Assembly: GCF_001425705.1 (NCBI RefSeq)
Contig: NZ_LMDC01000023.1
Coordinates: forward strand, 473,079-537,078
Reading direction: 5' to 3'
DNA: 64,000 bases
DNA from: Pelomonas sp. Root1217
Lineage (GTDB): Bacteria > Pseudomonadota > Gammaproteobacteria > Burkholderiales > Burkholderiaceae_C
The notes below the pieces were generated by a model. That model did not search any database. It was not told the origin of the DNA and saw nothing but the letters and a program-made list of their open reading frames with translations. Below, one piece after another: positions 1 to 64,000 of this stretch. Both the position numbers and the translations under genes were made by a program. The first letter of the stretch is position 1; every line of letters begins with the position of its first letter.

Positions 1-507
1 GTCGACGACGCCGATCACCAGGTTCTCGCCCTTGATGGCGGAACCACCGGCGGACTGCGACCACAGGCCGCCCGGGGCGGTCAGGCCCAGGAACTTGCTG
101 GTGGAGATGGTGTCGAGCTTGCGGGCTTCGTCCTGCCACAGGCCGACGACCTGGCTGTTGGTGCTCAGCGAGCGGGCTTCGTCATCCGTCAGGCTAGCGG
201 CAAAGCCGTTGAACACGGTCTTGTAGGTCGCCAGGACCGGCGCATTGCCGACCAAGGCGATCACATTGCTTTGCTGCTGGCTCAGGTAGCTGATGTAGGC
301 CTGCACGGCAGCGCTGCCGTATTTGAAGGTTTCACCGGCTGCCGGTTGGGTGGCGGCCAGGCCTGACACCGTGCCCTGGTAGGAAGCAGCGGGTTCGTCC
401 TTGAGCTGGACGATGTAGGTCTTGCGATCCTGCGCAAAGGAGCTTGTGGCCAAACCTGAGAGCAGAACCAGCGTCGCCAGTGCGGCGGGCTTGAGTTTCA
501 TCTTCAT
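1..507 (-). CDS. S8 (subtilisin-like) serine protease, N-terminal part, cut by the window edge
   Basis: The 169 visible codons begin with a signal peptide (MKMKLKPAALATLVLLSG, then an Ala-Gln cleavage region). An inhibitor I9-type propeptide follows (KTYIVQLKDEPAASYQG and onward, about residues 25-120). The last visible residues read NLVIGVVD, which in subtilases is the strand ending in the catalytic Asp; the His and Ser parts lie beyond the left edge. The start at 507 is chosen because an AAAGGA ribosome site lies about 8 bases upstream; a second in-frame ATG at 501 is too far from it. The gene starts 30 bases after the PEP-CTERM gene on the same strand, so the two are probably co-transcribed. 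Family assignment is firm; the substrate is unknown. Confidence 0.85.
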   Translation of the reverse strand, partial: MKMKLKPAALATLVLLSGLATSSFAQDRKTYIVQLKDEPAASYQGTVSGLAATQPAAGETFKYGSAAVQAYISYLSQQQSNVIALVGNAPVLATYKTVFNGFAASLTDDEARSLSTNSQVVGLWQDEARKLDTISTSKFLGLTAPGGLWSQSAGGSAIKGENLVIGVVD

Positions 508-536
508 CAAAGAGTCCTTTCGATGCAAACGGCGGA

Positions 537-1295
537 TCAGACAGCGCGGCGGCGGCTGGCCCGGAAGGCGGCGAGGCCGGCGACGCTCAGCAGAGCGAGG
601 CTGGCGGGCTCGGGTACATGCTCGATGACGACATCGTCCAGCGCGAACTGGGCGCGGTCAGTGCCAAAGGCCGTGCAGCTGCCGGTGGTGCCCGGCGTGG
701 GGCAGGCGAAGCCGTAGGCGTAGACATAGTCCCACTCGGTGTTGCCGAAGGCGCCGGTGCCGTAGGTTCCGAAGTTCAGGTTGCCCGATGCGTCCAGGCC
801 GGTCAGCGCGAAGGTGGCCGTGGTCGCCACGCCATTGCGCATGCCCTGCAGGCGCACGAAGCCCGGGGTCGCGGCGATGGGGTCGCCATTGCCGATGAAG
901 CTGGCCTTGAAGCTCTTGATCGAGAAGCGGAAGCCGTCGTTGGCGCCGAACAGCAGCACGGAGTCATCCAGCAGGCCGATGTAGGTGCTGGCGTTGTTCA
1001 CCGGGCACTGCGCACCAAAGCAATCTGCGCCCGTGCCCATGACGCCCGTGAGGTCGCCCGGCTGTGCCAGCCCGCTGTTCGAAAACGGATCGAAGAACAT
1101 CGTGTGGCCGGCGATACCCGGCTGGTAGAACTCGTCACCATTGCCCAGCAGCGGCGAACCCGGGTACGACAGGAAAGGCGAGCCGTCGATCGGCGTCTCG
1201 AAATCAATGGTCGAGCGCAGCACGCCCGCCTGTGCGCTCATCGACGCCGAGAATGCGGCCGCGGCCAGCGCGACCAAGGTCAATACCTTCTTCAT
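537..1295 (-). CDS. PEP-CTERM sorting domain-containing protein
   Basis: The 252-residue protein has an N-terminal signal peptide (MKKVLTLVALAAAAFSASMS, cleaved near AQA-G). Its C-terminus is a typical PEP-CTERM tripartite signal: VPEPASLALL, a hydrophobic stretch (LSVAGLAAF) and a basic tail (RASRRRAV). Such tails are recognised by EpsH-type exosortases, and the proteins are usually surface or exopolysaccharide associated. The body (FETPIDGSPF, then several Gly/Phe-rich strands) looks like a beta-rich domain of unknown function. No exosortase gene lies in the window, so the sorting enzyme must be elsewhere. The gene is followed 30 bases later by the secreted protease. The ATG at 1295 has only a weak ribosome site (AAAGTGGG). 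Confidence 0.85.
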   Translation of the reverse strand: MKKVLTLVALAAAAFSASMSAQAGVLRSTIDFETPIDGSPFLSYPGSPLLGNGDEFYQPGIAGHTMFFDPFSNSGLAQPGDLTGVMGTGADCFGAQCPVNNASTYIGLLDDSVLLFGANDGFRFSIKSFKASFIGNGDPIAATPGFVRLQGMRNGVATTATFALTGLDASGNLNFGTYGTGAFGNTEWDYVYAYGFACPTPGTTGSCTAFGTDRAQFALDDVVIEHVPEPASLALLSVAGLAAFRASRRRAV

Positions 1296-1546
1296 TTAAC
1301 TACCCACTTTCTTTGATCAATTGAATGCCAAGCAGGCGGGGCAGCGCCGAAGGCACCGCGGCATCGTCGACGGCGTGGGCCGTGTTGATGTCCTGCCAAT
1401 GGACAAAGCGTCCATTTAGGCGGCCGATTCTGGGTGCGCAGGAATCCACGAACATCCCCAGTTGCCCGGCCTTCAGGCGAGGGGGGAACGGGTTTTCACC
1501 GAGCTCATGGACTTGACTAACCCGTACGAATTCCGCCAGCGACCCA

Positions 1547-2068
1547 TCACCTTGATGCGCCGCTGGCCGCTGAGGCAGCGGAAGCGGGGTCGGCGGGCAG
1601 CTGCAGGTTGGCCACGGTGCGTGGCGAGAAGAGCAGATCGCGCGCAATCCGGGCCGGCAGGCCGTCCGGGCCAACCTCGCGCAGCAATGCATGCTCGGAG
1701 CGGCTGCGCACGGCGCTGAAGGCACCGGGCTGGCCGGGTTCGGGCACAAGCTCCCAGTCCGCCTTGCCGGTGAAGGGGTCCTCATAGGCGCGGCGCAGGT
1801 GGTGCCGCGGCTTCGGTGCGCGGTTGTCGACGAGCAGGTCGTCCAGGCTGTGCGGGTATTGCTGCGGTGGATTGGGCGTGGCCGCCGCATAGGCCACGAT
1901 GGCGCGCGCGATCTCGCCGCCACGGAACAGCAGCTCGCGCTCGCGCTCGCGCTGGGCCGCCATGCTCCAGGCCTGGCCGATGGCCGCGAGGCCGGCGGCG
2001 GTCAGCGCGACGAGGAAGAGCACCGCGAGGTAGGAATAGCCCCGCGCGCGGCTGCTACCAGTCCGCAT
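1547..2068 (-). CDS. Type II secretion/T4P-like pseudopilin lacking Glu5 (possible tip pseudopilin)
   Basis: This is the last gene of the secretion-like operon, about 173 residues. The N-terminus RARGYSYLAVLFLVALTAAG resembles a prepilin: basic leader, Gly at -1, aromatic +1, then a hydrophobic helix. Position +5 is Ala rather than the Glu of major pilins. In T2SS the GspK tip pseudopilin also lacks this Glu, so a tip role is possible but inferred. The rest contains ERERELLFRGGEIARAIVAYA and a PRT-type loop region typical of GspG-like minor pseudopilins. The start at 2068 is preferred over an upstream in-frame start at 2113, because 2068 puts the prepilin leader at normal length and gives a 14-base overlap with the preceding gene. 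Confidence 0.75.
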   Translation of the reverse strand: MRTGSSRARGYSYLAVLFLVALTAAGLAAIGQAWSMAAQRERERELLFRGGEIARAIVAYAAATPNPPQQYPHSLDDLLVDNRAPKPRHHLRRAYEDPFTGKADWELVPEPGQPGAFSAVRSRSEHALLREVGPDGLPARIARDLLFSPRTVANLQLPADPASAASAASGASR

Positions 2069-2459
2069 AGAGCCTGCCGTCCGCCGAGCGCCCGGCGGCA
2101 CCACTGCGCACATCCCAGACCCGGCCGCTGGCCTGCATCTCAGTCGGTGGCGGCAGCTCGATCCAGGTCTCGCGGCTGGCGGTCAGCGGGTCCTCGGGAA
2201 TGCCGCGGATATAGCGCGCCGCGGCCAGCTCCTGCAGGGACTCGGGATAACGGCCCTTGTCGGCGGCGTATTGGTCGATGGCATCGCGCATCGTCGTCAG
2301 CGACTGCAGCAGGGCCGTCTCCTTGCTCTTGTGCAGCGAGGTGAAGTAGCGCGGCGCGGCGATGGACGCCAGCAGGGCCACGATGGCCATGACGACGATG
2401 AGCTCGATGAGGGTGAATGCGCGCTGGCGCCTTCGGCTTGAACTTTGTTTGGCGTTCAT
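2055..2459 (-). CDS. Type II secretion-like pseudopilin (GspG/H type) with Ala at -1
   Basis: The protein has 134 residues, with prepilin signature RRQRAFTLIELIVVMAIVAL: basic leader, Phe +1, Glu +5 and a long hydrophobic helix. The residue at -1 is Ala, whereas prepilin peptidases strongly prefer Gly; processing may be slower or differ. Downstream are the N-terminal helix extension (SLHKSKETALLQSLTTMRDA), DKGRYPESLQEL and an IPEDPLT loop as in GspG-like pseudopilins. The start ATG at 2459 shares its A with the upstream gene's stop (TGATG), so translation is probably coupled; a TTG at 2465 in the same frame is not preferred. It likely assembles into a short pseudopilus with the neighbouring pseudopilins. 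Confidence 0.85.
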   Translation of the reverse strand: MNAKQSSSRRRQRAFTLIELIVVMAIVALLASIAAPRYFTSLHKSKETALLQSLTTMRDAIDQYAADKGRYPESLQELAAARYIRGIPEDPLTASRETWIELPPPTEMQASGRVWDVRSGAAGRSADGRLYADW

Positions 2460-2926
2460 CACCAATCCCTCAGCCGCGAACCATCCAGCGCCTTGCGCTC
2501 CGAACGCGAGTAGACGTCGAACACGTCCTTGCCCGGGCGCGGGTCGTCGGGCGGGCTGTCGTAGGCGCGCAGGCCCCAGGTCTCGGCGGCACTCAGCTCT
2601 GCCGGTGCGAAAGGGTCGCGCGGCAGGCGGCGCAGGAAATAGAGCTTGCGGCCATTGGGGGACTTGGCATCGGCCACACCGTCGACCAGCAGTTGGAGCT
2701 TTTGCGGATAGCCGCTGTCCTCGGGGCTTTGCACGATGTTGCCGGTCTCGGTAGCGCGCTTGTAGGCGTCAAGCGCCTCGCGCAGCGTGCGCAGCGACTG
2801 GCGCAGCTCGTGCTCGCGGCTGCGCTGCACCGACATCTCAAGCAGCGGCCGCGCGGCAGACGCGAGCACGCCCAGCATGGCCAGGACGACCAGCATCTCG
2901 ATCAGCGTGAAGCCACGAACTCGCAT
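2459..2926 (-). CDS. Type II secretion-like pseudopilin (GspG family)
   Basis: The protein has 155 residues and a very short prepilin leader (MRVRG) followed by FTLIEMLVVLAMLGVLASAA: Gly -1, Phe +1, Glu +5. The soluble part has the GspG-like pattern: a long amphipathic helix (REHELRQSLRTLREALDAYK), a YPQKLQLLVDG segment, a LPRDPFAP loop and ETWGLRAYDSPPDDP. The Arg-Asp-Pro-Phe loop and Asp-rich end resemble the calcium-binding C-terminus of GspG-type pseudopilins, but the ligands were not verified. It starts 10 bases after the secretin stop and overlaps the next pseudopilin by one base. It is one of four pseudopilin-like genes in this cluster, the canonical GspG being at the other end. Confidence 0.88.
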   Translation of the reverse strand: MRVRGFTLIEMLVVLAMLGVLASAARPLLEMSVQRSREHELRQSLRTLREALDAYKRATETGNIVQSPEDSGYPQKLQLLVDGVADAKSPNGRKLYFLRRLPRDPFAPAELSAAETWGLRAYDSPPDDPRPGKDVFDVYSRSERKALDGSRLRDW

Positions 2927-2935
2927 GAAGGGCGC

Positions 2936-5170
2936 CTACTTCACCGCCTCGACGGTCAGCAGGCCAGAGCCTTCAAGTCGCACGGATGTCGACTCGCCAT
3001 TCAGCCCGCTGGCCGACAGCGAACTGACGTTGATGTTGAGCACCTGGCCGGCCGCCGGCGGCAGGGCGCGGAAAGCGACGACGCGCTCACCGCGCGGTGC
3101 CAGCTCGACGGGATAGCGGCCGGGCGTGACGCCCTGCAAGGGCTGGGCCGGCGTAAGTTTGGCCGCGTCGTATTCCAGCTCGCCCTTGATCTGCAGACCA
3201 CTTTCGTTCTTCAGCGCGACGGACACGGTGCCGCCGGCCGGGATCTGCGGCGTCACGTCCAGCTTCAGCATCGCCTCGGCAGGCGCCGCAGCGGGCTGTG
3301 CCTGGGCAGTGGGGGCGGCGGCGCCGCCACTGCTGGGCGCCACGCCGACCCGCGCCTCGCGGCGCAGCAGGCTGCTGAAGGCGCCGGGGCTGGCGTCGGT
3401 GCCGCTGGCCAGGCGCGTGAGGGACGCGTCGGGCACGGCCAGGTTGCGCACCACGCGCGGCGTGATCAGCAGCACCACCTCGGTCTTGTTGCGCGTGTCG
3501 GTCTGCGTGCCGAACAGGCGGCCCAGCACGGGAATGCGCGACAGCCCCGGAATGCCGGTGCCGCTCTTGCGATCCTCGTCGTTGATGAGGCCGGCCAGCA
3601 CCTGCGTCTCGCCGTCGGCCAGGCGCAGCACGGTGGAGGTGTTGCGCGTGCCGATCTCATAGGCCGTCGTGCCGCCGGGGCCGGTGACCTGGCGGATCAG
3701 GTTGCTGACTTCCAGGCCGATCTTGATGACGACGTCGTTGTCGAGCTGGATGGTGGGCTCCACATCGAGCTTGAGGCCGACGTCCAGATAGCTGACCGAG
3801 GCCGCGACGGACGTGGAACCGGTGAAATTGGTCGTCGTCGTGAACACCGGCAGCTTCTGGCCGATGTGGACCTTGGCCTTGTCCCGGTTGCGCACGCGGA
3901 TTTTGGGGTTGGCCAGGATGTTGGAGTTGCCCGATGTGCCGCGCAGCGTGGCCACCACTGCCGGATTGGCAATGCTGGCGCGGAAGTAGGCGCGGTCGCT
4001 GAGCAGCACCTGGCCGACGGCGCCGGGCAGGCCGTACTGCACCGTGTCGGGCCATTGCAGGCCCAGTGAGTCGACCTGGTCGGTGGCCAGCTCCATGACC
4101 TCGACCTCGAGCATCACTTCGGGCTCGGGCAGGTCGACCGACGCGATGAGCTTTTCCACCAGGCGCAGCACCTCGGGTGTGTCGCGCACGATAAGCAGGT
4201 TCAGGCGCTCGTCGATGTGAATGTCGCGCACCTTGGCGATGGTGCGCACCATGGCCTGGACCTGCTTCACGTCGGCATTGGTCAGGTAGAGGGTGCGGGT
4301 GATCAGCTCCTGGTGCTCGCGCTGCTTGGCAGCCGTGTTGGGGAAGATCAGCACCGAGGTTTCGTTGAGCAGCTTGCGATCCAGCTGCTGCGTGCCGAGG
4401 ATGACGCGCATCGCCTCGTCCATCGTCACGTTGCGCAGGAAGACGGTCACGCGGGCATCGGCGCGCACGTCCTTGTCGAAGACGAAGTTGACACCGCTGG
4501 AGCGGGACAGCGCCTCGAAGACCTGGCGCAGCGGCGCCTCGCGGAACTCCAGCGTGACGGGCTTCTGGAAGGCCGGGCCCAGCTCGCCAACCGCCGCCTC
4601 CAGCGGCCGCGCCTGGGCGACCTGGCTGGCCAGCAGGCGGGCGCCGGGATGCTGGGGCGACTCGGCCAGGATCTCGCGCGCCACGCCTTCAGCGCGCTCC
4701 AGGCGACCTTCCTTCAGCGCGGCGCGGCCGGTGGCCAGCTGGGCGTCCTGGCGGCGGCTGCGTTCCACCTCGGTGGTCAAGGCGGCCAGGCGCGGGTGCT
4801 TGGCGTCGGCCAGTGCCAACTGGCTCAGCAAGGCCGAGGCCTCGTCCCAGCGCCCCGCGCCGCGCAGTGCCTCGATCTGCAGGATGAGGCGGGCCGTCGC
4901 CTGTTCACGGGCACGCACCTGGGCGGCGCGCAATTGCGGGTCGTTCGGATCCTTGGCGCGGGCATCATCCAGCACACGCAGGGCGGCCGGCCACTGGTTG
5001 CTGCGGCCGAGGTCTTCGGCCTGGCGCAAAGCCGGGTTGGCGCAGGCCGCGAGCAGCACAGTCACAAATGCCCCAAGGACGACGTGGAACGTCGTCCGCC
5101 CCCCGAGGGGAGCGGGAAAACTTGGGGCGGCCCGGCGTTTTCCCGGGAAGAGAAGGAAGAGCTGCTTCAT
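2936..5170 (-). CDS. gspD: Secretin (GspD/PilQ-like) with N-terminal TPR-like and C-terminal cohesin-like domains
   Basis: The protein has 744 residues and is probably an outer-membrane lipoprotein: a hydrophobic stretch VLGAFVTVLLAAC puts a lipobox Cys at residue 43. Residues about 45-190 are helical repeats of TPR type (NQWPAALRVLDDARAKDPND and two similar units). A short secretin N-domain (VTLEFREAPLRQVFEALSR) and an N1-like domain follow. The secretin core runs from about 350 to 570 and ends in EVVLLITPRVVR; it contains IPGLSRIPVLGRLFG. After a Pro/Ala-rich linker, residues about 625-744 (MLKLDVTPQIPAGGTVSVAL and onward) look like a cohesin-type beta domain. The ATG at 5170 overlaps the upstream stop (ATGA). 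Residues 8-33 are encoded by a palindromic repeat. The pore function is firm from family knowledge; what is secreted is unknown. Confidence 0.9.
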   Translation of the reverse strand: MKQLFLLFPGKRRAAPSFPAPLGGRTTFHVVLGAFVTVLLAACANPALRQAEDLGRSNQWPAALRVLDDARAKDPNDPQLRAAQVRAREQATARLILQIEALRGAGRWDEASALLSQLALADAKHPRLAALTTEVERSRRQDAQLATGRAALKEGRLERAEGVAREILAESPQHPGARLLASQVAQARPLEAAVGELGPAFQKPVTLEFREAPLRQVFEALSRSSGVNFVFDKDVRADARVTVFLRNVTMDEAMRVILGTQQLDRKLLNETSVLIFPNTAAKQREHQELITRTLYLTNADVKQVQAMVRTIAKVRDIHIDERLNLLIVRDTPEVLRLVEKLIASVDLPEPEVMLEVEVMELATDQVDSLGLQWPDTVQYGLPGAVGQVLLSDRAYFRASIANPAVVATLRGTSGNSNILANPKIRVRNRDKAKVHIGQKLPVFTTTTNFTGSTSVAASVSYLDVGLKLDVEPTIQLDNDVVIKIGLEVSNLIRQVTGPGGTTAYEIGTRNTSTVLRLADGETQVLAGLINDEDRKSGTGIPGLSRIPVLGRLFGTQTDTRNKTEVVLLITPRVVRNLAVPDASLTRLASGTDASPGAFSSLLRREARVGVAPSSGGAAAPTAQAQPAAAPAEAMLKLDVTPQIPAGGTVSVALKNESGLQIKGELEYDAAKLTPAQPLQGVTPGRYPVELAPRGERVVAFRALPPAAGQVLNINVSSLSASGLNGESTSVRLEGSGLLTVEAVK
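5071..5149 (-). repeat. Palindromic repeat inserted in frame in the secretin signal-peptide region
   Basis: Three nested inverted repeats lie here: CCCCAAG (5071-5077) with CTTGGGG (5121-5127); GACGACGT (5078-5085) with ACGTCGTC (5089-5096); and CGGGAAAAC (5113-5121) with GTTTTCCCG (5137-5145). Between them is the anchor CCCCCCGAGGGG (5099-5110). The anchor, followed by a hairpin whose loop contains TTGGGG and CGGCCC, recurs inside the kinase gene near 40.25 kb. The insert encodes secretin residues about 8-33, an Arg/Pro-rich stretch unlike a normal signal peptide n-region. Translation still reaches the lipobox in frame. Confidence 0.7.
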
Positions 5171-5697
5171 GGGATGGGCCTGAAGACGATGTTCTGGGGG
5201 AGCTGGCCGGGCAGCCAGGTCAGGCGCACGCCGCTGCCGGACACCTGCTCGACGCGCCACTGGCCGTCGATGACGTCGCCGCGCCTGGCGCTCAAGGCCT
5301 TGCTCGGCCCGGTCAGCAAAGCGACCTCGACCGCCTTGGCGCCCTCGCCTTCGATGACGCGGCCGATCATCTGGTAGGGCGCTGGCGGCGCGACGGGCGG
5401 TGGCGGCGGTGTGGCTGCGACCGGTGGCGGCGCGGGTGGAGGCGGTGGCGGCGGGGGTGGCTGCCAGGCAGCAAGCTGGGTGGCGTCGACTTCCGCCCAG
5501 GGCTCGCGCGACGCGGCGCCGGGGGCAGATGCCGGTGTTGCGGGCGTTGCCGGCGCTGACGTTGCCGCTGCGCGGCGAGCCGGCGCGGCGACGGCGGCCG
5601 CAGCCTCGTCCTCGGGGCGCGTGGCGACCCAGGCGGTGGCGGCCAGCGTCGCGGCCAGCGCGCCGCCGAGGGCCAGTTGGCGAGGCGTCGGCTTCAT
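5167..5697 (-). CDS. Proline-rich inner-membrane protein, GspC/PilP-like
   Basis: The protein has 176 residues. A single N-terminal membrane segment (LALGGALAATLAATAWVA) is followed by an Ala-rich and then a strongly Pro-rich linker. The linker includes a run of nine prolines and TPPPPPVAPPAP. A small C-terminal beta domain follows (YQMIGRVIEGEGAKAVEVAL, RRGDVIDGQWRVEQVS, LTWLPGQLPQNIVF). This architecture, with one TM, a long linker and a homology-region-like domain, matches GspC or PilP, which bridge the inner-membrane platform to the secretin. It overlaps both the upstream PilO-like gene and the downstream secretin by 4 bases (ATGA). Assignment rests mostly on architecture and position. 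Confidence 0.7.
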   Translation of the reverse strand: MKPTPRQLALGGALAATLAATAWVATRPEDEAAAAVAAPARRAAATSAPATPATPASAPGAASREPWAEVDATQLAAWQPPPPPPPPPAPPPVAATPPPPPVAPPAPYQMIGRVIEGEGAKAVEVALLTGPSKALSARRGDVIDGQWRVEQVSGSGVRLTWLPGQLPQNIVFRPIP

Positions 5698-6218
5698 GGC
5701 GCGGCCCTCCCGTGCAGCGACCACTGCAGCTCGGCATCGACGTCGGTGGCCATCGGGCTGACGCGGCGCAGTTTGACGGCATCCAGGCTCAGCGCCGGAT
5801 CGTGCGCCAACGCGGCCCCGATGAAGCGCCGCAGCTGCGCATAGTTGCCGGTCAGCGGCATCGTCACGCGCATCCTCTCCAGGCCCTCGGACGTCGACAG
5901 CCGGTGCTCGGTGCGCGCACCGACGAGGTCCAAGCGGATGCTGAGCTCCAGCAGATCGGCCAGGCGCTGCTGGCGGCTGCTGGACGGCGGCAGCGAGGCC
6001 TGCCATTGCTGCACGCTGACCGGCGCCGATGCAGCGGCTGCGGCCGGCCGGGCCTTGGCGCGCAGCTCGCGGGCTTCGGCCTGCAGCTTGACGGCCTGGG
6101 CGTCCCAACGCTGGCTGAGCACGACGGCGATCACCGCAAGGACCAATGCCGCGAGGCCGGCCAGGCCGGGCCAGCCGAGCGCTTTGACCGGCGCCTTGAC
6201 GAAGGCAGGCCGCTTCAC
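5694..6218 (-). CDS. PilO/GspM-like inner-membrane assembly protein
   Basis: The protein has 174 residues: a short basic N-terminus, one membrane helix (LAGLAALVLAVIAVVLSQRW), a coiled-coil segment (AQAVKLQAEARELRAKARP) and a periplasmic ferredoxin-like region. The periplasmic region includes LLELSIRLDLVGARTEHRL, MTLPLTG-type strand residues (RVTMPLTGNYAQLRRFIGAA) and VDAELQWSLHG. This is the layout of PilO and GspM, which pair with the PilN/GspL partner encoded just upstream. Four-base overlaps with both neighbours indicate translational coupling. Sequence conservation in this family is low, so the name is structural rather than certain. Confidence 0.7.
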   Translation of the reverse strand: MKRPAFVKAPVKALGWPGLAGLAALVLAVIAVVLSQRWDAQAVKLQAEARELRAKARPAAAAASAPVSVQQWQASLPPSSSRQQRLADLLELSIRLDLVGARTEHRLSTSEGLERMRVTMPLTGNYAQLRRFIGAALAHDPALSLDAVKLRRVSPMATDVDAELQWSLHGRAAP

Positions 6219-7339
6219 GAGCCGCTCCCGGTCGCCACGCGGGCATTGATCTCGAAGCGCTGGCCGACCAGGCCCGTTTCGGCCGCCGAGAAGCGCGACA
6301 GCACGACCTGGCGCCAGCCCGGCGTGGTGCCGAGTTGTTCGGCCAGTTGCAGGGCCAGCAGCTTGTCGGTTGTCAGGCCTTCCAGGCGCAGTTCGCCGCG
6401 GCCGGCGCTGGCGTCCAGCCCCAGCCAGGCGATGGTCTTGGCCTCAGCGCCCGCGATCTCGACACGAGTCAGCAGCGGCTCCCAGGGCATGGCCAGCAAG
6501 GCGCGGGCTTCGTTGCCCGCGCGGTTCTCGGCCGGTTCGCCGCGGCCGCGCGCGGCGGGCTTGGCGACCACCGCCGGGCGAAGCGTGGCGACACGGTCGC
6601 GCGCAGCCTGGGCGACGTCGAGGCCGCGATGGCTGTCGACGGCGCTCCATGCGGCCGTGGCAAGCACCAGGGCGCCGGTCGCGGCCAGCGGCCAGGCCAG
6701 GGGCGAACGGCCGTTGCGCGGCAGGAAGTCGGGCTGCGGCGTGGCCGGGCCGGGCTGGGCAATGAGCTCGTCAGCCGGCGTGCCGACGGCCAGCGGCGCG
6801 TCCCCGCCGAGATCGGCAAGCTGCTGGACACGGCGTGACTGCAGTCCGGTGACACGGCCGCCGTCGAGCTGGATGACAACAGCAACATCGCCTTCATGCC
6901 AGACGGCGCGCCCCGTGCCGGCGCGCGTCGCGGCCGGCAGCGAAGCCAGCCACGCCGCCCAGGCCGGGCGCACGGCGGCGAGGCGCACATGGGCTGCATC
7001 GGCCTGGCTGCGCAGCGCGGCCAGGTCCAGCCCATGCAGCGCTGATGCGCCGGCCGCCTCACCCAGTTTCCAGGGCGCAATTGCAAAGCGCTGCGCAGCG
7101 CTGCCGAAGTAATGGGCGAACTGCTGCTGCGCATAGGCCTGCACGGCGTCCAGGTCGGCCAGCGGCAGGCCCGGCTCGGTGACCAGCTCATGCAGCGCGC
7201 GGGCGCTGATGACCAGCTCGACGGCCGTGCCGGGCAGATCGCGGCACCAGGCCGCGAATTCATCGCCGCCGGGCGTGACGAAGACATGCCGCGGCTTGGC
7301 CAGGCGCGCGGCGATTTGCCGGCGCATTCGTTCACTCAT
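6215..7339 (-). CDS. GspL/PilN-like inner-membrane platform protein with degenerate cytoplasmic domain
   Basis: The protein has 374 residues. The first 210 residues form a cytoplasmic domain with alternating strands and helices (HVFVTPGGDEFAAWCRDL, VAVVIQLDGGRVTGLQSR), consistent with a shortened GspL/PilM-type actin-like fold. A membrane helix follows (PLAWPLAATGALVLATAAW). The periplasmic part has a helix (AQAARDRVATLRP) and a ferredoxin-like domain (IAWLGLDASAGRGELRLEGL, QVVLSRFSAAETGLVGQRFE) as in PilN. The start at 7339 is preferred over 7381: it overlaps the end of gspE by 8 bases and avoids an N-terminal extension translated from gspE. It probably recruits the GspE ATPase to the membrane. 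Confidence 0.7.
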   Translation of the reverse strand: MSERMRRQIAARLAKPRHVFVTPGGDEFAAWCRDLPGTAVELVISARALHELVTEPGLPLADLDAVQAYAQQQFAHYFGSAAQRFAIAPWKLGEAAGASALHGLDLAALRSQADAAHVRLAAVRPAWAAWLASLPAATRAGTGRAVWHEGDVAVVIQLDGGRVTGLQSRRVQQLADLGGDAPLAVGTPADELIAQPGPATPQPDFLPRNGRSPLAWPLAATGALVLATAAWSAVDSHRGLDVAQAARDRVATLRPAVVAKPAARGRGEPAENRAGNEARALLAMPWEPLLTRVEIAGAEAKTIAWLGLDASAGRGELRLEGLTTDKLLALQLAEQLGTTPGWRQVVLSRFSAAETGLVGQRFEINARVATGSGS

Positions 7340-8843
7340 CGAGGGTGACACGTTCCAGCTCCTCGAAAGTGGTGTCGCCACGGCAGACGGCGGCCAACGC
7401 CATCTCGCGCAACGATTTCATGCCGCGAGCCTTGGCGGCGGCCTTGATCTCGGACATGGGCGCGCGCGCCGCGATCAGGTCGCGCAGGCCGTCGTCGAGC
7501 TTCAGCAGTTCGGCCACCGCCCGCCGGCCCTTGTAGCCGGTGCCGCGGCAATGGCCGCAGCCCTCGCCCTTCAGGAAGTTGCCGTTGATGACGCCGTGTC
7601 TTGTGAGGGTGGCGGCATCAGGTGTGAACGGCTGCGCGCAGTGCTTGCACGTCAGCCGCACCAGGCGCTGGGCCAGCACGGCGTTCAAGGCCGAGACGAC
7701 GTTGTAGAGGTCCAGGCCCATGTGCATGAAGCGGCCGATGACGTCGAACGCGTTGTTCGCATGCACCGTGCTGAACACCAGATGGCCCGTCAGCGCGGCC
7801 TGCACGGCGATCTGCGCGGTCTCGGCATCGCGGATCTCGCCCACCATGACGCGATCCGGGTCGTGGCGCAGGATGGAGCGCAGGCCGCGCGAGAAGGTCA
7901 GGCCCTTCTTCTCGTTGACGGGGATCTGCACGACGCCGCTGAGCTGGTACTCGACCGGGTCTTCGATCGTGATGATCTTGTCGGCGCCGGTGTGGATCTC
8001 GGCCAGCGTCGCGTACAGCGTCGTCGTCTTGCCCGAGCCGGTCGGGCCGGTGACGAGCAGCATGCCGTGAGGCTGGCGCGCCTGATGGCGGATGGCGGCG
8101 CGCTCGTCATCGCCGAAGCCCAGCGAATCGAGCGTCAACGAGCCGGCGCGGGCGATGGCCGCGCGGTCCAGGATGCGGATGACGGCGTCCTCACCGAACA
8201 CGCTGGGCATGACGGAGAGGCGGAAGTCGATCTCGCGGCCCTGCACGCGCAGCTTGAAGCGACCGTCCTGCGGCAGGCGGCGCTCGCCGATGTCGAGCTC
8301 GGCCATGACCTTCAGGCGCGACACCAGCTGCTCGGCCACCTGCGGGCTCTCGACCTGGCGCACCACGGCCATGACGCCATCGACACGGAAGCGAATCATC
8401 GCGCCGCGAGCCGTGCATTCGATGTGGATGTCCGACGCCGTGTCCTGCAGCGCGTCGTAGATGGTGGCGTTGAGCAGGCGCACGACGGGGCTGGCCTGCT
8501 CGCTCAACGCCAGGGCCGACAGCTCCTCCGTGTGATCCTCGACGGCGGTCAGTGCATCCTCGACGTCAGACAGTGCGCGGAAGTCGGCTTCACCAGCGCC
8601 GAGGAAATGGGTCACCGCCTCGGCCGACGCACGCTGCCAGCCGACCGGTGCGTTCAGCCGCGACTCGACGCTCTGCAGCAGCATCGCGTCCTCGTCGCGC
8701 TCGGCGAGCAGCACTCGCCTGTTGTCGGCACCCACGGCCAGCACGGCACGCCAGCGCTGCGCCTGGGCCTGGGGCCATTGTTCGAAGTCAAGGTGCCAGG
8801 GGCCCTGCTCGGCCGGCAGCCAGTCTTGCAAGGATGCGGTCAC
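7332..8843 (-). CDS. gspE: Type II secretion ATPase GspE (PulE/PilB family)
   Basis: The protein has 503 residues and shows all hallmarks of secretion ATPases: Walker A GPTGSGKTTTLYA near residue 265, Asp box ITIEDPVEYQ, Walker B DPDRVMVGEIRDAETA and His box GHLVFSTVHANNA. There is also a zinc-type pair TCKHC...GCGHCRGTGYKGR near the C-terminus. It powers pseudopilus assembly from the cytoplasmic face. The start is taken as GTG 8843 with GGGAG about 8 bases upstream. A longer in-frame reading from 8885 would begin inside the CACAGAGG repeat and adds MPLWLCS-type sequence with no homology expectation. It overlaps the downstream GspL-like gene. Confidence 0.93.
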   Translation of the reverse strand: MTASLQDWLPAEQGPWHLDFEQWPQAQAQRWRAVLAVGADNRRVLLAERDEDAMLLQSVESRLNAPVGWQRASAEAVTHFLGAGEADFRALSDVEDALTAVEDHTEELSALALSEQASPVVRLLNATIYDALQDTASDIHIECTARGAMIRFRVDGVMAVVRQVESPQVAEQLVSRLKVMAELDIGERRLPQDGRFKLRVQGREIDFRLSVMPSVFGEDAVIRILDRAAIARAGSLTLDSLGFGDDERAAIRHQARQPHGMLLVTGPTGSGKTTTLYATLAEIHTGADKIITIEDPVEYQLSGVVQIPVNEKKGLTFSRGLRSILRHDPDRVMVGEIRDAETAQIAVQAALTGHLVFSTVHANNAFDVIGRFMHMGLDLYNVVSALNAVLAQRLVRLTCKHCAQPFTPDAATLTRHGVINGNFLKGEGCGHCRGTGYKGRRAVAELLKLDDGLRDLIAARAPMSEIKAAAKARGMKSLREMALAAVCRGDTTFEELERVTLDE

Positions 8844-8871
8844 GCCATGCTCCCGCGAAGCCTTTGAACAA

Positions 8872-8947
8872 AGCCACAGAGGCACAGAGGCACAGAGAAG
8901 AACCCAGGCAAACCGAATTTCCTCCGTGCCTCTGTGCCTCTGTGGCT
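8872..8947. repeat. Large inverted repeat of CCACAGAGGCACAGAGG type between gspF and gspE
   Basis: Two 26-base arms (8872-8897 and 8922-8947) are complementary at 25 positions and flank a 24-base loop. Each arm contains direct copies of CACAGAGG. The hairpin fills most of the 121-base gap between the gspF stop and the gspE start in an otherwise overlapping operon. Transcribed, it would form a very stable stem that could lower or separate expression of downstream genes. Similar CACAGAGGCACAGAGG sequences are common dispersed repeats in bacterial genomes, so an origin as a mobile palindromic element is likely. Confidence 0.8.
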
Positions 8948-8964
8948 GTGTTTCGCTGCAGTGG

Positions 8965-10161
8965 TCATTGCACCTGCTCCACCAGCTGGAAGATCGGCAG
9001 ATACATCAAAACAATGATGCCCCCGATCAGCACGCCCATGATCAGCATCAGCGCCGGGTTCACCAGGCGCGACAGCAGGTCGGTCAGCCGCGCCGCCTCT
9101 TCATCGTGGAAGGCCGCGGCGCGCTCCAGCATGGCCGCGACCTCGCCACTGCGCTCGCCGACGCGCAACATGCGGCGCGCGACCGGCGTCGCCAAGTCTT
9201 GTGAGTCGAAGGCGGCCGACAGCCGCTCGCCACGCTCGATCTGCGCGGCCGCGGCCTGCACGGCCGCGCGCCAGGGTGCGGCGACCACGTCGACGACGAT
9301 GCGCAGCGCAGCCAGCGCCGGCACGCCCGACGCCAGCAGCATGGCCAGCGACCGGTACAGCCGCGCCAGCGCCAACACGCGCAGCCGCGGGCCCAGGCCG
9401 GGCAGCGTCCACAGCGCGGCTTGAGCGCGCTGGCGCACGGCGGGCTGGCGCAGCAGCGTGAAGATCGCAAAGCCCACCGCCGCGATGCCGCCGATGACCA
9501 GCCCCGGATGCGCGCCGGCCGTCTGGCCGAACTCGATGAGCACGCGCGAAGCCCACGGCAGGTCGGCGCTGGTCTGCTCCAGGATGCCGGCAAAGCGCGG
9601 CAGCACGTAAAGCAGCAGGAAGAGGATGACGAGCGAGCCGACGCCGAGCAGCATCAGCGGGTAGACCAATGCGGCGACGAGTCGCGAGCGCAGCGCGTCG
9701 ACCCAGGCCAGATAGCGCGCGTGCTGGGCCAACGCCGTGGAGAGCTGGCCGGTCTTCTCGTTGGCCGCGACGATGGCGCAGATCAGTTCGTCAAAGGCCT
9801 GCGGCTGCTGGCGCAGCGCGACGGACAGCGGCTGGCCCTGCTCGATCTGGCTGGTGACGGCGTCCAGTGCTGCGCGCACGCCGGGCTGGCCTTCCTTCTC
9901 GCGCAGCGTGCTCAACGCTTCGAGCAGCGCGATGCCGGCGTCCAGCAGCACGGCCAGCTCCTGGCTGAAGAGCTGCAGGGGGAATTTGCTGTTGCGGCGC
10001 CAGGGCTTGGCGCTCTCGGTGGCGACGGCGACCTCGCGCACCTCCAGCACATGCTGGGGCGACACACCGAGCACCGCGGCCACGGCGGCACGGTCGGAGG
10101 CCTCGACGCGCTCCGAAGTGACGGCTCCCGCGCGCAGTACGCGGGTTTGGAATTGCGGCAT
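8965..10161 (-). CDS. gspF: Type II secretion inner-membrane platform protein GspF
   Basis: The protein has 398 residues with the duplicated T2SSF domain. The first copy contains FSQELAVLLDAGIALLEAL and IVAANEKTGQLSTAL. The second contains LYRSLAMLLASGVPALAALR and MLRVGERSGEVAAMLERA. Three membrane segments are visible: VYPLMLLGVGSLVILFLLLY, GLVIGGIAAVGFAIFTLL and the C-terminal LMLIMGVLIGGIIVLMYLP. The family organises the pseudopilus base with GspE and GspL/M. The ATG at 10161 overlaps the gspG stop by one base (TGATG); the GTG codon just upstream is not preferred. Length and domain order are normal for the family. Confidence 0.93.
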   Translation of the reverse strand: MPQFQTRVLRAGAVTSERVEASDRAAVAAVLGVSPQHVLEVREVAVATESAKPWRRNSKFPLQLFSQELAVLLDAGIALLEALSTLREKEGQPGVRAALDAVTSQIEQGQPLSVALRQQPQAFDELICAIVAANEKTGQLSTALAQHARYLAWVDALRSRLVAALVYPLMLLGVGSLVILFLLLYVLPRFAGILEQTSADLPWASRVLIEFGQTAGAHPGLVIGGIAAVGFAIFTLLRQPAVRQRAQAALWTLPGLGPRLRVLALARLYRSLAMLLASGVPALAALRIVVDVVAAPWRAAVQAAAAQIERGERLSAAFDSQDLATPVARRMLRVGERSGEVAAMLERAAAFHDEEAARLTDLLSRLVNPALMLIMGVLIGGIIVLMYLPIFQLVEQVQ

Positions 10162-10583
10162 CACCAGCTGGTGAGGTCGGCATCCTCACCCTCGCCGCCG
10201 GGGCGGCCGTCCTTGCCGAAGCTCAGCAGGTCGTATTCGCCATGCTCGCCAGGGCTGCGGTATTGGTATTCATTGCCCCAGGGGTCCTTGGGTACGGCCT
10301 TGGAGAGATACGGCCCCGCCCATTTCGGCTCGTCGGCAGGCCGGGTGACCAGCACGGCCAGGCCCTGCTCGGTGCTGGGGTAGCGGCCGACGTCCAGGCG
10401 GTATTGGTCCAGCGACTTGGTCAGCGCGTCGATCTGGGCGCGGGTCGCCTTGACCTCGCTCTTGCCGATCTGGCCGAAGAACTTGGGGCCGACGTAACCG
10501 GCCAGGAGGCCGATGATGACCATGACGACCAGAAGCTCAAGCAGGGTGAAGCCGCGCGGGCGGGCAGAACGGGGTCGGAACAT
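10161..10583 (-). CDS. gspG: Type II secretion major pseudopilin GspG
   Basis: The protein has 140 residues with prepilin signature RPRGFTLLELLVVMVIIGLL (Gly -1, Phe +1, Glu +5). The soluble domain is canonical GspG: KSEVKATRAQIDALTKSLDQ, DVGRYPSTEQGLAVLVTRP, VPKDPWGNEYQYRSPGEHG and EYDLLSFGKDGRPGGEGEDAD. The last part carries the Asp residues that bind calcium in the family. It is the most conserved gene of the cluster and fixes its identity as type II secretion-like. The start at 10583 is preferred to a TTG at 10619, which would give an overlong leader. No strong ribosome site is visible. Confidence 0.93.
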   Translation of the reverse strand: MFRPRSARPRGFTLLELLVVMVIIGLLAGYVGPKFFGQIGKSEVKATRAQIDALTKSLDQYRLDVGRYPSTEQGLAVLVTRPADEPKWAGPYLSKAVPKDPWGNEYQYRSPGEHGEYDLLSFGKDGRPGGEGEDADLTSW

Positions 10584-10674
10584 GGCGAGCAAGGGTACAG
10601 CGGGAGGGCGACTGTTCAACGGCTGGCGCCATCAGGCAATCGGGATTTGACCGACCCGCATTCTCAGGGGCCGC

Positions 10675-12060
10675 TCAGGAGGATTGAGCCAGCGTACAGG
10701 TATTGCCAGCGTTGTCCGCGCAAGGGCCTTGCCAGCGGATACGCGTGGCCGCAGCTGGCGGCAAGGGCGAACGGCCGTCCAGCGCCTGGCCGCGCACGCC
10801 GGTAAAGCTGGCCAGCGTCGTCCAGGTTGAGCCCTGCAGGTATTGCAGGTCGTAGCGCGCGCCCGGCCGCAGGCTGCGCGTCTTGATCTGGTATTCGCCG
10901 GCGACGATGGCAAAGCTGGGCGTGTCGCGGAAGGGCTGGGCCAGCGGTTCGCCGACGAACAACCCCTGCCCCGGCCACTGCACCGCCTTCCAGTAGGCCT
11001 CGATGGCCGTGGCACCGCGCCAGTACTGGTCGATGAGGACCGAGGCGCGCGAGAACTTTTGCGGCAGGTTACAGGGCTCCTCCACCGTACCGTAGCTGGC
11101 GGTTGCGCCCGCCTCCAGCCAGGCCGTGATGGGCATCTGGCCGCCGCCCGAGGGCAGCACGCCGCCCGCGGAGGTCAGCGTGTCGGCCAGGGCACCGGGG
11201 CGGAATTGCAGCGACGACAGATTGGCGACGCTGCTCAACCCCGTCAGGTAGAACAGCATGCCGCTCTTGCCGGACAGGGCATTGGCGCTGGCCGGGCCGG
11301 CGCTGTTGTCGACATAGTTCAGCGCCAGGGCGCCGCTCCAGGCCGCCGGCAGGCCGGCGAAATCGTTCCAGCGCACGCTGCGGTCGTCGTCCGTCGTGCG
11401 CACCAGCCAGCCCTCGCCGGCTGGCCGGCTGCCGTCGGCCGCCACGCCGCGGTTGATCAGCGCCTGGGCGGCCGCCAGCGTGTGGGCACCCAGCAACATG
11501 GAGGGGCGCATCTGCAACTCGGTTTGCGGCCGGCGCGCCTCGCTGTCGTAGAGCGGCGAGGCGGCCGTGTTCGCACAGGCCTCGGTCGATGGGCTGGGGT
11601 TGCAGTAGCGCGCGTCAAAACCGAGAGCCATCGCGCTGGTGATGCCCATGCTGCAGGCGCTAGTGACCCGGCTGGGGGCTGCCCAGGTCAGCAGCGTGGC
11701 CTGGATGCCGAGCGGCAACTTGGCGTCGATGTCGGATTTCAACAACGCGAAGTCGGCCGCGGAAATCGCCTCCTGAGCAGTGTTAACCCGAACTCGGATC
11801 AGATTCGCCGCCGGCACGCCACGCGCTGCCAGATAGGCGGCGCCGACGGCTTCACTGAGGGCATCACCCTCGGCCACGATGACGGCCAGGTCGGCCGGCG
11901 TCAGCCCGTTGGCGGGCAGCGTCAGCGTCAAGGTCTGCCCCATGCCACCACCCCCGCCGCCGTCCCCTCCCGTGCCGCTGCCTCCGCCGCCGCCGCAGGC
12001 ACTCAACAAGGTCATCAACAGTGGCAGCAGCAAGCGGTTCAAAGGGCTCATGGGGGCCAT
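10675..12060 (-). CDS. TIGR03790-like lipoprotein upstream of the secretion operon
   Basis: The protein has 461 residues. Signal peptide and lipobox LLMTLLSAC are followed by a Gly-rich tether of about 20 residues. The body shows the pattern known from TIGR03790 family proteins: LAVIVAEGDALSEAVGAAYL, RGVPAANLIRVRV and GIQATLLTWAAPSRV, followed by a Cys-containing segment and GWLVRTTDDD. The family has no established biochemical role; members are often found in genomes with type II secretion or sorting systems. It ends 91 bases before gspG on the same strand, so co-transcription is possible. An in-frame ATG at 12051 could also be the start. Family naming is from memory of the motif pattern, not a search. 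Confidence 0.7.
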   Translation of the reverse strand: MAPMSPLNRLLLPLLMTLLSACGGGGGSGTGGDGGGGGGMGQTLTLTLPANGLTPADLAVIVAEGDALSEAVGAAYLAARGVPAANLIRVRVNTAQEAISAADFALLKSDIDAKLPLGIQATLLTWAAPSRVTSACSMGITSAMALGFDARYCNPSPSTEACANTAASPLYDSEARRPQTELQMRPSMLLGAHTLAAAQALINRGVAADGSRPAGEGWLVRTTDDDRSVRWNDFAGLPAAWSGALALNYVDNSAGPASANALSGKSGMLFYLTGLSSVANLSSLQFRPGALADTLTSAGGVLPSGGGQMPITAWLEAGATASYGTVEEPCNLPQKFSRASVLIDQYWRGATAIEAYWKAVQWPGQGLFVGEPLAQPFRDTPSFAIVAGEYQIKTRSLRPGARYDLQYLQGSTWTTLASFTGVRGQALDGRSPLPPAAATRIRWQGPCADNAGNTCTLAQSS

Positions 12061-12088
12061 TCTTGCAGCGCAGCTCGACCGTTAGTTG

Positions 12089-12105
12089 TGCACGATTTTG
12101 GTGCC
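12089..12105. promoter_or_regulatory. NtrC-like binding site
   Basis: TGCACGATTTTGGTGCC matches the NtrC consensus TGCAC-YA-N3-TGGTGCA at 12 of the 14 defined positions. A second, weaker version (TGCAC-CG-GGG-CGGGGCA) lies at 12153-12169, about 64 bases away. Paired NtrC sites of this type normally activate sigma-54 promoters, but I could not find a convincing GG-N10-GC promoter nearby. The site is 29 bases upstream of the lipoprotein start on the minus strand and faces a terminator-ended non-coding stretch on the plus strand. Confidence 0.4.
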
Positions 12106-12290
12106 TGCCCGCACCTTTCGCGGCCAGAGAACCCGGGCTTACCCCAGTGTTGTGCACCGGGGCGGGGCAATACATTTTCAGCACTCGACGCGGTTCCGGG
12201 CTCTGGTTCAGGACCGCCGGGCGGGTTGTGAGGAGACAAATCAAGCGCCAAGCGCATCCGGTTGCTTCGTAACCCCGAAGACAATCCACC

Positions 12291-12326
12291 GGCCACCAAG
12301 GCACCCCTTGGTGGCCGTTTTCTTTA
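12291..12326 (+). terminator. Intrinsic terminator with no annotated gene before it
   Basis: The stem GGCCACCAAGG (12291-12301), loop CACC and arm CCTTGGTGGCC (12306-12316) are followed by GTTTTCTTTA. It is an 11-bp perfect stem with a T-rich tail on the plus strand. No plus-strand gene lies to its left, as the nearest gene runs on the minus strand. It may therefore end an unannotated small RNA starting somewhere in 12110-12290. Confidence 0.65.
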
Positions 12327-12427
12327 TGGGGCCGAAGGCCCCTCGCCTGGTCTCGCACGCTGAACGCGGCGTGCCCAGTCGGTCTTGCAGACCGCGCTGC
12401 GGCAGGCACATCACGCCCACTGGGCGT

Positions 12428-12507
12428 AATGTGTCCGGCCTCGGCCCCCGAGGGGACGGCGATTGACCGGGCATCAAGCCCGGTCAACATCGCCCGACGG
12501 GCCGGCT
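12428..12507 (+). repeat. Structured repeat, copy A
   Basis: The order of parts is ATGTGTCCGG, the anchor CCCCCGAGGGGACGGCGAT (12445-12463), stem TGACCGGGC, loop ATCAA, stem GCCCGGTCA, then ACATCGCC and GGGCCGGCT. The outer GGCGAT and ATCGCC also pair. The inverted copy at 58599-58676 has the same anchor and the same 3' flank but a different stem sequence that is still fully paired. This is evidence that the fold, not only the sequence, is conserved. Confidence 0.75.
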
Positions 12508-12525
12508 CGGCGAACTGGAGTCGGA

Positions 12526-12585
12526 CACAAGCAGTCCCTGCGGACTGCTTGTGCCTACGGAAGGCCATGGGCCTCTGGCCCATGG
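12526..12585. repeat. Two adjacent perfect hairpins
   Basis: CACAAGCAGTCC (12526-12537) pairs with GGACTGCTTGTG (12542-12553) across a 4-base loop, a 12-bp perfect stem. CCATGGGCC (12565-12573) pairs with GGCCCATGG (12577-12585) across a 3-base loop. With GGGGCC-GAA-GGCCCC at 12328-12342, the terminator at 12291 and the structured repeat at 12428, they form a 300-base run of hairpins. The rest of the 584-base gap between the lipoprotein start and the TauE/SafE gene holds no coding sequence I can support. Confidence 0.6.
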
Positions 12586-12644
12586 CAGGCCCAGCGCTCG
12601 GCCCGCGCAAGGCGCTACGGCCGCGCAGTGATAGAACCCGGGAC

Positions 12645-13406
12645 ATGCTCGAACTCGCAACGGTTGCCCTGGCCTCCCTGCTCGCAGGCTTCATCGACGC
12701 GGTCGCCGGTGGCGGTGGCCTCGTGCTCGTACCGGCGCTGTTCAGCACCTACCCCGGCGCGGCGCCGGCCACGCTGCTGGGCACGAACAAGGGCGCGTCG
12801 GTCTGGGGTACGGGCTGGGCGACGCTGCAATATGTGAAGCGGGTCGACCTGCCCTGGAAGCGCCTGATGCCGGCCGCGGCGATGGCGGGCATCGGCAGCT
12901 TTGCCGGCGCCTGGATGCTGACGCTGGTCAGCGCCGACGGCCTGCGCAAGGCCCTGCCGCTGGTGCTGCTGGCGGTGCTGGTCTACACCCTGGCCAAGAA
13001 GGATCTCGGCCGTGAGCACACACCGCGCTTCACCGGCCACGCCGAGGCGCTGGTGGCCGGCGGTATCGCGCTGGCCGTGGGCTTCTACGACGGTTTCTTC
13101 GGCCCCGGCACGGGCAGCTTCTTCGTCTTCCTGTTCGTGCGGCTGCTGGGTTACGACTTCCTGCACGCCTCGGCGACGGCCAAGCTGATGAACCTGCTGA
13201 CGAATGCGTTCGCGATCGCCCTGTTCGTCAGCAAGGGCCACATCTGGTGGCAGGTCGCGGCGGTGATGGCGGTAACCAACGTGGCGGGCAGCCTGCTCGG
13301 CACCCGGCTGGCCCTGAAACATGGCGCCGGCTTCGTGCGCGGCGTCTTTGTCATCGTCGTCGGCGCTCTCATCCTCAAAACAGCCTGGGACGCCTTCTTC
13401 CGCTGA
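12645..13406 (+). CDS. TauE/SafE (TSUP) family membrane permease
   Basis: The protein has 253 residues and about eight membrane segments in two related halves. The N-terminal half has LAGFIDAVAGGGGLVLVPALF and the second half AVGFYDGFFGPGTGSFFVFL, the paired Gly-rich motifs of the TSUP family. These proteins export or import sulfite, sulfoacetate and other small organosulfur or organic anions; the substrate here cannot be told. The start at ATG 12645 is chosen because upstream in-frame sequence runs through the hairpin array. The gene is followed 36 bases later by the HDOD gene in the same direction. Confidence 0.88.
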   Translation: MLELATVALASLLAGFIDAVAGGGGLVLVPALFSTYPGAAPATLLGTNKGASVWGTGWATLQYVKRVDLPWKRLMPAAAMAGIGSFAGAWMLTLVSADGLRKALPLVLLAVLVYTLAKKDLGREHTPRFTGHAEALVAGGIALAVGFYDGFFGPGTGSFFVFLFVRLLGYDFLHASATAKLMNLLTNAFAIALFVSKGHIWWQVAAVMAVTNVAGSLLGTRLALKHGAGFVRGVFVIVVGALILKTAWDAFFR

Positions 13407-13442
13407 TCTACCATCAAGCATTCCCTAGCGCCCTTATTCACC

Positions 13443-14261
13443 ATGCCCGTCGATCCTCAACTGCGCAATCTGGACATCGAGATCCCGACCCAGCCCGAGG
13501 TCCTGGTCAAGCTCTCGCTGCTGATGGCAGCCGAGGACATTGACCTGCAGGCCATGTCCTCCCTGGTCGAGACCGACATGGCCCTCGCGGCCGCCGTCAT
13601 GAAGGCGGTCAACTCCTCCCTGTACGGCCTGCGCGGCCGGGTGCAGACCGTGCATCAGGCCCTGACCTATCTGGGCATGCGCGAGGTCGCGGCCATCACC
13701 TTCGAGATGGGCCTGCGCGCCGCCTTCCCGGCCGCAGCCGAGTTGGAGCAAGTCTGGTCGCGGGCCTCGCAGCGCGGCCTGCTGATGGGCCGCATGGGCC
13801 AGATGCTGGGCGTCGACCCCTGGGCCGCCCACTCGGCCGGCCTGTTCGAGGAATGCGGCAAGGCGGTGCTCTACCGCCATGCGCCGACGCACTACCCGGC
13901 CATGCTGCGCGCCGCGCCGCGCGATGCCGAACTGGTGGAGCTGGAGAAGACGGCCTTCGGCGTCAGCCATGACGCGCTGGGTGCGGCGCTGTGCGAAAGC
14001 TGGGGCCTGGCTCCGGCGGCCGTGGCCAGCGTGCGCTATCACGTCGACATCCAGGCGTCGCTGACGATGCCGGAGAGCCTGGCCCGGCGCAGCGTCGCCG
14101 CCATCTCGACGGTCGCCTGGGCCCTGCTCAGCCATCCCGACCAGCTCGATGAGATTGCCAGCCAGATCGCACCTCAGGCGCAGCTGGACGAGACCCTCGT
14201 GTTGCGCGCGGCCCGCCGCGTCAACGAGCAGCTGCTGGCTGCCCAGGAACACGGCCGCTGA
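13443..14261 (+). CDS. HDOD domain-containing protein
   Basis: The protein has 272 residues. It contains the HDOD core: IPTQPEVLVKLSLLMAAED, ETDMALAAAVMKAVNSSLYG, VQTVHQALTYLGMREVAAIT, HSAGLFEECGKAVLYRH and SHDALGAALCESWGLAP. HDOD is an HD-like helical domain in signalling proteins and usually lacks the full HD metal site, which is the case here (HSAGLFEECG in place of an HD pair). No other output domain is attached. Its neighbour, read convergently, is a GGDEF diguanylate cyclase, which suits a role in signalling, but no mechanism is visible. The stop lies 16 bases from the cyclase stop. Confidence 0.88.
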   Translation: MPVDPQLRNLDIEIPTQPEVLVKLSLLMAAEDIDLQAMSSLVETDMALAAAVMKAVNSSLYGLRGRVQTVHQALTYLGMREVAAITFEMGLRAAFPAAAELEQVWSRASQRGLLMGRMGQMLGVDPWAAHSAGLFEECGKAVLYRHAPTHYPAMLRAAPRDAELVELEKTAFGVSHDALGAALCESWGLAPAAVASVRYHVDIQASLTMPESLARRSVAAISTVAWALLSHPDQLDEIASQIAPQAQLDETLVLRAARRVNEQLLAAQEHGR

Positions 14262-14277
14262 CCCCTGCCGCCGTGTT

Positions 14278-15264
14278 TCAGGCCGCCAGACTCAATCGGT
14301 CTCGCCCCGCATGCTTGGCGATATAGAGCGCCTCGTCAGCCGCCTGCAATAGCGCTTGTGCGCTCAGATACGGATGGGCCGGGCTCGCCGCCGCCAGGCC
14401 GACGCTCAGCGTCAAACTGCCCTGGCCATCCGGCAGGCGCAGCGCTCGCAGTTCGTCGCGCAGCGACTCCAGCACGCCCTGGGCCTCGGCCATGCCGAAG
14501 CCGGGCAGCAGGGCAACGAACTCCTCGCCGCCCAGGCGGGCAACGACGTCGGTGTCGCGCTTGAAGCGCTCGTTCAGCAGGCTCGCGACGCGCTGCAAGG
14601 CCATATCGCCGACGGCCGTGCCATGGGTGAGATTGAACTGCTTGAACTGGTCCAGGTCCAGCACCGCCAGCGCCAACAGGCCTCGCAGCCGCTGGGCCCG
14701 CTTGAACTCACGGCGCAGGGCCTCGTCAAAGGCGCGTTGGTTGGCGATGCCGGTCAGTGCATCGATGCGTGCGAGGCTGGCAAGCTCGCGTTGGTTGGCC
14801 TCCAGCGCGCTGTGGGCCTCCTGCAGCAGATGACGCTGCTGGGCCAGCTCGCGGCGGAGCTCGCGGGCGGCCTGGTCCTGCTGCCACAGCGAGCCGCGGG
14901 CGCGCAGCATGGCGTGGCCGATACGGTCCAGCTCGGCGGCGAGGCCGGGCGTTGGCACAGCGGCTTCGGGCGTCAGCGGCACCGGGGCAGATTCCATCGC
15001 CTCGCAGCCGGCCGCCAACCGGCGCAACGGCCGCAGCAACAGGGCCTCGATGAGGATGAGCTGGGCGGCGCTGAGCAGCAGCACCAGCCAGGCCGTGCGG
15101 GCCAGCCCCTCGGCCGGAGACTCGTAATTCCCCAGGCTCCACTCGAAGACAGCGACGATGGCCGCGGTCAGCAGGGGCACTGCAAGCGTCAACCGCAGCC
15201 GCAACGAACCCAGCCGGCGCGTGCTGACGTGGTTCAGGGGTTCGGCAAGGGAATCGGTGCTCAT
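14278..15264 (-). CDS. Membrane-anchored GGDEF diguanylate cyclase
   Basis: The protein has 328 residues. Two membrane helices (LTLAVPLLTAAIVAVFEW and WLVLLLSAAQLILIEALL) flank a very short periplasmic loop, so an extracytoplasmic sensor domain is absent. A HAMP-like/coiled-coil linker (ARELRRELAQQRHLLQEAHS) leads to a C-terminal GGDEF domain. The active site is GGEEF, preceded at the right spacing by RDTD, an RxxD inhibitory c-di-GMP site. The enzyme should therefore make c-di-GMP from two GTP with product inhibition. The input signal is unknown. Confidence 0.92.
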   Translation of the reverse strand: MSTDSLAEPLNHVSTRRLGSLRLRLTLAVPLLTAAIVAVFEWSLGNYESPAEGLARTAWLVLLLSAAQLILIEALLLRPLRRLAAGCEAMESAPVPLTPEAAVPTPGLAAELDRIGHAMLRARGSLWQQDQAARELRRELAQQRHLLQEAHSALEANQRELASLARIDALTGIANQRAFDEALRREFKRAQRLRGLLALAVLDLDQFKQFNLTHGTAVGDMALQRVASLLNERFKRDTDVVARLGGEEFVALLPGFGMAEAQGVLESLRDELRALRLPDGQGSLTLSVGLAAASPAHPYLSAQALLQAADEALYIAKHAGRDRLSLAA

Positions 15265-15380
15265 CGGTGAGGCGGACTGCGGAACAAATTGTCACGGCCG
15301 CAGCACGCCCTGTGCGGGCCGTTGTCTCGGGGTTTGTCAGGGGTCGCGACGCCTCGAGAAACCCGGGTGGCTTCGCTCCC

Positions 15381-16271
15381 TCAGTAGGGCACCTGATCCG
15401 ACGGGTACTTCCAGAAGTCCTTGAGCAGGTAGTTCATCGGCAGGTTCAGCGCCTTGTTCTTGGGCGGAATCGGCTTCATGAACCAGCGCTCGTAGATGGC
15501 ATGCGCCTCATGGCTGGCGATGAGGCGCTTCATCTCGTCGTCGACGATGGCCTTGAGCTCCGGGTCGTTCTTGGGCAGCACGATCGCCAGGGGCTCGATG
15601 GTCAGGAACTTGCCGACGACGCTGAACTTGGCCGCATCGGGCCGCGCCGAGACGATGCCGTAGAGCAGCACGTCGTCCATGACGAAGCCATCCGCCTGGC
15701 CGGCAGCCAGCATCTCCATGGCCTTGGCGTGGTCGGGGGCTTCGATGATGTTGATGTGCAGGGCGCGCTCGTTGTTGGCTTGTGTGATGGACTTCAGCGG
15801 CGTCGTGCCCTTGGTGGAGACCAGCGTCTTGCCGTCGAACTGGGCCAGCTCGGCAATGCCGCTGTCGGCCCTGACGAGGTAGCGCGCGCCGGTGATGTAG
15901 TGCGGCACCGTGAAGGCGACCTTCTCACGGCGTTCAGCGTTGTTGGTCGTCGAGCCGCATTCCATGTCGGCCTTGCCTTCGGCCACCATCTGGATGCGGT
16001 TGGCCGGCGTCACCAGCAGGAACTGCGGGTTCAGCGTGCTCATCTTCAGCTTCTTGCGCACACCTTCGGCCAACTTGAGGCAAAGGTCCACCGCATAGCC
16101 GACGGGCCGGCCATCCGGCAGCAGGTAGCTGAAAGGCACGGACGACTCGCGATGCGCCAGCACGATGCGGCCGCTGGCCTGGATGCGCTCCAGCGCCGGG
16201 CCGGCTTCAGCCGTGGCGGCGGCGCCGAGGCCGGCGACAAAGGCGAGGAGGAGCGGCGACAGGGTTTTCAT
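15381..16271 (-). CDS. Periplasmic amino-acid-type solute-binding protein (GltI-like)
   Basis: The protein has 296 residues with a signal peptide (MKTLSPLLLAFVAGLGAAAT, cleaved near AEA). The family-3 solute-binding fold is clear: RIVLAHRESSVPFSYLLPDG, GYAVDLCLKLAEGV, MVAEGKADMECGSTTNNAER, GKTLVSTKGTTPLKSI and GQADGFVMDDVLLYGIV. The CGSTTNN motif and overall length match glutamate/aspartate-binding GltI-type proteins. No permease or ATPase genes are adjacent, so it is an orphan component whose transporter lies elsewhere, or it serves a sensory role. The ligand class is inferred from family resemblance only. Confidence 0.85.
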   Translation of the reverse strand: MKTLSPLLLAFVAGLGAAATAEAGPALERIQASGRIVLAHRESSVPFSYLLPDGRPVGYAVDLCLKLAEGVRKKLKMSTLNPQFLLVTPANRIQMVAEGKADMECGSTTNNAERREKVAFTVPHYITGARYLVRADSGIAELAQFDGKTLVSTKGTTPLKSITQANNERALHINIIEAPDHAKAMEMLAAGQADGFVMDDVLLYGIVSARPDAAKFSVVGKFLTIEPLAIVLPKNDPELKAIVDDEMKRLIASHEAHAIYERWFMKPIPPKNKALNLPMNYLLKDFWKYPSDQVPY

Positions 16272-16357
16272 GGCCGAGCCATTGTGATCCAGACCCCTGG
16301 AACCGACTCATGCGAAGTTGGTGTCGATTGATGCTTGCGGCAGCCCCGGCGACCTGT

Positions 16358-17452
16358 TCACGATGCAGCGGCAGCGGCGACGCCGATGCCCTCCGTCACC
16401 GTGCGGTTGCGCCCCGCCCGCTTTGCTTCGTAAAGCGCCTTGTCCGCCGCGGCCAGCAGATCGGTGAAGCTCGTAGCGCTGGCCGGCAGCATGGCCAAGC
16501 CGACCGACAGCGTGGCGCCGACGGTGCCACCCTCCGGCGTCACGAAGGGCGCCTCCTGCACCATCAGGCGGATGCGCTCCGCCACCTCGCAGGCACCCGC
16601 CAGGTCGGTGCGCGGCAGCAGCACGATGAACTCCTCGCCGCCGTAGCGCGCAGCCAGGTCGCCGGTGCGCAGCGAACGCAGGATCAGCCCGCCAACCTGG
16701 CGCAGCACCTCGTCGCCGACCGGATGGCCGTGGCCGTCATTGATGGCCTTGAAGTGGTCGATGTCCAGGAACAGGCAGGCCAGCGGGTAGCGATGGCGCA
16801 CGGCCTGGCTGAACTCGATGAGGCTGCGATGGTCGAAGTAGCGGCGGTTGTGCACGCCGGTGAGGCCGTCCGTCATGCCGGCGCGACGCAGGCGCTCGCG
16901 GTTGAGCATGCTTTCGATGGCGATGGCCGCGATGGCCGACAGGCGGTCGAGGAATTTGGTGCCCGAGGCGGTGTCGTAGCGTTCGGGGTCCCGCGAGCCC
17001 AGGTGCAGGCTGCCGATCAAGAGGCCTTGGCGGATCAGCGGCAGCAGGGCCGCCGACCGCACGCCGGCTTGCGTGTCGAAGGCCTTGGCGAGCAGCGCCT
17101 CGTCCGGGCCTGGGCCGATGAGGCGGGCCGTGCGCGCGGCGCCGAACAGGTCCTTCAGAGGGCCATGGCTGTCCAGCAGCCGCGGCGCCTTGATCATGGG
17201 CAGGGCCGGCAGGGCGCGACGCAGCTCTTCCTCGGGGTCCAGCAGCCACAGCTCGGCGGCATCCAGGCCGAAATCGTCGCGGCAGTCGACCAGCAGCAGG
17301 TTGACCAGCTCCTCCATCGAACTTACCGCGATCAGGCGACGCTCCAGCGCGTCGAAGCGATCCAGCTTGCGTTCATTGGCCTTGGCGGCGTCAAGCAGGG
17401 ACTGCAGCTGGCGGCGCAGTTCCTGGACTTGGGCTTCGGGGTTGGATGTCAT
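16358..17452 (-). CDS. GAF-like and GGDEF domain diguanylate cyclase
   Basis: The protein has 364 residues, cytosolic. It opens with a coiled coil (EAQVQELRRQLQSLLDAAKA). A GAF-like (DUF484-type) domain follows at about residues 45-190 (SSMEELVNLLLVDCRDDFGL, GVRSAALLPLIRQGLLIGSL). The C-terminal GGDEF domain has active site GGEEF and an RxxD inhibitory site (RTGD) five residues upstream. LDIDHFKAINDGHGHPVGDE is intact, so cyclase activity is expected. The ATG at 17452 overlaps the upstream pseudouridine synthase stop (ATGA). Longer in-frame readings upstream are the synthase gene in another frame. Confidence 0.9.
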   Translation of the reverse strand: MTSNPEAQVQELRRQLQSLLDAAKANERKLDRFDALERRLIAVSSMEELVNLLLVDCRDDFGLDAAELWLLDPEEELRRALPALPMIKAPRLLDSHGPLKDLFGAARTARLIGPGPDEALLAKAFDTQAGVRSAALLPLIRQGLLIGSLHLGSRDPERYDTASGTKFLDRLSAIAAIAIESMLNRERLRRAGMTDGLTGVHNRRYFDHRSLIEFSQAVRHRYPLACLFLDIDHFKAINDGHGHPVGDEVLRQVGGLILRSLRTGDLAARYGGEEFIVLLPRTDLAGACEVAERIRLMVQEAPFVTPEGGTVGATLSVGLAMLPASATSFTDLLAAADKALYEAKRAGRNRTVTEGIGVAAAAAS

Positions 17453-18357
17453 GGCGGCGCGATTGTCGCGGTGTCGCGGCTGAAGCTGCGCGGCTGGCCG
17501 GTGACCGGGTCGGTGAAGGCGATCGCGCGCGCAACCAGCTGCAGCGGCGCATCCAGGCGCGGCGGGTTCTCGTGCGGCTGCAGCACGGGGTAGATGCGGT
17601 CGCCCACCAGCGGCAGCCCAAGGGCGTTCATCTGCGCGCGCAACTGGTGGCGCAGCCCCGTGCGGGGACGTAGCTCGTAACGCGCCAACCCATTGGGCAA
17701 CGGCTCGACCAAGTCGACCCAGGTCTCGGCGTTGGGTTCGCCGTCGACGACCTGCATCTGCATGAAGTTGTCGCCCCCCGGCTCCTCCAGGCGGTGCCGC
17801 ACCACGCGCGGCCAGGGGCCGGCACCCAGCGGCGCGATGGCGTCGTAGACCTTGGCGACGGCGCGGTCGCGGAACAGGCGGTGGTAGGCGTCGCGCTCCT
17901 CGCGGCGGAGGTTGAAGACGACGAGGCCGGCCGTTTCGCGGTCCAGCCGGTGCACCGGGTTGAGGTCCATCAGGCCGGTGGCATGCCGCAACCGCGCCAT
18001 CAGCGTCTGCCGGGCGTAGATGCCGCTGGGCGTCACCGGCAGGAAATGCGGCTTGTCGGCGACGAGGAGGTGTTCGTCCTGGAAGACGATGCGCTCGCCG
18101 GCCGGAATGTCGGGCTCGACGTCCAGGTGGCGCCAGTAGTAGACGCGCCGATCGCCGCGGTAGGGCGAGTCGACGACCGGGTGGCCGGCGTCGTCCACCA
18201 CGTCGCCGCGCGCGAGGCGTGCCGGCCAGTCGACCACGCGCGGCAGGCGCTCGGTGAGGAAGGCGGCCATGGAGTCCCAGGGACCCGCAGGGCAAAACAC
18301 GGCACTTGCCGCGACGCCTTCGCGCAGCGGCAGGACCGGCTTGGGCGGCCTCGCCAC
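17449..18357 (-). CDS. RluA-family pseudouridine synthase
   Basis: The protein has 302 residues. The catalytic motif NPVHRLDRETAGLVVF contains the invariant Asp of RluA-type enzymes. Other family blocks are VFQDEHLLVADKPHFLPVTP, KVYDAIAP and the C-terminal YELRPRTGLRHQLRAQMNAL, followed by LPLVGDRIYP. It isomerises uridine to pseudouridine in rRNA or tRNA; the exact site cannot be read from sequence. The N-terminal part has a short S4-like segment (FLTERLPRVVDWPARLARG). It lies 3 bases downstream of the TIGR02285-like gene and overlaps the GGDEF gene by 4 bases, so all three are probably co-transcribed. Confidence 0.9.
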   Translation of the reverse strand: MARPPKPVLPLREGVAASAVFCPAGPWDSMAAFLTERLPRVVDWPARLARGDVVDDAGHPVVDSPYRGDRRVYYWRHLDVEPDIPAGERIVFQDEHLLVADKPHFLPVTPSGIYARQTLMARLRHATGLMDLNPVHRLDRETAGLVVFNLRREERDAYHRLFRDRAVAKVYDAIAPLGAGPWPRVVRHRLEEPGGDNFMQMQVVDGEPNAETWVDLVEPLPNGLARYELRPRTGLRHQLRAQMNALGLPLVGDRIYPVLQPHENPPRLDAPLQLVARAIAFTDPVTGQPRSFSRDTATIAPP

Positions 18358-18360
18358 GGC

Positions 18361-19263
18361 CTATTCGATGCGCGGCCCGCCGCGGGCGCGCTCGTCCATG
18401 TAGGCGTTCAGCCGCTTCATGTCCTGGGGTTCGGCACGATTGCCGCGCCATTGACGCACCCAGGCCTCGCGGTTGGGCTCCCGGGCGAGCTTGCGCACCG
18501 CGGCGTCGATGGCCTCGATATGCCGCCTGCCCTGCGGCGTGCGGCTGCAGGAGACCGTGGCCAGCAGCGTGCTCAGGCCTTCGGCCACCGGCAGTGCCAC
18601 CAACGCGCCGGGGTCGCCGACGCGGGCCAGGTATTCCTTGACGACGCTGGGGTACTCCAGCGTGTAGTCCATGCGGCCGGCGCGCAGCATGTCCAGCAGC
18701 TGCGTACTGAGCTGGGCGCCGACGGCCAGCCGGGGCACGACCTGGTGTGACAGCAAAGTGTCGATCTGCGCGCCGAAAGCGCGGTCCCGTGCCAGAAGCA
18801 GGCGCAGGTCCTGGCGCTTGAGCAGGTCGGCCAGCACAAGGCGGCCGTCCCCGGGCCGGGCCTGGGCCAGCTCGGCCAGCCGCTGGCGCGGCACGATGAC
18901 ATGGATCTCGCGCGAGATCAGCGGCGGGTAGAGATGCGAGAAGTAAAGCCACTGCAGGCGCTCGGGAGTGCGGACATGCAGGGATGAACACAGGGTCTCG
19001 CCGCGGCGGCTCTCGGCCTCGTAGCGGGCGGTGCTGGCCTCGACGAACTCATGCCGGAACTCGGGCATGCGCGCCAGCAGCACGCGCATGAAGCCGTCCA
19101 CTTCTCCGCGGCCCAGCTCGGCCACGCTGCGCGGCGGCTGGCCCTGCACGAAGCTGAAGTGCGGCGGCACATCCTGCGCCACCCAGCGAATGGTGTCGGC
19201 GGGCGGCGCGGCCTGAGTTGCCGAAGCCGCCAGGCATACGGCCGCACACAGCCGGCGCAACAC
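18361..19263 (-). CDS. Periplasmic binding-protein-like protein, TIGR02285-like
   Basis: The protein has 300 residues with a signal peptide (LRRLCAAVCLAASATQAAPP). The body resembles a family-3 solute-binding fold: IRWVAQDVPPHFSFVQGQPP, GEVDGFMRVLLARMPEF, YFSHLYPPLISREIHVIV, LLDMLRAGRMDYTLEYPSVV. It ends EAWVRQWRGNRAEPQDMKRL. The pattern fits the TIGR02285 family of uncharacterised periplasmic proteins. The GTG start at 19263 directly follows the TAA of the murA-like gene, with GGAAGG about 9 bases upstream inside that gene. No transporter genes are adjacent. Function is unknown. Confidence 0.72.
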   Translation of the reverse strand: MLRRLCAAVCLAASATQAAPPADTIRWVAQDVPPHFSFVQGQPPRSVAELGRGEVDGFMRVLLARMPEFRHEFVEASTARYEAESRRGETLCSSLHVRTPERLQWLYFSHLYPPLISREIHVIVPRQRLAELAQARPGDGRLVLADLLKRQDLRLLLARDRAFGAQIDTLLSHQVVPRLAVGAQLSTQLLDMLRAGRMDYTLEYPSVVKEYLARVGDPGALVALPVAEGLSTLLATVSCSRTPQGRRHIEAIDAAVRKLAREPNREAWVRQWRGNRAEPQDMKRLNAYMDERARGGPRIE

Positions 19264-20565
19264 TTATTCGCCTTCCACCCACTCCATGCGCGCCCCGAGT
19301 TCGCCGATGTGCTCGACGAAGTTGGGGTGGGCGCGGCGGATCGGCGTCGCGTTCTTGATCACGCTCTTGCCGGGAATGCTGGCCGCCACCATCAGCAGCG
19401 CAATGGCGACGCGGATGATGTAGGGGCTCTCGACCTCGGCCGGGCTCAGCGGCTTGCCGCCGAAGGTGATCATGCGATGCGGGTCGCTCAAGAAGGCGTG
19501 GGCGCCGAACTTGGCCAGCTCGCTCGTCCAGCCCATGGCGCCGTCATAGACCTTGTTCCAGAACATCACGCTGCCTTCGGCCTTGACGCCCAGGGCCACG
19601 AAGATGGGCAGCAGGTCCACCGGCACATAGGGCCAGGGCGCTGCCTCGACCTTTTGCAGGATGTTGCGGGTGAAGGGTTCCTTCACCTTCAGCGGGCCAT
19701 TCGTCACGCAGCGGCTCCAGCCGTCCTCGTGCACGATTTGCACGCCGAACTTGGCGAAGGTGCGGTCCAGCAGCGGGAACATCTCCGGCGCGCCGTTCTT
19801 GACCTGCACATTGCCGCCGGTGATGGCGCCCAGGGCCAGGAAGGTGACGATCTCGTGGAAGTCTTCGGTGAAGGTGTAGTCGGCGCCGCCGAGCTCCTGC
19901 ACGCCGGTGATCTTCAGCTTGGACGTGCCATGGCCCTCGATCTTTGCGCCCAACAGCGACATGAAGTTGCAGAACTCCTGCACATGCGGCTCGCTGGCGG
20001 CGTTGGTCAGCGTGGACACGCCATCGGCCAGCGCGGCGCACAGTACGAAGTTCTCGGTCGTCGTGACGGAGGCGTAGTCGGTCCAGTGATGGTTGGCCGT
20101 CAGCGGGCGGTGCACGCGCAGCACCAGGCCGTCGGGCAGGCGCTGGACCTGGGCGCCGAAGCGCTCGAACACTTCCACATGCGGGTCGATCTCGCGCGCA
20201 CCCAGCGTGCAGCCCTTGACGTCGTCCTCGATGCGCGCCGCGCCGAAGCGGGCCATCAGGCCGGGCACCAACATGATGGAGGAGCGCATTTCCTCGGGCA
20301 GGCGGTCGGTGGCCGGGTCGAAATGGGTGTCGCGGTGGTGGACGTCGAGGATGCCGGTCTTGAAGTCCAGCTCGACCTGCGAGCCGAGCTTCCTGAAGAC
20401 CTCGACGATCTTCTTCACATCGGTGATCTCGGGCACACCGCGCAGGCGCACCGGCTGCTTGGTCAGCAGCGTAGCGCAGAGGATGGGCAGGACGGCGTTC
20501 TTGTTGGCCGAGGGGGTGATGCGGCCCGAGAGGGGCGTGCCGCCGTGGACGATCAGATGAGACAT
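19264..20565 (-). CDS. murA: MurA-like UDP-N-acetylglucosamine 1-carboxyvinyltransferase (divergent paralogue type)
   Basis: The protein has 433 residues of EPSP-synthase fold. The N-terminal motif SANKNAVLPILCATLLT contains the Lys-Asn pair of MurA, and KGCTLGAREIDPH keeps a Cys at the loop position of the catalytic Cys. MurA adds enolpyruvate from PEP to UDP-GlcNAc in peptidoglycan synthesis. The C-terminal part (ESPYIIRVAIALLMVAASIP, TPIRRAHPNFVEHIGELGAR) departs from the usual DLRA and DRGYE blocks of housekeeping MurA. The gene is also not in a histidine or cell-division cluster. It may be a second MurA or a relative acting on another UDP-sugar. The ATG at 20565 is the first in the conserved N-terminus. 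Confidence 0.8.
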   Translation of the reverse strand: MSHLIVHGGTPLSGRITPSANKNAVLPILCATLLTKQPVRLRGVPEITDVKKIVEVFRKLGSQVELDFKTGILDVHHRDTHFDPATDRLPEEMRSSIMLVPGLMARFGAARIEDDVKGCTLGAREIDPHVEVFERFGAQVQRLPDGLVLRVHRPLTANHHWTDYASVTTTENFVLCAALADGVSTLTNAASEPHVQEFCNFMSLLGAKIEGHGTSKLKITGVQELGGADYTFTEDFHEIVTFLALGAITGGNVQVKNGAPEMFPLLDRTFAKFGVQIVHEDGWSRCVTNGPLKVKEPFTRNILQKVEAAPWPYVPVDLLPIFVALGVKAEGSVMFWNKVYDGAMGWTSELAKFGAHAFLSDPHRMITFGGKPLSPAEVESPYIIRVAIALLMVAASIPGKSVIKNATPIRRAHPNFVEHIGELGARMEWVEGE

Positions 20566-20671
20566 CGAATGACAGGTTTCGGTGCGCGCAAGCGGCGCGC
20601 GGTGGCATTGTCGGCGTTTGCGGCGCGGCGCATCCGCCGTCGCCCGTAAGCTTTGTTCCGCGCTGGGGGAA

Positions 20672-21469
20672 TCAATCTTCCGCAGCCGGGTCCAGCCTTT
20701 TGGCCCGTGCCAAGCGCCAGGCGTCGGCGGGATCGGTGAAGACCGCCTCGGCCGTGGTGCCCGTCTCGCGCCCGGCGGCGTCGATGGCGATGCGCTTGTC
20801 GAAGACATAGCACTCGCCCTGCCAGTCCTGCGCCGCGTCAGGAAACGTTTCGAGATAGTTGAGGATGCCGCCATCGAGCTGGGCGACCTTCAGGCCGCGC
20901 TGCTGCATCCACGCCGCAGTCTTCTCGCAGCGGATGCCGCCGGTGCAGTACATCGCGACAGTCTTGCCCTGCCACTCGTCGCGATGCGCCTCGACATAGG
21001 CCGGGAAGTCGCGGAAATGCGCCACGCCGGGGTCGATGGCGCCACGGAAACGGCCGAGCTTGAACTCGAAGCTGTTGCGGTTGTCGAGGACGATGGTGGC
21101 GGGGTCGTCCAGCAGTTCGCGGAAACGCTGCGGGCTGACATGGGTTGCGCTGTCCTCTCCGCTGACTCCGGGAATGCCGAAGGCGACGATCTCGCGCTTG
21201 ACCGAGACCTTGAAGCGGCTGAACGGGCGGCGCTCGCAGTCGTTGTGCTTGAAGTGCAGGCCCGCCAGCCCGGGCTGGGTTTGCAGTTCCGCCTCAAAAG
21301 CCCGCACCGCCTCGACCTCGCCGGCGACGGCTGCGCTGAGGCCCTCGTCGGCCACCAGCACGACACCGCCCAGCGCCAGCGCCGCGCCGCGCTCACGCAG
21401 CCGTTCGGCAAAAGCGGTGGGGTCCGGCATCGGGGTAAAACGGTAGAAGGAGCTGTGCAGCAAGGCCAT
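20672..21469 (-). CDS. trhO: tRNA uridine-34 hydroxylase TrhO (rhodanese family)
   Basis: The protein has 265 residues. The N-terminal ferredoxin-like half (SSFYRFTPMPDPTAFAERL) is followed by a rhodanese domain. Its active loop is MYCTGGIRCEKTAAW, the CxGGIRCEK signature of TrhO/YceA. Preceding blocks are IVLDNRNSFEFKLGRFRGAI and HFRDFPAYVEAH. TrhO hydroxylates uridine 34 of tRNAs on the way to 5-methoxyuridine/cmo5U. The protein is shorter than E. coli TrhO at the C-terminus. The start ATG at 21469 lies 70 bases from the divergent psd start, so the promoters share a short region. Confidence 0.9.
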   Translation of the reverse strand: MALLHSSFYRFTPMPDPTAFAERLRERGAALALGGVVLVADEGLSAAVAGEVEAVRAFEAELQTQPGLAGLHFKHNDCERRPFSRFKVSVKREIVAFGIPGVSGEDSATHVSPQRFRELLDDPATIVLDNRNSFEFKLGRFRGAIDPGVAHFRDFPAYVEAHRDEWQGKTVAMYCTGGIRCEKTAAWMQQRGLKVAQLDGGILNYLETFPDAAQDWQGECYVFDKRIAIDAAGRETGTTAEAVFTDPADAWRLARAKRLDPAAED

Positions 21470-21538
21470 GGAGCGAATTGTCGGCTCGTACACTGCCCGA
21501 AAAACAGCGGCGACCTGCTTTGCATCGGCGCCATCGCC

Positions 21539-22375
21539 ATGTCCGACCGTCTCAAAGTCCTGCCCCAATACCTGATGCCCAAGCAGGCGATGACGCGCCT
21601 GGCCGGGCATTACGCGTCCAAACCCTTAGGCGGACTGACGACATCGACGATCCGCCGCTTTGTCGCCCGCTACGGCGTCAACATGGCCGAGGCGGCCGAG
21701 CCCGACATCACGGCCTACAAGACCTTCAACGACTTCTTCACCCGGGCCCTGAAACCTGGCGCCCGGCCGCTGGCCGACGCCCCGCTGATCTGCCCGGTGG
21801 ATGGCGCGATCAGCCAGGTCGGCCGCGTCCAGGGCGACCAGGTCTACCAGGCCAAGGGCCAGACCTTCACAACGACGGCCCTGGTCGGCGGCGACGCGCA
21901 GCTCGCCGCGCGGTTCAAGGACGGCCTGTTCGCCAACCTCTACCTCAGCCCCAAGGACTACCACCGCATCCACATGCCGGCTGCCGGGCGGCTGCTGCGC
22001 ATGGTGCATGTGCCGGGCGAGCTGTTCTCGGTGAACCCGACGACGGCGCGCGGCGTGCCGGGCCTGTTCGCGCGCAACGAGCGCGTTGTCTGCGTGTTCG
22101 ATGACGACGCTCTGGGCCGCTGGGTGCTCGTGCTCGTCGGCGCGACCATCGTCGGCAGCATGGCCACGGTCTGGCACGGCGTCATCAACCGCGCCGGTCC
22201 GGTGCGCGAGTGGGACTACACAGCTGGACAGGTGACGCTGGCCCAGGGCGACGAGATGGGCCGCTTCCTGCTCGGCTCCACCGTCGTCATGCTGTTCGAG
22301 AACAGCGGCCTGCAGTTCAACCCGGCGTGGCAGCCGGGAGGCTCGGTCCGGCTGGGTGAGCTGATGGCGAGCTGA
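21539..22375 (+). CDS. psd: Phosphatidylserine decarboxylase proenzyme
   Basis: The protein has 278 residues. The self-cleavage motif LLGSTVVM (Gly-Ser cleavage making the pyruvoyl alpha subunit) lies near residue 245. Other family blocks are YKTFNDFFTRALKPGARPL, CPVDGAISQVG, NLYLSPKDYHRIHMPAAG and VNPTTARGVPGLFARNERV. The enzyme converts phosphatidylserine to phosphatidylethanolamine at the inner membrane. The start ATG at 21539 precedes MSDRLKVLPQYLMPKQAMTR, the usual N-terminus in Burkholderiales. The last 59 bases overlap the 3' end of the opposing EAL gene, an antisense overlap of two coding ends. Confidence 0.95.
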   Translation: MSDRLKVLPQYLMPKQAMTRLAGHYASKPLGGLTTSTIRRFVARYGVNMAEAAEPDITAYKTFNDFFTRALKPGARPLADAPLICPVDGAISQVGRVQGDQVYQAKGQTFTTTALVGGDAQLAARFKDGLFANLYLSPKDYHRIHMPAAGRLLRMVHVPGELFSVNPTTARGVPGLFARNERVVCVFDDDALGRWVLVLVGATIVGSMATVWHGVINRAGPVREWDYTAGQVTLAQGDEMGRFLLGSTVVMLFENSGLQFNPAWQPGGSVRLGELMAS

Positions 22376-24614
22376 GAAGCGCCGCAGCTGCAACGGGCGC
22401 CAGGGGCTTGGCCAACAGCCAGCCTTGCAGATGCGTGCAGCCCAGGGCCTCGACCTCGGCGGCCTGTGCCTCGGTCTCGACGCCTTCCGCCACGATGGCC
22501 AGGCCCAGCGCCTGGGCCAACACGCAGGCCGCGCGCACGACGGCACCGGCCGAGGGCTCGGGCAGCGGGTCGATCATGCTGCGATCGAGCTTGAGCGTCG
22601 TGATGGGCAGGCGGCGCAGCAGGGTCAGCGAGCTCTGGCCGGTGCCGAAGTCGTCGAACGCCACCCCTACGCCGGCGTCACGCAGCCGCGCGAGCTGGGG
22701 CAGCACACGGTCCATGTGCGTCATCGCGGCGGTCTCGGTGATCTCGACCTCGATCAGCGTCGGCGCCAGGCCATGCGCGCGCACCAGGTCGAGCAGCCAG
22801 TCGGCAAAACCCGTGTCCTCGAACTGCAGCGGCGACACGTTCACCGCCACCGGCATGACGGCCAGGCCCTGCCGCTGCCAGGCGCGCAGCTGCCGGGCGG
22901 CCTGGCGAAGGATCAGCGCACCCAGCGGCACGATCTGGCCGGTGCGCTCGGCCGCGGGAATGAAGTCCGCCGGGCTGACGCGGCCGCGGCCGGGCCGCTG
23001 CCAGCGCACCAGGGCCTCGAAACCCGCCAGGCGCCGTGTGCCGGACTCGAACTTGGGCTGGTAGTCGAGCTGGAACTCCTCGCGCTCGATGGCCGCGGCC
23101 AGGGCCTGTTCGATCTCCAGCAGGCCGCCGGCCGCCGCCGACATGCCGGGTTGGAAGACCACGACGGCCGCGCCGGCCTGCTGCTTGGCCTGGTGCATGG
23201 CCACATCGGCCGCACGCAGCAGAGCCGCGCCATCCCGGCCATGGGCGGGGAAACGCGCGATGCCGACGGACAGATGCACGTAAAGCGCCCGGTGCGCGAC
23301 GGCAAAGGGCGCATTCATCAGCGCAAGCAGGCGCTGGCCGGCCAACAGGGCGGCCGGGTCATCGCCGACGCCGGGTTGCAGCAGCAGGAACTGGTCCTCG
23401 CCCAGGCGCGCCAGCAGGGCCTCGGGCGGCAGGGCCTCGCGCAGGCGCGCCGCGATGGCCTGCAGCAGCGCGTCGCCGGTCTCGTGGCCCAGGCTTTCGT
23501 TGACGAGCTGGAAGCGGTCCAGGTCGGCGGACAGCAGCGCGAATCCCGGGCTGCCGGGCGCCGTCAGCTCGGCCAGACGGGCCAGGGCGGCATGGCGGTT
23601 GGGCAGGTCGGTCAGTTCGTCATGCAGGGCCTGGCGGCGCAACGCCTCGATGGCACGCTGGCGCTCGGTGTCGTCCAGCATCAGCACCAGCAGGGCCGGG
23701 CTGCCTTCCCACTCGATATAGCTGGAGCTGCCGCGCAGATAGATGGCGCTGCCGTCGCGGCGGTAGCGCTCGCCCTCCCAAGCGATCTGGCCCGAGCGCT
23801 CCTGCAGCAGGCGCTGGTAGCGCCCGCGGGCTTCCTCGATGTCGGACGTGGCGATCAGCGGCGCGATGGGGCCGATGTTTTCGACCTTGTCGTAGCCGAA
23901 CAGCGCCAGCGCTGCGGGGTTGGCGTAGACCGCATGGCGGTCGCGCACGACGAGCAGGCCCTGCATGGACTGCTCGTAGACCTGGCGCAACTGCGAATTG
24001 ACTCGCAGGGTCTCGTGATGGGCGCGGCGCACCGACAGCAGGATCAGCGCCATGGCCAGCACGGCCTGCACATAGGTACCCAGGATGTGGGTGACGGGCG
24101 AGCGGGCCAGCGGGTCCAGCAGCGGGCCACTCAGGTGCACCAGGCCCGAGGCGATGAAGCAGGCAGCGACGAAGCGCTCGCCAGCGGCACCATCACGCCA
24201 CAGCCAGGCCGCAGCCAGCCAGGCGCCACCGGTCAGGATGGTTGCCGCCGCGACGATCGCATAACGCTGCTGCACGAGCGCCAGCGCCAGGATGACGCCC
24301 AGCAAGGCGATGAACAGCGGCGCATTGCGTTGCCAGCGCCAGGTTCTGCCGCGATAACGCGCGGCCCCCGCCAATTGCAGGGCCAGCGAGGCCATGATGC
24401 AGGCCGTCGCCACGGTGGCCTGCAGCTTGTAGTGCACGGACTCCTGGTCCGGCGGCACGAGGGCGATGCCCAGCGTGAGGCCCACGGAGAGCAGGACATG
24501 GCTCCAGCCCCAGTCGCTGATGTGGGGATGGCCAGGCTCCAGCCGGGCCAGCACCAGCAGCGCCACGCCAAGCAGGGCGATCAAGCTGGTGCTGATCAGC
24601 AGGGATCCCGTCAT
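22317..24614 (-). CDS. Membrane PAS-GGDEF-EAL protein; GGDEF degenerate, EAL intact
   Basis: The protein has 765 residues. About six or seven N-terminal membrane helices (residues 1-195) form a MASE-like sensor. A PAS domain follows (YEQSMQGLLVVRDRHAVYAN). The GGDEF domain has the active site changed to GEDQF (LLARLGEDQFLLLQ) and no RxxD site, so cyclase activity is unlikely. The EAL domain keeps its catalytic motifs: FEALVRW, NVSPLQF, EITETAAM, DDFGTGQSSL, KLDRSMI and EGVETEAQ. It should hydrolyse c-di-GMP, perhaps with the GGDEF part sensing GTP. The C-terminal 19 codons overlap psd on the other strand. It opposes the two cyclases nearby. Confidence 0.92.
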   Translation of the reverse strand: MTGSLLISTSLIALLGVALLVLARLEPGHPHISDWGWSHVLLSVGLTLGIALVPPDQESVHYKLQATVATACIMASLALQLAGAARYRGRTWRWQRNAPLFIALLGVILALALVQQRYAIVAAATILTGGAWLAAAWLWRDGAAGERFVAACFIASGLVHLSGPLLDPLARSPVTHILGTYVQAVLAMALILLSVRRAHHETLRVNSQLRQVYEQSMQGLLVVRDRHAVYANPAALALFGYDKVENIGPIAPLIATSDIEEARGRYQRLLQERSGQIAWEGERYRRDGSAIYLRGSSSYIEWEGSPALLVLMLDDTERQRAIEALRRQALHDELTDLPNRHAALARLAELTAPGSPGFALLSADLDRFQLVNESLGHETGDALLQAIAARLREALPPEALLARLGEDQFLLLQPGVGDDPAALLAGQRLLALMNAPFAVAHRALYVHLSVGIARFPAHGRDGAALLRAADVAMHQAKQQAGAAVVVFQPGMSAAAGGLLEIEQALAAAIEREEFQLDYQPKFESGTRRLAGFEALVRWQRPGRGRVSPADFIPAAERTGQIVPLGALILRQAARQLRAWQRQGLAVMPVAVNVSPLQFEDTGFADWLLDLVRAHGLAPTLIEVEITETAAMTHMDRVLPQLARLRDAGVGVAFDDFGTGQSSLTLLRRLPITTLKLDRSMIDPLPEPSAGAVVRAACVLAQALGLAIVAEGVETEAQAAEVEALGCTHLQGWLLAKPLAPVAAAALLSSPSAHPAGPSLPAATPG

Positions 24615-24690
24615 CGGCCCATCCTAGCCAGGATGGACCGCGCCACGTGACTTCAGTCACGCGCAGAGTCGTTAGAACTCAGGACGGATG

Positions 24691-26109
24691 TCACGCGGGA
24701 CCAGCGCCCAGCGGTCCCCAGGTGAAGGTCACGACGCCGCTGGCCGGCAGTTCGTAGCTGAAGCGCTGGCCGGGTGCCTGCACCGTGAAGCGGCGGGGCG
24801 CGGCGGCGGAGTTGCTGACGATCAGGACGGTGCTGCCGTCGGGGTTGTTGAAGGCGACGTGGTCAAGGCCTGTCTTCTTGCCATCGCCGCCTTCCGAGTC
24901 GACGCGCCGCGCACCCTGGCGAACGAAGCGGCTGGCGTGGCCGAAGGCGTAGTACTCGATGTTGCGCGTGACCTGGCCGGTCCTGGGGTCGATGGTGACG
25001 ACGCCGCGGCAGTCCTTGCAGCCGCCCAGGTGCGGGCCGTACTGCGGGTCCAGCGCCAGGTTCCACATCAGCACGCCACGCGCGCCGTGGCGGGTGCTGC
25101 CGATGATGAGGTTGCGCGTGATCCACGGCAGCGTCTCTGCCCACTGCGGCTTCCACTCGCCACCGGAACACTCAGTGAACCAGACATCCAGCTCCGGAAA
25201 GTGCTGGGCCACCTGGGACTGCGCGGACACGTCCCCTGCATAGCAATGCCAGGCCACACCCGACACGTATCTGCGCGCCGTGGCGTCGGACAGCATGGAC
25301 AACGGGCTCCAGGGCTCGTCCCAGTTGTGGTCCCACTCCAGGATCTGCGTCTTCAGGCCTTTGCTTTGCAGCAGCGGGCCGAGGTGCTGGCCGACGACGG
25401 CGGCGCGGGTGCGCGGCGTCATGCGCATCCCGGGGTAGTCGGGCGGCTCGAAGTGCGGCTCGTTCTGCAGCGTCAGCGCGAAGATGGGCACGCCTTCGGC
25501 TTTCATGGCCTCGACATAGCGCACCATGTAGTTGGCAAAGGCGCCGTAGAACTCGGGCTTGAGTTGGCCCTGCACCAGGCTGTCGGTCGTCTTCATCCAG
25601 CCCGGCGCGCTCCAGGGAGAGGCCATGACATGCAGCTTGGGGTTCAGCGCCAGCGCCTGCTTGACGGCGGGGATGACGTCGGCGCGTTCAGCGTCGAGCG
25701 AGAAGTGCTTCAGTTCGGGGTCGGTCTGGCCCGGCGGCATGTCGTCCAGGCTGTAGTGGCGGCGCGAGAAGTCGGAGGCGCCGATGGTCAGCCGCGTCAG
25801 TTCGAAGCCCAAACCGTGGCCTTCTCGCGTGAACAGCTCGCGCATCAGCGCGTCACGCTGCGCCTCGCTCATGCCGTGGCGCATCAGCCAGGCCGAGCCT
25901 TCGGTGATGGCGGCGCCAAAGCCGGCCATGCGCTGGTGCTGGCGCTTCGGGTCGATGCGGATGACGGCATCCGCCCTGGCCGTGGTTGCCGGGACCTCGC
26001 TGGGAGCGAGGAGATGCAGCTGATCGGCAGTGGTCAGGTAAGCCCTGACAGGCGCCCCGTTGGCAACACCAGCAAGAGCAGCCGTCAGGGCAAGCAGCAG
26101 GGTCTTCAT
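24691..26109 (-). CDS. Glycoside hydrolase family 30 (beta-glucosidase/beta-glucanase type), exported
   Basis: The protein has 472 residues with a signal peptide (MKTLLLALTAALAGVANGAP). The GH30 TIM-barrel and side beta domain are recognisable: HQRMAGFGAAITEGSAWLM, LTIGASDFSRRHYSLDD, MASPWSAPGWMKT. The acid/base Glu is E217 in TLQNEPHFE and the nucleophile E313 in WFTECSGGEW. The C-terminal beta domain includes FNNPDGSTVLIVSNS. GH30 members of this type hydrolyse glucosylceramide, beta-1,6-glucan or related beta-glucosides. It is the last gene of the leftward sugar operon, 12 bases after the ABC ATPase, which favours a beta-glucan role. Confidence 0.9.
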   Translation of the reverse strand: MKTLLLALTAALAGVANGAPVRAYLTTADQLHLLAPSEVPATTARADAVIRIDPKRQHQRMAGFGAAITEGSAWLMRHGMSEAQRDALMRELFTREGHGLGFELTRLTIGASDFSRRHYSLDDMPPGQTDPELKHFSLDAERADVIPAVKQALALNPKLHVMASPWSAPGWMKTTDSLVQGQLKPEFYGAFANYMVRYVEAMKAEGVPIFALTLQNEPHFEPPDYPGMRMTPRTRAAVVGQHLGPLLQSKGLKTQILEWDHNWDEPWSPLSMLSDATARRYVSGVAWHCYAGDVSAQSQVAQHFPELDVWFTECSGGEWKPQWAETLPWITRNLIIGSTRHGARGVLMWNLALDPQYGPHLGGCKDCRGVVTIDPRTGQVTRNIEYYAFGHASRFVRQGARRVDSEGGDGKKTGLDHVAFNNPDGSTVLIVSNSAAAPRRFTVQAPGQRFSYELPASGVVTFTWGPLGAGPA

Positions 26110-26121
26110 GGCTTGGGGGCT

Positions 26122-27173
<1,052 letters not shown>

Positions 27174-27177
<4 letters not shown>

Positions 27178-28037
27178 TTCACTGCCCCGGCGGCGATGCC
27201 GCGAACGAACCACCGACCTGAAATCAGGTAGACGAGAAGAGGAACGGCCGACGTCAGGATGGTCGCGGCCATGTTGAGGTTGTAGAGGCGCTCGCCCGTC
27301 GTCGTGTTGATCACGTTGTTGAGCTGCACCGTCATCGGCTGGTTCTCGCGGCCGGCAAAGGTCAGGCCGAGGATGTAGTCGTTCCACACACCGGTGATCT
27401 GCATGATGGCCGCGACGATCAGCATGGGCGTGGACATCGGCAGCACCAACTGCACGAAGATGCGCCAGAAGCCGCCGCCGTCCACGCGCGCCGCCTTGAA
27501 CAGCTCGGTCGGCAGGCTGGCGTAGTAGTTGCGGAACAGCAGCGTCATGATCGGCATGGCGAACACCAGGTGCACGGCGACGATGCCGGGCAGGCTGCTG
27601 TAGATGCCGACGGCCGCTTCCAGCTTGACGAGCGGATAGATCATCACCTGGATGGGGATGAAGGCGCCCATCATCAGCACGCCGAACAGCCACTGGCCGC
27701 CCTTGGGCTTCCACCAGCTCAGCGCATAGCCGTTGATGGCGCCCAGCAGGATGGGCAGGATGACCGACGGCACGGTGATGGCCACCGAGCTCCAGAAGCC
27801 GCCGCGGATGCCCTCGCAGCTGACGCCCGTGCAGGCCTCGCTCCAGGCGGCGCGCCAGGCATCCAGCGAGGCCGACGACGGCAGCGCGAAGATCTGGCCG
27901 AGGCGGATCTCCTCCATGCTCTTGAACGACGTGGTCAACATCACATACAGCGGCAGCAGGAAGAAGGCCGCGGCGAACAGCAGGAAGGCGTAGACGCCGA
28001 TGCGTGCCCAGAGAGCCGTAGCTTTGCGCTTGGCCAT
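27174..28037 (-). CDS. Sugar ABC transporter permease (MalG type)
   Basis: The protein has 287 residues and six membrane segments beginning with VYAFLLFAAAFFLLPLYVML. The EAA loop that contacts the ATPase is seen as NYYASLPTELFKAARVDGGG, followed by FWRIFVQLVLPMSTP. The MalG-type C-terminus is RWFVRGIAAGAVK. One periplasmic loop has a Cys pair (EACTGVSCEGI). The start ATG at 28037 shares a base with the stop of the MalF-type permease (TGATG). It is the second half of the heterodimeric pore of a CUT1 carbohydrate importer. Confidence 0.93.
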
Positions 28038-28912
28038 CAGTGGCCTCCCTGTGTCTTCTGGCGGCTGCGCACGTAGGCGAGCGGTGCGACCAGGGCGAGC
28101 ACGGTGATCAGCAGCACGACGGCACCGGCCGATGCGAGTGCCAGGTTGGCGCGGCCGAACAGGTGGTCCATGATGAACTTGGCCGGCACGTCGCTGGCCG
28201 TGCCCGGGCCGCCTTGCGTCATGGCGACGACGGTGTCGAAGACCTTGACGACGCCGGTGGCCAGCAGCGTGAAGACGGTGGCCAGCGTCGGGCCCATCAT
28301 GGGCAGCACGATGGACAGGTAGACGCGCCAGGTCGGGATGCCGTCCAGCTTGGCGGCCTTCCAGATCTCCTCGTCGATGCCGCGCAGGCCGGCCAGCATC
28401 AGCGCCATCACCAGCCCTGCCCCTTGCCAGGTGCCGGCGATGACGACGGTGTAGATGACCATGTCCTGGTCGACGATCCAGTCGAAGCTGAAGTCCTTCC
28501 ATCCCATCTGCTGCACCGCGTTCTGCAGGCCGCTGTCGGGGTTGAGCACCCACTGCCAGACCAGGCCGGTGGCAACGAAGGACATCGCGTAGGGGTACAG
28601 GAAGGCGGTGCGCAGCACGCCCTCGCCACGCACCTTCTGGTCGATGAAGACGGCCAGCAGGAAGCCGATGACCATGGCCGCGACGATGTAGAGCACGCCG
28701 TAGACCATCAGGTTGTGGATGGCGAGCTGCCAGCGCTCGTTGTCGAGCAGGCGTTCGAACTGCTGCAGGCCGACGAAGTCGTCCTTGGGGAAGGTGCGCG
28801 AGCTGGACACCGAGGTGCGCAGCGTCCACAGCACCGTGCCCACATAGCCGATGCAGACGATGAGCGCCAGGGGCAGCAGCGCACCCCAGGCCGCGAGGGA
28901 CCGACGTTTCAT
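28037..28912 (-). CDS. Sugar ABC transporter permease (MalF type)
   Basis: The protein has 291 residues and six membrane segments, starting WGALLPLALIVCIGYVGTVL. The EAA loop is GLRGIDEEIWKAAKLDGIPT followed by WRVYLSIVLPMMGP, and VKVFDTVVAMTQGGPG is typical of MalF/UgpA permeases. It starts 1 base after the stop of the binding-protein gene and overlaps the next permease by one base. It pairs with the MalG-type protein. The family is firm; the transported sugar is not readable from the sequence. Confidence 0.93.
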   Translation of the reverse strand: MKRRSLAAWGALLPLALIVCIGYVGTVLWTLRTSVSSSRTFPKDDFVGLQQFERLLDNERWQLAIHNLMVYGVLYIVAAMVIGFLLAVFIDQKVRGEGVLRTAFLYPYAMSFVATGLVWQWVLNPDSGLQNAVQQMGWKDFSFDWIVDQDMVIYTVVIAGTWQGAGLVMALMLAGLRGIDEEIWKAAKLDGIPTWRVYLSIVLPMMGPTLATVFTLLATGVVKVFDTVVAMTQGGPGTASDVPAKFIMDHLFGRANLALASAGAVVLLITVLALVAPLAYVRSRQKTQGGH

Positions 28913-28913
28913 G

Positions 28914-30146
28914 TCAGTTCCTGAGCGCGGAGACGATGTCCTTCTGGACCTTCTCGACTGGGATGCTGCGGTTCCAGTAGCTCGTCAGCACGTCCTGCAG
29001 CGCGCCGTTCTGGTCGGGCGTGATGTAGATCTCGCCGTTGCCGAGCTGGCGCGACTTGTCCTTCATCGCCGCCACGCCCATCTGCGCGCACAGGTCCATC
29101 TTGCTGACGTCGACGTCCGTGCGAATGGGGATGCTGCCCTTCTTCATGCTGAAGGCCACCTGCGTGGCAGGCTGGGTGATGACGCTGGCGAGCAGCTGCT
29201 GGGCCTTGACCTGATCGGGCTTGTCGGTCTTCGGGAAGACCATCACGTCGCCCTGGATGATGTAGGGCGCCTTGGGGCCGAAGCCCGGCGCGCAGCCGTA
29301 GTCCTTGCCGGCCTCCTGCTTGGCCTGGGCGAACTCGCCCTTGGCCCAGTCGCCCATGATCTGCACGCCGCCGCGGCCGCTGATCAGCATGGCGGTGGCG
29401 TCGTTCCAGTTGCGGCCCGGCGAGCCCTTGTCGGTGTAGCTCTGCAGGCGCTTGAAGGCCAGCAGCACCTTCTTGAAGTCTTCGCCCAGGATGGCCTTGG
29501 GGTCGCGGTCGCGGAATATCTTCAGGTAGAGATCACGGCCGCCGTAGTGGGCCAGCACGGCGGTGAAGACGATGCCGTCCTGCCAGGGCTGGCCACCGTG
29601 GGCCAGCGGCACGAGGCCGGCGGCCTTGAGCTTGTCCAGCGCGACGAACAGTTCATCGAAGCTCTTGGGTTCCTCGACGATGCCGGCCTTCTTGAAGGCG
29701 GCCTTGGAGAACCAGAACCAGGTCATGTTGTGGATATTGACCGGCGCGGCGTAGTAGTGGCCGTTGACGCGGATGGCGCTCAGCACGGTCTCGGGCAGGA
29801 ACTTGTCCCAGCCGTCGCGCTGGGCCACCGCGTCGACGTTGTTCAGCAGGCCCTGGTCGACGATGTCGCGGAACTGCTGGGTGGTGTTGAACTGGGCGGC
29901 CGTGGGCGGGTTGCCGCCGGCGATGCGGTTGATGGCCACCGAGCGCGCCTGCTCGCCCAGGGCGACGGCGGTGTCCACCCAGATGCCGCCCTGGGCCTTG
30001 TAGGCCTCGGCCAGGGTCTTGGCGGCGGCGGATTCGCCCCCCGAGGTCCACCAGTGGATGACCTCGGCCTTGAGGGGCTCGGCGGCGTTGGAAGCGGTTG
30101 CAGCCAGCAGCGCAACCAGGGCCAGGGCGTGGCGGGGGAACTTCAT
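28914..30146 (-). CDS. Sugar ABC transporter substrate-binding protein
   Basis: The protein has 410 residues with a signal peptide (MKFPRHALALVALLAATASN, cleaved after NAA). The family-1 extracellular binding fold is clear: EVIHWWTSGGESAAAKTLAE, GNPPTAAQFNTTQQFRDIVD, YYAAPVNIHNMTWFWFSKAA and MLISGRGGVQIMGDWAKGEF. It binds sugars in the periplasm and delivers them to the adjacent permeases. Aromatic residues in NMTWFWF are the sort that stack on sugars. Ribosome site CCGGAGA lies 5 bases upstream. A 135-base gap with a 7-bp hairpin separates it from the GH1 gene. The likely ligand is a beta-glucoside oligosaccharide, by context. Confidence 0.93.
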   Translation of the reverse strand: MKFPRHALALVALLAATASNAAEPLKAEVIHWWTSGGESAAAKTLAEAYKAQGGIWVDTAVALGEQARSVAINRIAGGNPPTAAQFNTTQQFRDIVDQGLLNNVDAVAQRDGWDKFLPETVLSAIRVNGHYYAAPVNIHNMTWFWFSKAAFKKAGIVEEPKSFDELFVALDKLKAAGLVPLAHGGQPWQDGIVFTAVLAHYGGRDLYLKIFRDRDPKAILGEDFKKVLLAFKRLQSYTDKGSPGRNWNDATAMLISGRGGVQIMGDWAKGEFAQAKQEAGKDYGCAPGFGPKAPYIIQGDVMVFPKTDKPDQVKAQQLLASVITQPATQVAFSMKKGSIPIRTDVDVSKMDLCAQMGVAAMKDKSRQLGNGEIYITPDQNGALQDVLTSYWNRSIPVEKVQKDIVSALRN

Positions 30147-30281
30147 CTTGTCTCCGGATCTTGTGGGGTCGGCGAGGCCGCAGTGTCGCGCTGCCGGGCG
30201 CGACGCGCCTGAGGGCAGACCCTGTAATATTTCATTTAGAAACCGCCTGTACCCTTTAAATAGAGGGCTCCAGGCCGTTAA
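30147..30281 (-). other. Gap with hairpin and A/T-rich patch between GH1 and binding-protein genes
   Basis: On the minus strand the gap contains an A/T-rich patch (TATTTAAAGGG and TTTCTAAATGAAATATTAC). A 7-bp hairpin follows, GTCGCGC with GCGCGAC at 30185-30204. It is the longest gap inside the leftward operon. It may hold an internal promoter for the ABC genes or an mRNA-stabilising stem ahead of the abundant binding protein. No LacI-type operator was found in it. Confidence 0.3.
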
Positions 30282-31628
30282 TTATTCGTTCAGGAAGCGG
30301 CCGTACCAGAGGCCGCTGTCCTTCAGCGTGCGCTTCTGGGTGGCGTAGTCGACATAGGCGATGCCGAAGCGGCGCAGATAGCCCTCGGCCCACTCGAAGT
30401 TATCCAGCAGGCTCCAGGCGAAGTAGCCCTTGACGGGCACGCCGGCATCGATGGCCCGCTTCAGCGCGGCCAGGTGGCGTTGCAGATAGGACAGGCGCTC
30501 GGCGTCATGCACGCAGCCTTCGGGCGTCAGCACGTCCTCGAAGGTGGAACCGTTCTCGGTCAGCTGGATGACCGGCGGGTTGTAGTCGCGCTGCAGGCGG
30601 GTCAGCAGGTCGACCAGCCCTTGCGGCGAGACCTCCCAGCCGAAGCCGGTGCGCTCGACGCCCTCCTTCTCGACGAGGCTGGCGCGCATCGGGCCACCGG
30701 CCGGGTCGTCCTTGACCATCTCTGGGAAGTAGTAGTTCACGCCCAGGAAGTCGGTTGCGGTCGCGATGGCGTCCAGGTCGCCGGGCAGCACCGTGGGCGC
30801 GGCGTCGCCGATCAATTCCAGGGTGTCGGCGGGATAGCCCCGGCCGAACAGCGGGTCGAGGAACCAGCGGTTGCGCAGGCCGTCGTGGCGCTTCAGGGCG
30901 GCGAGGTCTTCGGCGCTGCTCGATGCAGCCGTGATGGGATGCAGGCTCAGCGTGATGCCGACCTGGGCGCCCGCCGAGTTCTTGCGGATCAGCGGGATGG
31001 CCTGGCCATGCGACAGCAGCACGTGGTGGCAGGCCTGCATCGCGTCGGCCAGGCTGCTGCCGCCCGGCGCGTGGATGTTTTCCCAGTAACCCATCATGCA
31101 GGAGCACCAGGGTTCGTTGTGGGTGATCCAGTGCTTGACCCGGTCGCCCAGGCGGCGGGTGACGATGTCGGTGTATTCCAGGAAGGCGCCGACCGTGTCG
31201 CGCGACACCCAGCCACCCTGCTCCTGCAGCGCCTGCGGCAGGTCCCAGTGGTAGAGGGTGCACCAGGGGTCGAGGCCGCGCGCCAGCATGCCGTCCACCA
31301 GCCGGTCGTAGAAGGCCAGGCCGGCTTCGTTCACGGTGCCGCGCCCCTGGGGCAGGATGCGCGGCCAGGCGATGGAGAAGCGGTAGGCGTTGACGCCCAG
31401 GCCCTTGGCCATGTCCAGGTCCTGGGGCCAGAGGTGGTAGTGGTCGCAGGCCACCCGGCCGTTGCTGCCATCGCGGATGCGGCCCGGCTGCTGGCAGAAG
31501 CGGTCCCAGATGGACTCGCCCTTGCCGTCCTCGCGGCCGGCGCCTTCGATCTGGAAGGAGGAGGTGGACACGCCCCAACGGAAGTCGGCGGGGAAGTCTT
31601 TGCGGGTCGGGGCGTTGTGGGAGCTCAT
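30282..31628 (-). CDS. Glycoside hydrolase family 1 beta-glucosidase, cytosolic
   Basis: The protein has 448 residues and no signal peptide. The GH1 N-terminal signature is FRWGVSTSSFQIEGAGREDG. The acid/base is E172 in ITHNEPWCS and the nucleophile E358 in QLTENGS. Further blocks are YRFSIAWPRILPQG, CTLYHWDLPQAL and KGYFAWSLLDNFEWAEGY, including the glycone-binding Trp and Glu. It hydrolyses beta-glucosides such as cellobiose, gentiobiose or laminaribiose after import. It lies between the TonB receptor and the ABC transporter genes, on the same strand. Full length for the family. Confidence 0.94.
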   Translation of the reverse strand: MSSHNAPTRKDFPADFRWGVSTSSFQIEGAGREDGKGESIWDRFCQQPGRIRDGSNGRVACDHYHLWPQDLDMAKGLGVNAYRFSIAWPRILPQGRGTVNEAGLAFYDRLVDGMLARGLDPWCTLYHWDLPQALQEQGGWVSRDTVGAFLEYTDIVTRRLGDRVKHWITHNEPWCSCMMGYWENIHAPGGSSLADAMQACHHVLLSHGQAIPLIRKNSAGAQVGITLSLHPITAASSSAEDLAALKRHDGLRNRWFLDPLFGRGYPADTLELIGDAAPTVLPGDLDAIATATDFLGVNYYFPEMVKDDPAGGPMRASLVEKEGVERTGFGWEVSPQGLVDLLTRLQRDYNPPVIQLTENGSTFEDVLTPEGCVHDAERLSYLQRHLAALKRAIDAGVPVKGYFAWSLLDNFEWAEGYLRRFGIAYVDYATQKRTLKDSGLWYGRFLNE

Positions 31629-31685
31629 GCTTCGGATGTGAGGGCGCCGGCAGCGAAGCCGGCGCGGTTCAGGAACGGGAAACGG

Positions 31686-34430
31686 TCAGAACTTGTAGGT
31701 GCCGCCCAGCAGGAACTGGCGCCCGTAGGACGTGTAGCGCTCGGGCAGCGTGGAGTTGGGATCCTTGGCGCCGGTGGAGATGCCCACGCGGGTGCGGTAG
31801 GGCCGGTCGCGCAGATTGTTGACCTGTAGCGTCAGCGACAAGCCCTTGAAGGCACCGCTCTCGAAGGCATAACCCAGTTGCGCGTCCAGGATGGTCTCCG
31901 CGGAAATCATGCTCGGTACGTTCTCGCCGAAGGTGCCGCGCACCGTCGTCACGAAGGCCGAGCGGTGGCGGCTGCCGATGCGGGCCGAGATGCCGTCGCG
32001 CTCGTAGTAGACGACAAAGTTCGTCGCCACGCCCGAAAGGCCGTCCAGCGGGTTGTTGAGGTTGTTGTCCTCGTGCAGCGAGCTGCGGGTGTTGGAGTAG
32101 CTCAGCGTGACGCCGATGCCGTCCACGGCCGGGCTGATCATGCCGGCGTCCAGCGAGGCGCTCAGCTCGGTGCCCGCCACCATGCCGCCGTGCCCGTTGG
32201 CCTTGGTGCTCAGCAGGCCGATGTTGCTGATGGGTGTGTAGGTCGTCGGGTTGGGGAAGCCGGTGAAGTCGAACGGAATGGACTGCGAGTAGACGAAGTT
32301 CTTGATGTTCTTGTGGAAGGCCGCGGCCGCCACGTAGCTGCGCTTGCTGAAGTAATGCTCGACGGACAGGTCCACTGCGTCCGCACGCCAGGGCTCCAGC
32401 TTGGCATTGCCGCCGCTGGCTGACCAGGTGCGGTCAGTGCTGCTGACATTGATGCCCGAGAAGCCGGCGCGCATGTCTTCCATGTTGGGCCGCGCCAGCA
32501 CCTTGGCCAGGCCGAAGCGCAGGATGGTGTTCTGGGTCAGGTCGGCTGACAGGTTGATGCTGGGCAGGGTGTCGGTGTAGCTGGTGCCGCCGCTGGTGGG
32601 ATCGCTGGCATTGGTCTTGGGGTTCCACAGCAGGCCGTTGCTGGTCTGCTGGGCATGCACCACGCGCAGGCCCAGGCTGCCGTGGACGGGCACGCCCCAG
32701 TCGAACTCCAGGCCCAGCTTGGCGAAAGCCGCCGTCACCTTCTCATGCACGGACCAGACGCGGCCCGGCGCCTGGTCGGCCGCGGCGGGCGCCACGTCGT
32801 AAAGATTGAGCACGCTGGGCAGGTCGAAATTGACCATGCGGATCGGGCTGCCGGCGAAGCTCAGGTCGGTCGGTTCGCGCAGCAGGTTGTTCGGGATCAG
32901 CACCGGCGTGCGGCCGTTCTTGAGGTTGTAGTACACCTCCGTTCGGTTCATGGACTTGTCGCGCTCGGAGTAGTCCACGCCCGCCTCGATGCTGTTCATC
33001 CAGCTCTCGAACATGCGGCCCGCCGACAGCTTGAGCGCCTTGATCTCGTCCACCACCTTGGGAAACTGGCTGCGGCCGTCCCGGCCCCAGTTGGCGGGGT
33101 CGGTCAAGTAGACGTTCTTGGGGTCGGCGAAGTCGAAGGTCGGCGCAAAGGTGGAGCGGCCATCACCGGTGACGATATTGGCCTGGCCCAGGCTGACGCG
33201 ATTCTTGGAGCCGGCCTGCACTTCGGCGTTCTGCTCGTCGCGCTTGGCCTTTGACCAGCTCAGATCGCCTGCGAGCTTCCAATCCGCCAGCTTCAGCTCG
33301 TTGTTCCAGCCCACGGCGCGGATGTCGTCCTGGCGCTTGTTGTAGGTGGTCAGCGCCACCGGTGTCGTGTTGTTGACGGTGCCGCTGGTGACGATCTTGT
33401 CGCCATTGACGTTGGTCGTCTGCGCGTTGCTCCAGCTCGCACCCGACCAGGTCGACATGTCCGACATCACCGTGCGACGCGCCTCGGTCTGGTCGAACTT
33501 GGAGTAATACAGGTCCAGCGTGCTGTGGAAGCCGTTGCCCGGCTTGTACTCCAGCACACCCATCAGACCGTCGCGCTTCTGGCGCGACGAGGCGGCGCCG
33601 AGCTCGAAGCCCTGCAGCGCGACGGCATCGGTGGGTACGCCCGGCAGCGGCGCGCCCCAGTCGTTGGTGTTGGCCCACCACCAGCTCTTGTAGTGCTTTT
33701 CCTGGTTGGGCGAGTCGAGGTGGGCAAAGCCCACGGCCACGCCCCAGATGCGGTCGGCCGACTGCGTCACGTACGAGGCGCTGAGGCGGTTGCCTGTGCC
33801 CGAGATTTCGGGGTTCAGCGAGCCGTTGGAGTTGCGCTCCAGGCGCGCGCCGACGACGGCCTGGGTCTTGGCGAAGTCCAGCGGGCGCAGGGTCTTCATG
33901 TTGATGGTGCCGGACAGGCCTTGCGCCGACAGGCTGGCGTCCGGTGTCTTGTAGACGGTGGCGGCGTTGATCAGCTCCGAGGGGAACTGGTCGTACTCCA
34001 CCGAGCGGTTGTCGCCGGTGGAGACGATCTCGCGGCCGTTCAGCAGCGTGACGCCAAAGCGCGGCGCCATGCCGCGGATGCTGATGACCGACGAGCGGCC
34101 GGCCACACGCTGGGCCGTCAGGCCCGGCAGGCGAGAGATGGCGTCGGCGATGGACACGTCGGGCAGCTTGCCGATGTCTTCGGCTGAGATGGCCTCGACG
34201 ATGGCATCGGCATTGCGCTTGGTGCTGATCGAGGATTCCAAGCTGGCGCGAAAGCCCGTGACCGTGACGGTGTCCAGCTTCTGGCCCGAGGCCGGCGCGG
34301 TCTGTGCCAGCGCCAGCCAGGGCATGCCAAACAGGCCGACGCACAGGGCGACGGGCGTGAGGCGGTTGCGACGCTGCGGCGAAGTTGGGGCGATGGCACG
34401 CGCTGCCGCGCGCTGTGTGGGCTTGGTCAT
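31686..34430 (-). CDS. TonB-dependent receptor (TIGR01782-type, carbohydrate locus)
   Basis: The protein has 914 residues. A signal sequence (LTPVALCVGLFGMPWLALAQ) is followed by a TonB-box-like segment LDTVTVTGFRASLESSISTK. The plug includes AISAEDIGKLPDVSIADAIS, RLPGLTAQRV, SIRGMAPRFGVTLLNGREIV and QGLSGTINMKT. The beta barrel ends with Phe in QFLLGGTYKF, as expected for outer-membrane insertion. The ADAI/RLPG pattern is that of TIGR01782 receptors common in Xanthomonas and Caulobacter sugar loci. As first gene of the leftward operon it would import oligosaccharides across the outer membrane. It is transcribed from a TTGACA/TAGATT promoter next to the LacI operator. Confidence 0.92.
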   Translation of the reverse strand: MTKPTQRAAARAIAPTSPQRRNRLTPVALCVGLFGMPWLALAQTAPASGQKLDTVTVTGFRASLESSISTKRNADAIVEAISAEDIGKLPDVSIADAISRLPGLTAQRVAGRSSVISIRGMAPRFGVTLLNGREIVSTGDNRSVEYDQFPSELINAATVYKTPDASLSAQGLSGTINMKTLRPLDFAKTQAVVGARLERNSNGSLNPEISGTGNRLSASYVTQSADRIWGVAVGFAHLDSPNQEKHYKSWWWANTNDWGAPLPGVPTDAVALQGFELGAASSRQKRDGLMGVLEYKPGNGFHSTLDLYYSKFDQTEARRTVMSDMSTWSGASWSNAQTTNVNGDKIVTSGTVNNTTPVALTTYNKRQDDIRAVGWNNELKLADWKLAGDLSWSKAKRDEQNAEVQAGSKNRVSLGQANIVTGDGRSTFAPTFDFADPKNVYLTDPANWGRDGRSQFPKVVDEIKALKLSAGRMFESWMNSIEAGVDYSERDKSMNRTEVYYNLKNGRTPVLIPNNLLREPTDLSFAGSPIRMVNFDLPSVLNLYDVAPAAADQAPGRVWSVHEKVTAAFAKLGLEFDWGVPVHGSLGLRVVHAQQTSNGLLWNPKTNASDPTSGGTSYTDTLPSINLSADLTQNTILRFGLAKVLARPNMEDMRAGFSGINVSSTDRTWSASGGNAKLEPWRADAVDLSVEHYFSKRSYVAAAAFHKNIKNFVYSQSIPFDFTGFPNPTTYTPISNIGLLSTKANGHGGMVAGTELSASLDAGMISPAVDGIGVTLSYSNTRSSLHEDNNLNNPLDGLSGVATNFVVYYERDGISARIGSRHRSAFVTTVRGTFGENVPSMISAETILDAQLGYAFESGAFKGLSLTLQVNNLRDRPYRTRVGISTGAKDPNSTLPERYTSYGRQFLLGGTYKF

Positions 34431-34520
34431 TTCTTTCGTCTCCTGGTTCGTCTTGTTCGCTGCTCGGCCGGCTTCTCGGGGGTCATGCCTCTGCGCTCTG
34501 TGGCGGTATGGGCATCAAAA

Positions 34521-34536
34521 TTGGAACCGGTTCCAA
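34521..34536. promoter_or_regulatory. LacI-family operator (perfect 16-bp palindrome)
   Basis: TTGGAACCGGTTCCAA is a perfect inverted repeat with the central CpG typical of LacI/GalR-family operators. It lies just downstream of the predicted transcription start of the TonB receptor operon, where bound repressor would block initiation. The LacI regulator gene is 2 kb away in the same locus. A near copy, GGAAACGGTTCC, occurs inside the lacI-type gene at 36676-36687. Confidence 0.75.
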
Positions 34537-34546
34537 ACGCGACGCA

Positions 34547-34576
34547 AATCTAATGCGGCACAGTCGGGGCTGTCAA
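34547..34576 (-). promoter_or_regulatory. Predicted sigma-70 promoter of the TonB receptor operon
   Basis: On the minus strand, TTGACA (34576-34571) is followed after 18 bases by TAGATT (34552-34547). This gives a perfect -35 and a 4-of-6 -10 match. The expected start near 34540 places the LacI operator at about +4 to +20. This is prediction from sequence only. Confidence 0.6.
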
Positions 34577-34593
34577 TCTCGTCGGCCCGGGGG

Positions 34594-34623
34594 TTGACGT
34601 TTTTTTGCTTCACCCACTACTGT
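34594..34623 (+). promoter_or_regulatory. Predicted sigma-70 promoter of the GH3-lacI unit
   Basis: TTGACG (34594-34599) and TACTGT (34618-34623) are separated by 18 bases on the plus strand, giving a short leader of about 18 bases before the GH3 ATG at 34648. It lies back to back with the opposite promoter, 17 bases away. The operator is about 60 bases upstream of this promoter, so direct repression here would need looping or another site. The -10 match is weak (3 of 6). Confidence 0.4.
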
Positions 34624-34647
34624 CGCGTCCCCACCGACGAGCCCTCC

Positions 34648-36576
34648 ATGCCGCGTACATCCCCACTGCTTGCCACCCTGCTCGCCCTGGCCACCACGGC
34701 CGGCGCCACTGGAACCGATGCCATCGTGCAGGCCTGGCCGGCGCGCAAACCGGTGCGGGATGCGGCACTGGAAGCCAGGGTCGAGGCCGCGATGCGAGGC
34801 CTGACCCTGCGCCAGAAGATCGGCCAGATGACCCAGCCCGAGATCCGCGCGATCACGCCGGAGGAGGTGCGCGACTACGCCATCGGCACCATCCTGAACG
34901 GCGGTGGCGGCTGGCCGGGACAGGACCGCGCGGCCACGCCGGCGCAGTGGCGCGAGCTGTCCGAGAAGTTCCAGGCCGCCGCGCTGCAGGCTACGCCGGG
35001 CATCCCGCTGATCTGGGGCACCGACGCCGTCCACGGCCACAACAACGTGCGCGGCGCCACCCTCTTTCCGCACAACATCGCGCTCGGCGCGACGCGCGAC
35101 GCCGACCTCGTGCGCGACATCGGCCGCGCCACGGCACGGGCCATCCGCGCCTCCGGCCTGCACTGGGCGTTTGCGCCGACGCTGGCCGTCGTGCAGGACG
35201 TGCGCTGGGGTCGCACCTACGAAAGCTTCGGCGTCGATCCGGCGCTGGTGAAGCGCCTCGGCCAGGCCTCGGTCGGAGGCCTGCAGGACGGCATGAAGGA
35301 CGGCCGCGGCGTGCTGGCGACGGCCAAGCACTACATCGGCGACGGTGGCACCCGCCGCGGCATCGACCAGGGCGTGACGCAGGCATCGCCGGCCGACCTC
35401 GCCAACGTCCATGGCGCCGGCTATCTCGGCGCGCTGGACGCCGGCGTGCTGACCGTCATGACGTCCTTCAGCAGCTGGACGGACAGCGCCGGCTATGTCG
35501 AGCACGGCAAGATGCATGGCAACGCCGTGCTGATGACCGGCGTGCTCAAGGAGCGCCTGGCCTTCGACGGTCTCATCGTCAGCGACTGGGACGGTATCGG
35601 CCAGGTGCCCGGCTGCACGCCCGAGGACTGCCCGGCCGCCATCAATGCCGGCATCGACGTTGTCATGGTGCCGTTCAAGTGGAAGGCCTTCTACGACAAC
35701 ACGCTGCGCGCCGTGGAACGGGGCCGCATTCCCATGGCCCGCATCGACGACGCGGTGCGGCGCATCCTGCGCGTCAAGTTCAGCATCGGCATACAGCCCG
35801 CTGTGCCGGCGACGGTGGAAGCGATGCAGGCGCCCGAGCTGGCACGCCGCGCAGTGCGGGAATCGCTGGTGCTGCTGAAGAACAGGCCCGGCCTGCTGCC
35901 GCTCAAGGGGACGGCGCGCTTGCTCGTCGTTGGTGCGGCGGCCGACAGCCTGGCCCACCAGGCCGGCGGCTGGAGCGTGACCTGGCAGGGCCGCGACACC
36001 ACCAACGTCGACTACCCGCAGGGCACGTCGCTGCTGGCCGCGCTGCGCCAGCGCCTGGGCGCGGCCAAAGTCACTTTCGACGCCGATGGCAGCAGCAGCG
36101 ACCCCAAGGACTTCGACGCCGTTGTCGCCGTGCTGGCCGAGACGCCCTATGCCGAGGGTGAGGGCGATGTGCGCATCACCGAAAACCTGCGCTTCAGCCG
36201 CCGCCATCCCAAGGACGCGGAAGTGCTGCAGCGCGTCGCCGGCCGCGGCAAGCCCGTCATCACGCTGCTGTACTCGGGGCGCCCGCTCTATGTGAACGAC
36301 CTGGCCAACAAGAGCGACGCCTTCATCGCCGCCTGGCAGCCCGGCACCGAGGGCGCTGGCCTCGTCGACGTACTGGTGGAACCCGTCGCCGGCAAGGCCT
36401 GGCCCGCCTTCACCGGCCGGCTGTCCTTCCCCTGGCCCGCCGGTCCGTGCCAGTTCAGCAGCCACGAAGCCAGGCCCTGGTGGCCGGTTGGCGGCGGCCT
36501 CAGCGGCAAGGAAGCCAAAGCCGACACAAAGCCGTTGCCCGAGCCGGCCGACCCAGCTCCGATCTGCCCGCTGTGA
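34648..36576 (+). CDS. Glycoside hydrolase family 3 beta-glucosidase, exported
   Basis: The protein has 642 residues with a signal peptide (MPRTSPLLATLLALATTAGA). GH3 N-terminal domain blocks are GLTLRQKIGQMTQPEIR, PLIWGTDAVHGHNNVRGATL, HWAFAPTLAVVQDVRWGRTY and ATAKHYIGDGGTRRGIDQG. The nucleophile is D313 in LIVSDWDGIGQ. The C-terminal (alpha/beta)6 domain follows (RESLVLLKNRPGLLPL, AVLAETPYAEGEGDVRI). It resembles ExoP-type 1,4- or 1,3-beta-glucan glucohydrolases but stops before the extra C-terminal domain many of these carry. The start at 34648 is fixed by the signal peptide; upstream in-frame sequence crosses the operator region. It probably trims glucans in the periplasm or outside. Confidence 0.92.
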   Translation: MPRTSPLLATLLALATTAGATGTDAIVQAWPARKPVRDAALEARVEAAMRGLTLRQKIGQMTQPEIRAITPEEVRDYAIGTILNGGGGWPGQDRAATPAQWRELSEKFQAAALQATPGIPLIWGTDAVHGHNNVRGATLFPHNIALGATRDADLVRDIGRATARAIRASGLHWAFAPTLAVVQDVRWGRTYESFGVDPALVKRLGQASVGGLQDGMKDGRGVLATAKHYIGDGGTRRGIDQGVTQASPADLANVHGAGYLGALDAGVLTVMTSFSSWTDSAGYVEHGKMHGNAVLMTGVLKERLAFDGLIVSDWDGIGQVPGCTPEDCPAAINAGIDVVMVPFKWKAFYDNTLRAVERGRIPMARIDDAVRRILRVKFSIGIQPAVPATVEAMQAPELARRAVRESLVLLKNRPGLLPLKGTARLLVVGAAADSLAHQAGGWSVTWQGRDTTNVDYPQGTSLLAALRQRLGAAKVTFDADGSSSDPKDFDAVVAVLAETPYAEGEGDVRITENLRFSRRHPKDAEVLQRVAGRGKPVITLLYSGRPLYVNDLANKSDAFIAAWQPGTEGAGLVDVLVEPVAGKAWPAFTGRLSFPWPAGPCQFSSHEARPWWPVGGGLSGKEAKADTKPLPEPADPAPICPL

Positions 36577-36606
36577 TTCAATCCAGCCCCAAAACCTAGA
36601 GGGCGA

Positions 36607-37629
36607 ATGGCAACGATCAAGGATGTAGCGCGGCTGGCTGGTGTGGGCGTGGGCACCGCGTCGCGCGTCATCAGCGGAAACGGTTCCGTCGCGCCGGCCA
36701 CGGCCGAGCGGGTGCGCAAGGTCATTGCCCAGCTGAAGTTCCGGCCGTCGCACACCGCACGGTCCCTCGGCGCCGGCACGTCCAAGCTGATCGGCGTCTA
36801 CATCCCCTTCCTGCGCGGCACCTACTACACGCCCATCCTGCGCGCCATCGACCTCGTGCTGCGCGCGCAAGGCCTGCACATGGTGGTGGCCTTCGGCGAG
36901 GGCATCGAGGACGAACGCGTCGAGACCAACGACGGCATGCGTTTCCTGCTGGACCGCGATTGCGACGGCCTCATCGTGCTGTCCAACGCGTTGCAGGACG
37001 AGGACATCAAGGCCCTGGGCCCGGCGGCACGCCAGGTCGTCGTGCTGAACCGCCACTTCGACCGCATCAAGGACCAATGCTTCACGGCCGACCATGTGCA
37101 GGGCGGTGTGCAGGCAGCGCGCGCCCTGCTGCAGCACAAGCACAAGGACATCGCCGTCGTCTCCGGGCCGTCGACCTCACCGGACAACGTGGCGCGCCTG
37201 AACGGCTTCATGGGTGAGCTGGCGCTGCGCGGGCTGGACACGTCCAAGATCGTTATCGTGCCCGGCGACTTCTCCAACCAGGCTGGCTGGGATGCGGCCG
37301 ATGTGCTGCTCAAGCAAAAACGCCTGCCCACCGCCGTGTTCTGCGCCAACGACGAAATGGCCATCGGGCTGCTGGCGCATTTCCAGGAACGAGGCGTGTC
37401 CGTGCCGCACGAGGTTTCGGTGCTGGGCTATGACGACTCTCCCAGCGCCGAATTCGCCGCGCCGCGGCTGACCTCGGTGCACATTCCCAGCCACGAAGTG
37501 ACACTGGCCGGCCTGCACTGGCTGCTGAACTGCTGCTATGGGCAGGAGCTGCCGATCTCGCGACAGTTCGACATCTCCGTCACCTGGCGCGCCTCGGTAG
37601 CAGCACCCCCTTCGCGCAAACGCGGCTGA
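36607..37629 (+). CDS. LacI-family transcriptional regulator of the beta-glucan locus
   Basis: The protein has 340 residues. The N-terminal helix-turn-helix is [20 protein letters not shown] followed by [20 protein letters not shown], with the hinge helix [18 protein letters not shown]. The periplasmic-binding-like sensor domain contains [27 protein letters not shown] and [19 protein letters not shown], and it ends [20 protein letters not shown]. It starts 30 bases after GH3 in the same direction and likely binds the palindrome at 34521. The inducer is probably an oligosaccharide from the locus; this is inference. The coding sequence itself carries an operator-like palindrome. Confidence 0.93.
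36675..36688. promoter_or_regulatory. Operator-like palindrome inside the lacI-type coding region
   Basis: CGGAAACGGTTCCG keeps the outer GGAA...GGTTCC arms of the main operator with one internal change, about 70 bases into the gene. It encodes the Gly-Asn-Gly-Ser turn of the HTH domain, so codon constraint could explain part of it. It might serve as an auxiliary or autoregulatory site. Confidence 0.35.
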
Positions 37630-37664
37630 CGCCACAATCCGGGGTGAACTTTCACCTTCCCCCC

Positions 37665-38948
37665 ATGTCCCAACGCGTCCTGACCGGCATCACCACCACC
37701 GGCACCCTGCATCTCGGCAATTACGTCGGCGCCATCCGCCCGGCGATCGAGGCCAGCCGCACGGCCGGCGTGGAGAGCTTCTTCTTCATGGCGGACTTCC
37801 ACGCGCTGATCAAGTGCGACGAGCCGGACCGCCTCGCGCACTCCAGCCGCGCCATCGCCGCTACCTGGCTGGCCGCCGGCCTGGACCCTGAACGCGTCAC
37901 CTTCTACCGCCAGAGCGATGTGCCCGAGATCCCGGAGCTGACCTGGCTGCTGACCTGCGTCACCGCCAAGGGTCAGATGAACCGCGCCCATGCCTACAAG
38001 GCGGCCGTGGACGCGGCCGTGGCTGCCGGCGAGGAGCCCGACGCCAACGTGACCATGGGCCTGTTCAGCTACCCGGTGCTGATGGCGGCCGACATCCTGA
38101 TGTTCAACGCGCACAAGGTGCCGGTGGGCAAGGACCAGGTCCAGCACATCGAGATGGCGCGTGACGTGGCCCAGCGCTTCAACCATCTGTTCGGCCGCGG
38201 CCAGGCGCTGTTCACGCTGCCCGAGGCCGTCACCGACGCCGAGATGGAACTGCTGCCCGGGCTGGACGGCCGCAAGATGAGCAAGAGCTATGACAACGTC
38301 ATTCCGCTCTTCGAAGGCGGCGGCGCGGCGTTGAAGGACGCGGTGGCGCGCATCGTCACCGACTCCAAGCTGCCGGGCGAGCCCAAGGACCCGCAGGGCC
38401 AGGCGCTGGTCACCATCTACGACGCCTTTGCGACGACCGAGCAACGCGCCGCCTTCCGCGCGGCCCTGCGTGGCGGCCTGGGCTGGGGCGAGGCTAAGCA
38501 GCAGCTCGTCAACCTGATCGAAGGCCAGATCGGCCCGATGCGCGAGCGCTATGCCCACCTGATGGCCCACCCCGAGCAGCTCGAAGCCACGCTGCAGGCC
38601 GGCGCCGCCAAGGCCCGCGCCATTGCGGTTCCCTTTCTGAAGCAATTGCGCGAGGCCTGCGGCCTGCGGCCCTACACGTCCACCGCGACGACGGCCACTG
38701 CCAAGACAGAGAAAACCGCGATGCCCGTCTTCAAGCAATACCGTGAAGCCGACGGCAAGTTCTACTTCAAGCTGTTGTCCGCGGGTGGCGATCTGCTGCT
38801 GCAGAGCAGCGGCTTCGAGCAGGGCCGCGAAGCCGGCCAATGGGTCGCACGGCTGAAGCGCGAAGGTCTTGTGGCCGATGCGCCGGTGCAGCGCGAAGCC
38901 AGCGACGCTGCCATCGCCGCCGCCCTCGCCGCCTTCCAGGAAGACTGA
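37665..38948 (+). CDS. trpS: Tryptophanyl-tRNA synthetase with C-terminal extension
   Basis: The protein has 427 residues. Class I signatures are [16 protein letters not shown] (HIGH-like) and [15 protein letters not shown] (KMSKS). [20 protein letters not shown] and [15 protein letters not shown] are also family blocks. After the catalytic part an Ala/Thr-rich linker leads to a small extra domain ([38 protein letters not shown]) of DUF1508/YegP flavour, which is seen in Burkholderiales TrpS. The start ATG at 37665 is chosen over an upstream in-frame GTG at 37644. It attaches Trp to tRNA. The sigma factor gene starts one base after its stop. Confidence 0.95.
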
Positions 38949-38949
38949 C

Positions 38950-39534
38950 GTGGCCGACATCACCGAGCTGCTGATCGGCACTTCGCGTGGTGACGCTGCG
39001 TCGCTGCAGCAGCTCTACGCCCTGCTCTACCCCGAGATCAAGCGCGTCGCCCGCATCCGCCTGGCGCAAAGCGGCCCCAGCGGCAGGTCGGCCGGCCTGA
39101 ACACCACCGCCCTCGTGCACGAGGGCTTTCTGCGCATGGCCGACCAGCAGGGCCTGCAGGGCGAGACGCGCGGCCAGTTCTTCGCCTACGTCGGTCGGGT
39201 GCTGCGCTCGGTCGTCATCGACCACCTGCGCACCGAAGGCCGTGACAAGCGCGGCGGCGACGCCGTCATGGTCACACTGTCCGCGGCCGACGACGTGGCC
39301 GCCGTGCAAAGCACGGCCATCGACATGCTTGGCCTGGATCAGGCGCTGGAGCGCATGAAGGCCCTGGACAACGGCCTGTACGAGCTCATCGAGATGGTGG
39401 GCTTCGCGGGCCTGTCCATCGCCGAGGTCGCGGCGGTGCGGGGCCTGTCCACGCGCAGCATCAATCGCGAATTGCTGAAGGCACGCGCCCTGCTGCAGGA
39501 GCTGCTCGGCGACCCGCCCAACTCCGTCTACTGA
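38950..39534 (+). CDS. ECF-like RNA polymerase sigma factor (TIGR02999 type)
   Basis: The protein has 194 residues. Region 2 is seen in DAASLQQLYALLYPEIKRVA and LVHEGFLRMADQQGLQG, with FFAYVGRVLRSVVIDHLRTE. Region 4 is ELIEMVGFAGLSIAEVAAVR followed by GLSTRSINRELLKARALLQ. This matches the TIGR02999 group of sigma factors, which in proteobacteria and acidobacteria are often encoded next to a Ser/Thr kinase, as here. The GTG start at 38950 lies one base after trpS, with AGGAAG about 8 bases upstream inside trpS. It overlaps the kinase start by one base. No anti-sigma factor is present; phosphorylation by the kinase could be the control, which is inference. Confidence 0.88.
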   Translation: MADITELLIGTSRGDAASLQQLYALLYPEIKRVARIRLAQSGPSGRSAGLNTTALVHEGFLRMADQQGLQGETRGQFFAYVGRVLRSVVIDHLRTEGRDKRGGDAVMVTLSAADDVAAVQSTAIDMLGLDQALERMKALDNGLYELIEMVGFAGLSIAEVAAVRGLSTRSINRELLKARALLQELLGDPPNSVY

Positions 39535-42422
39535 TGAACTCGGGCTTGCAGGCCTCGGACTGGCAGCAGCTGTCGGCGCTGTTCGACGAGCTCGCCGAGC
39601 TGCCCGCCGCCGCACGGGCCGAGCGCCTGGCTGCCCTACAGCCGCCCGAGCTGGCCGCACGGCTGGCGCGCATGCTGGCGTCCCTGCCCGAAGACGAAGA
39701 CACGGACGCCACCGTCCTCGTCGACATGCCGGGCTACAACACCCGCCTGGTCGCCGCGCTGAGCGAGCCGACGCTCTCCACCACCACGCCGCCCCAGCCG
39801 GGCGACCGCCTGGGCTCCTGGTGCCTGGCCGAACCCCTTGGCGAGGGCGGCATGGGCCAGGTCTGGCGGGCCGAACGGGCCGATGGCCTCTACCAGGGCG
39901 AAGCCGCCATCAAGCTGCTTCGCGGCGACCGCGCCGGACCGGGGCTGGCTGCCCGTTTCGCCCGCGAGCGCGCCCTGCTGGGCCGGCTGACCCACCCGGG
40001 CATCGCCCGCATGCTGGACGCCGGCGAGCAGGACGGCCGCGCCTATCTCGTGCTGGAGTACGTGGTGGGCCGCACGCTGTCCGAGCACGTGCGCGCGCAC
40101 AACCTTGGCCTGGTCGAGCGCGTGAAGCTGCTGCTGGAGGTGGCGCGCGCCGTCGAGCATGCCCATGCCCAGCTCATCCTGCACCGCGACCTCAAGCCCA
40201 GCAACGTCATGGTGGAGGACTTTGGCCCCCCGGGCGCGGGTACGCAGCCGGCCCCCCGAGGGGGCGCGGCCGCCCTTGGGAGCGGCCCTGCGCGCGGCAG
40301 GGGCAACACCAAGCTGCTGGACTTCGGCATCGCCGGCCTGCTCGACGACTCCGGCCACCAGTCCGACCATCAGCTGACGCAGATCACCGGCCGGCGCCTA
40401 ACGCCGGCCTACGCGGCGCCCGAGCAGATCACCGGCGAGCCTGTCGGCGTGGCCAGTGACATCTATTCGCTGGGCGTCATGCTCTACGAACTGGCCAGCG
40501 GCGAACTGCCCTTCGGCAAGCGTGGCCTGGGCCGCACTGCACTGGAACATGCTGTGCTGCACGGCCAGGCCCAGCGCATCACCCGCTCCACGCGCACGAC
40601 CGGCTCGGCCGACAGTGCCGGGGACGAGGCCGGCCCCGGCCGCCCCTTCGATGGCGACCGGGCGGCGGGCGACCTGGAGGCCGTCGCCGCCAAGGCCCTG
40701 CGCAAGAACCCGGCCGAACGCTATGCCAGCGTCGGCGGCTTCATCGACGACCTCGAGCACTGGCTGGCCCAGCGCCCGGTCAGCGTGCGTGCCGAGGACT
40801 GGCGGCATCGCGTGCGGCTCTGGCTGCGCCGCAATGCCGCACTGGCGTTCGGCGCCGCGCTGGTGTTCGCGGCCCTCAGCCTGGGTCTGGCCGTCAGCCT
40901 CTGGCAGCGGCACGAGGCCCAGGCCGCAGCGCGCGAGTCCGAGCAGGTCACGGGTTATCTGGCTGAGCTTCTGAGCGCGGCCAGCCCCGACCAGAACGGC
41001 GGCCGCCAGCCCACCGTGGTGGAACTGCTGGACCGCAAGCGCCAGGAGCTGGCCACGCGCTTCAACGACCAGCCCGAGGTCAAGGACCGTGTCTTCGACA
41101 CGCTGGTCAAGACCTATTTCGCGCTGCAGCGCTTCGACGTCGCGGCGCCGTTGGCCGAACAGCGCCTGGCCCATGCTCGCCAGGCCTTCGGTGAGAACGA
41201 CCCGCGCACCGAGGACGCCGCCGTCTCTTTGGCCGGCCTGCACACCGCCGTCGCCGGCGGCCAGCCCGTGATCGACTTGCTGGAACCGCTGCTGCCTCGC
41301 TGGGACAGCCGCTACGGGCAGCTGAGCGAGAAATCCCACAGCCTGCGCCTGCACCTGCTGACGGCCTATGGGCGCCTGGGCCGCTTCGCCGATGCCGAGC
41401 GCGAGCTGGCCCTGGCCAAGCGCTCCAACGATGCAATCTATGCCAAGAACCCCTTCGAGCATGCGCGCTTCGCGACCTACGAGAACGTGCTCTATGTCTA
41501 CGAGGGCCGGCTGCGCGAGGCCGAGCGCTCGCTCGAGGCCGCCAAGCCGTTCTGGAACCCCAAGGAGGCCGAGCGCATCCGTCCGTCCCTGGTGCTGGAG
41601 CGCAACCTGGCCTTCGTGCGCTGGCGGATGGCGCGCGAGAGCGCAGCCGAGGCCACGGCGCACAGCGATGACCTGATCCGCCGCTGGGACGCCATCGCAC
41701 GTCCCGGCAACCATGCCAGCACGCTGATGCGCCAGCTGCTGGCCGTCTATCTGCAGCAGCTTGGGCTTTTCGACCTGGCACTTGGCCAATTGGAGAAGGC
41801 CCAGGCCGAGACCGAGGCTGCCGGGGCCGACGACGCCGTGACCGGCCTGCTGCGCCACACCCAGTTGCTGGAGGCCCGCGTGCTGGCCGCCGGCCGCGCC
41901 GACACGGCCAGCCTGCAGGCGGCTGCCAAGGCCCTGACCGACCTGGATGCCGCGCCGCTGATCGGTGACGTGCGCCGCGCCGATGGCCTGCTGACGCTCT
42001 CGCGCATCGCCATCGCGCCCGGTGCCGGCGAAGCCGGCCAGGCACTGGCGCGCGACATCGAGCACCGCCTGAACACGCTGCGGCCCCTGCTTGCCGAGTC
42101 CCGCAACCTGGCCAGCCGCATCGACCTCTTCAAGAGCCGCCTGGCCGGCACGCCGGCGGCCTGGCTGGCGGGCACGCGCATCCGCGTGGCCTATTTCGAC
42201 GGCCTGCCTGAACCCCAGGGGCTGCCCGAGTGGGCGGCCCGCCTGCAACTGGCCTGTGCGCTGCGCGCGGCCGGCGATCCCTGGCAGGAAGCGCTGACGC
42301 GCGCCGAGGCGGCACGCCCGCCCAATCTCGCCGAGTTGACGCCTGCGCCGCATCCGCTGACCGAGGTGGCCGCACAACTCGCGGCAGGCACGGCAGCCGC
42401 CGATTGCGACTGGCGTTTCTAG
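39534..42422 (+). CDS. Membrane Ser/Thr protein kinase with C-terminal TPR-like sensor
   Basis: The protein has 962 residues. An N-terminal helical region of about 80 residues precedes a Hanks-type kinase domain: LGEGGMGQVWRAER, AAIKLLRG, HRDLKPSNV (H217-D219), DFGIAG (D263) and APEQITGEPVGVASDIYSLG. One membrane helix (about residues 436-458, LAFGAALVFAALSLGLAV) is followed by roughly 500 residues of helical TPR-like repeats outside the membrane. The distance from HRD to DFG is 44 residues instead of the usual 18-20. The excess is Gly/Pro/Ala-rich and encoded by a palindromic repeat. The gene shares one base with the sigma factor stop. It probably phosphorylates that sigma factor or its regulon proteins. 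Confidence 0.92.
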   Translation: MNSGLQASDWQQLSALFDELAELPAAARAERLAALQPPELAARLARMLASLPEDEDTDATVLVDMPGYNTRLVAALSEPTLSTTTPPQPGDRLGSWCLAEPLGEGGMGQVWRAERADGLYQGEAAIKLLRGDRAGPGLAARFARERALLGRLTHPGIARMLDAGEQDGRAYLVLEYVVGRTLSEHVRAHNLGLVERVKLLLEVARAVEHAHAQLILHRDLKPSNVMVEDFGPPGAGTQPAPRGGAAALGSGPARGRGNTKLLDFGIAGLLDDSGHQSDHQLTQITGRRLTPAYAAPEQITGEPVGVASDIYSLGVMLYELASGELPFGKRGLGRTALEHAVLHGQAQRITRSTRTTGSADSAGDEAGPGRPFDGDRAAGDLEAVAAKALRKNPAERYASVGGFIDDLEHWLAQRPVSVRAEDWRHRVRLWLRRNAALAFGAALVFAALSLGLAVSLWQRHEAQAAARESEQVTGYLAELLSAASPDQNGGRQPTVVELLDRKRQELATRFNDQPEVKDRVFDTLVKTYFALQRFDVAAPLAEQRLAHARQAFGENDPRTEDAAVSLAGLHTAVAGGQPVIDLLEPLLPRWDSRYGQLSEKSHSLRLHLLTAYGRLGRFADAERELALAKRSNDAIYAKNPFEHARFATYENVLYVYEGRLREAERSLEAAKPFWNPKEAERIRPSLVLERNLAFVRWRMARESAAEATAHSDDLIRRWDAIARPGNHASTLMRQLLAVYLQQLGLFDLALGQLEKAQAETEAAGADDAVTGLLRHTQLLEARVLAAGRADTASLQAAAKALTDLDAAPLIGDVRRADGLLTLSRIAIAPGAGEAGQALARDIEHRLNTLRPLLAESRNLASRIDLFKSRLAGTPAAWLAGTRIRVAYFDGLPEPQGLPEWAARLQLACALRAAGDPWQEALTRAEAARPPNLAELTPAPHPLTEVAAQLAAGTAAADCDWRF
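40229..40302 (+). repeat. Palindromic repeat inserted in frame in the kinase gene
   Basis: The anchor CCCCCCGAGGGG (40252-40263) is followed by a hairpin: GCGCGGCCGC, a loop with CCTTGGGA, then GCGGCC-CT-GCGC. The anchor and the loop parts CTTGGG and GCGGCCC match the element inside the secretin gene near 5.1 kb. Here the insert encodes about residues 232-257, a low-complexity Gly/Pro/Ala/Arg stretch between the catalytic loop and the DFG motif. The reading frame is kept. Confidence 0.7.
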
Positions 42423-42544
42423 AGCCATGCCTCTAGGCACTGTGGGTAGCGCGTCACGCCGCAGGGTGTTTACCCGGGGGAAGGGCCGCTTTACAGGCGG
42501 TTAACTTTGCGACTCCCGAAAAAGAAGTCTGAGGAGACACGCCC

Positions 42545-44245
42545 ATGGCCACCATCGCCGCCGACCAGCTCGCCCTGCAACGCCTGTATCACTGGGAGCG
42601 CACTGCCGGTAGCACCGTCACGCTGACACAACCCATGGGCGGCCCCGAGGTCAAGGACTTCACCTGGGCCCAGGTCAGCGACCAGGTGCGCCGCATGGCC
42701 GCTTTCCTGAAGGCCAAGGGCGCCGCCGAGGGCTGGCCGGCCGACGCCAAGGTGGCGATGCTGTCCAAGAATTGCGCCTGGTGGTTGATGACCGACCTCG
42801 CCATCTGGATGGCCGGTTATGTCTCCGTGCCGCTGTATCCGACGCTGGCGGCCGACACCATCACGCAGATCCTCACGCACAGCGAGGCGCGCTTCATCTT
42901 CATCGGCAAACTCGACGGCTGGGAAGGCATGAAGCCGGGCGTGCTGCCCAGCCTGCCCGGCGCCAGCTACGCGCTGTCGCCCGACGACGTGAAGAAGAAC
43001 TACGAGGGCTGGGACGCCATCTGCGCCCGCACAGAGCCGATGAAGGGCGAGGTCACGCGCGGCGCCGACGAGCTCTGCACGCTGATCTACACCTCGGGCA
43101 CGACCGGCAACCCCAAGGGCGTGATGCACAACTTCGGCGCCTTCGCCTGGGCCATCGCCGAGGGCCTGGACCGCTTCCCGATGAGCGCCAGCGATCGCAT
43201 GATGTCCTACCTGCCGCTGGCCCACGTGGCCGAGCGCGTGCTCGTCGAGCACAGCTGGCTGAAGGTCGGGCTCAAGGTGTTCTTCGCCGAATCGCTGGAC
43301 ACCTTCACCGCCGACCTGCAGCGCGCGCGGCCCACCATCTTCTTCAGCGTGCCGCGCCTTTGGGTCAAGTTCCAGCAGGGCGTGCAGGCCAAGATGCCGC
43401 CGCAGAAGATGAACAAGCTGCTGCGCCTGCCCATCATCGGCGGCCTGGTGCGCAAGAAGGTGCTCAAGGCGCTGGGCCTGGACCAGTGCCGCATCGCCGT
43501 CGGCGGCGCCGCGCCCATGCCGGTGGCGCTGCTGGAGTGGTACGGCATGCTGGGCCTGCACATCAACGAGGGCTATGGCATGACCGAGAACCTGGCGCTG
43601 TCGCACATGACCATGCCGGGTAAGAACCAGCGCGGCACCGTCGGCCCGGCCTATGGCGGCGTGCAGACCCGCATCGACCCGGCCAACGGCGAGCTGCAGA
43701 TGCGCAGCCCGGCGCTGATGATGGGCTACTTCAAGGAGCCGGGCCTGACCGCCGACGCGCTGACCGCCGATGGCTGGCTGCACACCGGCGACAAGGTGAC
43801 CCAGGACGGCGACGGCTGCGTGCGCATCACCGGCCGCGTGAAGGACCTGTTCAAGACCAGCAAGGGCAAGTACGTCGCCCCGGCGCCCATCGAGGACAAG
43901 CTGGGCATGAACCCCAACATCGAGGCCTGCTGCGTGGCCGGCGCCAACATGGGCCAACCGCTGGGCATCGCGATGCTGTCGCCGCAGGGCCTGCAGCGCG
44001 CCAGCTCCGAGGCCGAACGCACGGCGTTGATGGCCGAACTCAGCAAGCACCTGGACGACGTCAACGCCCGCCTGGACCCGCACGAGCAGCTCGACACGCT
44101 CGTGCTGATCAAGACGCCCTGGACCGTGGACAACGGCTTCATCACGCCGACGTTCAAGGTCAAGCGCAACCGCATCGAGGAGGCCTATGCGGCCAAGTTC
44201 GACGCGTGGGCGGGCAAACGGGCCAAGGTGCAAATCGGGGACTGA
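42545..44245 (+). CDS. AMP-dependent long-chain acyl-CoA synthetase
   Basis: The protein has 566 residues. ANL superfamily motifs are in order: P-loop TLIYTSGTTGNPKGVMH, LPLAHVAERVLVEH, YGMTENLALSHM (A5), DGWLHTGDKV and RITGRVKDLFKTSKGKYVAP (A8 and hinge), and the C-terminal acylation Lys in TFKVKRNRIEE. It activates fatty or other carboxylic acids to CoA esters via an acyl-adenylate. The FAA1-type (COG1022) pattern suggests long-chain substrates. Ribosome site GAGGAGA lies 5-10 bases upstream. It stands alone on the plus strand; the next gene converges on it. Confidence 0.92.
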   Translation: MATIAADQLALQRLYHWERTAGSTVTLTQPMGGPEVKDFTWAQVSDQVRRMAAFLKAKGAAEGWPADAKVAMLSKNCAWWLMTDLAIWMAGYVSVPLYPTLAADTITQILTHSEARFIFIGKLDGWEGMKPGVLPSLPGASYALSPDDVKKNYEGWDAICARTEPMKGEVTRGADELCTLIYTSGTTGNPKGVMHNFGAFAWAIAEGLDRFPMSASDRMMSYLPLAHVAERVLVEHSWLKVGLKVFFAESLDTFTADLQRARPTIFFSVPRLWVKFQQGVQAKMPPQKMNKLLRLPIIGGLVRKKVLKALGLDQCRIAVGGAAPMPVALLEWYGMLGLHINEGYGMTENLALSHMTMPGKNQRGTVGPAYGGVQTRIDPANGELQMRSPALMMGYFKEPGLTADALTADGWLHTGDKVTQDGDGCVRITGRVKDLFKTSKGKYVAPAPIEDKLGMNPNIEACCVAGANMGQPLGIAMLSPQGLQRASSEAERTALMAELSKHLDDVNARLDPHEQLDTLVLIKTPWTVDNGFITPTFKVKRNRIEEAYAAKFDAWAGKRAKVQIGD

Positions 44246-44246
44246 G

Positions 44247-44282
44247 CGCGCAGGCCCGCCGCTGAGGCAGTTGGCCTGCGCG
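44247..44282. terminator. Hairpin between convergent genes
   Basis: CGCGCAGGCC (44247-44256) and GGCCTGCGCG (44273-44282) form a 10-bp perfect stem with a 16-base loop. It lies between the acyl-CoA synthetase stop and the quinoprotein stop. It has no T-tract, so it is at best a bidirectional pause or mRNA 3' stabiliser. Confidence 0.4.
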
Positions 44283-44293
44283 AGTGCCGTGCC

Positions 44294-45895
44294 TCAATCT
44301 GGCAACGAGAACGCGTAGAGCTTGCTGTTGGGCGTGCCGAAGCCGAAGTTGCTGTAGCCCGAGCCCCAGTAGAGCGTGCCGTCGGCGATGGCCGCGCCCG
44401 ACAGGCAGGAGCCGCCGCTCGGATAGCTCCACAGGATGGCGCCGTTCGCACCGTTCATCGCGTACATGCGGCCAGTCGCGTCCAGCGAGCAGGCGTAGAC
44501 GACGCCATTGGCCGTCGTCACCGGGCCCGAGGGGCCGCCGCCGATACCGCCCGGCGGTAGCGGGTCCAGCGTCTGCCACACCATCGCGCCGGTGGCCGCG
44601 TCGAGGCCGAACCAGGCGCCTCGCGTCGTCGGCGCGCTGGCGCCTGTCGGCATCCACGGCACCCCGTTGCTGTTGGCGTTGGCCGTGTAGATGCGCGTGC
44701 CGTCCGTCGCCGAGCCCCACTGCAGGCCGCCCGCCGTGCCTCCTGGGCCGGCCTGGGTGACCCAGGCCACCGCGCCGGTGTCCGGGTTGAGCGCCCAGTA
44801 CTGGCCGCTCTTCTGCCCGAGGCCCAGCAGTTCCACCGGCTTTCCCTTGCCTGCCTTGGACTTGAACAGCGCCGGCGCCTGGCCAAAGTCGTAGTCCGGG
44901 CCTGCCGGCGACGGGCAGTTGTCCCCGTCGCCGAAGAAGGGGATGCAATCCACCGTCCAGGCGTCATAGGGGATGGCACGGGTCGCCCAGCGCACGGCCC
45001 CCGTCTTCATGTCGAGGGCCAGGACGCTGTCGAAATAATCGTTCACCGGCAGGCAGGCGGCCTTGGCCACCGGATCGGCACCGGCGGCCGACACGCAGGC
45101 CAGCACGGGCGGCGGCACCGAGTAGTTGTTGCCGGTGGCGATGTAGACCGCACCCCGCGAGGTATCGACGGCAGGCGAGCTGCCCCAGACGGCATTGCCG
45201 GTGTAGCCGGCCGGCGCGAGCGTCGTCCGCCAGCGAATGGCGCCGGTCTTCAGGTCAAGCGCCAGCATGCTGCCGCGAAAGGACAGCTGGTAGCCCGGCA
45301 CGAAGGCGGCAAGGGCCTCCTCCTGCGACGCGACGCCAACGAAGACCTGGTCGCCATGAATGGTGGCCGACTGCGTGATGATGGCCGCGAAATGCGGATC
45401 GGCCTGGGTGCTCCAGGCCAGCGCCCCGGTGTCCTTGTCGAAGGCCAACACCCGGCCGCCAGGGCCGCCGCCCGCCAGGATGGAACCCTGGGTGCCGATG
45501 ACCACTTTGCCGCCGCCCAGGGCCGGCGTGGCGCGGGCCTTGTCGCGCGGAATGCCGGTTACCGAAGGCAGGTAGACGGCCCAGCGCACGCTGCCATTGC
45601 TGCGGTTGACCGCATAGAGATAGCCAGCCCAGTCGGGTACATAGACCGTATCGCCATCAACGGCCGGTGTGGCCGAAACGTCGCCCGCCATCGTCAGCGC
45701 CCATTTGACGGCCAGCTGGTTGACATTGCCAACGCCGAGCTTGTGCTCGGACGCCTGGCTGCGTGTGTTCTCGCGGTCACCCCCCGCACTGCTCCATTCA
45801 CTGCCCTGCGCCGCTGCTGCCACCAGCGGCAGGGCCAGCGCCACTGTCGCAAGGAGGGTGCGCCGCGGCTCTCGAAACCCGGTCGTCTTCTTCAT
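44294..45895 (-). CDS. PQQ-binding-like beta-propeller protein (polyvinyl-alcohol dehydrogenase-like), exported
   Basis: The protein has 533 residues with a signal peptide (LLATVALALPLVAAAAQGSE). Repeated propeller blades carry PQQ-type W motifs: VYVPDWAGYLYAVNRSNGSV, LAFDKDTGALAWST, LALDLKTGAIRWRT, LALDMKTGAVRWAT, WALNPDTGAVAWVT and LDAATGAMVWQT. The spacing and GGDRENTRSQASEHKLGVGN resemble polyvinyl-alcohol dehydrogenase-like quinoproteins. No CxxCH haem motif is present, so any electron acceptor would be a separate cytochrome. A Cys pair in DCIPFFGDGDNCPSP may form a disulfide. The substrate is unknown. It converges with the acyl-CoA synthetase gene. Confidence 0.85.
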   Translation of the reverse strand: MKKTTGFREPRRTLLATVALALPLVAAAAQGSEWSSAGGDRENTRSQASEHKLGVGNVNQLAVKWALTMAGDVSATPAVDGDTVYVPDWAGYLYAVNRSNGSVRWAVYLPSVTGIPRDKARATPALGGGKVVIGTQGSILAGGGPGGRVLAFDKDTGALAWSTQADPHFAAIITQSATIHGDQVFVGVASQEEALAAFVPGYQLSFRGSMLALDLKTGAIRWRTTLAPAGYTGNAVWGSSPAVDTSRGAVYIATGNNYSVPPPVLACVSAAGADPVAKAACLPVNDYFDSVLALDMKTGAVRWATRAIPYDAWTVDCIPFFGDGDNCPSPAGPDYDFGQAPALFKSKAGKGKPVELLGLGQKSGQYWALNPDTGAVAWVTQAGPGGTAGGLQWGSATDGTRIYTANANSNGVPWMPTGASAPTTRGAWFGLDAATGAMVWQTLDPLPPGGIGGGPSGPVTTANGVVYACSLDATGRMYAMNGANGAILWSYPSGGSCLSGAAIADGTLYWGSGYSNFGFGTPNSKLYAFSLPD

Positions 45896-46079
45896 GGAAA
45901 TTCTCCGTTCCTTGTTGGCGACGCCCGGTGGACGGGCTGTGGTCGGGTGGGCATCGCGCAGCCCGCCACAGCGACGCCTGGCGCCTCACGGCGACTAGGC
46001 GGATTGGCCATCAGAGGCCGCCGCGATGACAGCTGCATCGGGGCATACCCCTCGCCGTCCTCTGGGTTGAGGACGACCG

Positions 46080-46985
46080 CTAGCTGCGCCAGTAATCGGC
46101 CCGCCCGTAATGCGCGCGCAGATGCTCCACCCACAGCCTCGTGCGCAGCGGCAGATGACGCGACTGCGGGAACACCGCATAGATGCCGTTGGGCGGCGCA
46201 GCGAAGGCGTCCAGCACGCTGACCAGGCGGCCCGCAGCCAGGTCGGCTTCGACCTCCCAGGTGCTGCGCCATGCCAGGCCCATTCCTTCCACGCACCAGT
46301 CGTGCAGCACCTGACCGTCGCTGCAATCGAGCCGGCCGACCGGACGCAGATGCTGCACGGCACCGTCGATCTGGAAGGCCCAGCCGCGCACCTGGCTGGC
46401 CTCGGAGCTCAACGTCAGGCAGGCGTGGCGGCCGAGCTCATCGGGGTGCTTCGGCGTGCCGGCGCGCTTCAGATAGCCGGGAGCGGCCACACACAGCCGC
46501 CGGTTGTCGGCCAGCCGCGTGCTGACCAGACTGGAGTCGGGCAGGTCGCCCACACGCACGGCACAGTCGAAGCCCTCGTGGACGATGTCGATGACGCGGT
46601 CACTGAGGTTGAGCGACAGGCTGAGGTCGGCATGCTCGGCGAGAAAGCCCGGCACCAGCGGCGCAACATGCCTGCGGCCGAAGCCGGCAGGCGCCGTCAC
46701 GCGCAGATGGCCACTGGCCTTGAGGCCGCCGGCACTGACGGCAGCTTCCGCATCGGCCAGCGAGGCGATCAGGCGCTGGCAGTCCTCCAGGAAGGCCTGG
46801 CCCTCGGACGTCAGCGTCAGCCGCCGCGTCGTACGCAGCATCAGCTTGACGCCCAGGCGCGCCTCCAGCGCGTCCAGCCGCCGGCCCATGACGGCAGGCG
46901 CGACGCCCTCGGCCTGGGCCGCCGCCGTCAAGCTGCCCTTGCCGGCGACGAGGACGAAGGACTCCATCTGCTTGAGCTTGTCCAT
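46080..46985 (-). CDS. LysR-family transcriptional regulator
   Basis: The protein has 301 residues. The HTH at the N-terminus is MDKLKQMESFVLVAGKGSLT followed by AAAQAEGVAPAVMGRRLDAL and LGVKLMLRTTRRLTLTSEG. The effector domain contains GHLRVTAPAGFGRRHVAPLV, DIVHEGFDCAVRVGDLPDSS and GMGLAWRSTWEVEADLAAGR. It belongs to the CrgA/AaeR-like branch by these blocks. The start at 46985 gives the standard N-terminus; a 23-residue in-frame extension to 47054 is not supported. It is divergent from glcB with 158 bases between, so it may control malate synthase, but no clear T-N11-A site was pinned down. Confidence 0.92.
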   Translation of the reverse strand: MDKLKQMESFVLVAGKGSLTAAAQAEGVAPAVMGRRLDALEARLGVKLMLRTTRRLTLTSEGQAFLEDCQRLIASLADAEAAVSAGGLKASGHLRVTAPAGFGRRHVAPLVPGFLAEHADLSLSLNLSDRVIDIVHEGFDCAVRVGDLPDSSLVSTRLADNRRLCVAAPGYLKRAGTPKHPDELGRHACLTLSSEASQVRGWAFQIDGAVQHLRPVGRLDCSDGQVLHDWCVEGMGLAWRSTWEVEADLAAGRLVSVLDAFAAPPNGIYAVFPQSRHLPLRTRLWVEHLRAHYGRADYWRS

Positions 46986-47143
46986 GCCCCGGATTGTGCT
47001 GGGCGACAGACGCAAAGACAGCGGTTTCATGAAGGATCTTTGCGTTTTTGTCACAGATGAATGGCGTGCTCCGCAGCGAATCCCGACACGCGACGCAGCT
47101 AGATTGGCGACATCCGTTGTTGCCTTCTCGCAGGAGTCCCGCC

Positions 47144-49312
47144 ATGCCTCGCACCACCCTCCACCGCCTGCAGGTCGATGCCGACCTGGCCCGCTTCATC
47201 GACACCGAAGTGCTGCCTGGCACCGGCGTTTCGGCTGACGCCTTCTGGGCCGGCTTCAGCCGGATCGCCCATGAGCTGGCGCCGATGAACCGCGCGCTGC
47301 TGGCCGAGCGCGACCGACTCCAGGCCGAGCTGGACGCCTGGCACGAGGCCCATCCCGGCCCCATCACCGACATGCCGGCCTACCGCGGCTTCCTGCAGCG
47401 CATCGGCTACCTCGTCGAGCCGCCCGCCCAGGTGCAGGCGACCACCGCCAACGTCGATGCCGAGCTGGCCCTGCAAGCCGGCCCGCAGCTCGTCGTGCCC
47501 ATCCTGAACGCGCGCTATGCGCTGAACGCGGCCAATGCGCGCTGGGGCTCGCTGTATGACGCGCTGTACGGCACCGATGCCATCTCCGAGGCCGACGGTG
47601 CCACCCGCGACGGTGGCTACAACCCGGTGCGCGGCGCCAAGGTCATCGCCTTCGCCCGCCAGGTGCTGGATCAGGCGGCACCGTTGGCTGAAGGCTCGCA
47701 CAGCCAGGCGGTGGCCTACCGCATCGAGGGCGACCAGCTCTCCGTCACGCTGGCCTCGGGCGACGTGACGGGGCTGGCCGACGCGGCCACCTTCGCCGGC
47801 TACCAGGGCGCCCCTGACGCGCCCAGCAGCGTGCTGCTGGTCCACCACGGCTTGCACCTGGACATCCGCATCGACCGCAACACGCCCATCGGCAAGACGG
47901 ACCCGGCCGGCATCGCCGACGTCGTGCTGGAGTCCGCGCTGTCCACCATCCTGGACCTGGAAGACTCCGTCGCCGCTGTCGACGCCCAAGACAAGTTGCT
48001 CGCCTACCGCAACTGGCTGGGCATCCAGCTCGGCACGCTGACTGAGGAGGTGGCCAAGGGCGGCAGGAGCTTCACGCGCCGCCTGAATGCCGACCGCGTC
48101 TACACGGCGCCCGGCGGCGGCACGCTGACGCTGCATGGCCGCTCGCTGATGTTCGTGCGCAATGTCGGCCACCTGATGACCAACCCGGCCATCCTGCTCG
48201 ATGACGGCAGCGAGATCCCCGAGGGCATCATGGACGCGGTCGTCACGACGACCATCGCGATGCACGACCTCCAGCGCCGCGGCAACAGCCGCACCGGCTC
48301 GGTCTACATCGTCAAGCCCAAGATGCACGGCCCGGCCGAAGTCGCCTTCGCCGCCGAGCTGTTCAGCCGCGTCGAACAGTTGCTCGGCTTGCCGGGCAGC
48401 ACCGTCAAGTTGGGCATCATGGACGAGGAGCGCCGCACCTCCGTGAACCTCAAGGCCTGCATCGCCGCCGCCGCCAGCCGCGTCGCCTTCATCAACACCG
48501 GCTTCCTGGATCGCACCGGCGACGAAATGCACACCGCCATGCGCGCCGGCCCCATGCTGCGCAAGGGCGACATGAAGGCGGCGAGCTGGATCCAGGCCTA
48601 TGAGCGCAGCAATGTGTTGACAGGCCTGGCCTGCGGCCTGCGCGGCCGCGCCCAGATCGGCAAGGGCATGTGGGCCATGCCCGACCTGATGGCGGCCATG
48701 CTGGAGCAGAAGGTCGCCCACCCCAAGGCCGGCGCCAACACCGCCTGGGTGCCCTCGCCCACCGCCGCGACCCTGCATGCGCTGCACTACCACCAGGTCA
48801 GCGTGGCCGCGGTGCAGCAGGAGCTGGAGAAGGTCGACCTCGCCGCCGAACGCGAGGGCATCCTGAACGCGCTGCTGACGATTCCGGTTGCTCCCAAGGT
48901 GGACTGGACGGCGGAGCAGCGCCAGCAGGAGCTGGACAACAACGTGCAGGGCATCCTGGGTTACGTCGTGCGCTGGGTCGACCAGGGCGTGGGCTGTTCC
49001 AAGGTGCCCGACATCAACGGCGTCGGCCTGATGGAGGACCGCGCCACGCTGCGCATCAGCAGCCAGCACATCGCCAACTGGCTGCGCCATGGGGTCGTGA
49101 CGGCCGAGCAGGTGCGCGAGACCTTCAGCCGCATGGCCCGCGTCGTGGACGGCCAGAACGCCGGCGATCCGGCCTACCAGCCGTTGGCCGCCAACCCGCA
49201 GGGCGCGGCCATGCAGGCGGCGCTCGATCTGGTCTTCAAGGGAGAGGCCCAGCCCAGTGGCTATACCGAGCCGCTGCTGCATGCCTGGCGCTTGAAGGTG
49301 AAAGGCCGCTAA
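47144..49312 (+). CDS. glcB: Malate synthase G
   Basis: The protein has 722 residues, the length of the monomeric G isoform. Family blocks include [51 protein letters not shown] and [58 protein letters not shown] and [20 protein letters not shown] complete the set. The catalytic Asp and metal ligands lie in the DLEDSV and MDEERR regions. It condenses glyoxylate with acetyl-CoA to malate. Ribosome site AGGAG lies 7 bases before ATG 47144. No glycolate oxidase or isocitrate lyase gene is nearby. Confidence 0.96.
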
Positions 49313-49612
49313 TACGCCGCCGATACGCCGCGGCAACGCCTCAATACATTCGTTAACATTCAGTCTGCGGGGATTACGTCGTCTCCAGACAACAAAGGCT
49401 CGTCAGTTCGGGATGAACTGACGAAGCTTTCCCTCGGCTTTCATAGGGTTACAGCAAGCTTGCAGCCCGCGCGGCGACTCAATTAGGGGGAACCCGAGGT
49501 GGCGGCCGGGTTGGGTCGCTCAGACTACTGCCCTCTTCGCCGCGTCACCGCGGTGCGAGTCAAGCCTTGGCCACCACGCCGAGCGGGTGATCGATCCCCT
49601 TTGGAGTTATCT
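49313..49612 (+). other. 300-base gap upstream of the first tandem TonB receptor; hairpin and leader motif
   Basis: A perfect 10-bp hairpin TCGTCAGTTC / GAACTGACGA (loop GGGAT) lies at 49400-49424, between glcB and the receptor. It may be a weak terminator for glcB or an operator. At 49478-49495 is CTCAATT-A-GGGGG-AACCC, about 135 bases before the receptor start. A similar CTCAATT-N5-GAACCC occurs about 145 bases before the second receptor. No coding sequence is supported here. Confidence 0.45.
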
Positions 49613-52555
49613 ATGTTCAAACGAAATGCATTGAGCGCAGCGGCGCTGGCCTGCCTGGCTGCGGCGACCCTGCCGGCCTTGGCCCAACAACAGTTGGAGC
49701 GCGTCGAAGTCACGGGCAGCCGCATCCTGTCCGTCAACGCCGAATCGGCAGCGCCCATCCAGGTGATGACGGCAGCCGACATCCAGGCCTCGGGCGTCAC
49801 CAACCTGCAGGACCTGCTGCTGAAGAACCCGACCTTCGGCACGCCTTCCATCAGCCGCACGAATTCGAACTTCTCGACTTCGAGCGCCGGCGTGTCCACC
49901 ATTGACCTGCGTAACCTGGGCATCGACCGAACCCTGGTCCTGGTGAACGGCCGCCGCTATGTGTCTGGCGTCCCGGGCTCCATGGCCGTCGACCTGAACA
50001 CCATCCCGACCGATTTCATCGAGCGGGTTGAAGTGATGACCGGTGGCGCCTCGTCCACCTACGGCTCCGACGCCGTGGCTGGCGTGGTCAACATCATCCT
50101 GAAGCGCAACTTCGAAGGCGTCAACCTGGATGCTTCGTTCGGCCAGAGCGCCAAGCAGGACGACACGCTGAAGAAGTTCGGCATCACGTTCGGCACGAAT
50201 TCGGCCAACGGCAAGGGCAACGTCATGGCCCACTTCGCCGTCAGCAAGCAGGGCGCCGTGTTCTCCCGTGACCGCGATTTCGCAGCCATCGACCAGATCT
50301 CGGAAGGTGGCGGCCTGACCGGCGACGCCGCCAACATCTTCACCATCGTGAAGCCGTTCTACTCGAGCTTCGCGCCTCAAGGTCGTTTCTTCTATACCAA
50401 CGGCGCCGGCACGGCGACCAGCCGCACCTTCGACGCCAACGGCAACCTGATCCCGTTCTCGTCCAACGGGCCCGCCGGCGACGGCGTCGGTGCGACCGGC
50501 TACAACCGCTCCGCCGTGCGCACCATTGCGATCCCGACAGACCGCGTGTTGATGGCCACCAAGGGCGACTATGCGATCAGCGAGTCGCACAACCTGTTCT
50601 TCGAAGGCACCTACGCCAACACCAAGACCTTCACCCACCTCGAGCCCTTCCCGCTGGACTCGGCTGTGCAGGTCACCCCGGGCGGCGGCAACATCCCGGC
50701 CGAAACGCTGGTCAACGGCGTCAAGGTCGCCAACCCGCTGATCCCCCCAGCCCTGCTGGCGCTGATGACGGACCGCAACGGCGATGGTCTGAAGGACTAC
50801 AACTTCACCCGCCGCATGTCCGACGTCGCCGACCGCACGTCGTCGGCCAGTCGCGACACCTTCCGTGTCGTTGGTGGCCTGAAGGGCGACCTGACCAAGA
50901 CCTGGTCCTACGAAACCTTCGTCGGCTATGGCTTCACCCGTGAAGGCCAGACTGGCACCGGCCAGATCAACACGCCAAATCTGTTCAATGCGCTGAACGT
51001 CATCAAAGATGCCTTTGGCGCCCCGATCTGCGCAAGCGCCGATGCTCGCAAGCAGGGTTGCGTGCCGGCCAACATCTTCGGCGCCAACACGCTGAGCGCG
51101 GCTGCGGCCAAGTACATCAACGCCCCGAGTTCGCTGAACACCCGCGTGACGCAGAAGATGGCCGGCGCCTCGGTGTCCGGTGACGCGTTCGAGCTGCCCG
51201 CCGGCCCCGTCGGCATTGCCGCTGGCTATGAATGGCGCCAGGAATCGTCGTCTACCGAGTTCGACGCGCTGACGCAGTCCGGCTTGAACGCCGGCAATGC
51301 GCTGGCCAACACGGCAGGCCGTTATTTCGTCCGCGAGCTGTTCGTCGAAGCCAAACTGCCGCTGCTCAAGAACCTGCCGCTGGTGAAGAGCCTGGACGGC
51401 ACGGTTGCCTATCGCCACGGTGACTACTCCAGCGTCGGCGGTACCAACAGCTGGAACCTGGGCCTGGACTGGGCCATGAACTCGACGTTCCGCACCCGGG
51501 CCACGCTGGCGCAATCGACGCGCGCGCCCAATGTGGGCGACCTGTACCAGGGCGCTTCGCAGACCTTCCCGACCGGCATCATCGACCCCTGCGCCAACGT
51601 GCTGTCCAGCGACACGAGCGCGCTGGGCACGGCTTGCAAGAGCTACCCCGGTGTCGTGGCCAACATGGCCGCCAACGGCGGCAAGTTCACGCTGAGCCAG
51701 GCCGACGTGCAAGGCATCAGCGGCTTCGACTCGGGCAACGTGAACCTGAAGTCGGAGAAGGGCCGTTCGCTGACCGTGGGCGTCGTGCTGACACCCAAGA
51801 CCTTCGACCTGTTGAAGAACTTCACGTTCACGGCCGACTACTACGACATCAAGATCGCCGACGCCATCAACAGCCCGGGCCGTGCCTACACGCTGGACCA
51901 GTGCTTCAACAAGGCCAACCCGCTGTACTGCGGCTTCATCACGCGCCGTACGGCCGTGCAGGGCGCCTACAGCGCCGGTTCGCTGGAGTACATCAACCAG
52001 GCGCCGGTGAACAGCGGTGGCGAGCGCGCCAAGGGCATTGACCTCACCTCGAGCTACGCAGAGAAGGTGGGCCCCGGCACGCTGTCGGCACGCCTGACCT
52101 GGACGCATCTGCTGGATGCCTGGAACAAGCCGACTGACGATGCGGACAAGGACACCTCGCTGAGTGAAGTGGGCAACTCGCGCAACCGCTGGATGCTGAA
52201 CCTGGGCTACGCCTCGGGTCCGTGGGCGATCAACACGACGACGACCTTCATCGGCAAGGCCTATCTGGACGATCAGTTCATGGCCCAGCTGTGCAACGTC
52301 GACGCGAACGGCGACTGCGTATCCGACGCCCGCAAGGAACAAGGCAAGATCGGTTCCAAGACCTACTTCGACCTGCAGGGCAGCTACAAGTGGGGCAAGG
52401 CGCAGTTCTACGCCGGTGTGAACAACCTGTTCGACGCCAAGGCTCCCCCGATCATTTCGGGCCTGCCAGGCAACGTGACCGGCGCCGAGACCGATGCCGG
52501 TACGTATGACGCCATCGGCCGTCGCTACTACGTGGGCGTGCGCTACAGCTTCTAA
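49613..52555 (+). CDS. TonB-dependent receptor, first of a tandem pair
   Basis: The protein has 980 residues. The signal peptide MFKRNALSAAALACLAAATL ends at ALAQQQ. The plug follows with QLERVEVTGSRI, APIQVMTAADIQASGVTNLQ, DLLLKNPTFG, RTLVLVNGRRYVSGVPGSMA and TGGASSTYGSDAVAGVVNII. The barrel ends in YVGVRYSF with the terminal Phe. It has extracellular-loop Cys pairs (ICASADARKQGCVPA, DPCANVLSSD with GTACKSYPG). It imports an unknown ligand across the outer membrane using TonB energy. Its N-terminal 33 residues are nearly the same as those of the next receptor, so the pair arose by duplication. An intrinsic terminator follows the stop. Confidence 0.93.
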   Translation: MFKRNALSAAALACLAAATLPALAQQQLERVEVTGSRILSVNAESAAPIQVMTAADIQASGVTNLQDLLLKNPTFGTPSISRTNSNFSTSSAGVSTIDLRNLGIDRTLVLVNGRRYVSGVPGSMAVDLNTIPTDFIERVEVMTGGASSTYGSDAVAGVVNIILKRNFEGVNLDASFGQSAKQDDTLKKFGITFGTNSANGKGNVMAHFAVSKQGAVFSRDRDFAAIDQISEGGGLTGDAANIFTIVKPFYSSFAPQGRFFYTNGAGTATSRTFDANGNLIPFSSNGPAGDGVGATGYNRSAVRTIAIPTDRVLMATKGDYAISESHNLFFEGTYANTKTFTHLEPFPLDSAVQVTPGGGNIPAETLVNGVKVANPLIPPALLALMTDRNGDGLKDYNFTRRMSDVADRTSSASRDTFRVVGGLKGDLTKTWSYETFVGYGFTREGQTGTGQINTPNLFNALNVIKDAFGAPICASADARKQGCVPANIFGANTLSAAAAKYINAPSSLNTRVTQKMAGASVSGDAFELPAGPVGIAAGYEWRQESSSTEFDALTQSGLNAGNALANTAGRYFVRELFVEAKLPLLKNLPLVKSLDGTVAYRHGDYSSVGGTNSWNLGLDWAMNSTFRTRATLAQSTRAPNVGDLYQGASQTFPTGIIDPCANVLSSDTSALGTACKSYPGVVANMAANGGKFTLSQADVQGISGFDSGNVNLKSEKGRSLTVGVVLTPKTFDLLKNFTFTADYYDIKIADAINSPGRAYTLDQCFNKANPLYCGFITRRTAVQGAYSAGSLEYINQAPVNSGGERAKGIDLTSSYAEKVGPGTLSARLTWTHLLDAWNKPTDDADKDTSLSEVGNSRNRWMLNLGYASGPWAINTTTTFIGKAYLDDQFMAQLCNVDANGDCVSDARKEQGKIGSKTYFDLQGSYKWGKAQFYAGVNNLFDAKAPPIISGLPGNVTGAETDAGTYDAIGRRYYVGVRYSF

Positions 52556-52602
52556 GCGCTTGCAACAGGGGGGCCTTGACGGGCCCGTCCTCGGTACTCG
52601 CA

Positions 52603-52635
52603 ACCGACCCGTCGATCTGACAGGTCGGTTTTTTT
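52603..52635 (+). terminator. Intrinsic terminator of the first tandem receptor
   Basis: ACCGACC and GGTCGGT form a 7-bp stem around a 13-base loop, followed by seven Ts (52629-52635). It lies about 50 bases after the receptor stop and separates it from the second receptor. Confidence 0.75.
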
Positions 52636-53253
52636 ATGCCGGCTCCTCGGCAACTTCTCCGCCGACACGCCGCCCCTGTCTTGGTGGCACTCGGGCGCGG
52701 CGACAAACCGCAACTGGCCCGGCGGTTGAAGGAAGGGGCAGTCAGCTTGACCAGTGGTCCTGACCTACTTCGCGCGCCAACGCTGTAACCGACCGTTTTA
52801 ATGGCGATGGCGGGATTGGATGGGTGGCTGCTTCGTTGCGCCGGCACGGCCTGTTCGCGCCTTGATACCGCCGAACAAGGCAGCCCACAACCCTGTTTCG
52901 TTATGCCAGATGACCGATTCGGCATGAAAGCCCCCCGCGAGTGGGCGGCCCCGGCCAGTTGCTGCAATGTTGCTTTGTCGCAAAAGCTATTGGCGACCTC
53001 CTGCTCGGCGTCTCATCTTTGCAACGTTTTCCGTCGACAAGCCAACGGCAATCTAGGGGTTGCCAGGCAAAACGAGTCGAAAGCGTCACTGCGGAACGGC
53101 GCCGTCCGCTCAATTGGTACGAACCCCCAAGGGTCACCAGCAAACTTTCCTCACACTTCCGGGCGTTCTCCCCGGCACAACGGCCGGGCTGTGGACTGTT
53201 GCTTCGTGGCCCACCAGGCCGGCAAGCTGTCTTTATCGTCAGGAGTTTCATCG
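52636..53253 (+). other. Non-coding region before the second receptor
   Basis: The 618 bases between the terminator and the second receptor start hold no open frame with coding character on either strand. An in-frame extension from 52801 into the receptor would precede a normal signal peptide with 151 unrelated residues, so it is rejected. The CTCAATT-N5-GAACCC motif shared with the first receptor leader begins at 53109. The region must contain the second receptor's own promoter. No clear -35/-10 pair or known riboswitch was identified. Confidence 0.5.
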
Positions 53254-56031
53254 ATGTTCAAACGTCACGCCGTCAGCGCCGCAGCGCTGGCTTGTCTCGC
53301 TGCTGTCATGCAGCCGGCTCTCGCGCAGCAACAGCTGGAGCGCGTCGAGATCACGGGTTCCAGCATCAAGCGGATCGCAAGCGAGGGCGCACTGCCCGTG
53401 CAAGTCATCAGCTCTGAGCAGATCAAGGTCAGCGGCGCCACCAGCGTGTCCGAACTGCTGCAACGCATCCCCGCCATGCAGGGCTTCCAGATTCCCGACA
53501 TTGCCATCGGCACCAACTCTGGCGGCACCGCCTTTGCATCACTGCACGACATCGGCCAGGCCTACACGCTGGTGCTGCTCAACGGCCGGCGTCTGGCCCC
53601 TACGGGTGACGGTGGTCGCGTCAACCTGAACTCGATCCCCATGAGCGCGATCGACCGCATCGAAGTGCTGACGGACGGCGCATCCGCTCTCTATGGCTCC
53701 GACGCCATTGCCGGCGTCGTGAACTTCGTGCTCAAGCGCAACAAGCAGGGCGGTGAAATCACTGTCGGGTACTCAGACCCACTGGAAGGCGGTGGCAAGT
53801 CGGCCAACATCTCCCTCACGTATGGCTTCGGGGACATCGAGCGCGACCGCTTCAACATCGTGGCCACCTACCGCCACGACGACCAGAAGAAGCTGAAGTC
53901 GGGTGATCGCGATTTCGCCAAGTCGGCTTACCTGCCCGTCAGCCTCCAGGGCAAAAACTACGTCTACGACCGCACCAGCACGTCCGCCGACCCGGCCAAT
54001 GCCCAGGTGACGTTCAAGAAGATCGGTGCCGACACCGCGACGCTCGGCGCTTACTCCTTCAACCCCTACCTGATGGAAAAGGGGCAGTGCGCGCCGAACA
54101 ACTTCTACAGCCTGGCCAACACCATTCCGGCAGGCGGCACGGCCAAGGTCGGTACGGCGCAATGCGCGTTCGACTTCGTTTCCACGATTGACATCTATCC
54201 CGAATACAAGCGTGATTCGGCTTTCGTCACGGGTCAGCTCAAACTCAGCGACAACGTCAAGCTGTTCTCTGATATCGCCTACACCCGCTACGACCTGATC
54301 GCCCGCATCGCGCCCAACCCGGTGCCCATCGCAATCCCGGTTGGATCGGCGCTGTACAACAAGTACGTCTCGCCGTATCTGACCGCCGCGCAGCAGGCCC
54401 GTGTCAGCACCGTCACGGCGGGCTTCCGTGCCACGGACTTCGGAACTCGTGATTCGCAAACCTTCACCGATTCCAAGCACGTCGTCGTCGGCGCCGAAGC
54501 CGACATCGGCAGCTGGAACATCAACGGCGCGCTGACCTGGTCGCAAAACGCACTGGACGAACACTACATCGGCGGCTATTTCAAGACCACCGAGTTCACG
54601 AACATCGTCAACACGCTCGCGATCGACCCCTTCGTGCCGTCGGGCAACCAGAGCGCGGCGGCCCAGAAGCTGATCGGCGACTCCATCTACCACGGCAGCA
54701 TCCGCACTGCGTCCACGACGCTCAAGGGCGGCGACGTGCGCGCCTCCGGCGAAATCTTCAACCTGCCCGCCGGGGCGGTGAGCCTGGGTGTCGGGGCGGA
54801 CGTCCGCAACTACCACTACAAGCAGACACCGTCCAGCGATGCGGTCAACGGCGTCATCTACAACTTCGGCGCCAATCCGCAATACGACCTGGAGCGCGAC
54901 AACCTCGGCGTGTTCGCTGAATTGCAGATCCCGGTCATCAAGGGCTTGGAGGTCAACACGTCGCTGCGCTACGACAGCATCAGCAAGATCAAGGACGCGG
55001 TGAACAACCGCGATTTCGGCAAGACCGAAAAGGCGACGACCTACAAGCTGTCGGGCAAATACCAGATCTCCAATCAGGTGATGCTGCGCGGCTCCTATGG
55101 CACGGGCTTCAAGGCGCCTGACATGCTGGACATCGCGCAGCCGCTGGTCTCCAACGGCGTCACGGCGTCCAGCTACGACTGCCCGTTCCCTGGCGACGGT
55201 AGCGGCTCGCCGCCCTGCAAGCCCGGCAAGGCACAGTACACACAGCTGAGCGGCGGCAACGAGAACCTGAAGGCCGAGAGGTCCAAGCAGGCCACCATCG
55301 GTATCCGCGTCGAACCGACCTCGAGCTTCAGCGCCGCCTTCGACTACTGGCAGGTGAAGCTGCGCGATGCGGTCAGCGGCGTGTCGGCGAACCAGGCTTT
55401 CGGCGATCCGCAGAAGTACCAAAGCCTGTTCACGACCTACAAGCAACCGGCTGAAACGTCGAACTACTACGCCTTCATGGCCTTGTCGACCAACATCGGC
55501 CAAGCCATCACCAAGGGTATCGACTGGGAGCTCGAAGGTCGCGTGGATATCCCCTCGGTCGGTCGACTCACGACTTCGCTGGCTGGCACGTACATGATCG
55601 AGTCCTCGTATACCCGCGCGGGCACGAGCAACGACTTCACGGACAGCATGGGCCACTACGGCGAAAACGCTGCGGTCACCTTCCGCAACATCTTCAGCAC
55701 GCAGTTCAAGCTCCAGACAGGTGCGTTGACCAATTCGCTGCTGTTCAAGTACCGCAGCAAGTACCTCGACCGCGTTCAGACCGTTCGTGACCTGTCGACA
55801 GGCAAGAACACGACCATCGCGCTCGACGTTCCCGAGTACTTCACCTTGGATTACCAGGGCTCGTACAAGTGGAGCAAGGCGCTGGAACTTCGTCTGGGCA
55901 TTACCAATCTGCTGAACAAGGCACCGCCGCTGACGCTGCGTGACTCTTCAGGCCATCAGGTCGGCTACGACCCGCGTTACGCCAGCCCGCTGATGCGTAC
56001 CGTCTACGTGACCGGCAGCTACAGCTTCTGA
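53254..56031 (+). CDS. TonB-dependent receptor, second of a tandem pair
   Basis: The protein has 925 residues. The signal peptide MFKRHAVSAAALACLAAVMQ ends at ALAQQQ, nearly identical to the first receptor. The plug includes QLERVEITGSSIKRIASEGA, LPVQVISSEQIKVSGATSVS, ELLQRIPAMQGFQ, YTLVLLNGRRLAPTGDGGRV and ASALYGSDAIAGVVNFVLKR. The barrel ends in TVYVTGSYSF. A Cys pair lies in a loop (SSYDCPFPGDGSGSPPCKPG). AGGAG lies 8-12 bases upstream of ATG 53254. Outside the N-terminus the two barrels differ strongly, so they probably take different ligands. A strong terminator follows. Confidence 0.93.
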   Translation: MFKRHAVSAAALACLAAVMQPALAQQQLERVEITGSSIKRIASEGALPVQVISSEQIKVSGATSVSELLQRIPAMQGFQIPDIAIGTNSGGTAFASLHDIGQAYTLVLLNGRRLAPTGDGGRVNLNSIPMSAIDRIEVLTDGASALYGSDAIAGVVNFVLKRNKQGGEITVGYSDPLEGGGKSANISLTYGFGDIERDRFNIVATYRHDDQKKLKSGDRDFAKSAYLPVSLQGKNYVYDRTSTSADPANAQVTFKKIGADTATLGAYSFNPYLMEKGQCAPNNFYSLANTIPAGGTAKVGTAQCAFDFVSTIDIYPEYKRDSAFVTGQLKLSDNVKLFSDIAYTRYDLIARIAPNPVPIAIPVGSALYNKYVSPYLTAAQQARVSTVTAGFRATDFGTRDSQTFTDSKHVVVGAEADIGSWNINGALTWSQNALDEHYIGGYFKTTEFTNIVNTLAIDPFVPSGNQSAAAQKLIGDSIYHGSIRTASTTLKGGDVRASGEIFNLPAGAVSLGVGADVRNYHYKQTPSSDAVNGVIYNFGANPQYDLERDNLGVFAELQIPVIKGLEVNTSLRYDSISKIKDAVNNRDFGKTEKATTYKLSGKYQISNQVMLRGSYGTGFKAPDMLDIAQPLVSNGVTASSYDCPFPGDGSGSPPCKPGKAQYTQLSGGNENLKAERSKQATIGIRVEPTSSFSAAFDYWQVKLRDAVSGVSANQAFGDPQKYQSLFTTYKQPAETSNYYAFMALSTNIGQAITKGIDWELEGRVDIPSVGRLTTSLAGTYMIESSYTRAGTSNDFTDSMGHYGENAAVTFRNIFSTQFKLQTGALTNSLLFKYRSKYLDRVQTVRDLSTGKNTTIALDVPEYFTLDYQGSYKWSKALELRLGITNLLNKAPPLTLRDSSGHQVGYDPRYASPLMRTVYVTGSYSF

Positions 56032-56065
56032 TGACGTGATGCGCCGGCTGCGTGCCGGCGTCTGC

Positions 56066-56094
56066 AAGGCCCGCCTCGGCGGGCCTTTTTCATT
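56066..56094 (+). terminator. Strong intrinsic terminator of the second tandem receptor
   Basis: AAGGCCCGCC (56066-56075) and GGCGGGCCTT (56078-56087) form a GC-rich stem followed by TTTCATTT. It lies 35 bases after the receptor stop and 37 bases before the next gene. Confidence 0.85.
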
Positions 56095-56130
56095 TCGGCT
56101 GCGAAAATAGGCGCGCTCCCGACCACCGCC

Positions 56131-57342
56131 ATGACAGCCTTCCCTTCAGATACCGACGTTCTCATCATCGGCGCAGGCCCCGCCGGCAGCGCCTGCGCAA
56201 GGTTGCTGGCCCGATCGGGCGTGAATGTCCTGCTGGTCGACCAGCACCCGCCCGGCCGCGACAAGATCTGCGGCGACGGCCTGATCCCGGACGCCCACAG
56301 GGCCCTGGCCCGCCTGGGTCTGCTGGACGACGTCATGCGCCGCGCCCAGGCCGTGGCCCATGTCGGCTGCATCGGCCCGCGGGGCGGCCGCATTGACGTG
56401 CCAGGCTCACTGGCGGTGCTGCCGCGCAAGGAGCTGGACGCCTTGCTGCTGCAGGCCGCCCAGGACGCCGGCGCTCGCTTCGAGCAGGCGCGCTTCGAGG
56501 CCCCGCTGGAAGCCGACGGCCGTGTCGTCGGCGCCCGACTCAAGCGGGGCGACGAGATCGTCGAAGTGAAGGCACGCTGGGTCGTGCTCGCGACCGGCGC
56601 CGTCCCCAAGGCGTTGACGGCCGCCGGCATGTGCGAACGCCACACGCCCAGCGGCGTGGCCCTGCGCGGCTATGTGAAGGCGCCGCAGATGGTCGGCAAG
56701 ATCAAGGCGCTGGAAGTCGTCTGGGACAAGTCGGTGCGGCCGGGCTACGGCTGGATCTTCCCGGCGCCTGATGGTCATTTCAACATCGGCGTCGGCGTGA
56801 CCGACAGCCACAAGGACCTCGGCGGCGGCAAAGGGCAGAAGAAGGACGTCAATCTGCGCGCCATCTTTGATGCCTTTGTCGCCAAATACGCGCCGGCAGC
56901 GGAGCTGATGCGCGTGGGCGAGCTGGTCGGTGAGCTCAAGGGCGCTCCGCTGCGTTGCACGCTGACCGGCGCCACCTGGACGCGCCCCGGTCTGCTCGTC
57001 ACCGGCGAGGCGGCCGGCAGCACCTATTCCTTCACCGGCGAAGGCATTGGCAAGGCCATGGAGACCGGCATGCTGGCGGCAGATGCGCTGATCAGGCATC
57101 GCGACGACGATGCCGCCGCCCGAGCCGCCTACGAGGCCAGCCTCACGGCGCTCAAGCCCAAGTTCGACCTGTACGAGCGCGCCAACCGCGTCAACGCCCA
57201 CCCCTGGTTGGCCGACCTGCTGATCTGGCGAGCGAAGAAGAGTTCACGCCTGCTTGCCCGCATGGGCGGGGTGCTCAACGAGACCAGCAACCCGGGCAAC
57301 CTGGTCAGCCTGAAGGGCATCAGCCGACTCTTCTTCGAGTGA
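56131..57342 (+). CDS. FAD-dependent oxidoreductase, geranylgeranyl reductase family
   Basis: The protein has 403 residues. The N-terminal FAD-binding Rossmann motif is VLIIGAGPAGSACARLLARS. The family motif RDKICGDGLIPDAHRALARL, with Cys-Gly-Asp, is typical of geranylgeranyl reductase-like flavoproteins. The central block is YGWIFPAPDGHFNIGVGV, and the second FAD-contact motif is LLVTGEAAGSTYSFTGEGIG. Such enzymes reduce isoprenoid double bonds or act as related monooxygenases; the substrate cannot be assigned here. It ends exactly where the convergent thiolase gene ends, with no bases between the two stops. Confidence 0.87.
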   Translation: MTAFPSDTDVLIIGAGPAGSACARLLARSGVNVLLVDQHPPGRDKICGDGLIPDAHRALARLGLLDDVMRRAQAVAHVGCIGPRGGRIDVPGSLAVLPRKELDALLLQAAQDAGARFEQARFEAPLEADGRVVGARLKRGDEIVEVKARWVVLATGAVPKALTAAGMCERHTPSGVALRGYVKAPQMVGKIKALEVVWDKSVRPGYGWIFPAPDGHFNIGVGVTDSHKDLGGGKGQKKDVNLRAIFDAFVAKYAPAAELMRVGELVGELKGAPLRCTLTGATWTRPGLLVTGEAAGSTYSFTGEGIGKAMETGMLAADALIRHRDDDAAARAAYEASLTALKPKFDLYERANRVNAHPWLADLLIWRAKKSSRLLARMGGVLNETSNPGNLVSLKGISRLFFE

Positions 57343-58545
<1,203 letters not shown>

Positions 58546-58598
58546 TGAGTGTTCCGTTTCATGTTCAGGTTTGCGGGCCGAGCGACGGGCCGCTCCCT

Positions 58599-58676
58599 AG
58601 CCGGCCCGCCTTGGCGATGTGCTTGCGGCTCGATGCCGCAAGCATCGCCGTCCCCTCGGGGGACCGACCGGACATG
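58599..58676 (-). repeat. Structured repeat, copy B (inverted relative to copy A)
   Basis: Read on the minus strand the order is CATGTCCGG, anchor CCCCCGAGGGGACGGCGAT, stem GCTTGCGGC, loop ATCGA, stem GCCGCAAGC, then ACATCGCC and GGGCCGGCT. Only the hairpin stem differs from copy A at 12428-12507, and it stays fully paired. It lies between the dehydrogenase and thiolase genes and may act as an intercistronic stem in their shared mRNA. Confidence 0.75.
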
Positions 58677-58710
58677 CCCGCGTTCAGCGGCGCAGGGCTG
58701 GGCGAGGGGC

Positions 58711-60123
58711 TCATCGCAGATACGGGCTCACGCGATAACGCTCGCCGCGATAGTGGTGATCGAGTCGGTTCAGCAGCGCGGCGACCGGTGCGGAGCCCCA
58801 GAAGGCCAGCCATTCGAAGGGCCCGGCCGGATAGTTGACGCCAAGTTTCATCGCCGCATCCGCGCCGGCCTCATCGCAGACGCCCTGGGCGACAGCATCC
58901 GCCGCCTCGTTGATCAGCATCGCAATCGTGCGCGCGACGACGAGACCGGGCAAGTCGGCCATGGCGCGCGGCACCAGGCCCAACCGGGTTAGCCATGCGG
59001 CCGTGGTGGCGTCGCCGGCATAGGCGAGGTCGCCGGTGGGGGCGAGCGGCAGGTCAAACACCGCCGTACCGGGCCCGAATTCGCGCGCGCGCCGGCCGTC
59101 GGTCAGACGCAGTTGGCGGCCATCGACAGCCACGCCGACCCAGTCGCTGTCCAGTTCGCGCACGGCCTCGGGCAGGTTGGCGACGAAGCGCTCGGCCAGG
59201 GCGCCGCGGCCATGCACAACGAGACGGGCCGCCCGTGGCGGCGCAATGCTGACGGCCGGCAGGGCCGGCGGCCCTTCTGGATAGCGGTAAAAGCCCCGCC
59301 CGCTCTTGCGGCCGAGGAAACCGGCGTCGACCAGCTCCTGCTGCACCAGCGAGGGCGTGAAGCGGCGGTCAAAGAAGTTGGCCGCGAAGACCGAATGGGT
59401 CACGGCGAAGTTGGTGTCATGGCCGATCAGATCCATCAGCTCGCAGGGCCCCATGCGAAAGCCCGCGGCGCGCAACAGCGCGTCGATGAGCTCGGGCGGT
59501 GCGGCACGGTCCTGCAGCAGCATCAGTGTCTCGGCGTAATAGGGCCGGGCGATGCGGTTGACGATGAAACCGGGCGTCGAGCGGGTGTGCACCGCCGTCT
59601 TGCCCCAACGGGCGGCGAGGTCGAAGACCGCCTGCGCGACTTCGGGCGAGGTGCCAAGGCCGGACACGACCTCGACCAGCTTCATCAGTGGCACGGGGTT
59701 GAAGAAATGCATGCCAACGAGGCGCTCGGGCTTTTGCATGCCGCGCGCCAGCGTCGTGACCGAGATGGACGAGGTGTTGGTCGCGATGACAGCCTCGGGC
59801 GGCAGCAGCGCTTCCAGTTCAGCAAACAGCGCGCGCTTCACGTCGAGGTTCTCGACGATGGCCTCGATGACGAGATCGGCCGGTGCCAAGGCCTCGACCG
59901 GTGTGATGCGCGCCAGCGCCGCCTGCGCCGCATCGGCCGTCAGCCTGCCCTTGGTGACCAGGCCATTCAGCATCGCCGAGAGCTTGCTCCTGGCCGCCTC
60001 GGCTGCACCGGCACGTGCGTCGAACAGCGCCACTTGGTGACCGGCCTGAGCGGCCACTTGCGCGATGCCGGCACCCATCAGGCCGGCGCCGACGACGAGG
60101 ATGCGCGAGTCGTTCAGAGTCAT
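58711..60123 (-). CDS. 3-hydroxyacyl-CoA dehydrogenase (PaaH-like)
   Basis: The protein has 470 residues. The NAD-binding motif is ILVVGAGLMGAGIAQVAAQA; ATNTSSISVTTLARG follows. The catalytic His is in LVGMHFFNPVPLMKLVEVV, with STPGFIVNRIARPYYAETL after it. Two C-terminal 3HCDH domains follow, the second with RTIAMLINEAADAVAQGVCD and AMKLGVNYPAGPFEWLAFWG. This two-domain layout matches 3-hydroxyadipyl-CoA dehydrogenase PaaH and 3-hydroxybutyryl-CoA dehydrogenases. The ATG at 60123 overlaps the stop of the enoyl-CoA hydratase gene (ATGA). It oxidises a 3-hydroxyacyl-CoA for the downstream thiolase. Confidence 0.9.
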   Translation of the reverse strand: MTLNDSRILVVGAGLMGAGIAQVAAQAGHQVALFDARAGAAEAARSKLSAMLNGLVTKGRLTADAAQAALARITPVEALAPADLVIEAIVENLDVKRALFAELEALLPPEAVIATNTSSISVTTLARGMQKPERLVGMHFFNPVPLMKLVEVVSGLGTSPEVAQAVFDLAARWGKTAVHTRSTPGFIVNRIARPYYAETLMLLQDRAAPPELIDALLRAAGFRMGPCELMDLIGHDTNFAVTHSVFAANFFDRRFTPSLVQQELVDAGFLGRKSGRGFYRYPEGPPALPAVSIAPPRAARLVVHGRGALAERFVANLPEAVRELDSDWVGVAVDGRQLRLTDGRRAREFGPGTAVFDLPLAPTGDLAYAGDATTAAWLTRLGLVPRAMADLPGLVVARTIAMLINEAADAVAQGVCDEAGADAAMKLGVNYPAGPFEWLAFWGSAPVAALLNRLDHHYRGERYRVSPYLR

Positions 60124-60917
60124 GGGTTGGATGTCCAGTTGGGCTTGCGCTTGCCGAGGAAGGCCGCGAAGCCTTCGCGGGCTTCGGACGTCGTGCGCAC
60201 ACGGGCGATGGTCTGGGCGGTCAGCTCGCGAGCCTGGGGGGTGACCGGGCCGGGCGCCAGGCGTGCGTAGAGCTGCTTGATCTCGGCCTGGGCTGCGGGG
60301 CCGCAGGCCAGCAGGTCGGCGATGAAGGCGTCTATGGCGGCATCCAGCCCATCGGCGGGCACGACGCGCTGCACCAGGCCGACGCGCTGGGCCTCTGTGG
60401 CGTCGATACGGCTGGCCGTCAGTGCCAGCCGCCGCGCTTCGCGCAGGCCGACCGCATTGACGAGATGCGGCCCGATGACCGCCGGCAGGATGCCCATGCG
60501 GGCCTCGCTGACCGAGAAGCTTGCCGCCTCGGACGCGACGGCCAGGTCGCAAGCGCAGACGAGGCCGACGCCGCCACCGAGCGCCGCCCCCTGCACGCGG
60601 GCGATCGTCGGCTTGGGCGCTTCAGCGATGCGCGCCAGCATGGCCGAGAAGCGGCGGGCGTCGGCGAGGTTGTCGTCCTGAGAAGCGGCGGCGGCGCGCT
60701 GCATCCACTGCAGGTCGGCGCCGGCGCTGAAATGCTTGCCGGCGCCGGCCAGCACGATGGCACGGACGCCGGCGTCGCCGCCCAGCTGCGCAAAGGCGGC
60801 CTCCAGCTCGGCGATCAGTGTCTCGTCGAAGGCGTTGAACACGGCCGGGCGGTTCATCGTCAGCACGGCGACGCCGTCGTCGCGGCGCCGGAGGTCAAGG
60901 GCTGTCCATGGTGGCAT
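60120..60917 (-). CDS. Enoyl-CoA hydratase/isomerase family protein (methylglutaconyl-CoA hydratase-like)
   Basis: The protein has 265 residues. Crotonase oxyanion-hole segments are VLAGAGKHFSAGADLQWMQR and ARVQGAALGGGVGLVCACDL. The Glu that follows GGG in classical hydratases is Gly here, while the second catalytic Glu (SVSEARMGILPAVI) is present. The ADLQWMQR and GVGLVCACD pattern resembles LiuC/AtuE hydratases, though the neighbours look like a phenylacetate-type set. The start at 60917 gives MPPWTALDLRRRDDGVAVLT; upstream in-frame sequence crosses the operator and is rejected. It is the first gene of the three-gene unit. The precise substrate is open. Confidence 0.85.
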   Translation of the reverse strand: MPPWTALDLRRRDDGVAVLTMNRPAVFNAFDETLIAELEAAFAQLGGDAGVRAIVLAGAGKHFSAGADLQWMQRAAAASQDDNLADARRFSAMLARIAEAPKPTIARVQGAALGGGVGLVCACDLAVASEAASFSVSEARMGILPAVIGPHLVNAVGLREARRLALTASRIDATEAQRVGLVQRVVPADGLDAAIDAFIADLLACGPAAQAEIKQLYARLAPGPVTPQARELTAQTIARVRTTSEAREGFAAFLGKRKPNWTSNP

Positions 60918-60933
60918 GCCGGCATTTTGCACT

Positions 60934-60957
60934 TTTCCCGACCGATCGGTCGGGAAA
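60934..60957. promoter_or_regulatory. TetR-type operator, perfect 24-bp palindrome
   Basis: The half site TTTCCCGACCGA is followed at once by its exact inverse (centre between 60945 and 60946). It lies 16 bases upstream of the enoyl-CoA hydratase start and about 75 bases upstream of the divergent sensor kinase. Palindromes with ACCGACCG/CGGTCGGT cores are known targets of TetR-family regulators of acyl-CoA catabolism (PaaR and LiuQ types) in betaproteobacteria. No tetR gene is in the window. It probably represses the three-gene unit. Confidence 0.7.
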
Positions 60958-61032
60958 CCATTCATGCGGGCGGGCCTGCCGTTCGCCGCATGCCGGGACG
61001 GCCTGCGCGGCACGCCACCTAGACTCGCCCGC

Positions 61033-62085
61033 ATGCCTTCCCTGCTCGACAACCTGCATTGCCGCCAGTGGTTCTACCCCGGGCCACTGCGGGTGTTCAC
61101 GCGGGACGAAATGGCCCAGGCCGGCATGCAGCCCTGGCCGGTGGCGGTGGACAGCTATGTGGCGCTGAACCTCGCCACCATGCTGCCGGCCCTGTTGTTC
61201 ACACGGGAGGGCACCGGCTGGGGCACCGCGTTGATGTGGTGGTTCTTCTGGTGCGTGCTGGCGGCGCTGACGCTGCGGGTGTCGCGTTCCCTGTGGCGCC
61301 ATCCGACGCGCCGGCGGCTGAACCTGTACTGCTACGGCACTGCCCTGCTGGTGCTTGTCGTCGCGGTGGGCCTGATTCGCCACGGCGAACGTGACTGGGT
61401 CATGCGCGAGAACATCACCCTCATCGCCGCCATGACCGGCGTGCTCAGCGCCTGGTGGATGCTGACGGTGTTCCGCGTGCAGCAGATCGAGGCGCGGCTG
61501 CGCGAGCTGGCCGACCAGGACGCGGCACTGCGCCTGCAGACCCGCCTGGCCGCCGCCCAGATCCAGCCCCATTTCCTGTTCAACACGCTCGCCTCGCTGC
61601 AGCATTGGGTGGACACCGGCGACGCCCGCGCCGCGCCGCTGCTGCGGGACTTCACCGCCTATCTGCGCGCCACGCTGCCGATGTTCGAGCGTGAACTGCA
61701 GCCGCTGGCCGACGAGATCGAGATGGTGCGCCGCTACCTGACCATCATGCAGGCGCGGCTGGGCGCGCGACTGGCCTTCAGCATCGACGTGCCGGCCGAG
61801 CTCGATGCCGAGTTGCCGCCCGGCATCGTGTTGACGCTGGTGGAGAACGCCATCGCCCACGGCATCGAACCCCAGCTGCGCGGCGGCCACCTGGACATCA
61901 CCGCGCGCCAACAGGCCGGCCGCCTCGTGCTGACGATCAGTGATGACGGCCCCGGCCTCGCGCCGGGTTGGACCGAGGGCGTAGGCCTGTCCAACACGCG
62001 CCGTCGCCTGGTAAGCGCCTTCCCTCATGCCATGTTGACCCTGGCCGATGCCCAACCCGGCTGCATCGCCACCCTGACCCTATGA
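61033..62085 (+). CDS. LytS/YehU-type sensor histidine kinase
   Basis: The protein has 350 residues. Four membrane helices occupy about residues 40-160 (YVALNLATMLPALLF, MWWFFWCVLAALTL, YGTALLVLVVAVGLI, AAMTGVLSAWWMLTVF). A coiled-coil linker leads to the His_kinase domain with phospho-acceptor QIQPHFLFNTLASLQHW. The ATPase region has VENAIAHGIEPQLRGGH, ISDDGPGLAPG and GVGLSNTRRRLVSAF. It is read with the response regulator, overlapping it by 4 bases (ATGA). The start ATG at 61033 is preferred to frames running through the divergent hydratase. The sensed signal is unknown. Confidence 0.92.
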   Translation: MPSLLDNLHCRQWFYPGPLRVFTRDEMAQAGMQPWPVAVDSYVALNLATMLPALLFTREGTGWGTALMWWFFWCVLAALTLRVSRSLWRHPTRRRLNLYCYGTALLVLVVAVGLIRHGERDWVMRENITLIAAMTGVLSAWWMLTVFRVQQIEARLRELADQDAALRLQTRLAAAQIQPHFLFNTLASLQHWVDTGDARAAPLLRDFTAYLRATLPMFERELQPLADEIEMVRRYLTIMQARLGARLAFSIDVPAELDAELPPGIVLTLVENAIAHGIEPQLRGGHLDITARQQAGRLVLTISDDGPGLAPGWTEGVGLSNTRRRLVSAFPHAMLTLADAQPGCIATLTL

Positions 62086-62840
62086 ACCCCACCAACGCCC
62101 TGATCGCCGACGATGAGGAAGCCCCGCGCGAGCAGCTGCGCGCGGCGCTGACCCGCCTCTGGCCTGAGCTGGACATCGTTGCCGCCAGCACCAATGGCGC
62201 CGAGGCCTGGGACGACTGCCTGGCGCACGAGCCGGCCATCGCCTTTCTCGATATCCGCATGCCCGGCCTGACCGGCCTGGAGGTGGCGCGCCGCCTGTCG
62301 GCGCTGGCCGCACCGCCGCTGATCGTCTTCGTGACGGCCTTCGACGACCAGGCCCTGGCGGCCTTCGATGCCGGCGCGGTGGACTATGTGCTCAAGCCCG
62401 TGGACGACATGCGCCTGGCCCAGACCCTCGCCCGTCTGCGTGCCCGCATCGCCCAGCCGGCGCCCGACACGGCGGCCCTGCAGCGCCTGCTGGCTGGTCT
62501 CGTGCCGCACAAGCCGGCACCGCGGCCCATCCAGGCCAGCGTCGGCCGCGAGGTGCAGCTGATACCGCCCGACGAGATCGTCTACTTCGAAGCCGATGCC
62601 CGCTACACCCGCGTCGTCCACCAGGGCGGCGACGCGCTGATCCGCACGCCGCTGCGCGAGCTGCTGACCCAGCTCGACCCCGACCAGTTCTGGCAGATCC
62701 ACCGCTCGGTGCTGGTCAACAGCCGCTGCATCGCGCGGGCCATCCGCGTGGACGAGGGCACCATGGTCGTGACCCTGCGCGGGCGCGACGAGAAGCTGCC
62801 CGTGTCTCGGCAGTTCCAGGCCCTGTTCAAGGGCCAGTAA
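62082..62840 (+). CDS. LytTR-family response regulator
   Basis: The protein has 252 residues. The receiver domain has an acidic pair in ALIADDEEAPREQLRAAL, phospho-acceptor Asp in AFLDIRMPGLTGLEV, VFVTAFDDQALAAFDAGAVD and Lys in YVLKPVDD. The LytTR DNA-binding domain is at the C-terminus (IVYFEADARYTRVVHQGGDA, FWQIHRSVLVNSRCIARAIR, LPVSRQFQALFKGQ). It forms a two-component system with the kinase encoded directly upstream. LytTR proteins bind imperfect direct repeats; none was located with confidence. The peptidase gene follows 36 bases later and may be part of the same transcript. Confidence 0.93.
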   Translation: MNPTNALIADDEEAPREQLRAALTRLWPELDIVAASTNGAEAWDDCLAHEPAIAFLDIRMPGLTGLEVARRLSALAAPPLIVFVTAFDDQALAAFDAGAVDYVLKPVDDMRLAQTLARLRARIAQPAPDTAALQRLLAGLVPHKPAPRPIQASVGREVQLIPPDEIVYFEADARYTRVVHQGGDALIRTPLRELLTQLDPDQFWQIHRSVLVNSRCIARAIRVDEGTMVVTLRGRDEKLPVSRQFQALFKGQ

Positions 62841-62876
62841 GCGCTGTCGCCCGGGCAAACCCTGGGGGAACTGGTC

Positions 62877-64000
62877 ATGTCGAGTCAGACAATCCGCGCC
62901 ACTCCAGATGCCCCTAGTTCTTGGGATCACCCCTCCCAGACCTCTGCCATGCCCCTGCCACTGCCCAACCCGCGCTTCGACCACTTCTACCGCTACGACG
63001 AGCTGACGGCCCTGCTGTTCGCCTACGCCGAAGCCCGCCCCAACCTGGTGTCGGTGCGCTCCATCGGCAAGAGCTACGAGGGCCGCGACATCTGGGTCAT
63101 CGTGGTCACCAACCTGGCCAGCGGCATGGACATCGACAAGCCGGCGATGTGGATCGACGGCAATATCCACGCCGCCGAACTGACCGCGTCGACGACCTGC
63201 CTGTACTACGTGCACCACCTGCTGAAGGAGCACGGCGGCACGTCGGCCGAGGCCCAGCAGATCAACCGCCTGCTGGACACGCGCACCCTCTACATCGTGC
63301 CGCGCCTGAACCCCGATGGTGCCGAGCTGGCCCTGGCCGACCGGCCGCGCCACATCCGCAGCTCGACGCGGCCCTATCCCTACACCGAGGAGGCCGTCGA
63401 CGGCCTGACCATCGAGGACGTCGATGGCGACGGCCGCATTCTGACCATGCGCGTGCCCGATCCGCATGGCGGCTACAAGAAGCACGCTGGCGACCCGCGG
63501 CTGATGGTGGCGCGCGAGCCCGGCGAGCAGGGCGGCGAGTACTACCGCCTCATCCCCGAGGGCTTCATCAAGAACCACGACGGGCTGACGGTCAAGGTCA
63601 ACGCCGATCGCGAAGGCCTGGACCTGAACCGCAACTTCCCCGGCGAGTGGCGCCAGGAGTTCCAACAGCTCGGTGCCGGCCCCTACCCGACCAGCGAGCC
63701 CGAAGTGCGGGCCATGGTGGACTTCATCACCCAGCATCCCAACATCGGCGCGGCCATCAGCTATCACACCCACAGCGGCGTCATCCTGCGCCCCTGCGGC
63801 ACCCGCAGCGACAACGACATGACGCCCGAGGACCTGTGGCTGTTCCAGAACTTCTCGGCCCTGGGCGAGAAGCACACCGGCTACCCCGCCGTCAGCATCT
63901 ACGAGGATTTCCGCTACCACCCCAAGGACGTCATCACCGGCACCCAGGACTGGGTCTACGAGCACCTGGGCGCGCTGTTCTGGGTCGTCGAGCTGTGGTC
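62877..64000 (+). CDS. M14-family zinc carboxypeptidase, C-terminus beyond the window
   Basis: About 374 codons are visible. The zinc-binding motif is seen in DGNIHAAELTASTTC (His-x-x-Glu), and the third ligand His is probably in AAISYHTHSGVIL. Substrate-binding blocks include YIVPRLNPDGAELAL and DLNRNFPGEW (Asn-Arg). The start at 62877 is preferred because GGGGGA lies about 8 bases upstream. A second in-frame ATG at 62949 (MPLPLPNPRFDHFYRYDE) begins closer to the conserved region but lacks a ribosome site. No clear signal peptide is visible. The family removes C-terminal residues from peptides. The C-terminal catalytic Glu lies beyond the window edge. Confidence 0.85.
   Translation, partial: MSSQTIRATPDAPSSWDHPSQTSAMPLPLPNPRFDHFYRYDELTALLFAYAEARPNLVSVRSIGKSYEGRDIWVIVVTNLASGMDIDKPAMWIDGNIHAAELTASTTCLYYVHHLLKEHGGTSAEAQQINRLLDTRTLYIVPRLNPDGAELALADRPRHIRSSTRPYPYTEEAVDGLTIEDVDGDGRILTMRVPDPHGGYKKHAGDPRLMVAREPGEQGGEYYRLIPEGFIKNHDGLTVKVNADREGLDLNRNFPGEWRQEFQQLGAGPYPTSEPEVRAMVDFITQHPNIGAAISYHTHSGVILRPCGTRSDNDMTPEDLWLFQNFSALGEKHTGYPAVSIYEDFRYHPKDVITGTQDWVYEHLGALFWVVELW

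Follow-up and report, generated by a model that had tools for sequence, protein, structure and literature searches.

A multi-hairpin palindromic repeat, abundant in Roseateles and Pelomonas, has covarying stems and usually lies just behind stop codons

ERIC sequences are intergenic and behave in a MITE-like manner. The attC sites of integrons follow the stop codon of a cassette, fold on the bottom strand, vary in sequence under a conserved shape and carry the core sites RYYYAAC and GTTRRRY, and the insertion of IS200/IS605 elements is polarised by replication. REPs, in the passages of one study that deal with them, are dispersed high-copy extragenic palindromes that lie near the 3' end of the ORF preceding them and whose termini can supply a stop codon (PMC3733652). 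The CGTC-tagged repeats are characterised in the same passages as single short palindromes, i.e. hairpins with stems of 8-9 bp and loops of 4-5 nt, whose terminal CGTC is unpaired and whose stem begins with AT; they have a CCA-like tail and no transposase known to that study (PMC3733652). Extracts of further work give a length of 103-168 bp for the enterobacterial RU elements (PMC2759123), state that TnpA_REP works on single-stranded REPs (PMC8266576), report an effect on translation of E. coli REPs located less than 16 nt from a stop codon (PMC12306157) and mention the bordetellae among stem-loop families (PMC2267715). The spread of REP-like palindromes and their location behind stop codons are old puzzles, for which the repeat analysed here offers a test case.

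The window, that is, the whole stretch of 64,000 nucleotides from Pelomonas sp. Root1217 that was analysed, carries copy A of this repeat on the plus strand and copy B on the minus strand. As the preliminary description had it, the two copies have in common an anchor (exact matches at 12445-12463, plus strand, and 58644-58662, minus strand) and a 3' block, their loops read ATCAA and ATCGA, respectively, and the 9-bp stems, TGACCGGGC/GCCCGGTCA in copy A and GCTTGCGGC/GCCGCAAGC in copy B, differ in six of nine pairs, all six of them compensated. The limits given there (12428-12507 and 58599-58676) proved too narrow. Copy B is a complete element of 136 bp with a long H1 (minus strand, 58709 to 58574), matched by the covariance model with 110.3 bits. 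Its parts, all on the minus strand, are H1, a variable stem (58665..58704); H1b, the small hairpin GTCCCC-CGA-GGGGAC, which is part of the anchor (58650..58664); H2, the hairpin originally noticed, composed of GGCGAT, the covarying 9-bp stem, a 2-nt bulge and ATCGCC (58613..58649); and H3, CGGGCCG...CGGCCCG (58574..58608). The TGA stop of the upstream gene, presumably 3-hydroxyacyl-CoA dehydrogenase-like, lies at 58711..58713 (minus strand), and 28 nt (58546..58573, minus strand), which were not seen in the closest congener, a genome without copy B, lead from the element to the start codon of a gene that we take to be pcaF-like. Copy A (12339..12605, plus strand) is longer because it carries extra hairpin modules. 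It is a composite of H1, extra hairpins, H1b, an H2 with a replaced stem (12458..12494, plus strand; TGACCGGGC/GCCCGGTCA, where the orthologue in the congener Root1237 has GCTTGCGGC/GCCGCAAGC) and a long H3 containing inserted hairpins. A candidate third, degenerate member at 5071..5145 (plus strand) joins H1b to an H3-like hairpin with the stem CGGGAAAAC/GTTTTCCCG; it has no H2, is common to Root1237 and scores 30.8 bits with the model (E about 0.0092-0.012).

Across the family, a typical copy measures 118 or 136 bp and has four hairpins, composites being longer. Read from the CCCCTCG end, the order is H1, H1b, H2 and H3. H1 is either short, CCAAGG/CCTTGG, or a longer variable stem, and across the family it contains two 1x1 mismatches, most often C.T or T.C; H1b is CCCC/GGGG, and GTCCCC/GGGGAC in most copies without extra hairpins, as judged by eye; H2 has the 2-nt bulge and H3 is CGGGCCG/CGGCCCG. 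When 131 model matches were sorted, 69 were long, 24 short and 33 of a third type, defined by extra hairpins before H1b, and 5 had no start; part of the 69 long copies were later recognised as belonging to the third type. Extra hairpins also occur within H3 in some copies, copy A among them. Three tandem degenerate units of the family are present in another genome (G048, L057:1501-1789).

The host genome of 6.65 Mb contains 113 matches to a 19-nt anchor at up to 2 mismatches, and none to the reversed pattern used as control. A covariance model based on 21 copies found at least 129 at E<=0.01, a lower bound because no more than 150 candidates were scored. Further copies thus exist, and the preliminary observation is confirmed as genuine, in a family wider than two copies could show. 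The repeat is REP-like and scattered through the genome, keeps its structure, and has dozens of copies that share their flanks and whose stems covary. All 20 congener genomes searched carry it, with 14-145 copies each and several genomes exceeding 100. Outside the genus the distribution is patchy, as copies were present in 13 of 60 genomes drawn from the taxonomic family of the host, Root1217 and Root1237 (G012) included. A near-consensus pattern was found in 12 stretches of named records, from Pelomonas spp., Roseateles caseinilyticus and three MAGs (an uncultured Pelomonas, a Burkholderiales bacterium and a Comamonadaceae bacterium), and the element had no match in the plasmid, phage and E. 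coli collections. Three IMG/VR contigs match, with the element 3' of a stop codon, and are possibly host fragments; two of them (L173 and L174, the third being L175) are identical in the sequence shown and have a damaged H3. Rfam gave 0 matches at the gathering threshold in the window and, at E<=1 in four loci, only two sub-threshold matches, both in one locus (L058) and away from the element. A description of the family was not found in the literature of the open library. The family is large and is present in Roseateles/Pelomonas and in some related genera of the same taxonomic family.

In an alignment of 109 copies, 20 of 31 pairs were changed on both sides, a number reached in 0 of 500 shuffles; 97.1% of cells paired and the covariation score was 0.123 compared to 0.039 in shuffled alignments (0/500) and to 0.022 at most in slid structures. 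This alignment was fitted to the model and is hence biased towards the structure; a MAFFT alignment of 21 copies agrees, with double-sided changes in 8 of 31 pairs (0/500 shuffles). Uncompensated changes, named at the outset as an outcome that would speak against a maintained structure, do occur in the 9-bp stem (50 of 1044 cells in 116 Root1217 copies are not Watson-Crick), with pairing still well above that of shuffled arms. Two pairs separate the two main classes of H2 stem (35 and 31 of the 116 copies), with no intermediate between them among the 25 stems listed, which cover 112 of the 116 copies. This gap is one reason to consider that the compensated changes may be neutral for the most part: template switching within an imperfect palindrome would copy one arm onto the other, with no selection involved. 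Arm copying should, however, erase the bulge beside the 9-bp stem, which is ACATCGCC in 104 of 116 copies, and the C.T or T.C mismatch of H1, which is kept in 115 of 130 copies while swapping sides (A.G or G.A on the opposite strand).

The history of copy A bears on the same question. Copy A is common to Root1237 and, upstream of H2, nearly identical there except for a 19-nt gap, and both arms of the H2 stem are replaced en bloc between the two (12445-12509 compared to L218:5213-5300), as template switching would have it. The H3 of copy A differs as well, being longer than in the orthologue, which makes recombination with another copy possible; the block change could have arisen in either way. 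With the excess of A.C mismatches described below, which arm copying does not predict, we regard a neutral origin of the compensated changes as quite improbable.

Copies come and go between close relatives. At the junction of copy B, the element is absent in all 18 congeners in which the junction was seen (that of G010 was not recovered), and of the 17 congener junctions that were parsed, 13 have the stop of the upstream gene and the following start overlapping in an ATGA. When 11 Root1217 copies were compared by eye with Root1237, 3 sites were empty there, 3 held collapsed remnants, 4 copies were shared and 1 was left unassigned. In the reciprocal comparison of 16 Root1237 copies, also by eye, 5 sites were empty in Root1217, 2 held another hairpin repeat, 3 copies were shared and 6 were left unassigned. 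At one site (L209:19338), the filled and empty alleles disagree over about 40 nt at the gene end, which look as though they had been replaced. At two further sites (L201:8021 and L216:9356), Root1237 carries the present element; the orthologous gene-end sites of Root1217 (on C23) hold a different hairpin repeat, CCACAGAGGCACAGAGG-like ... CCTCTGTGGTTGC. Copies of the element are polymorphic and labile among close relatives.

The position of the element relative to genes was analysed for 124 copies of Root1217, i.e. the 131 model matches minus 7 without definable start, with genes called by a codon-usage classifier trained on the ORFs of the window. The CCCCTCG end lies 0-13 nt 3' of a sense stop codon in 105 of the 124 copies, and in 4 others a sense stop ends 26-27 nt inside the element. 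The other 15 comprise one copy with a sense stop 68 nt before it, one with a stop at 9 nt that fell below the score cut and 13 with antisense or weak coding sequence upstream. Only 69 of 3000 random intergenic points, drawn from 364 kb, are placed in this manner. The rule extends to two other genera (G053 and G033), where 26 of 27 placeable loci obey it, among the best 30 of 75 matches, 3 of which had no start. Copy A is an exception, since by eye it lies 3' of a hairpin with a T-rich tail resembling an intrinsic terminator (12290-12325) and not of a stop codon. Three roles for the sequence itself were discarded. The element is not an intrinsic terminator, as a rule having no T run after its matched ends (at L222:5975, a terminator-like sequence is found further downstream); a supply of stop codons in all frames is not supported, 1.24 frames being closed on average compared to 1.44 when shuffled; and the bottom strand of the full form is not a coding sequence, the core length varying by 1-2 bases between copies, as judged by eye. 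There was little trace of 3' transduction of flanks, as few 18-24 nt matches were present outside the long-H3 tails among the matches listed (59 of 74).

Such tight placement in the sense orientation (105 of 124 copies start 0-13 nt past the stop) would be expected of a 3' UTR element kept by selection, the hairpins acting in the mRNA of the upstream gene. Copies would then survive behind stops and in sense because the hairpins slow 3' exonucleases or stall the terminating ribosome, and the REPs of E. coli, treated in the RepRanger paper, offer a precedent, as those no more than 15 nt from a stop codon are reported to stall the terminating ribosome. At L222:5975, the element sits, by eye, between a stop codon and the terminator-like sequence, as this explanation would allow. 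The stops beside the element (85 TGA, 13 TAG and 7 TAA) are used much as in the called genes of the 364 kb (182, 45 and 21, respectively), and the TGA motif alone is therefore not the target, which is also in keeping with a role in the mRNA. Against such a role stand the lability of copies among close relatives, the placement of a short subfamily and the kind of mismatch in the stems. On balance, we consider maintenance as a 3' UTR element to be rather unlikely, though a serious contender.

The short subfamily (subfamily 2) was found in four genomes of other genera (G075, G025, G031 and G065). It lacks H2 in 51 of 52 matches, and the matched span is 48-50 nt. In 19 of 28 placeable loci (30 loci of the 52 matches were analysed, 2 having no start), the start codon of an antisense gene is found no more than 20 nt from the CCCCTCG end; of the remaining loci, 4 are antisense and further off, 4 follow a sense stop and 1 is weak. 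A position mainly before start codons and in antisense is not that of a 3' UTR element. The starts that could be read are ATGA or GTGA in 15 of 17 cases, compared to NTGA in 113 of 248 called genes of Root1217, and the reverse complement of the subfamily 2 end, CGAGGGG, occupies a Shine-Dalgarno-like position, as seen by eye. The short form could often be located at ATGA stop/start overlaps, with its GAGGGG end as ribosome-binding site.

If the strand read in the preliminary description (the top strand, sense to the upstream gene) is the one that folds, G.T mismatches are expected to outnumber A.C mismatches in the stems. The outer four pairs of H1 have 63 A.C and 0 G.T (40 A.C in Root1217 and 23 in other genomes), and counting all H1 pairs in 46 long copies of Root1217 gives 49 A.C and 8 G.T. 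The H2 stems of Root1217 have 34 A.C and 2 G.T, or 12 and 2 by pair position; the copies are related and the counts are therefore not independent events. The bias is weaker in H3 of Root1217 (16 A.C, 8 G.T) and absent in H1b (4 and 4). The alignment from other genomes gives 4:4 in H2, 3:19 in H3 and 7:26 over all core helices (A.C to G.T), which is in the opposite sense (p=0.001), several of the mismatches coming from degenerate copies. A comparison of minimum free energies favoured the bottom strand in the element and likewise in flanking control DNA, and was discarded because of this equal bias. The excess of A.C in H1 and in H2 of Root1217 is moderate and mixed evidence that the strand opposite to the one described folds. 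On the sense strand, A.C should be the kind of mismatch least tolerable for an RNA, which speaks against hairpins acting in the mRNA; the structured RNA on the top strand that had been offered as one reading is accordingly disfavoured by H1 and H2 of Root1217, while H3 and the other genomes disagree. Tallying A.C and G.T mismatches offers an inexpensive test for the folding strand of a palindromic repeat.

The other reading offered at the outset, mobilisation by a RAYT, would make the element a true REP-type family moved by the Y1 transposase of its own genome, in agreement with its high copy number and its palindromic, extragenic copies near 3' ends. Genes with a Y1_Tnp domain (PF01797) are indeed present, 2 in Root1217 and 1-4 in each of 20 of 20 copy-bearing congener genomes, and their number correlates weakly with copy number (Spearman 0.41, p=0.075, n=20). 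However, neither Y1_Tnp locus of Root1217 has a model match, and genus-wide only 2 of 30 such loci (of 40 Y1_Tnp matches) contain the element, with 3 matches at E<=0.01 in 98 kb where about 1.1 are expected (P of 3 or more = 0.10), i.e. near background. One of the two loci (L264) holds one weak match. In the other (L267, genome G083), a copy at 2267-2382 starts a few bases 3' of the Y1_Tnp stop, and a second copy is present at the start of the locus; this counter-example fits a RAYT origin, yet the element sits in this way behind genes of any kind. As only 9 of 124 copies have a GTAG no further than 30 nt from an end and the element is several times the length of a REP, movement by a resident RAYT, which neither proximity nor the copy-number correlation supports, seems very doubtful. 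In Root1217, one Y1 transposase-like gene (L029:1459-2184) is located directly 3' of a gene that we take to be dGTPase-like.

A MITE of a DNA transposon would share terminal inverted repeats and a target duplication with an autonomous element. A scan of 844 kb for motif clusters, which left ORFs in partial copies out of account, revealed no autonomous version, and by eye the element has no long terminal inverted repeat. The signal for a target duplication was weak (k=4 within 12 nt, 37 compared to 28.2 expected, 12/300), longer words being in excess only when distances of up to 60 nt are allowed (k=7, 9 compared to 3.8 expected, 2/300). The strand order of copies along contigs looks mixed, unlike the replication-polarised insertion of IS200/IS605. 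An integron integrase scoring above the TIGR02249 cut-off was detected in 9 of 20 congener genomes and in neither Root1217 nor Root1237, which are two of the three copy-richest genomes. An attC origin was rejected, as the integrase is missing in these two genomes and the RYYYAAC/GTTRRRY core sites were present at the ends of 0 of 124 copies on either strand.

The reading that we favour, as roughly an even bet, is that the element is a high-copy non-autonomous mobile palindrome that moves as a folded single strand, by means of an enzyme acting in trans. The moving strand would perhaps be the bottom one. We propose that stems stay paired because the folded strand would be the substrate, so that any compensated stem would work. 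Insertion, or survival after insertion, may be favoured within a few bases of stop codons, positions at which a copy would leave coding and upstream control regions intact, and we infer from the docking that a preference for translation boundaries could be part of the mechanism. Old copies would decay through the collapse of hairpins, and a role in a 5' leader or 3' UTR is possible. More tentatively, and in our judgement unlikely, the family might represent a new class of mobile element, in which a folded bottom strand would be moved by an enzyme and targeted to translation boundaries, the full form behind stops in sense and the short form before starts in antisense. Since the stems covary, sister species differ and copies dock at gene ends, REP-like spread becomes testable in an environmental genus.

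Compared to known systems, the element resembles REPs and REPINs in being dispersed, high-copy, palindromic, extragenic and close to the 3' terminus of the ORF before it. Unlike a REP, i.e. a palindrome of 20-40 bp with an unpaired GTAG at one end, it measures 118-136 bp or more, has four hairpins and carries GTAG close to an end in just the 9 copies counted above; unlike REP/RAYT systems, it has no general adjacency to a RAYT gene and a nearly fixed sense orientation. With the CGTC-tagged repeats it has in common that both are hairpin families, theirs being without known transposase in the passages cited (PMC3733652); compared by eye with that description, the element differs in having multiple hairpins, in that its GTC is paired in H1b and in that it ends in other hairpins. 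With attC sites it shares the location after a stop codon, possibly a bottom-strand fold, and a shape kept under varying sequence, whereas it is dispersed singly and has no core sites. It belongs to the size class of ERIC and RU, is intergenic like them and has the MITE-like behaviour of ERIC, and it differs from both by its modular covarying stems and its docking at stop codons; a blastn search confined to 20,395 E. coli records gave no match at E 0.01. While it departs from the named families in those defining features that could be compared, the element works like a miniature mobile palindrome of the REP/ERIC type.
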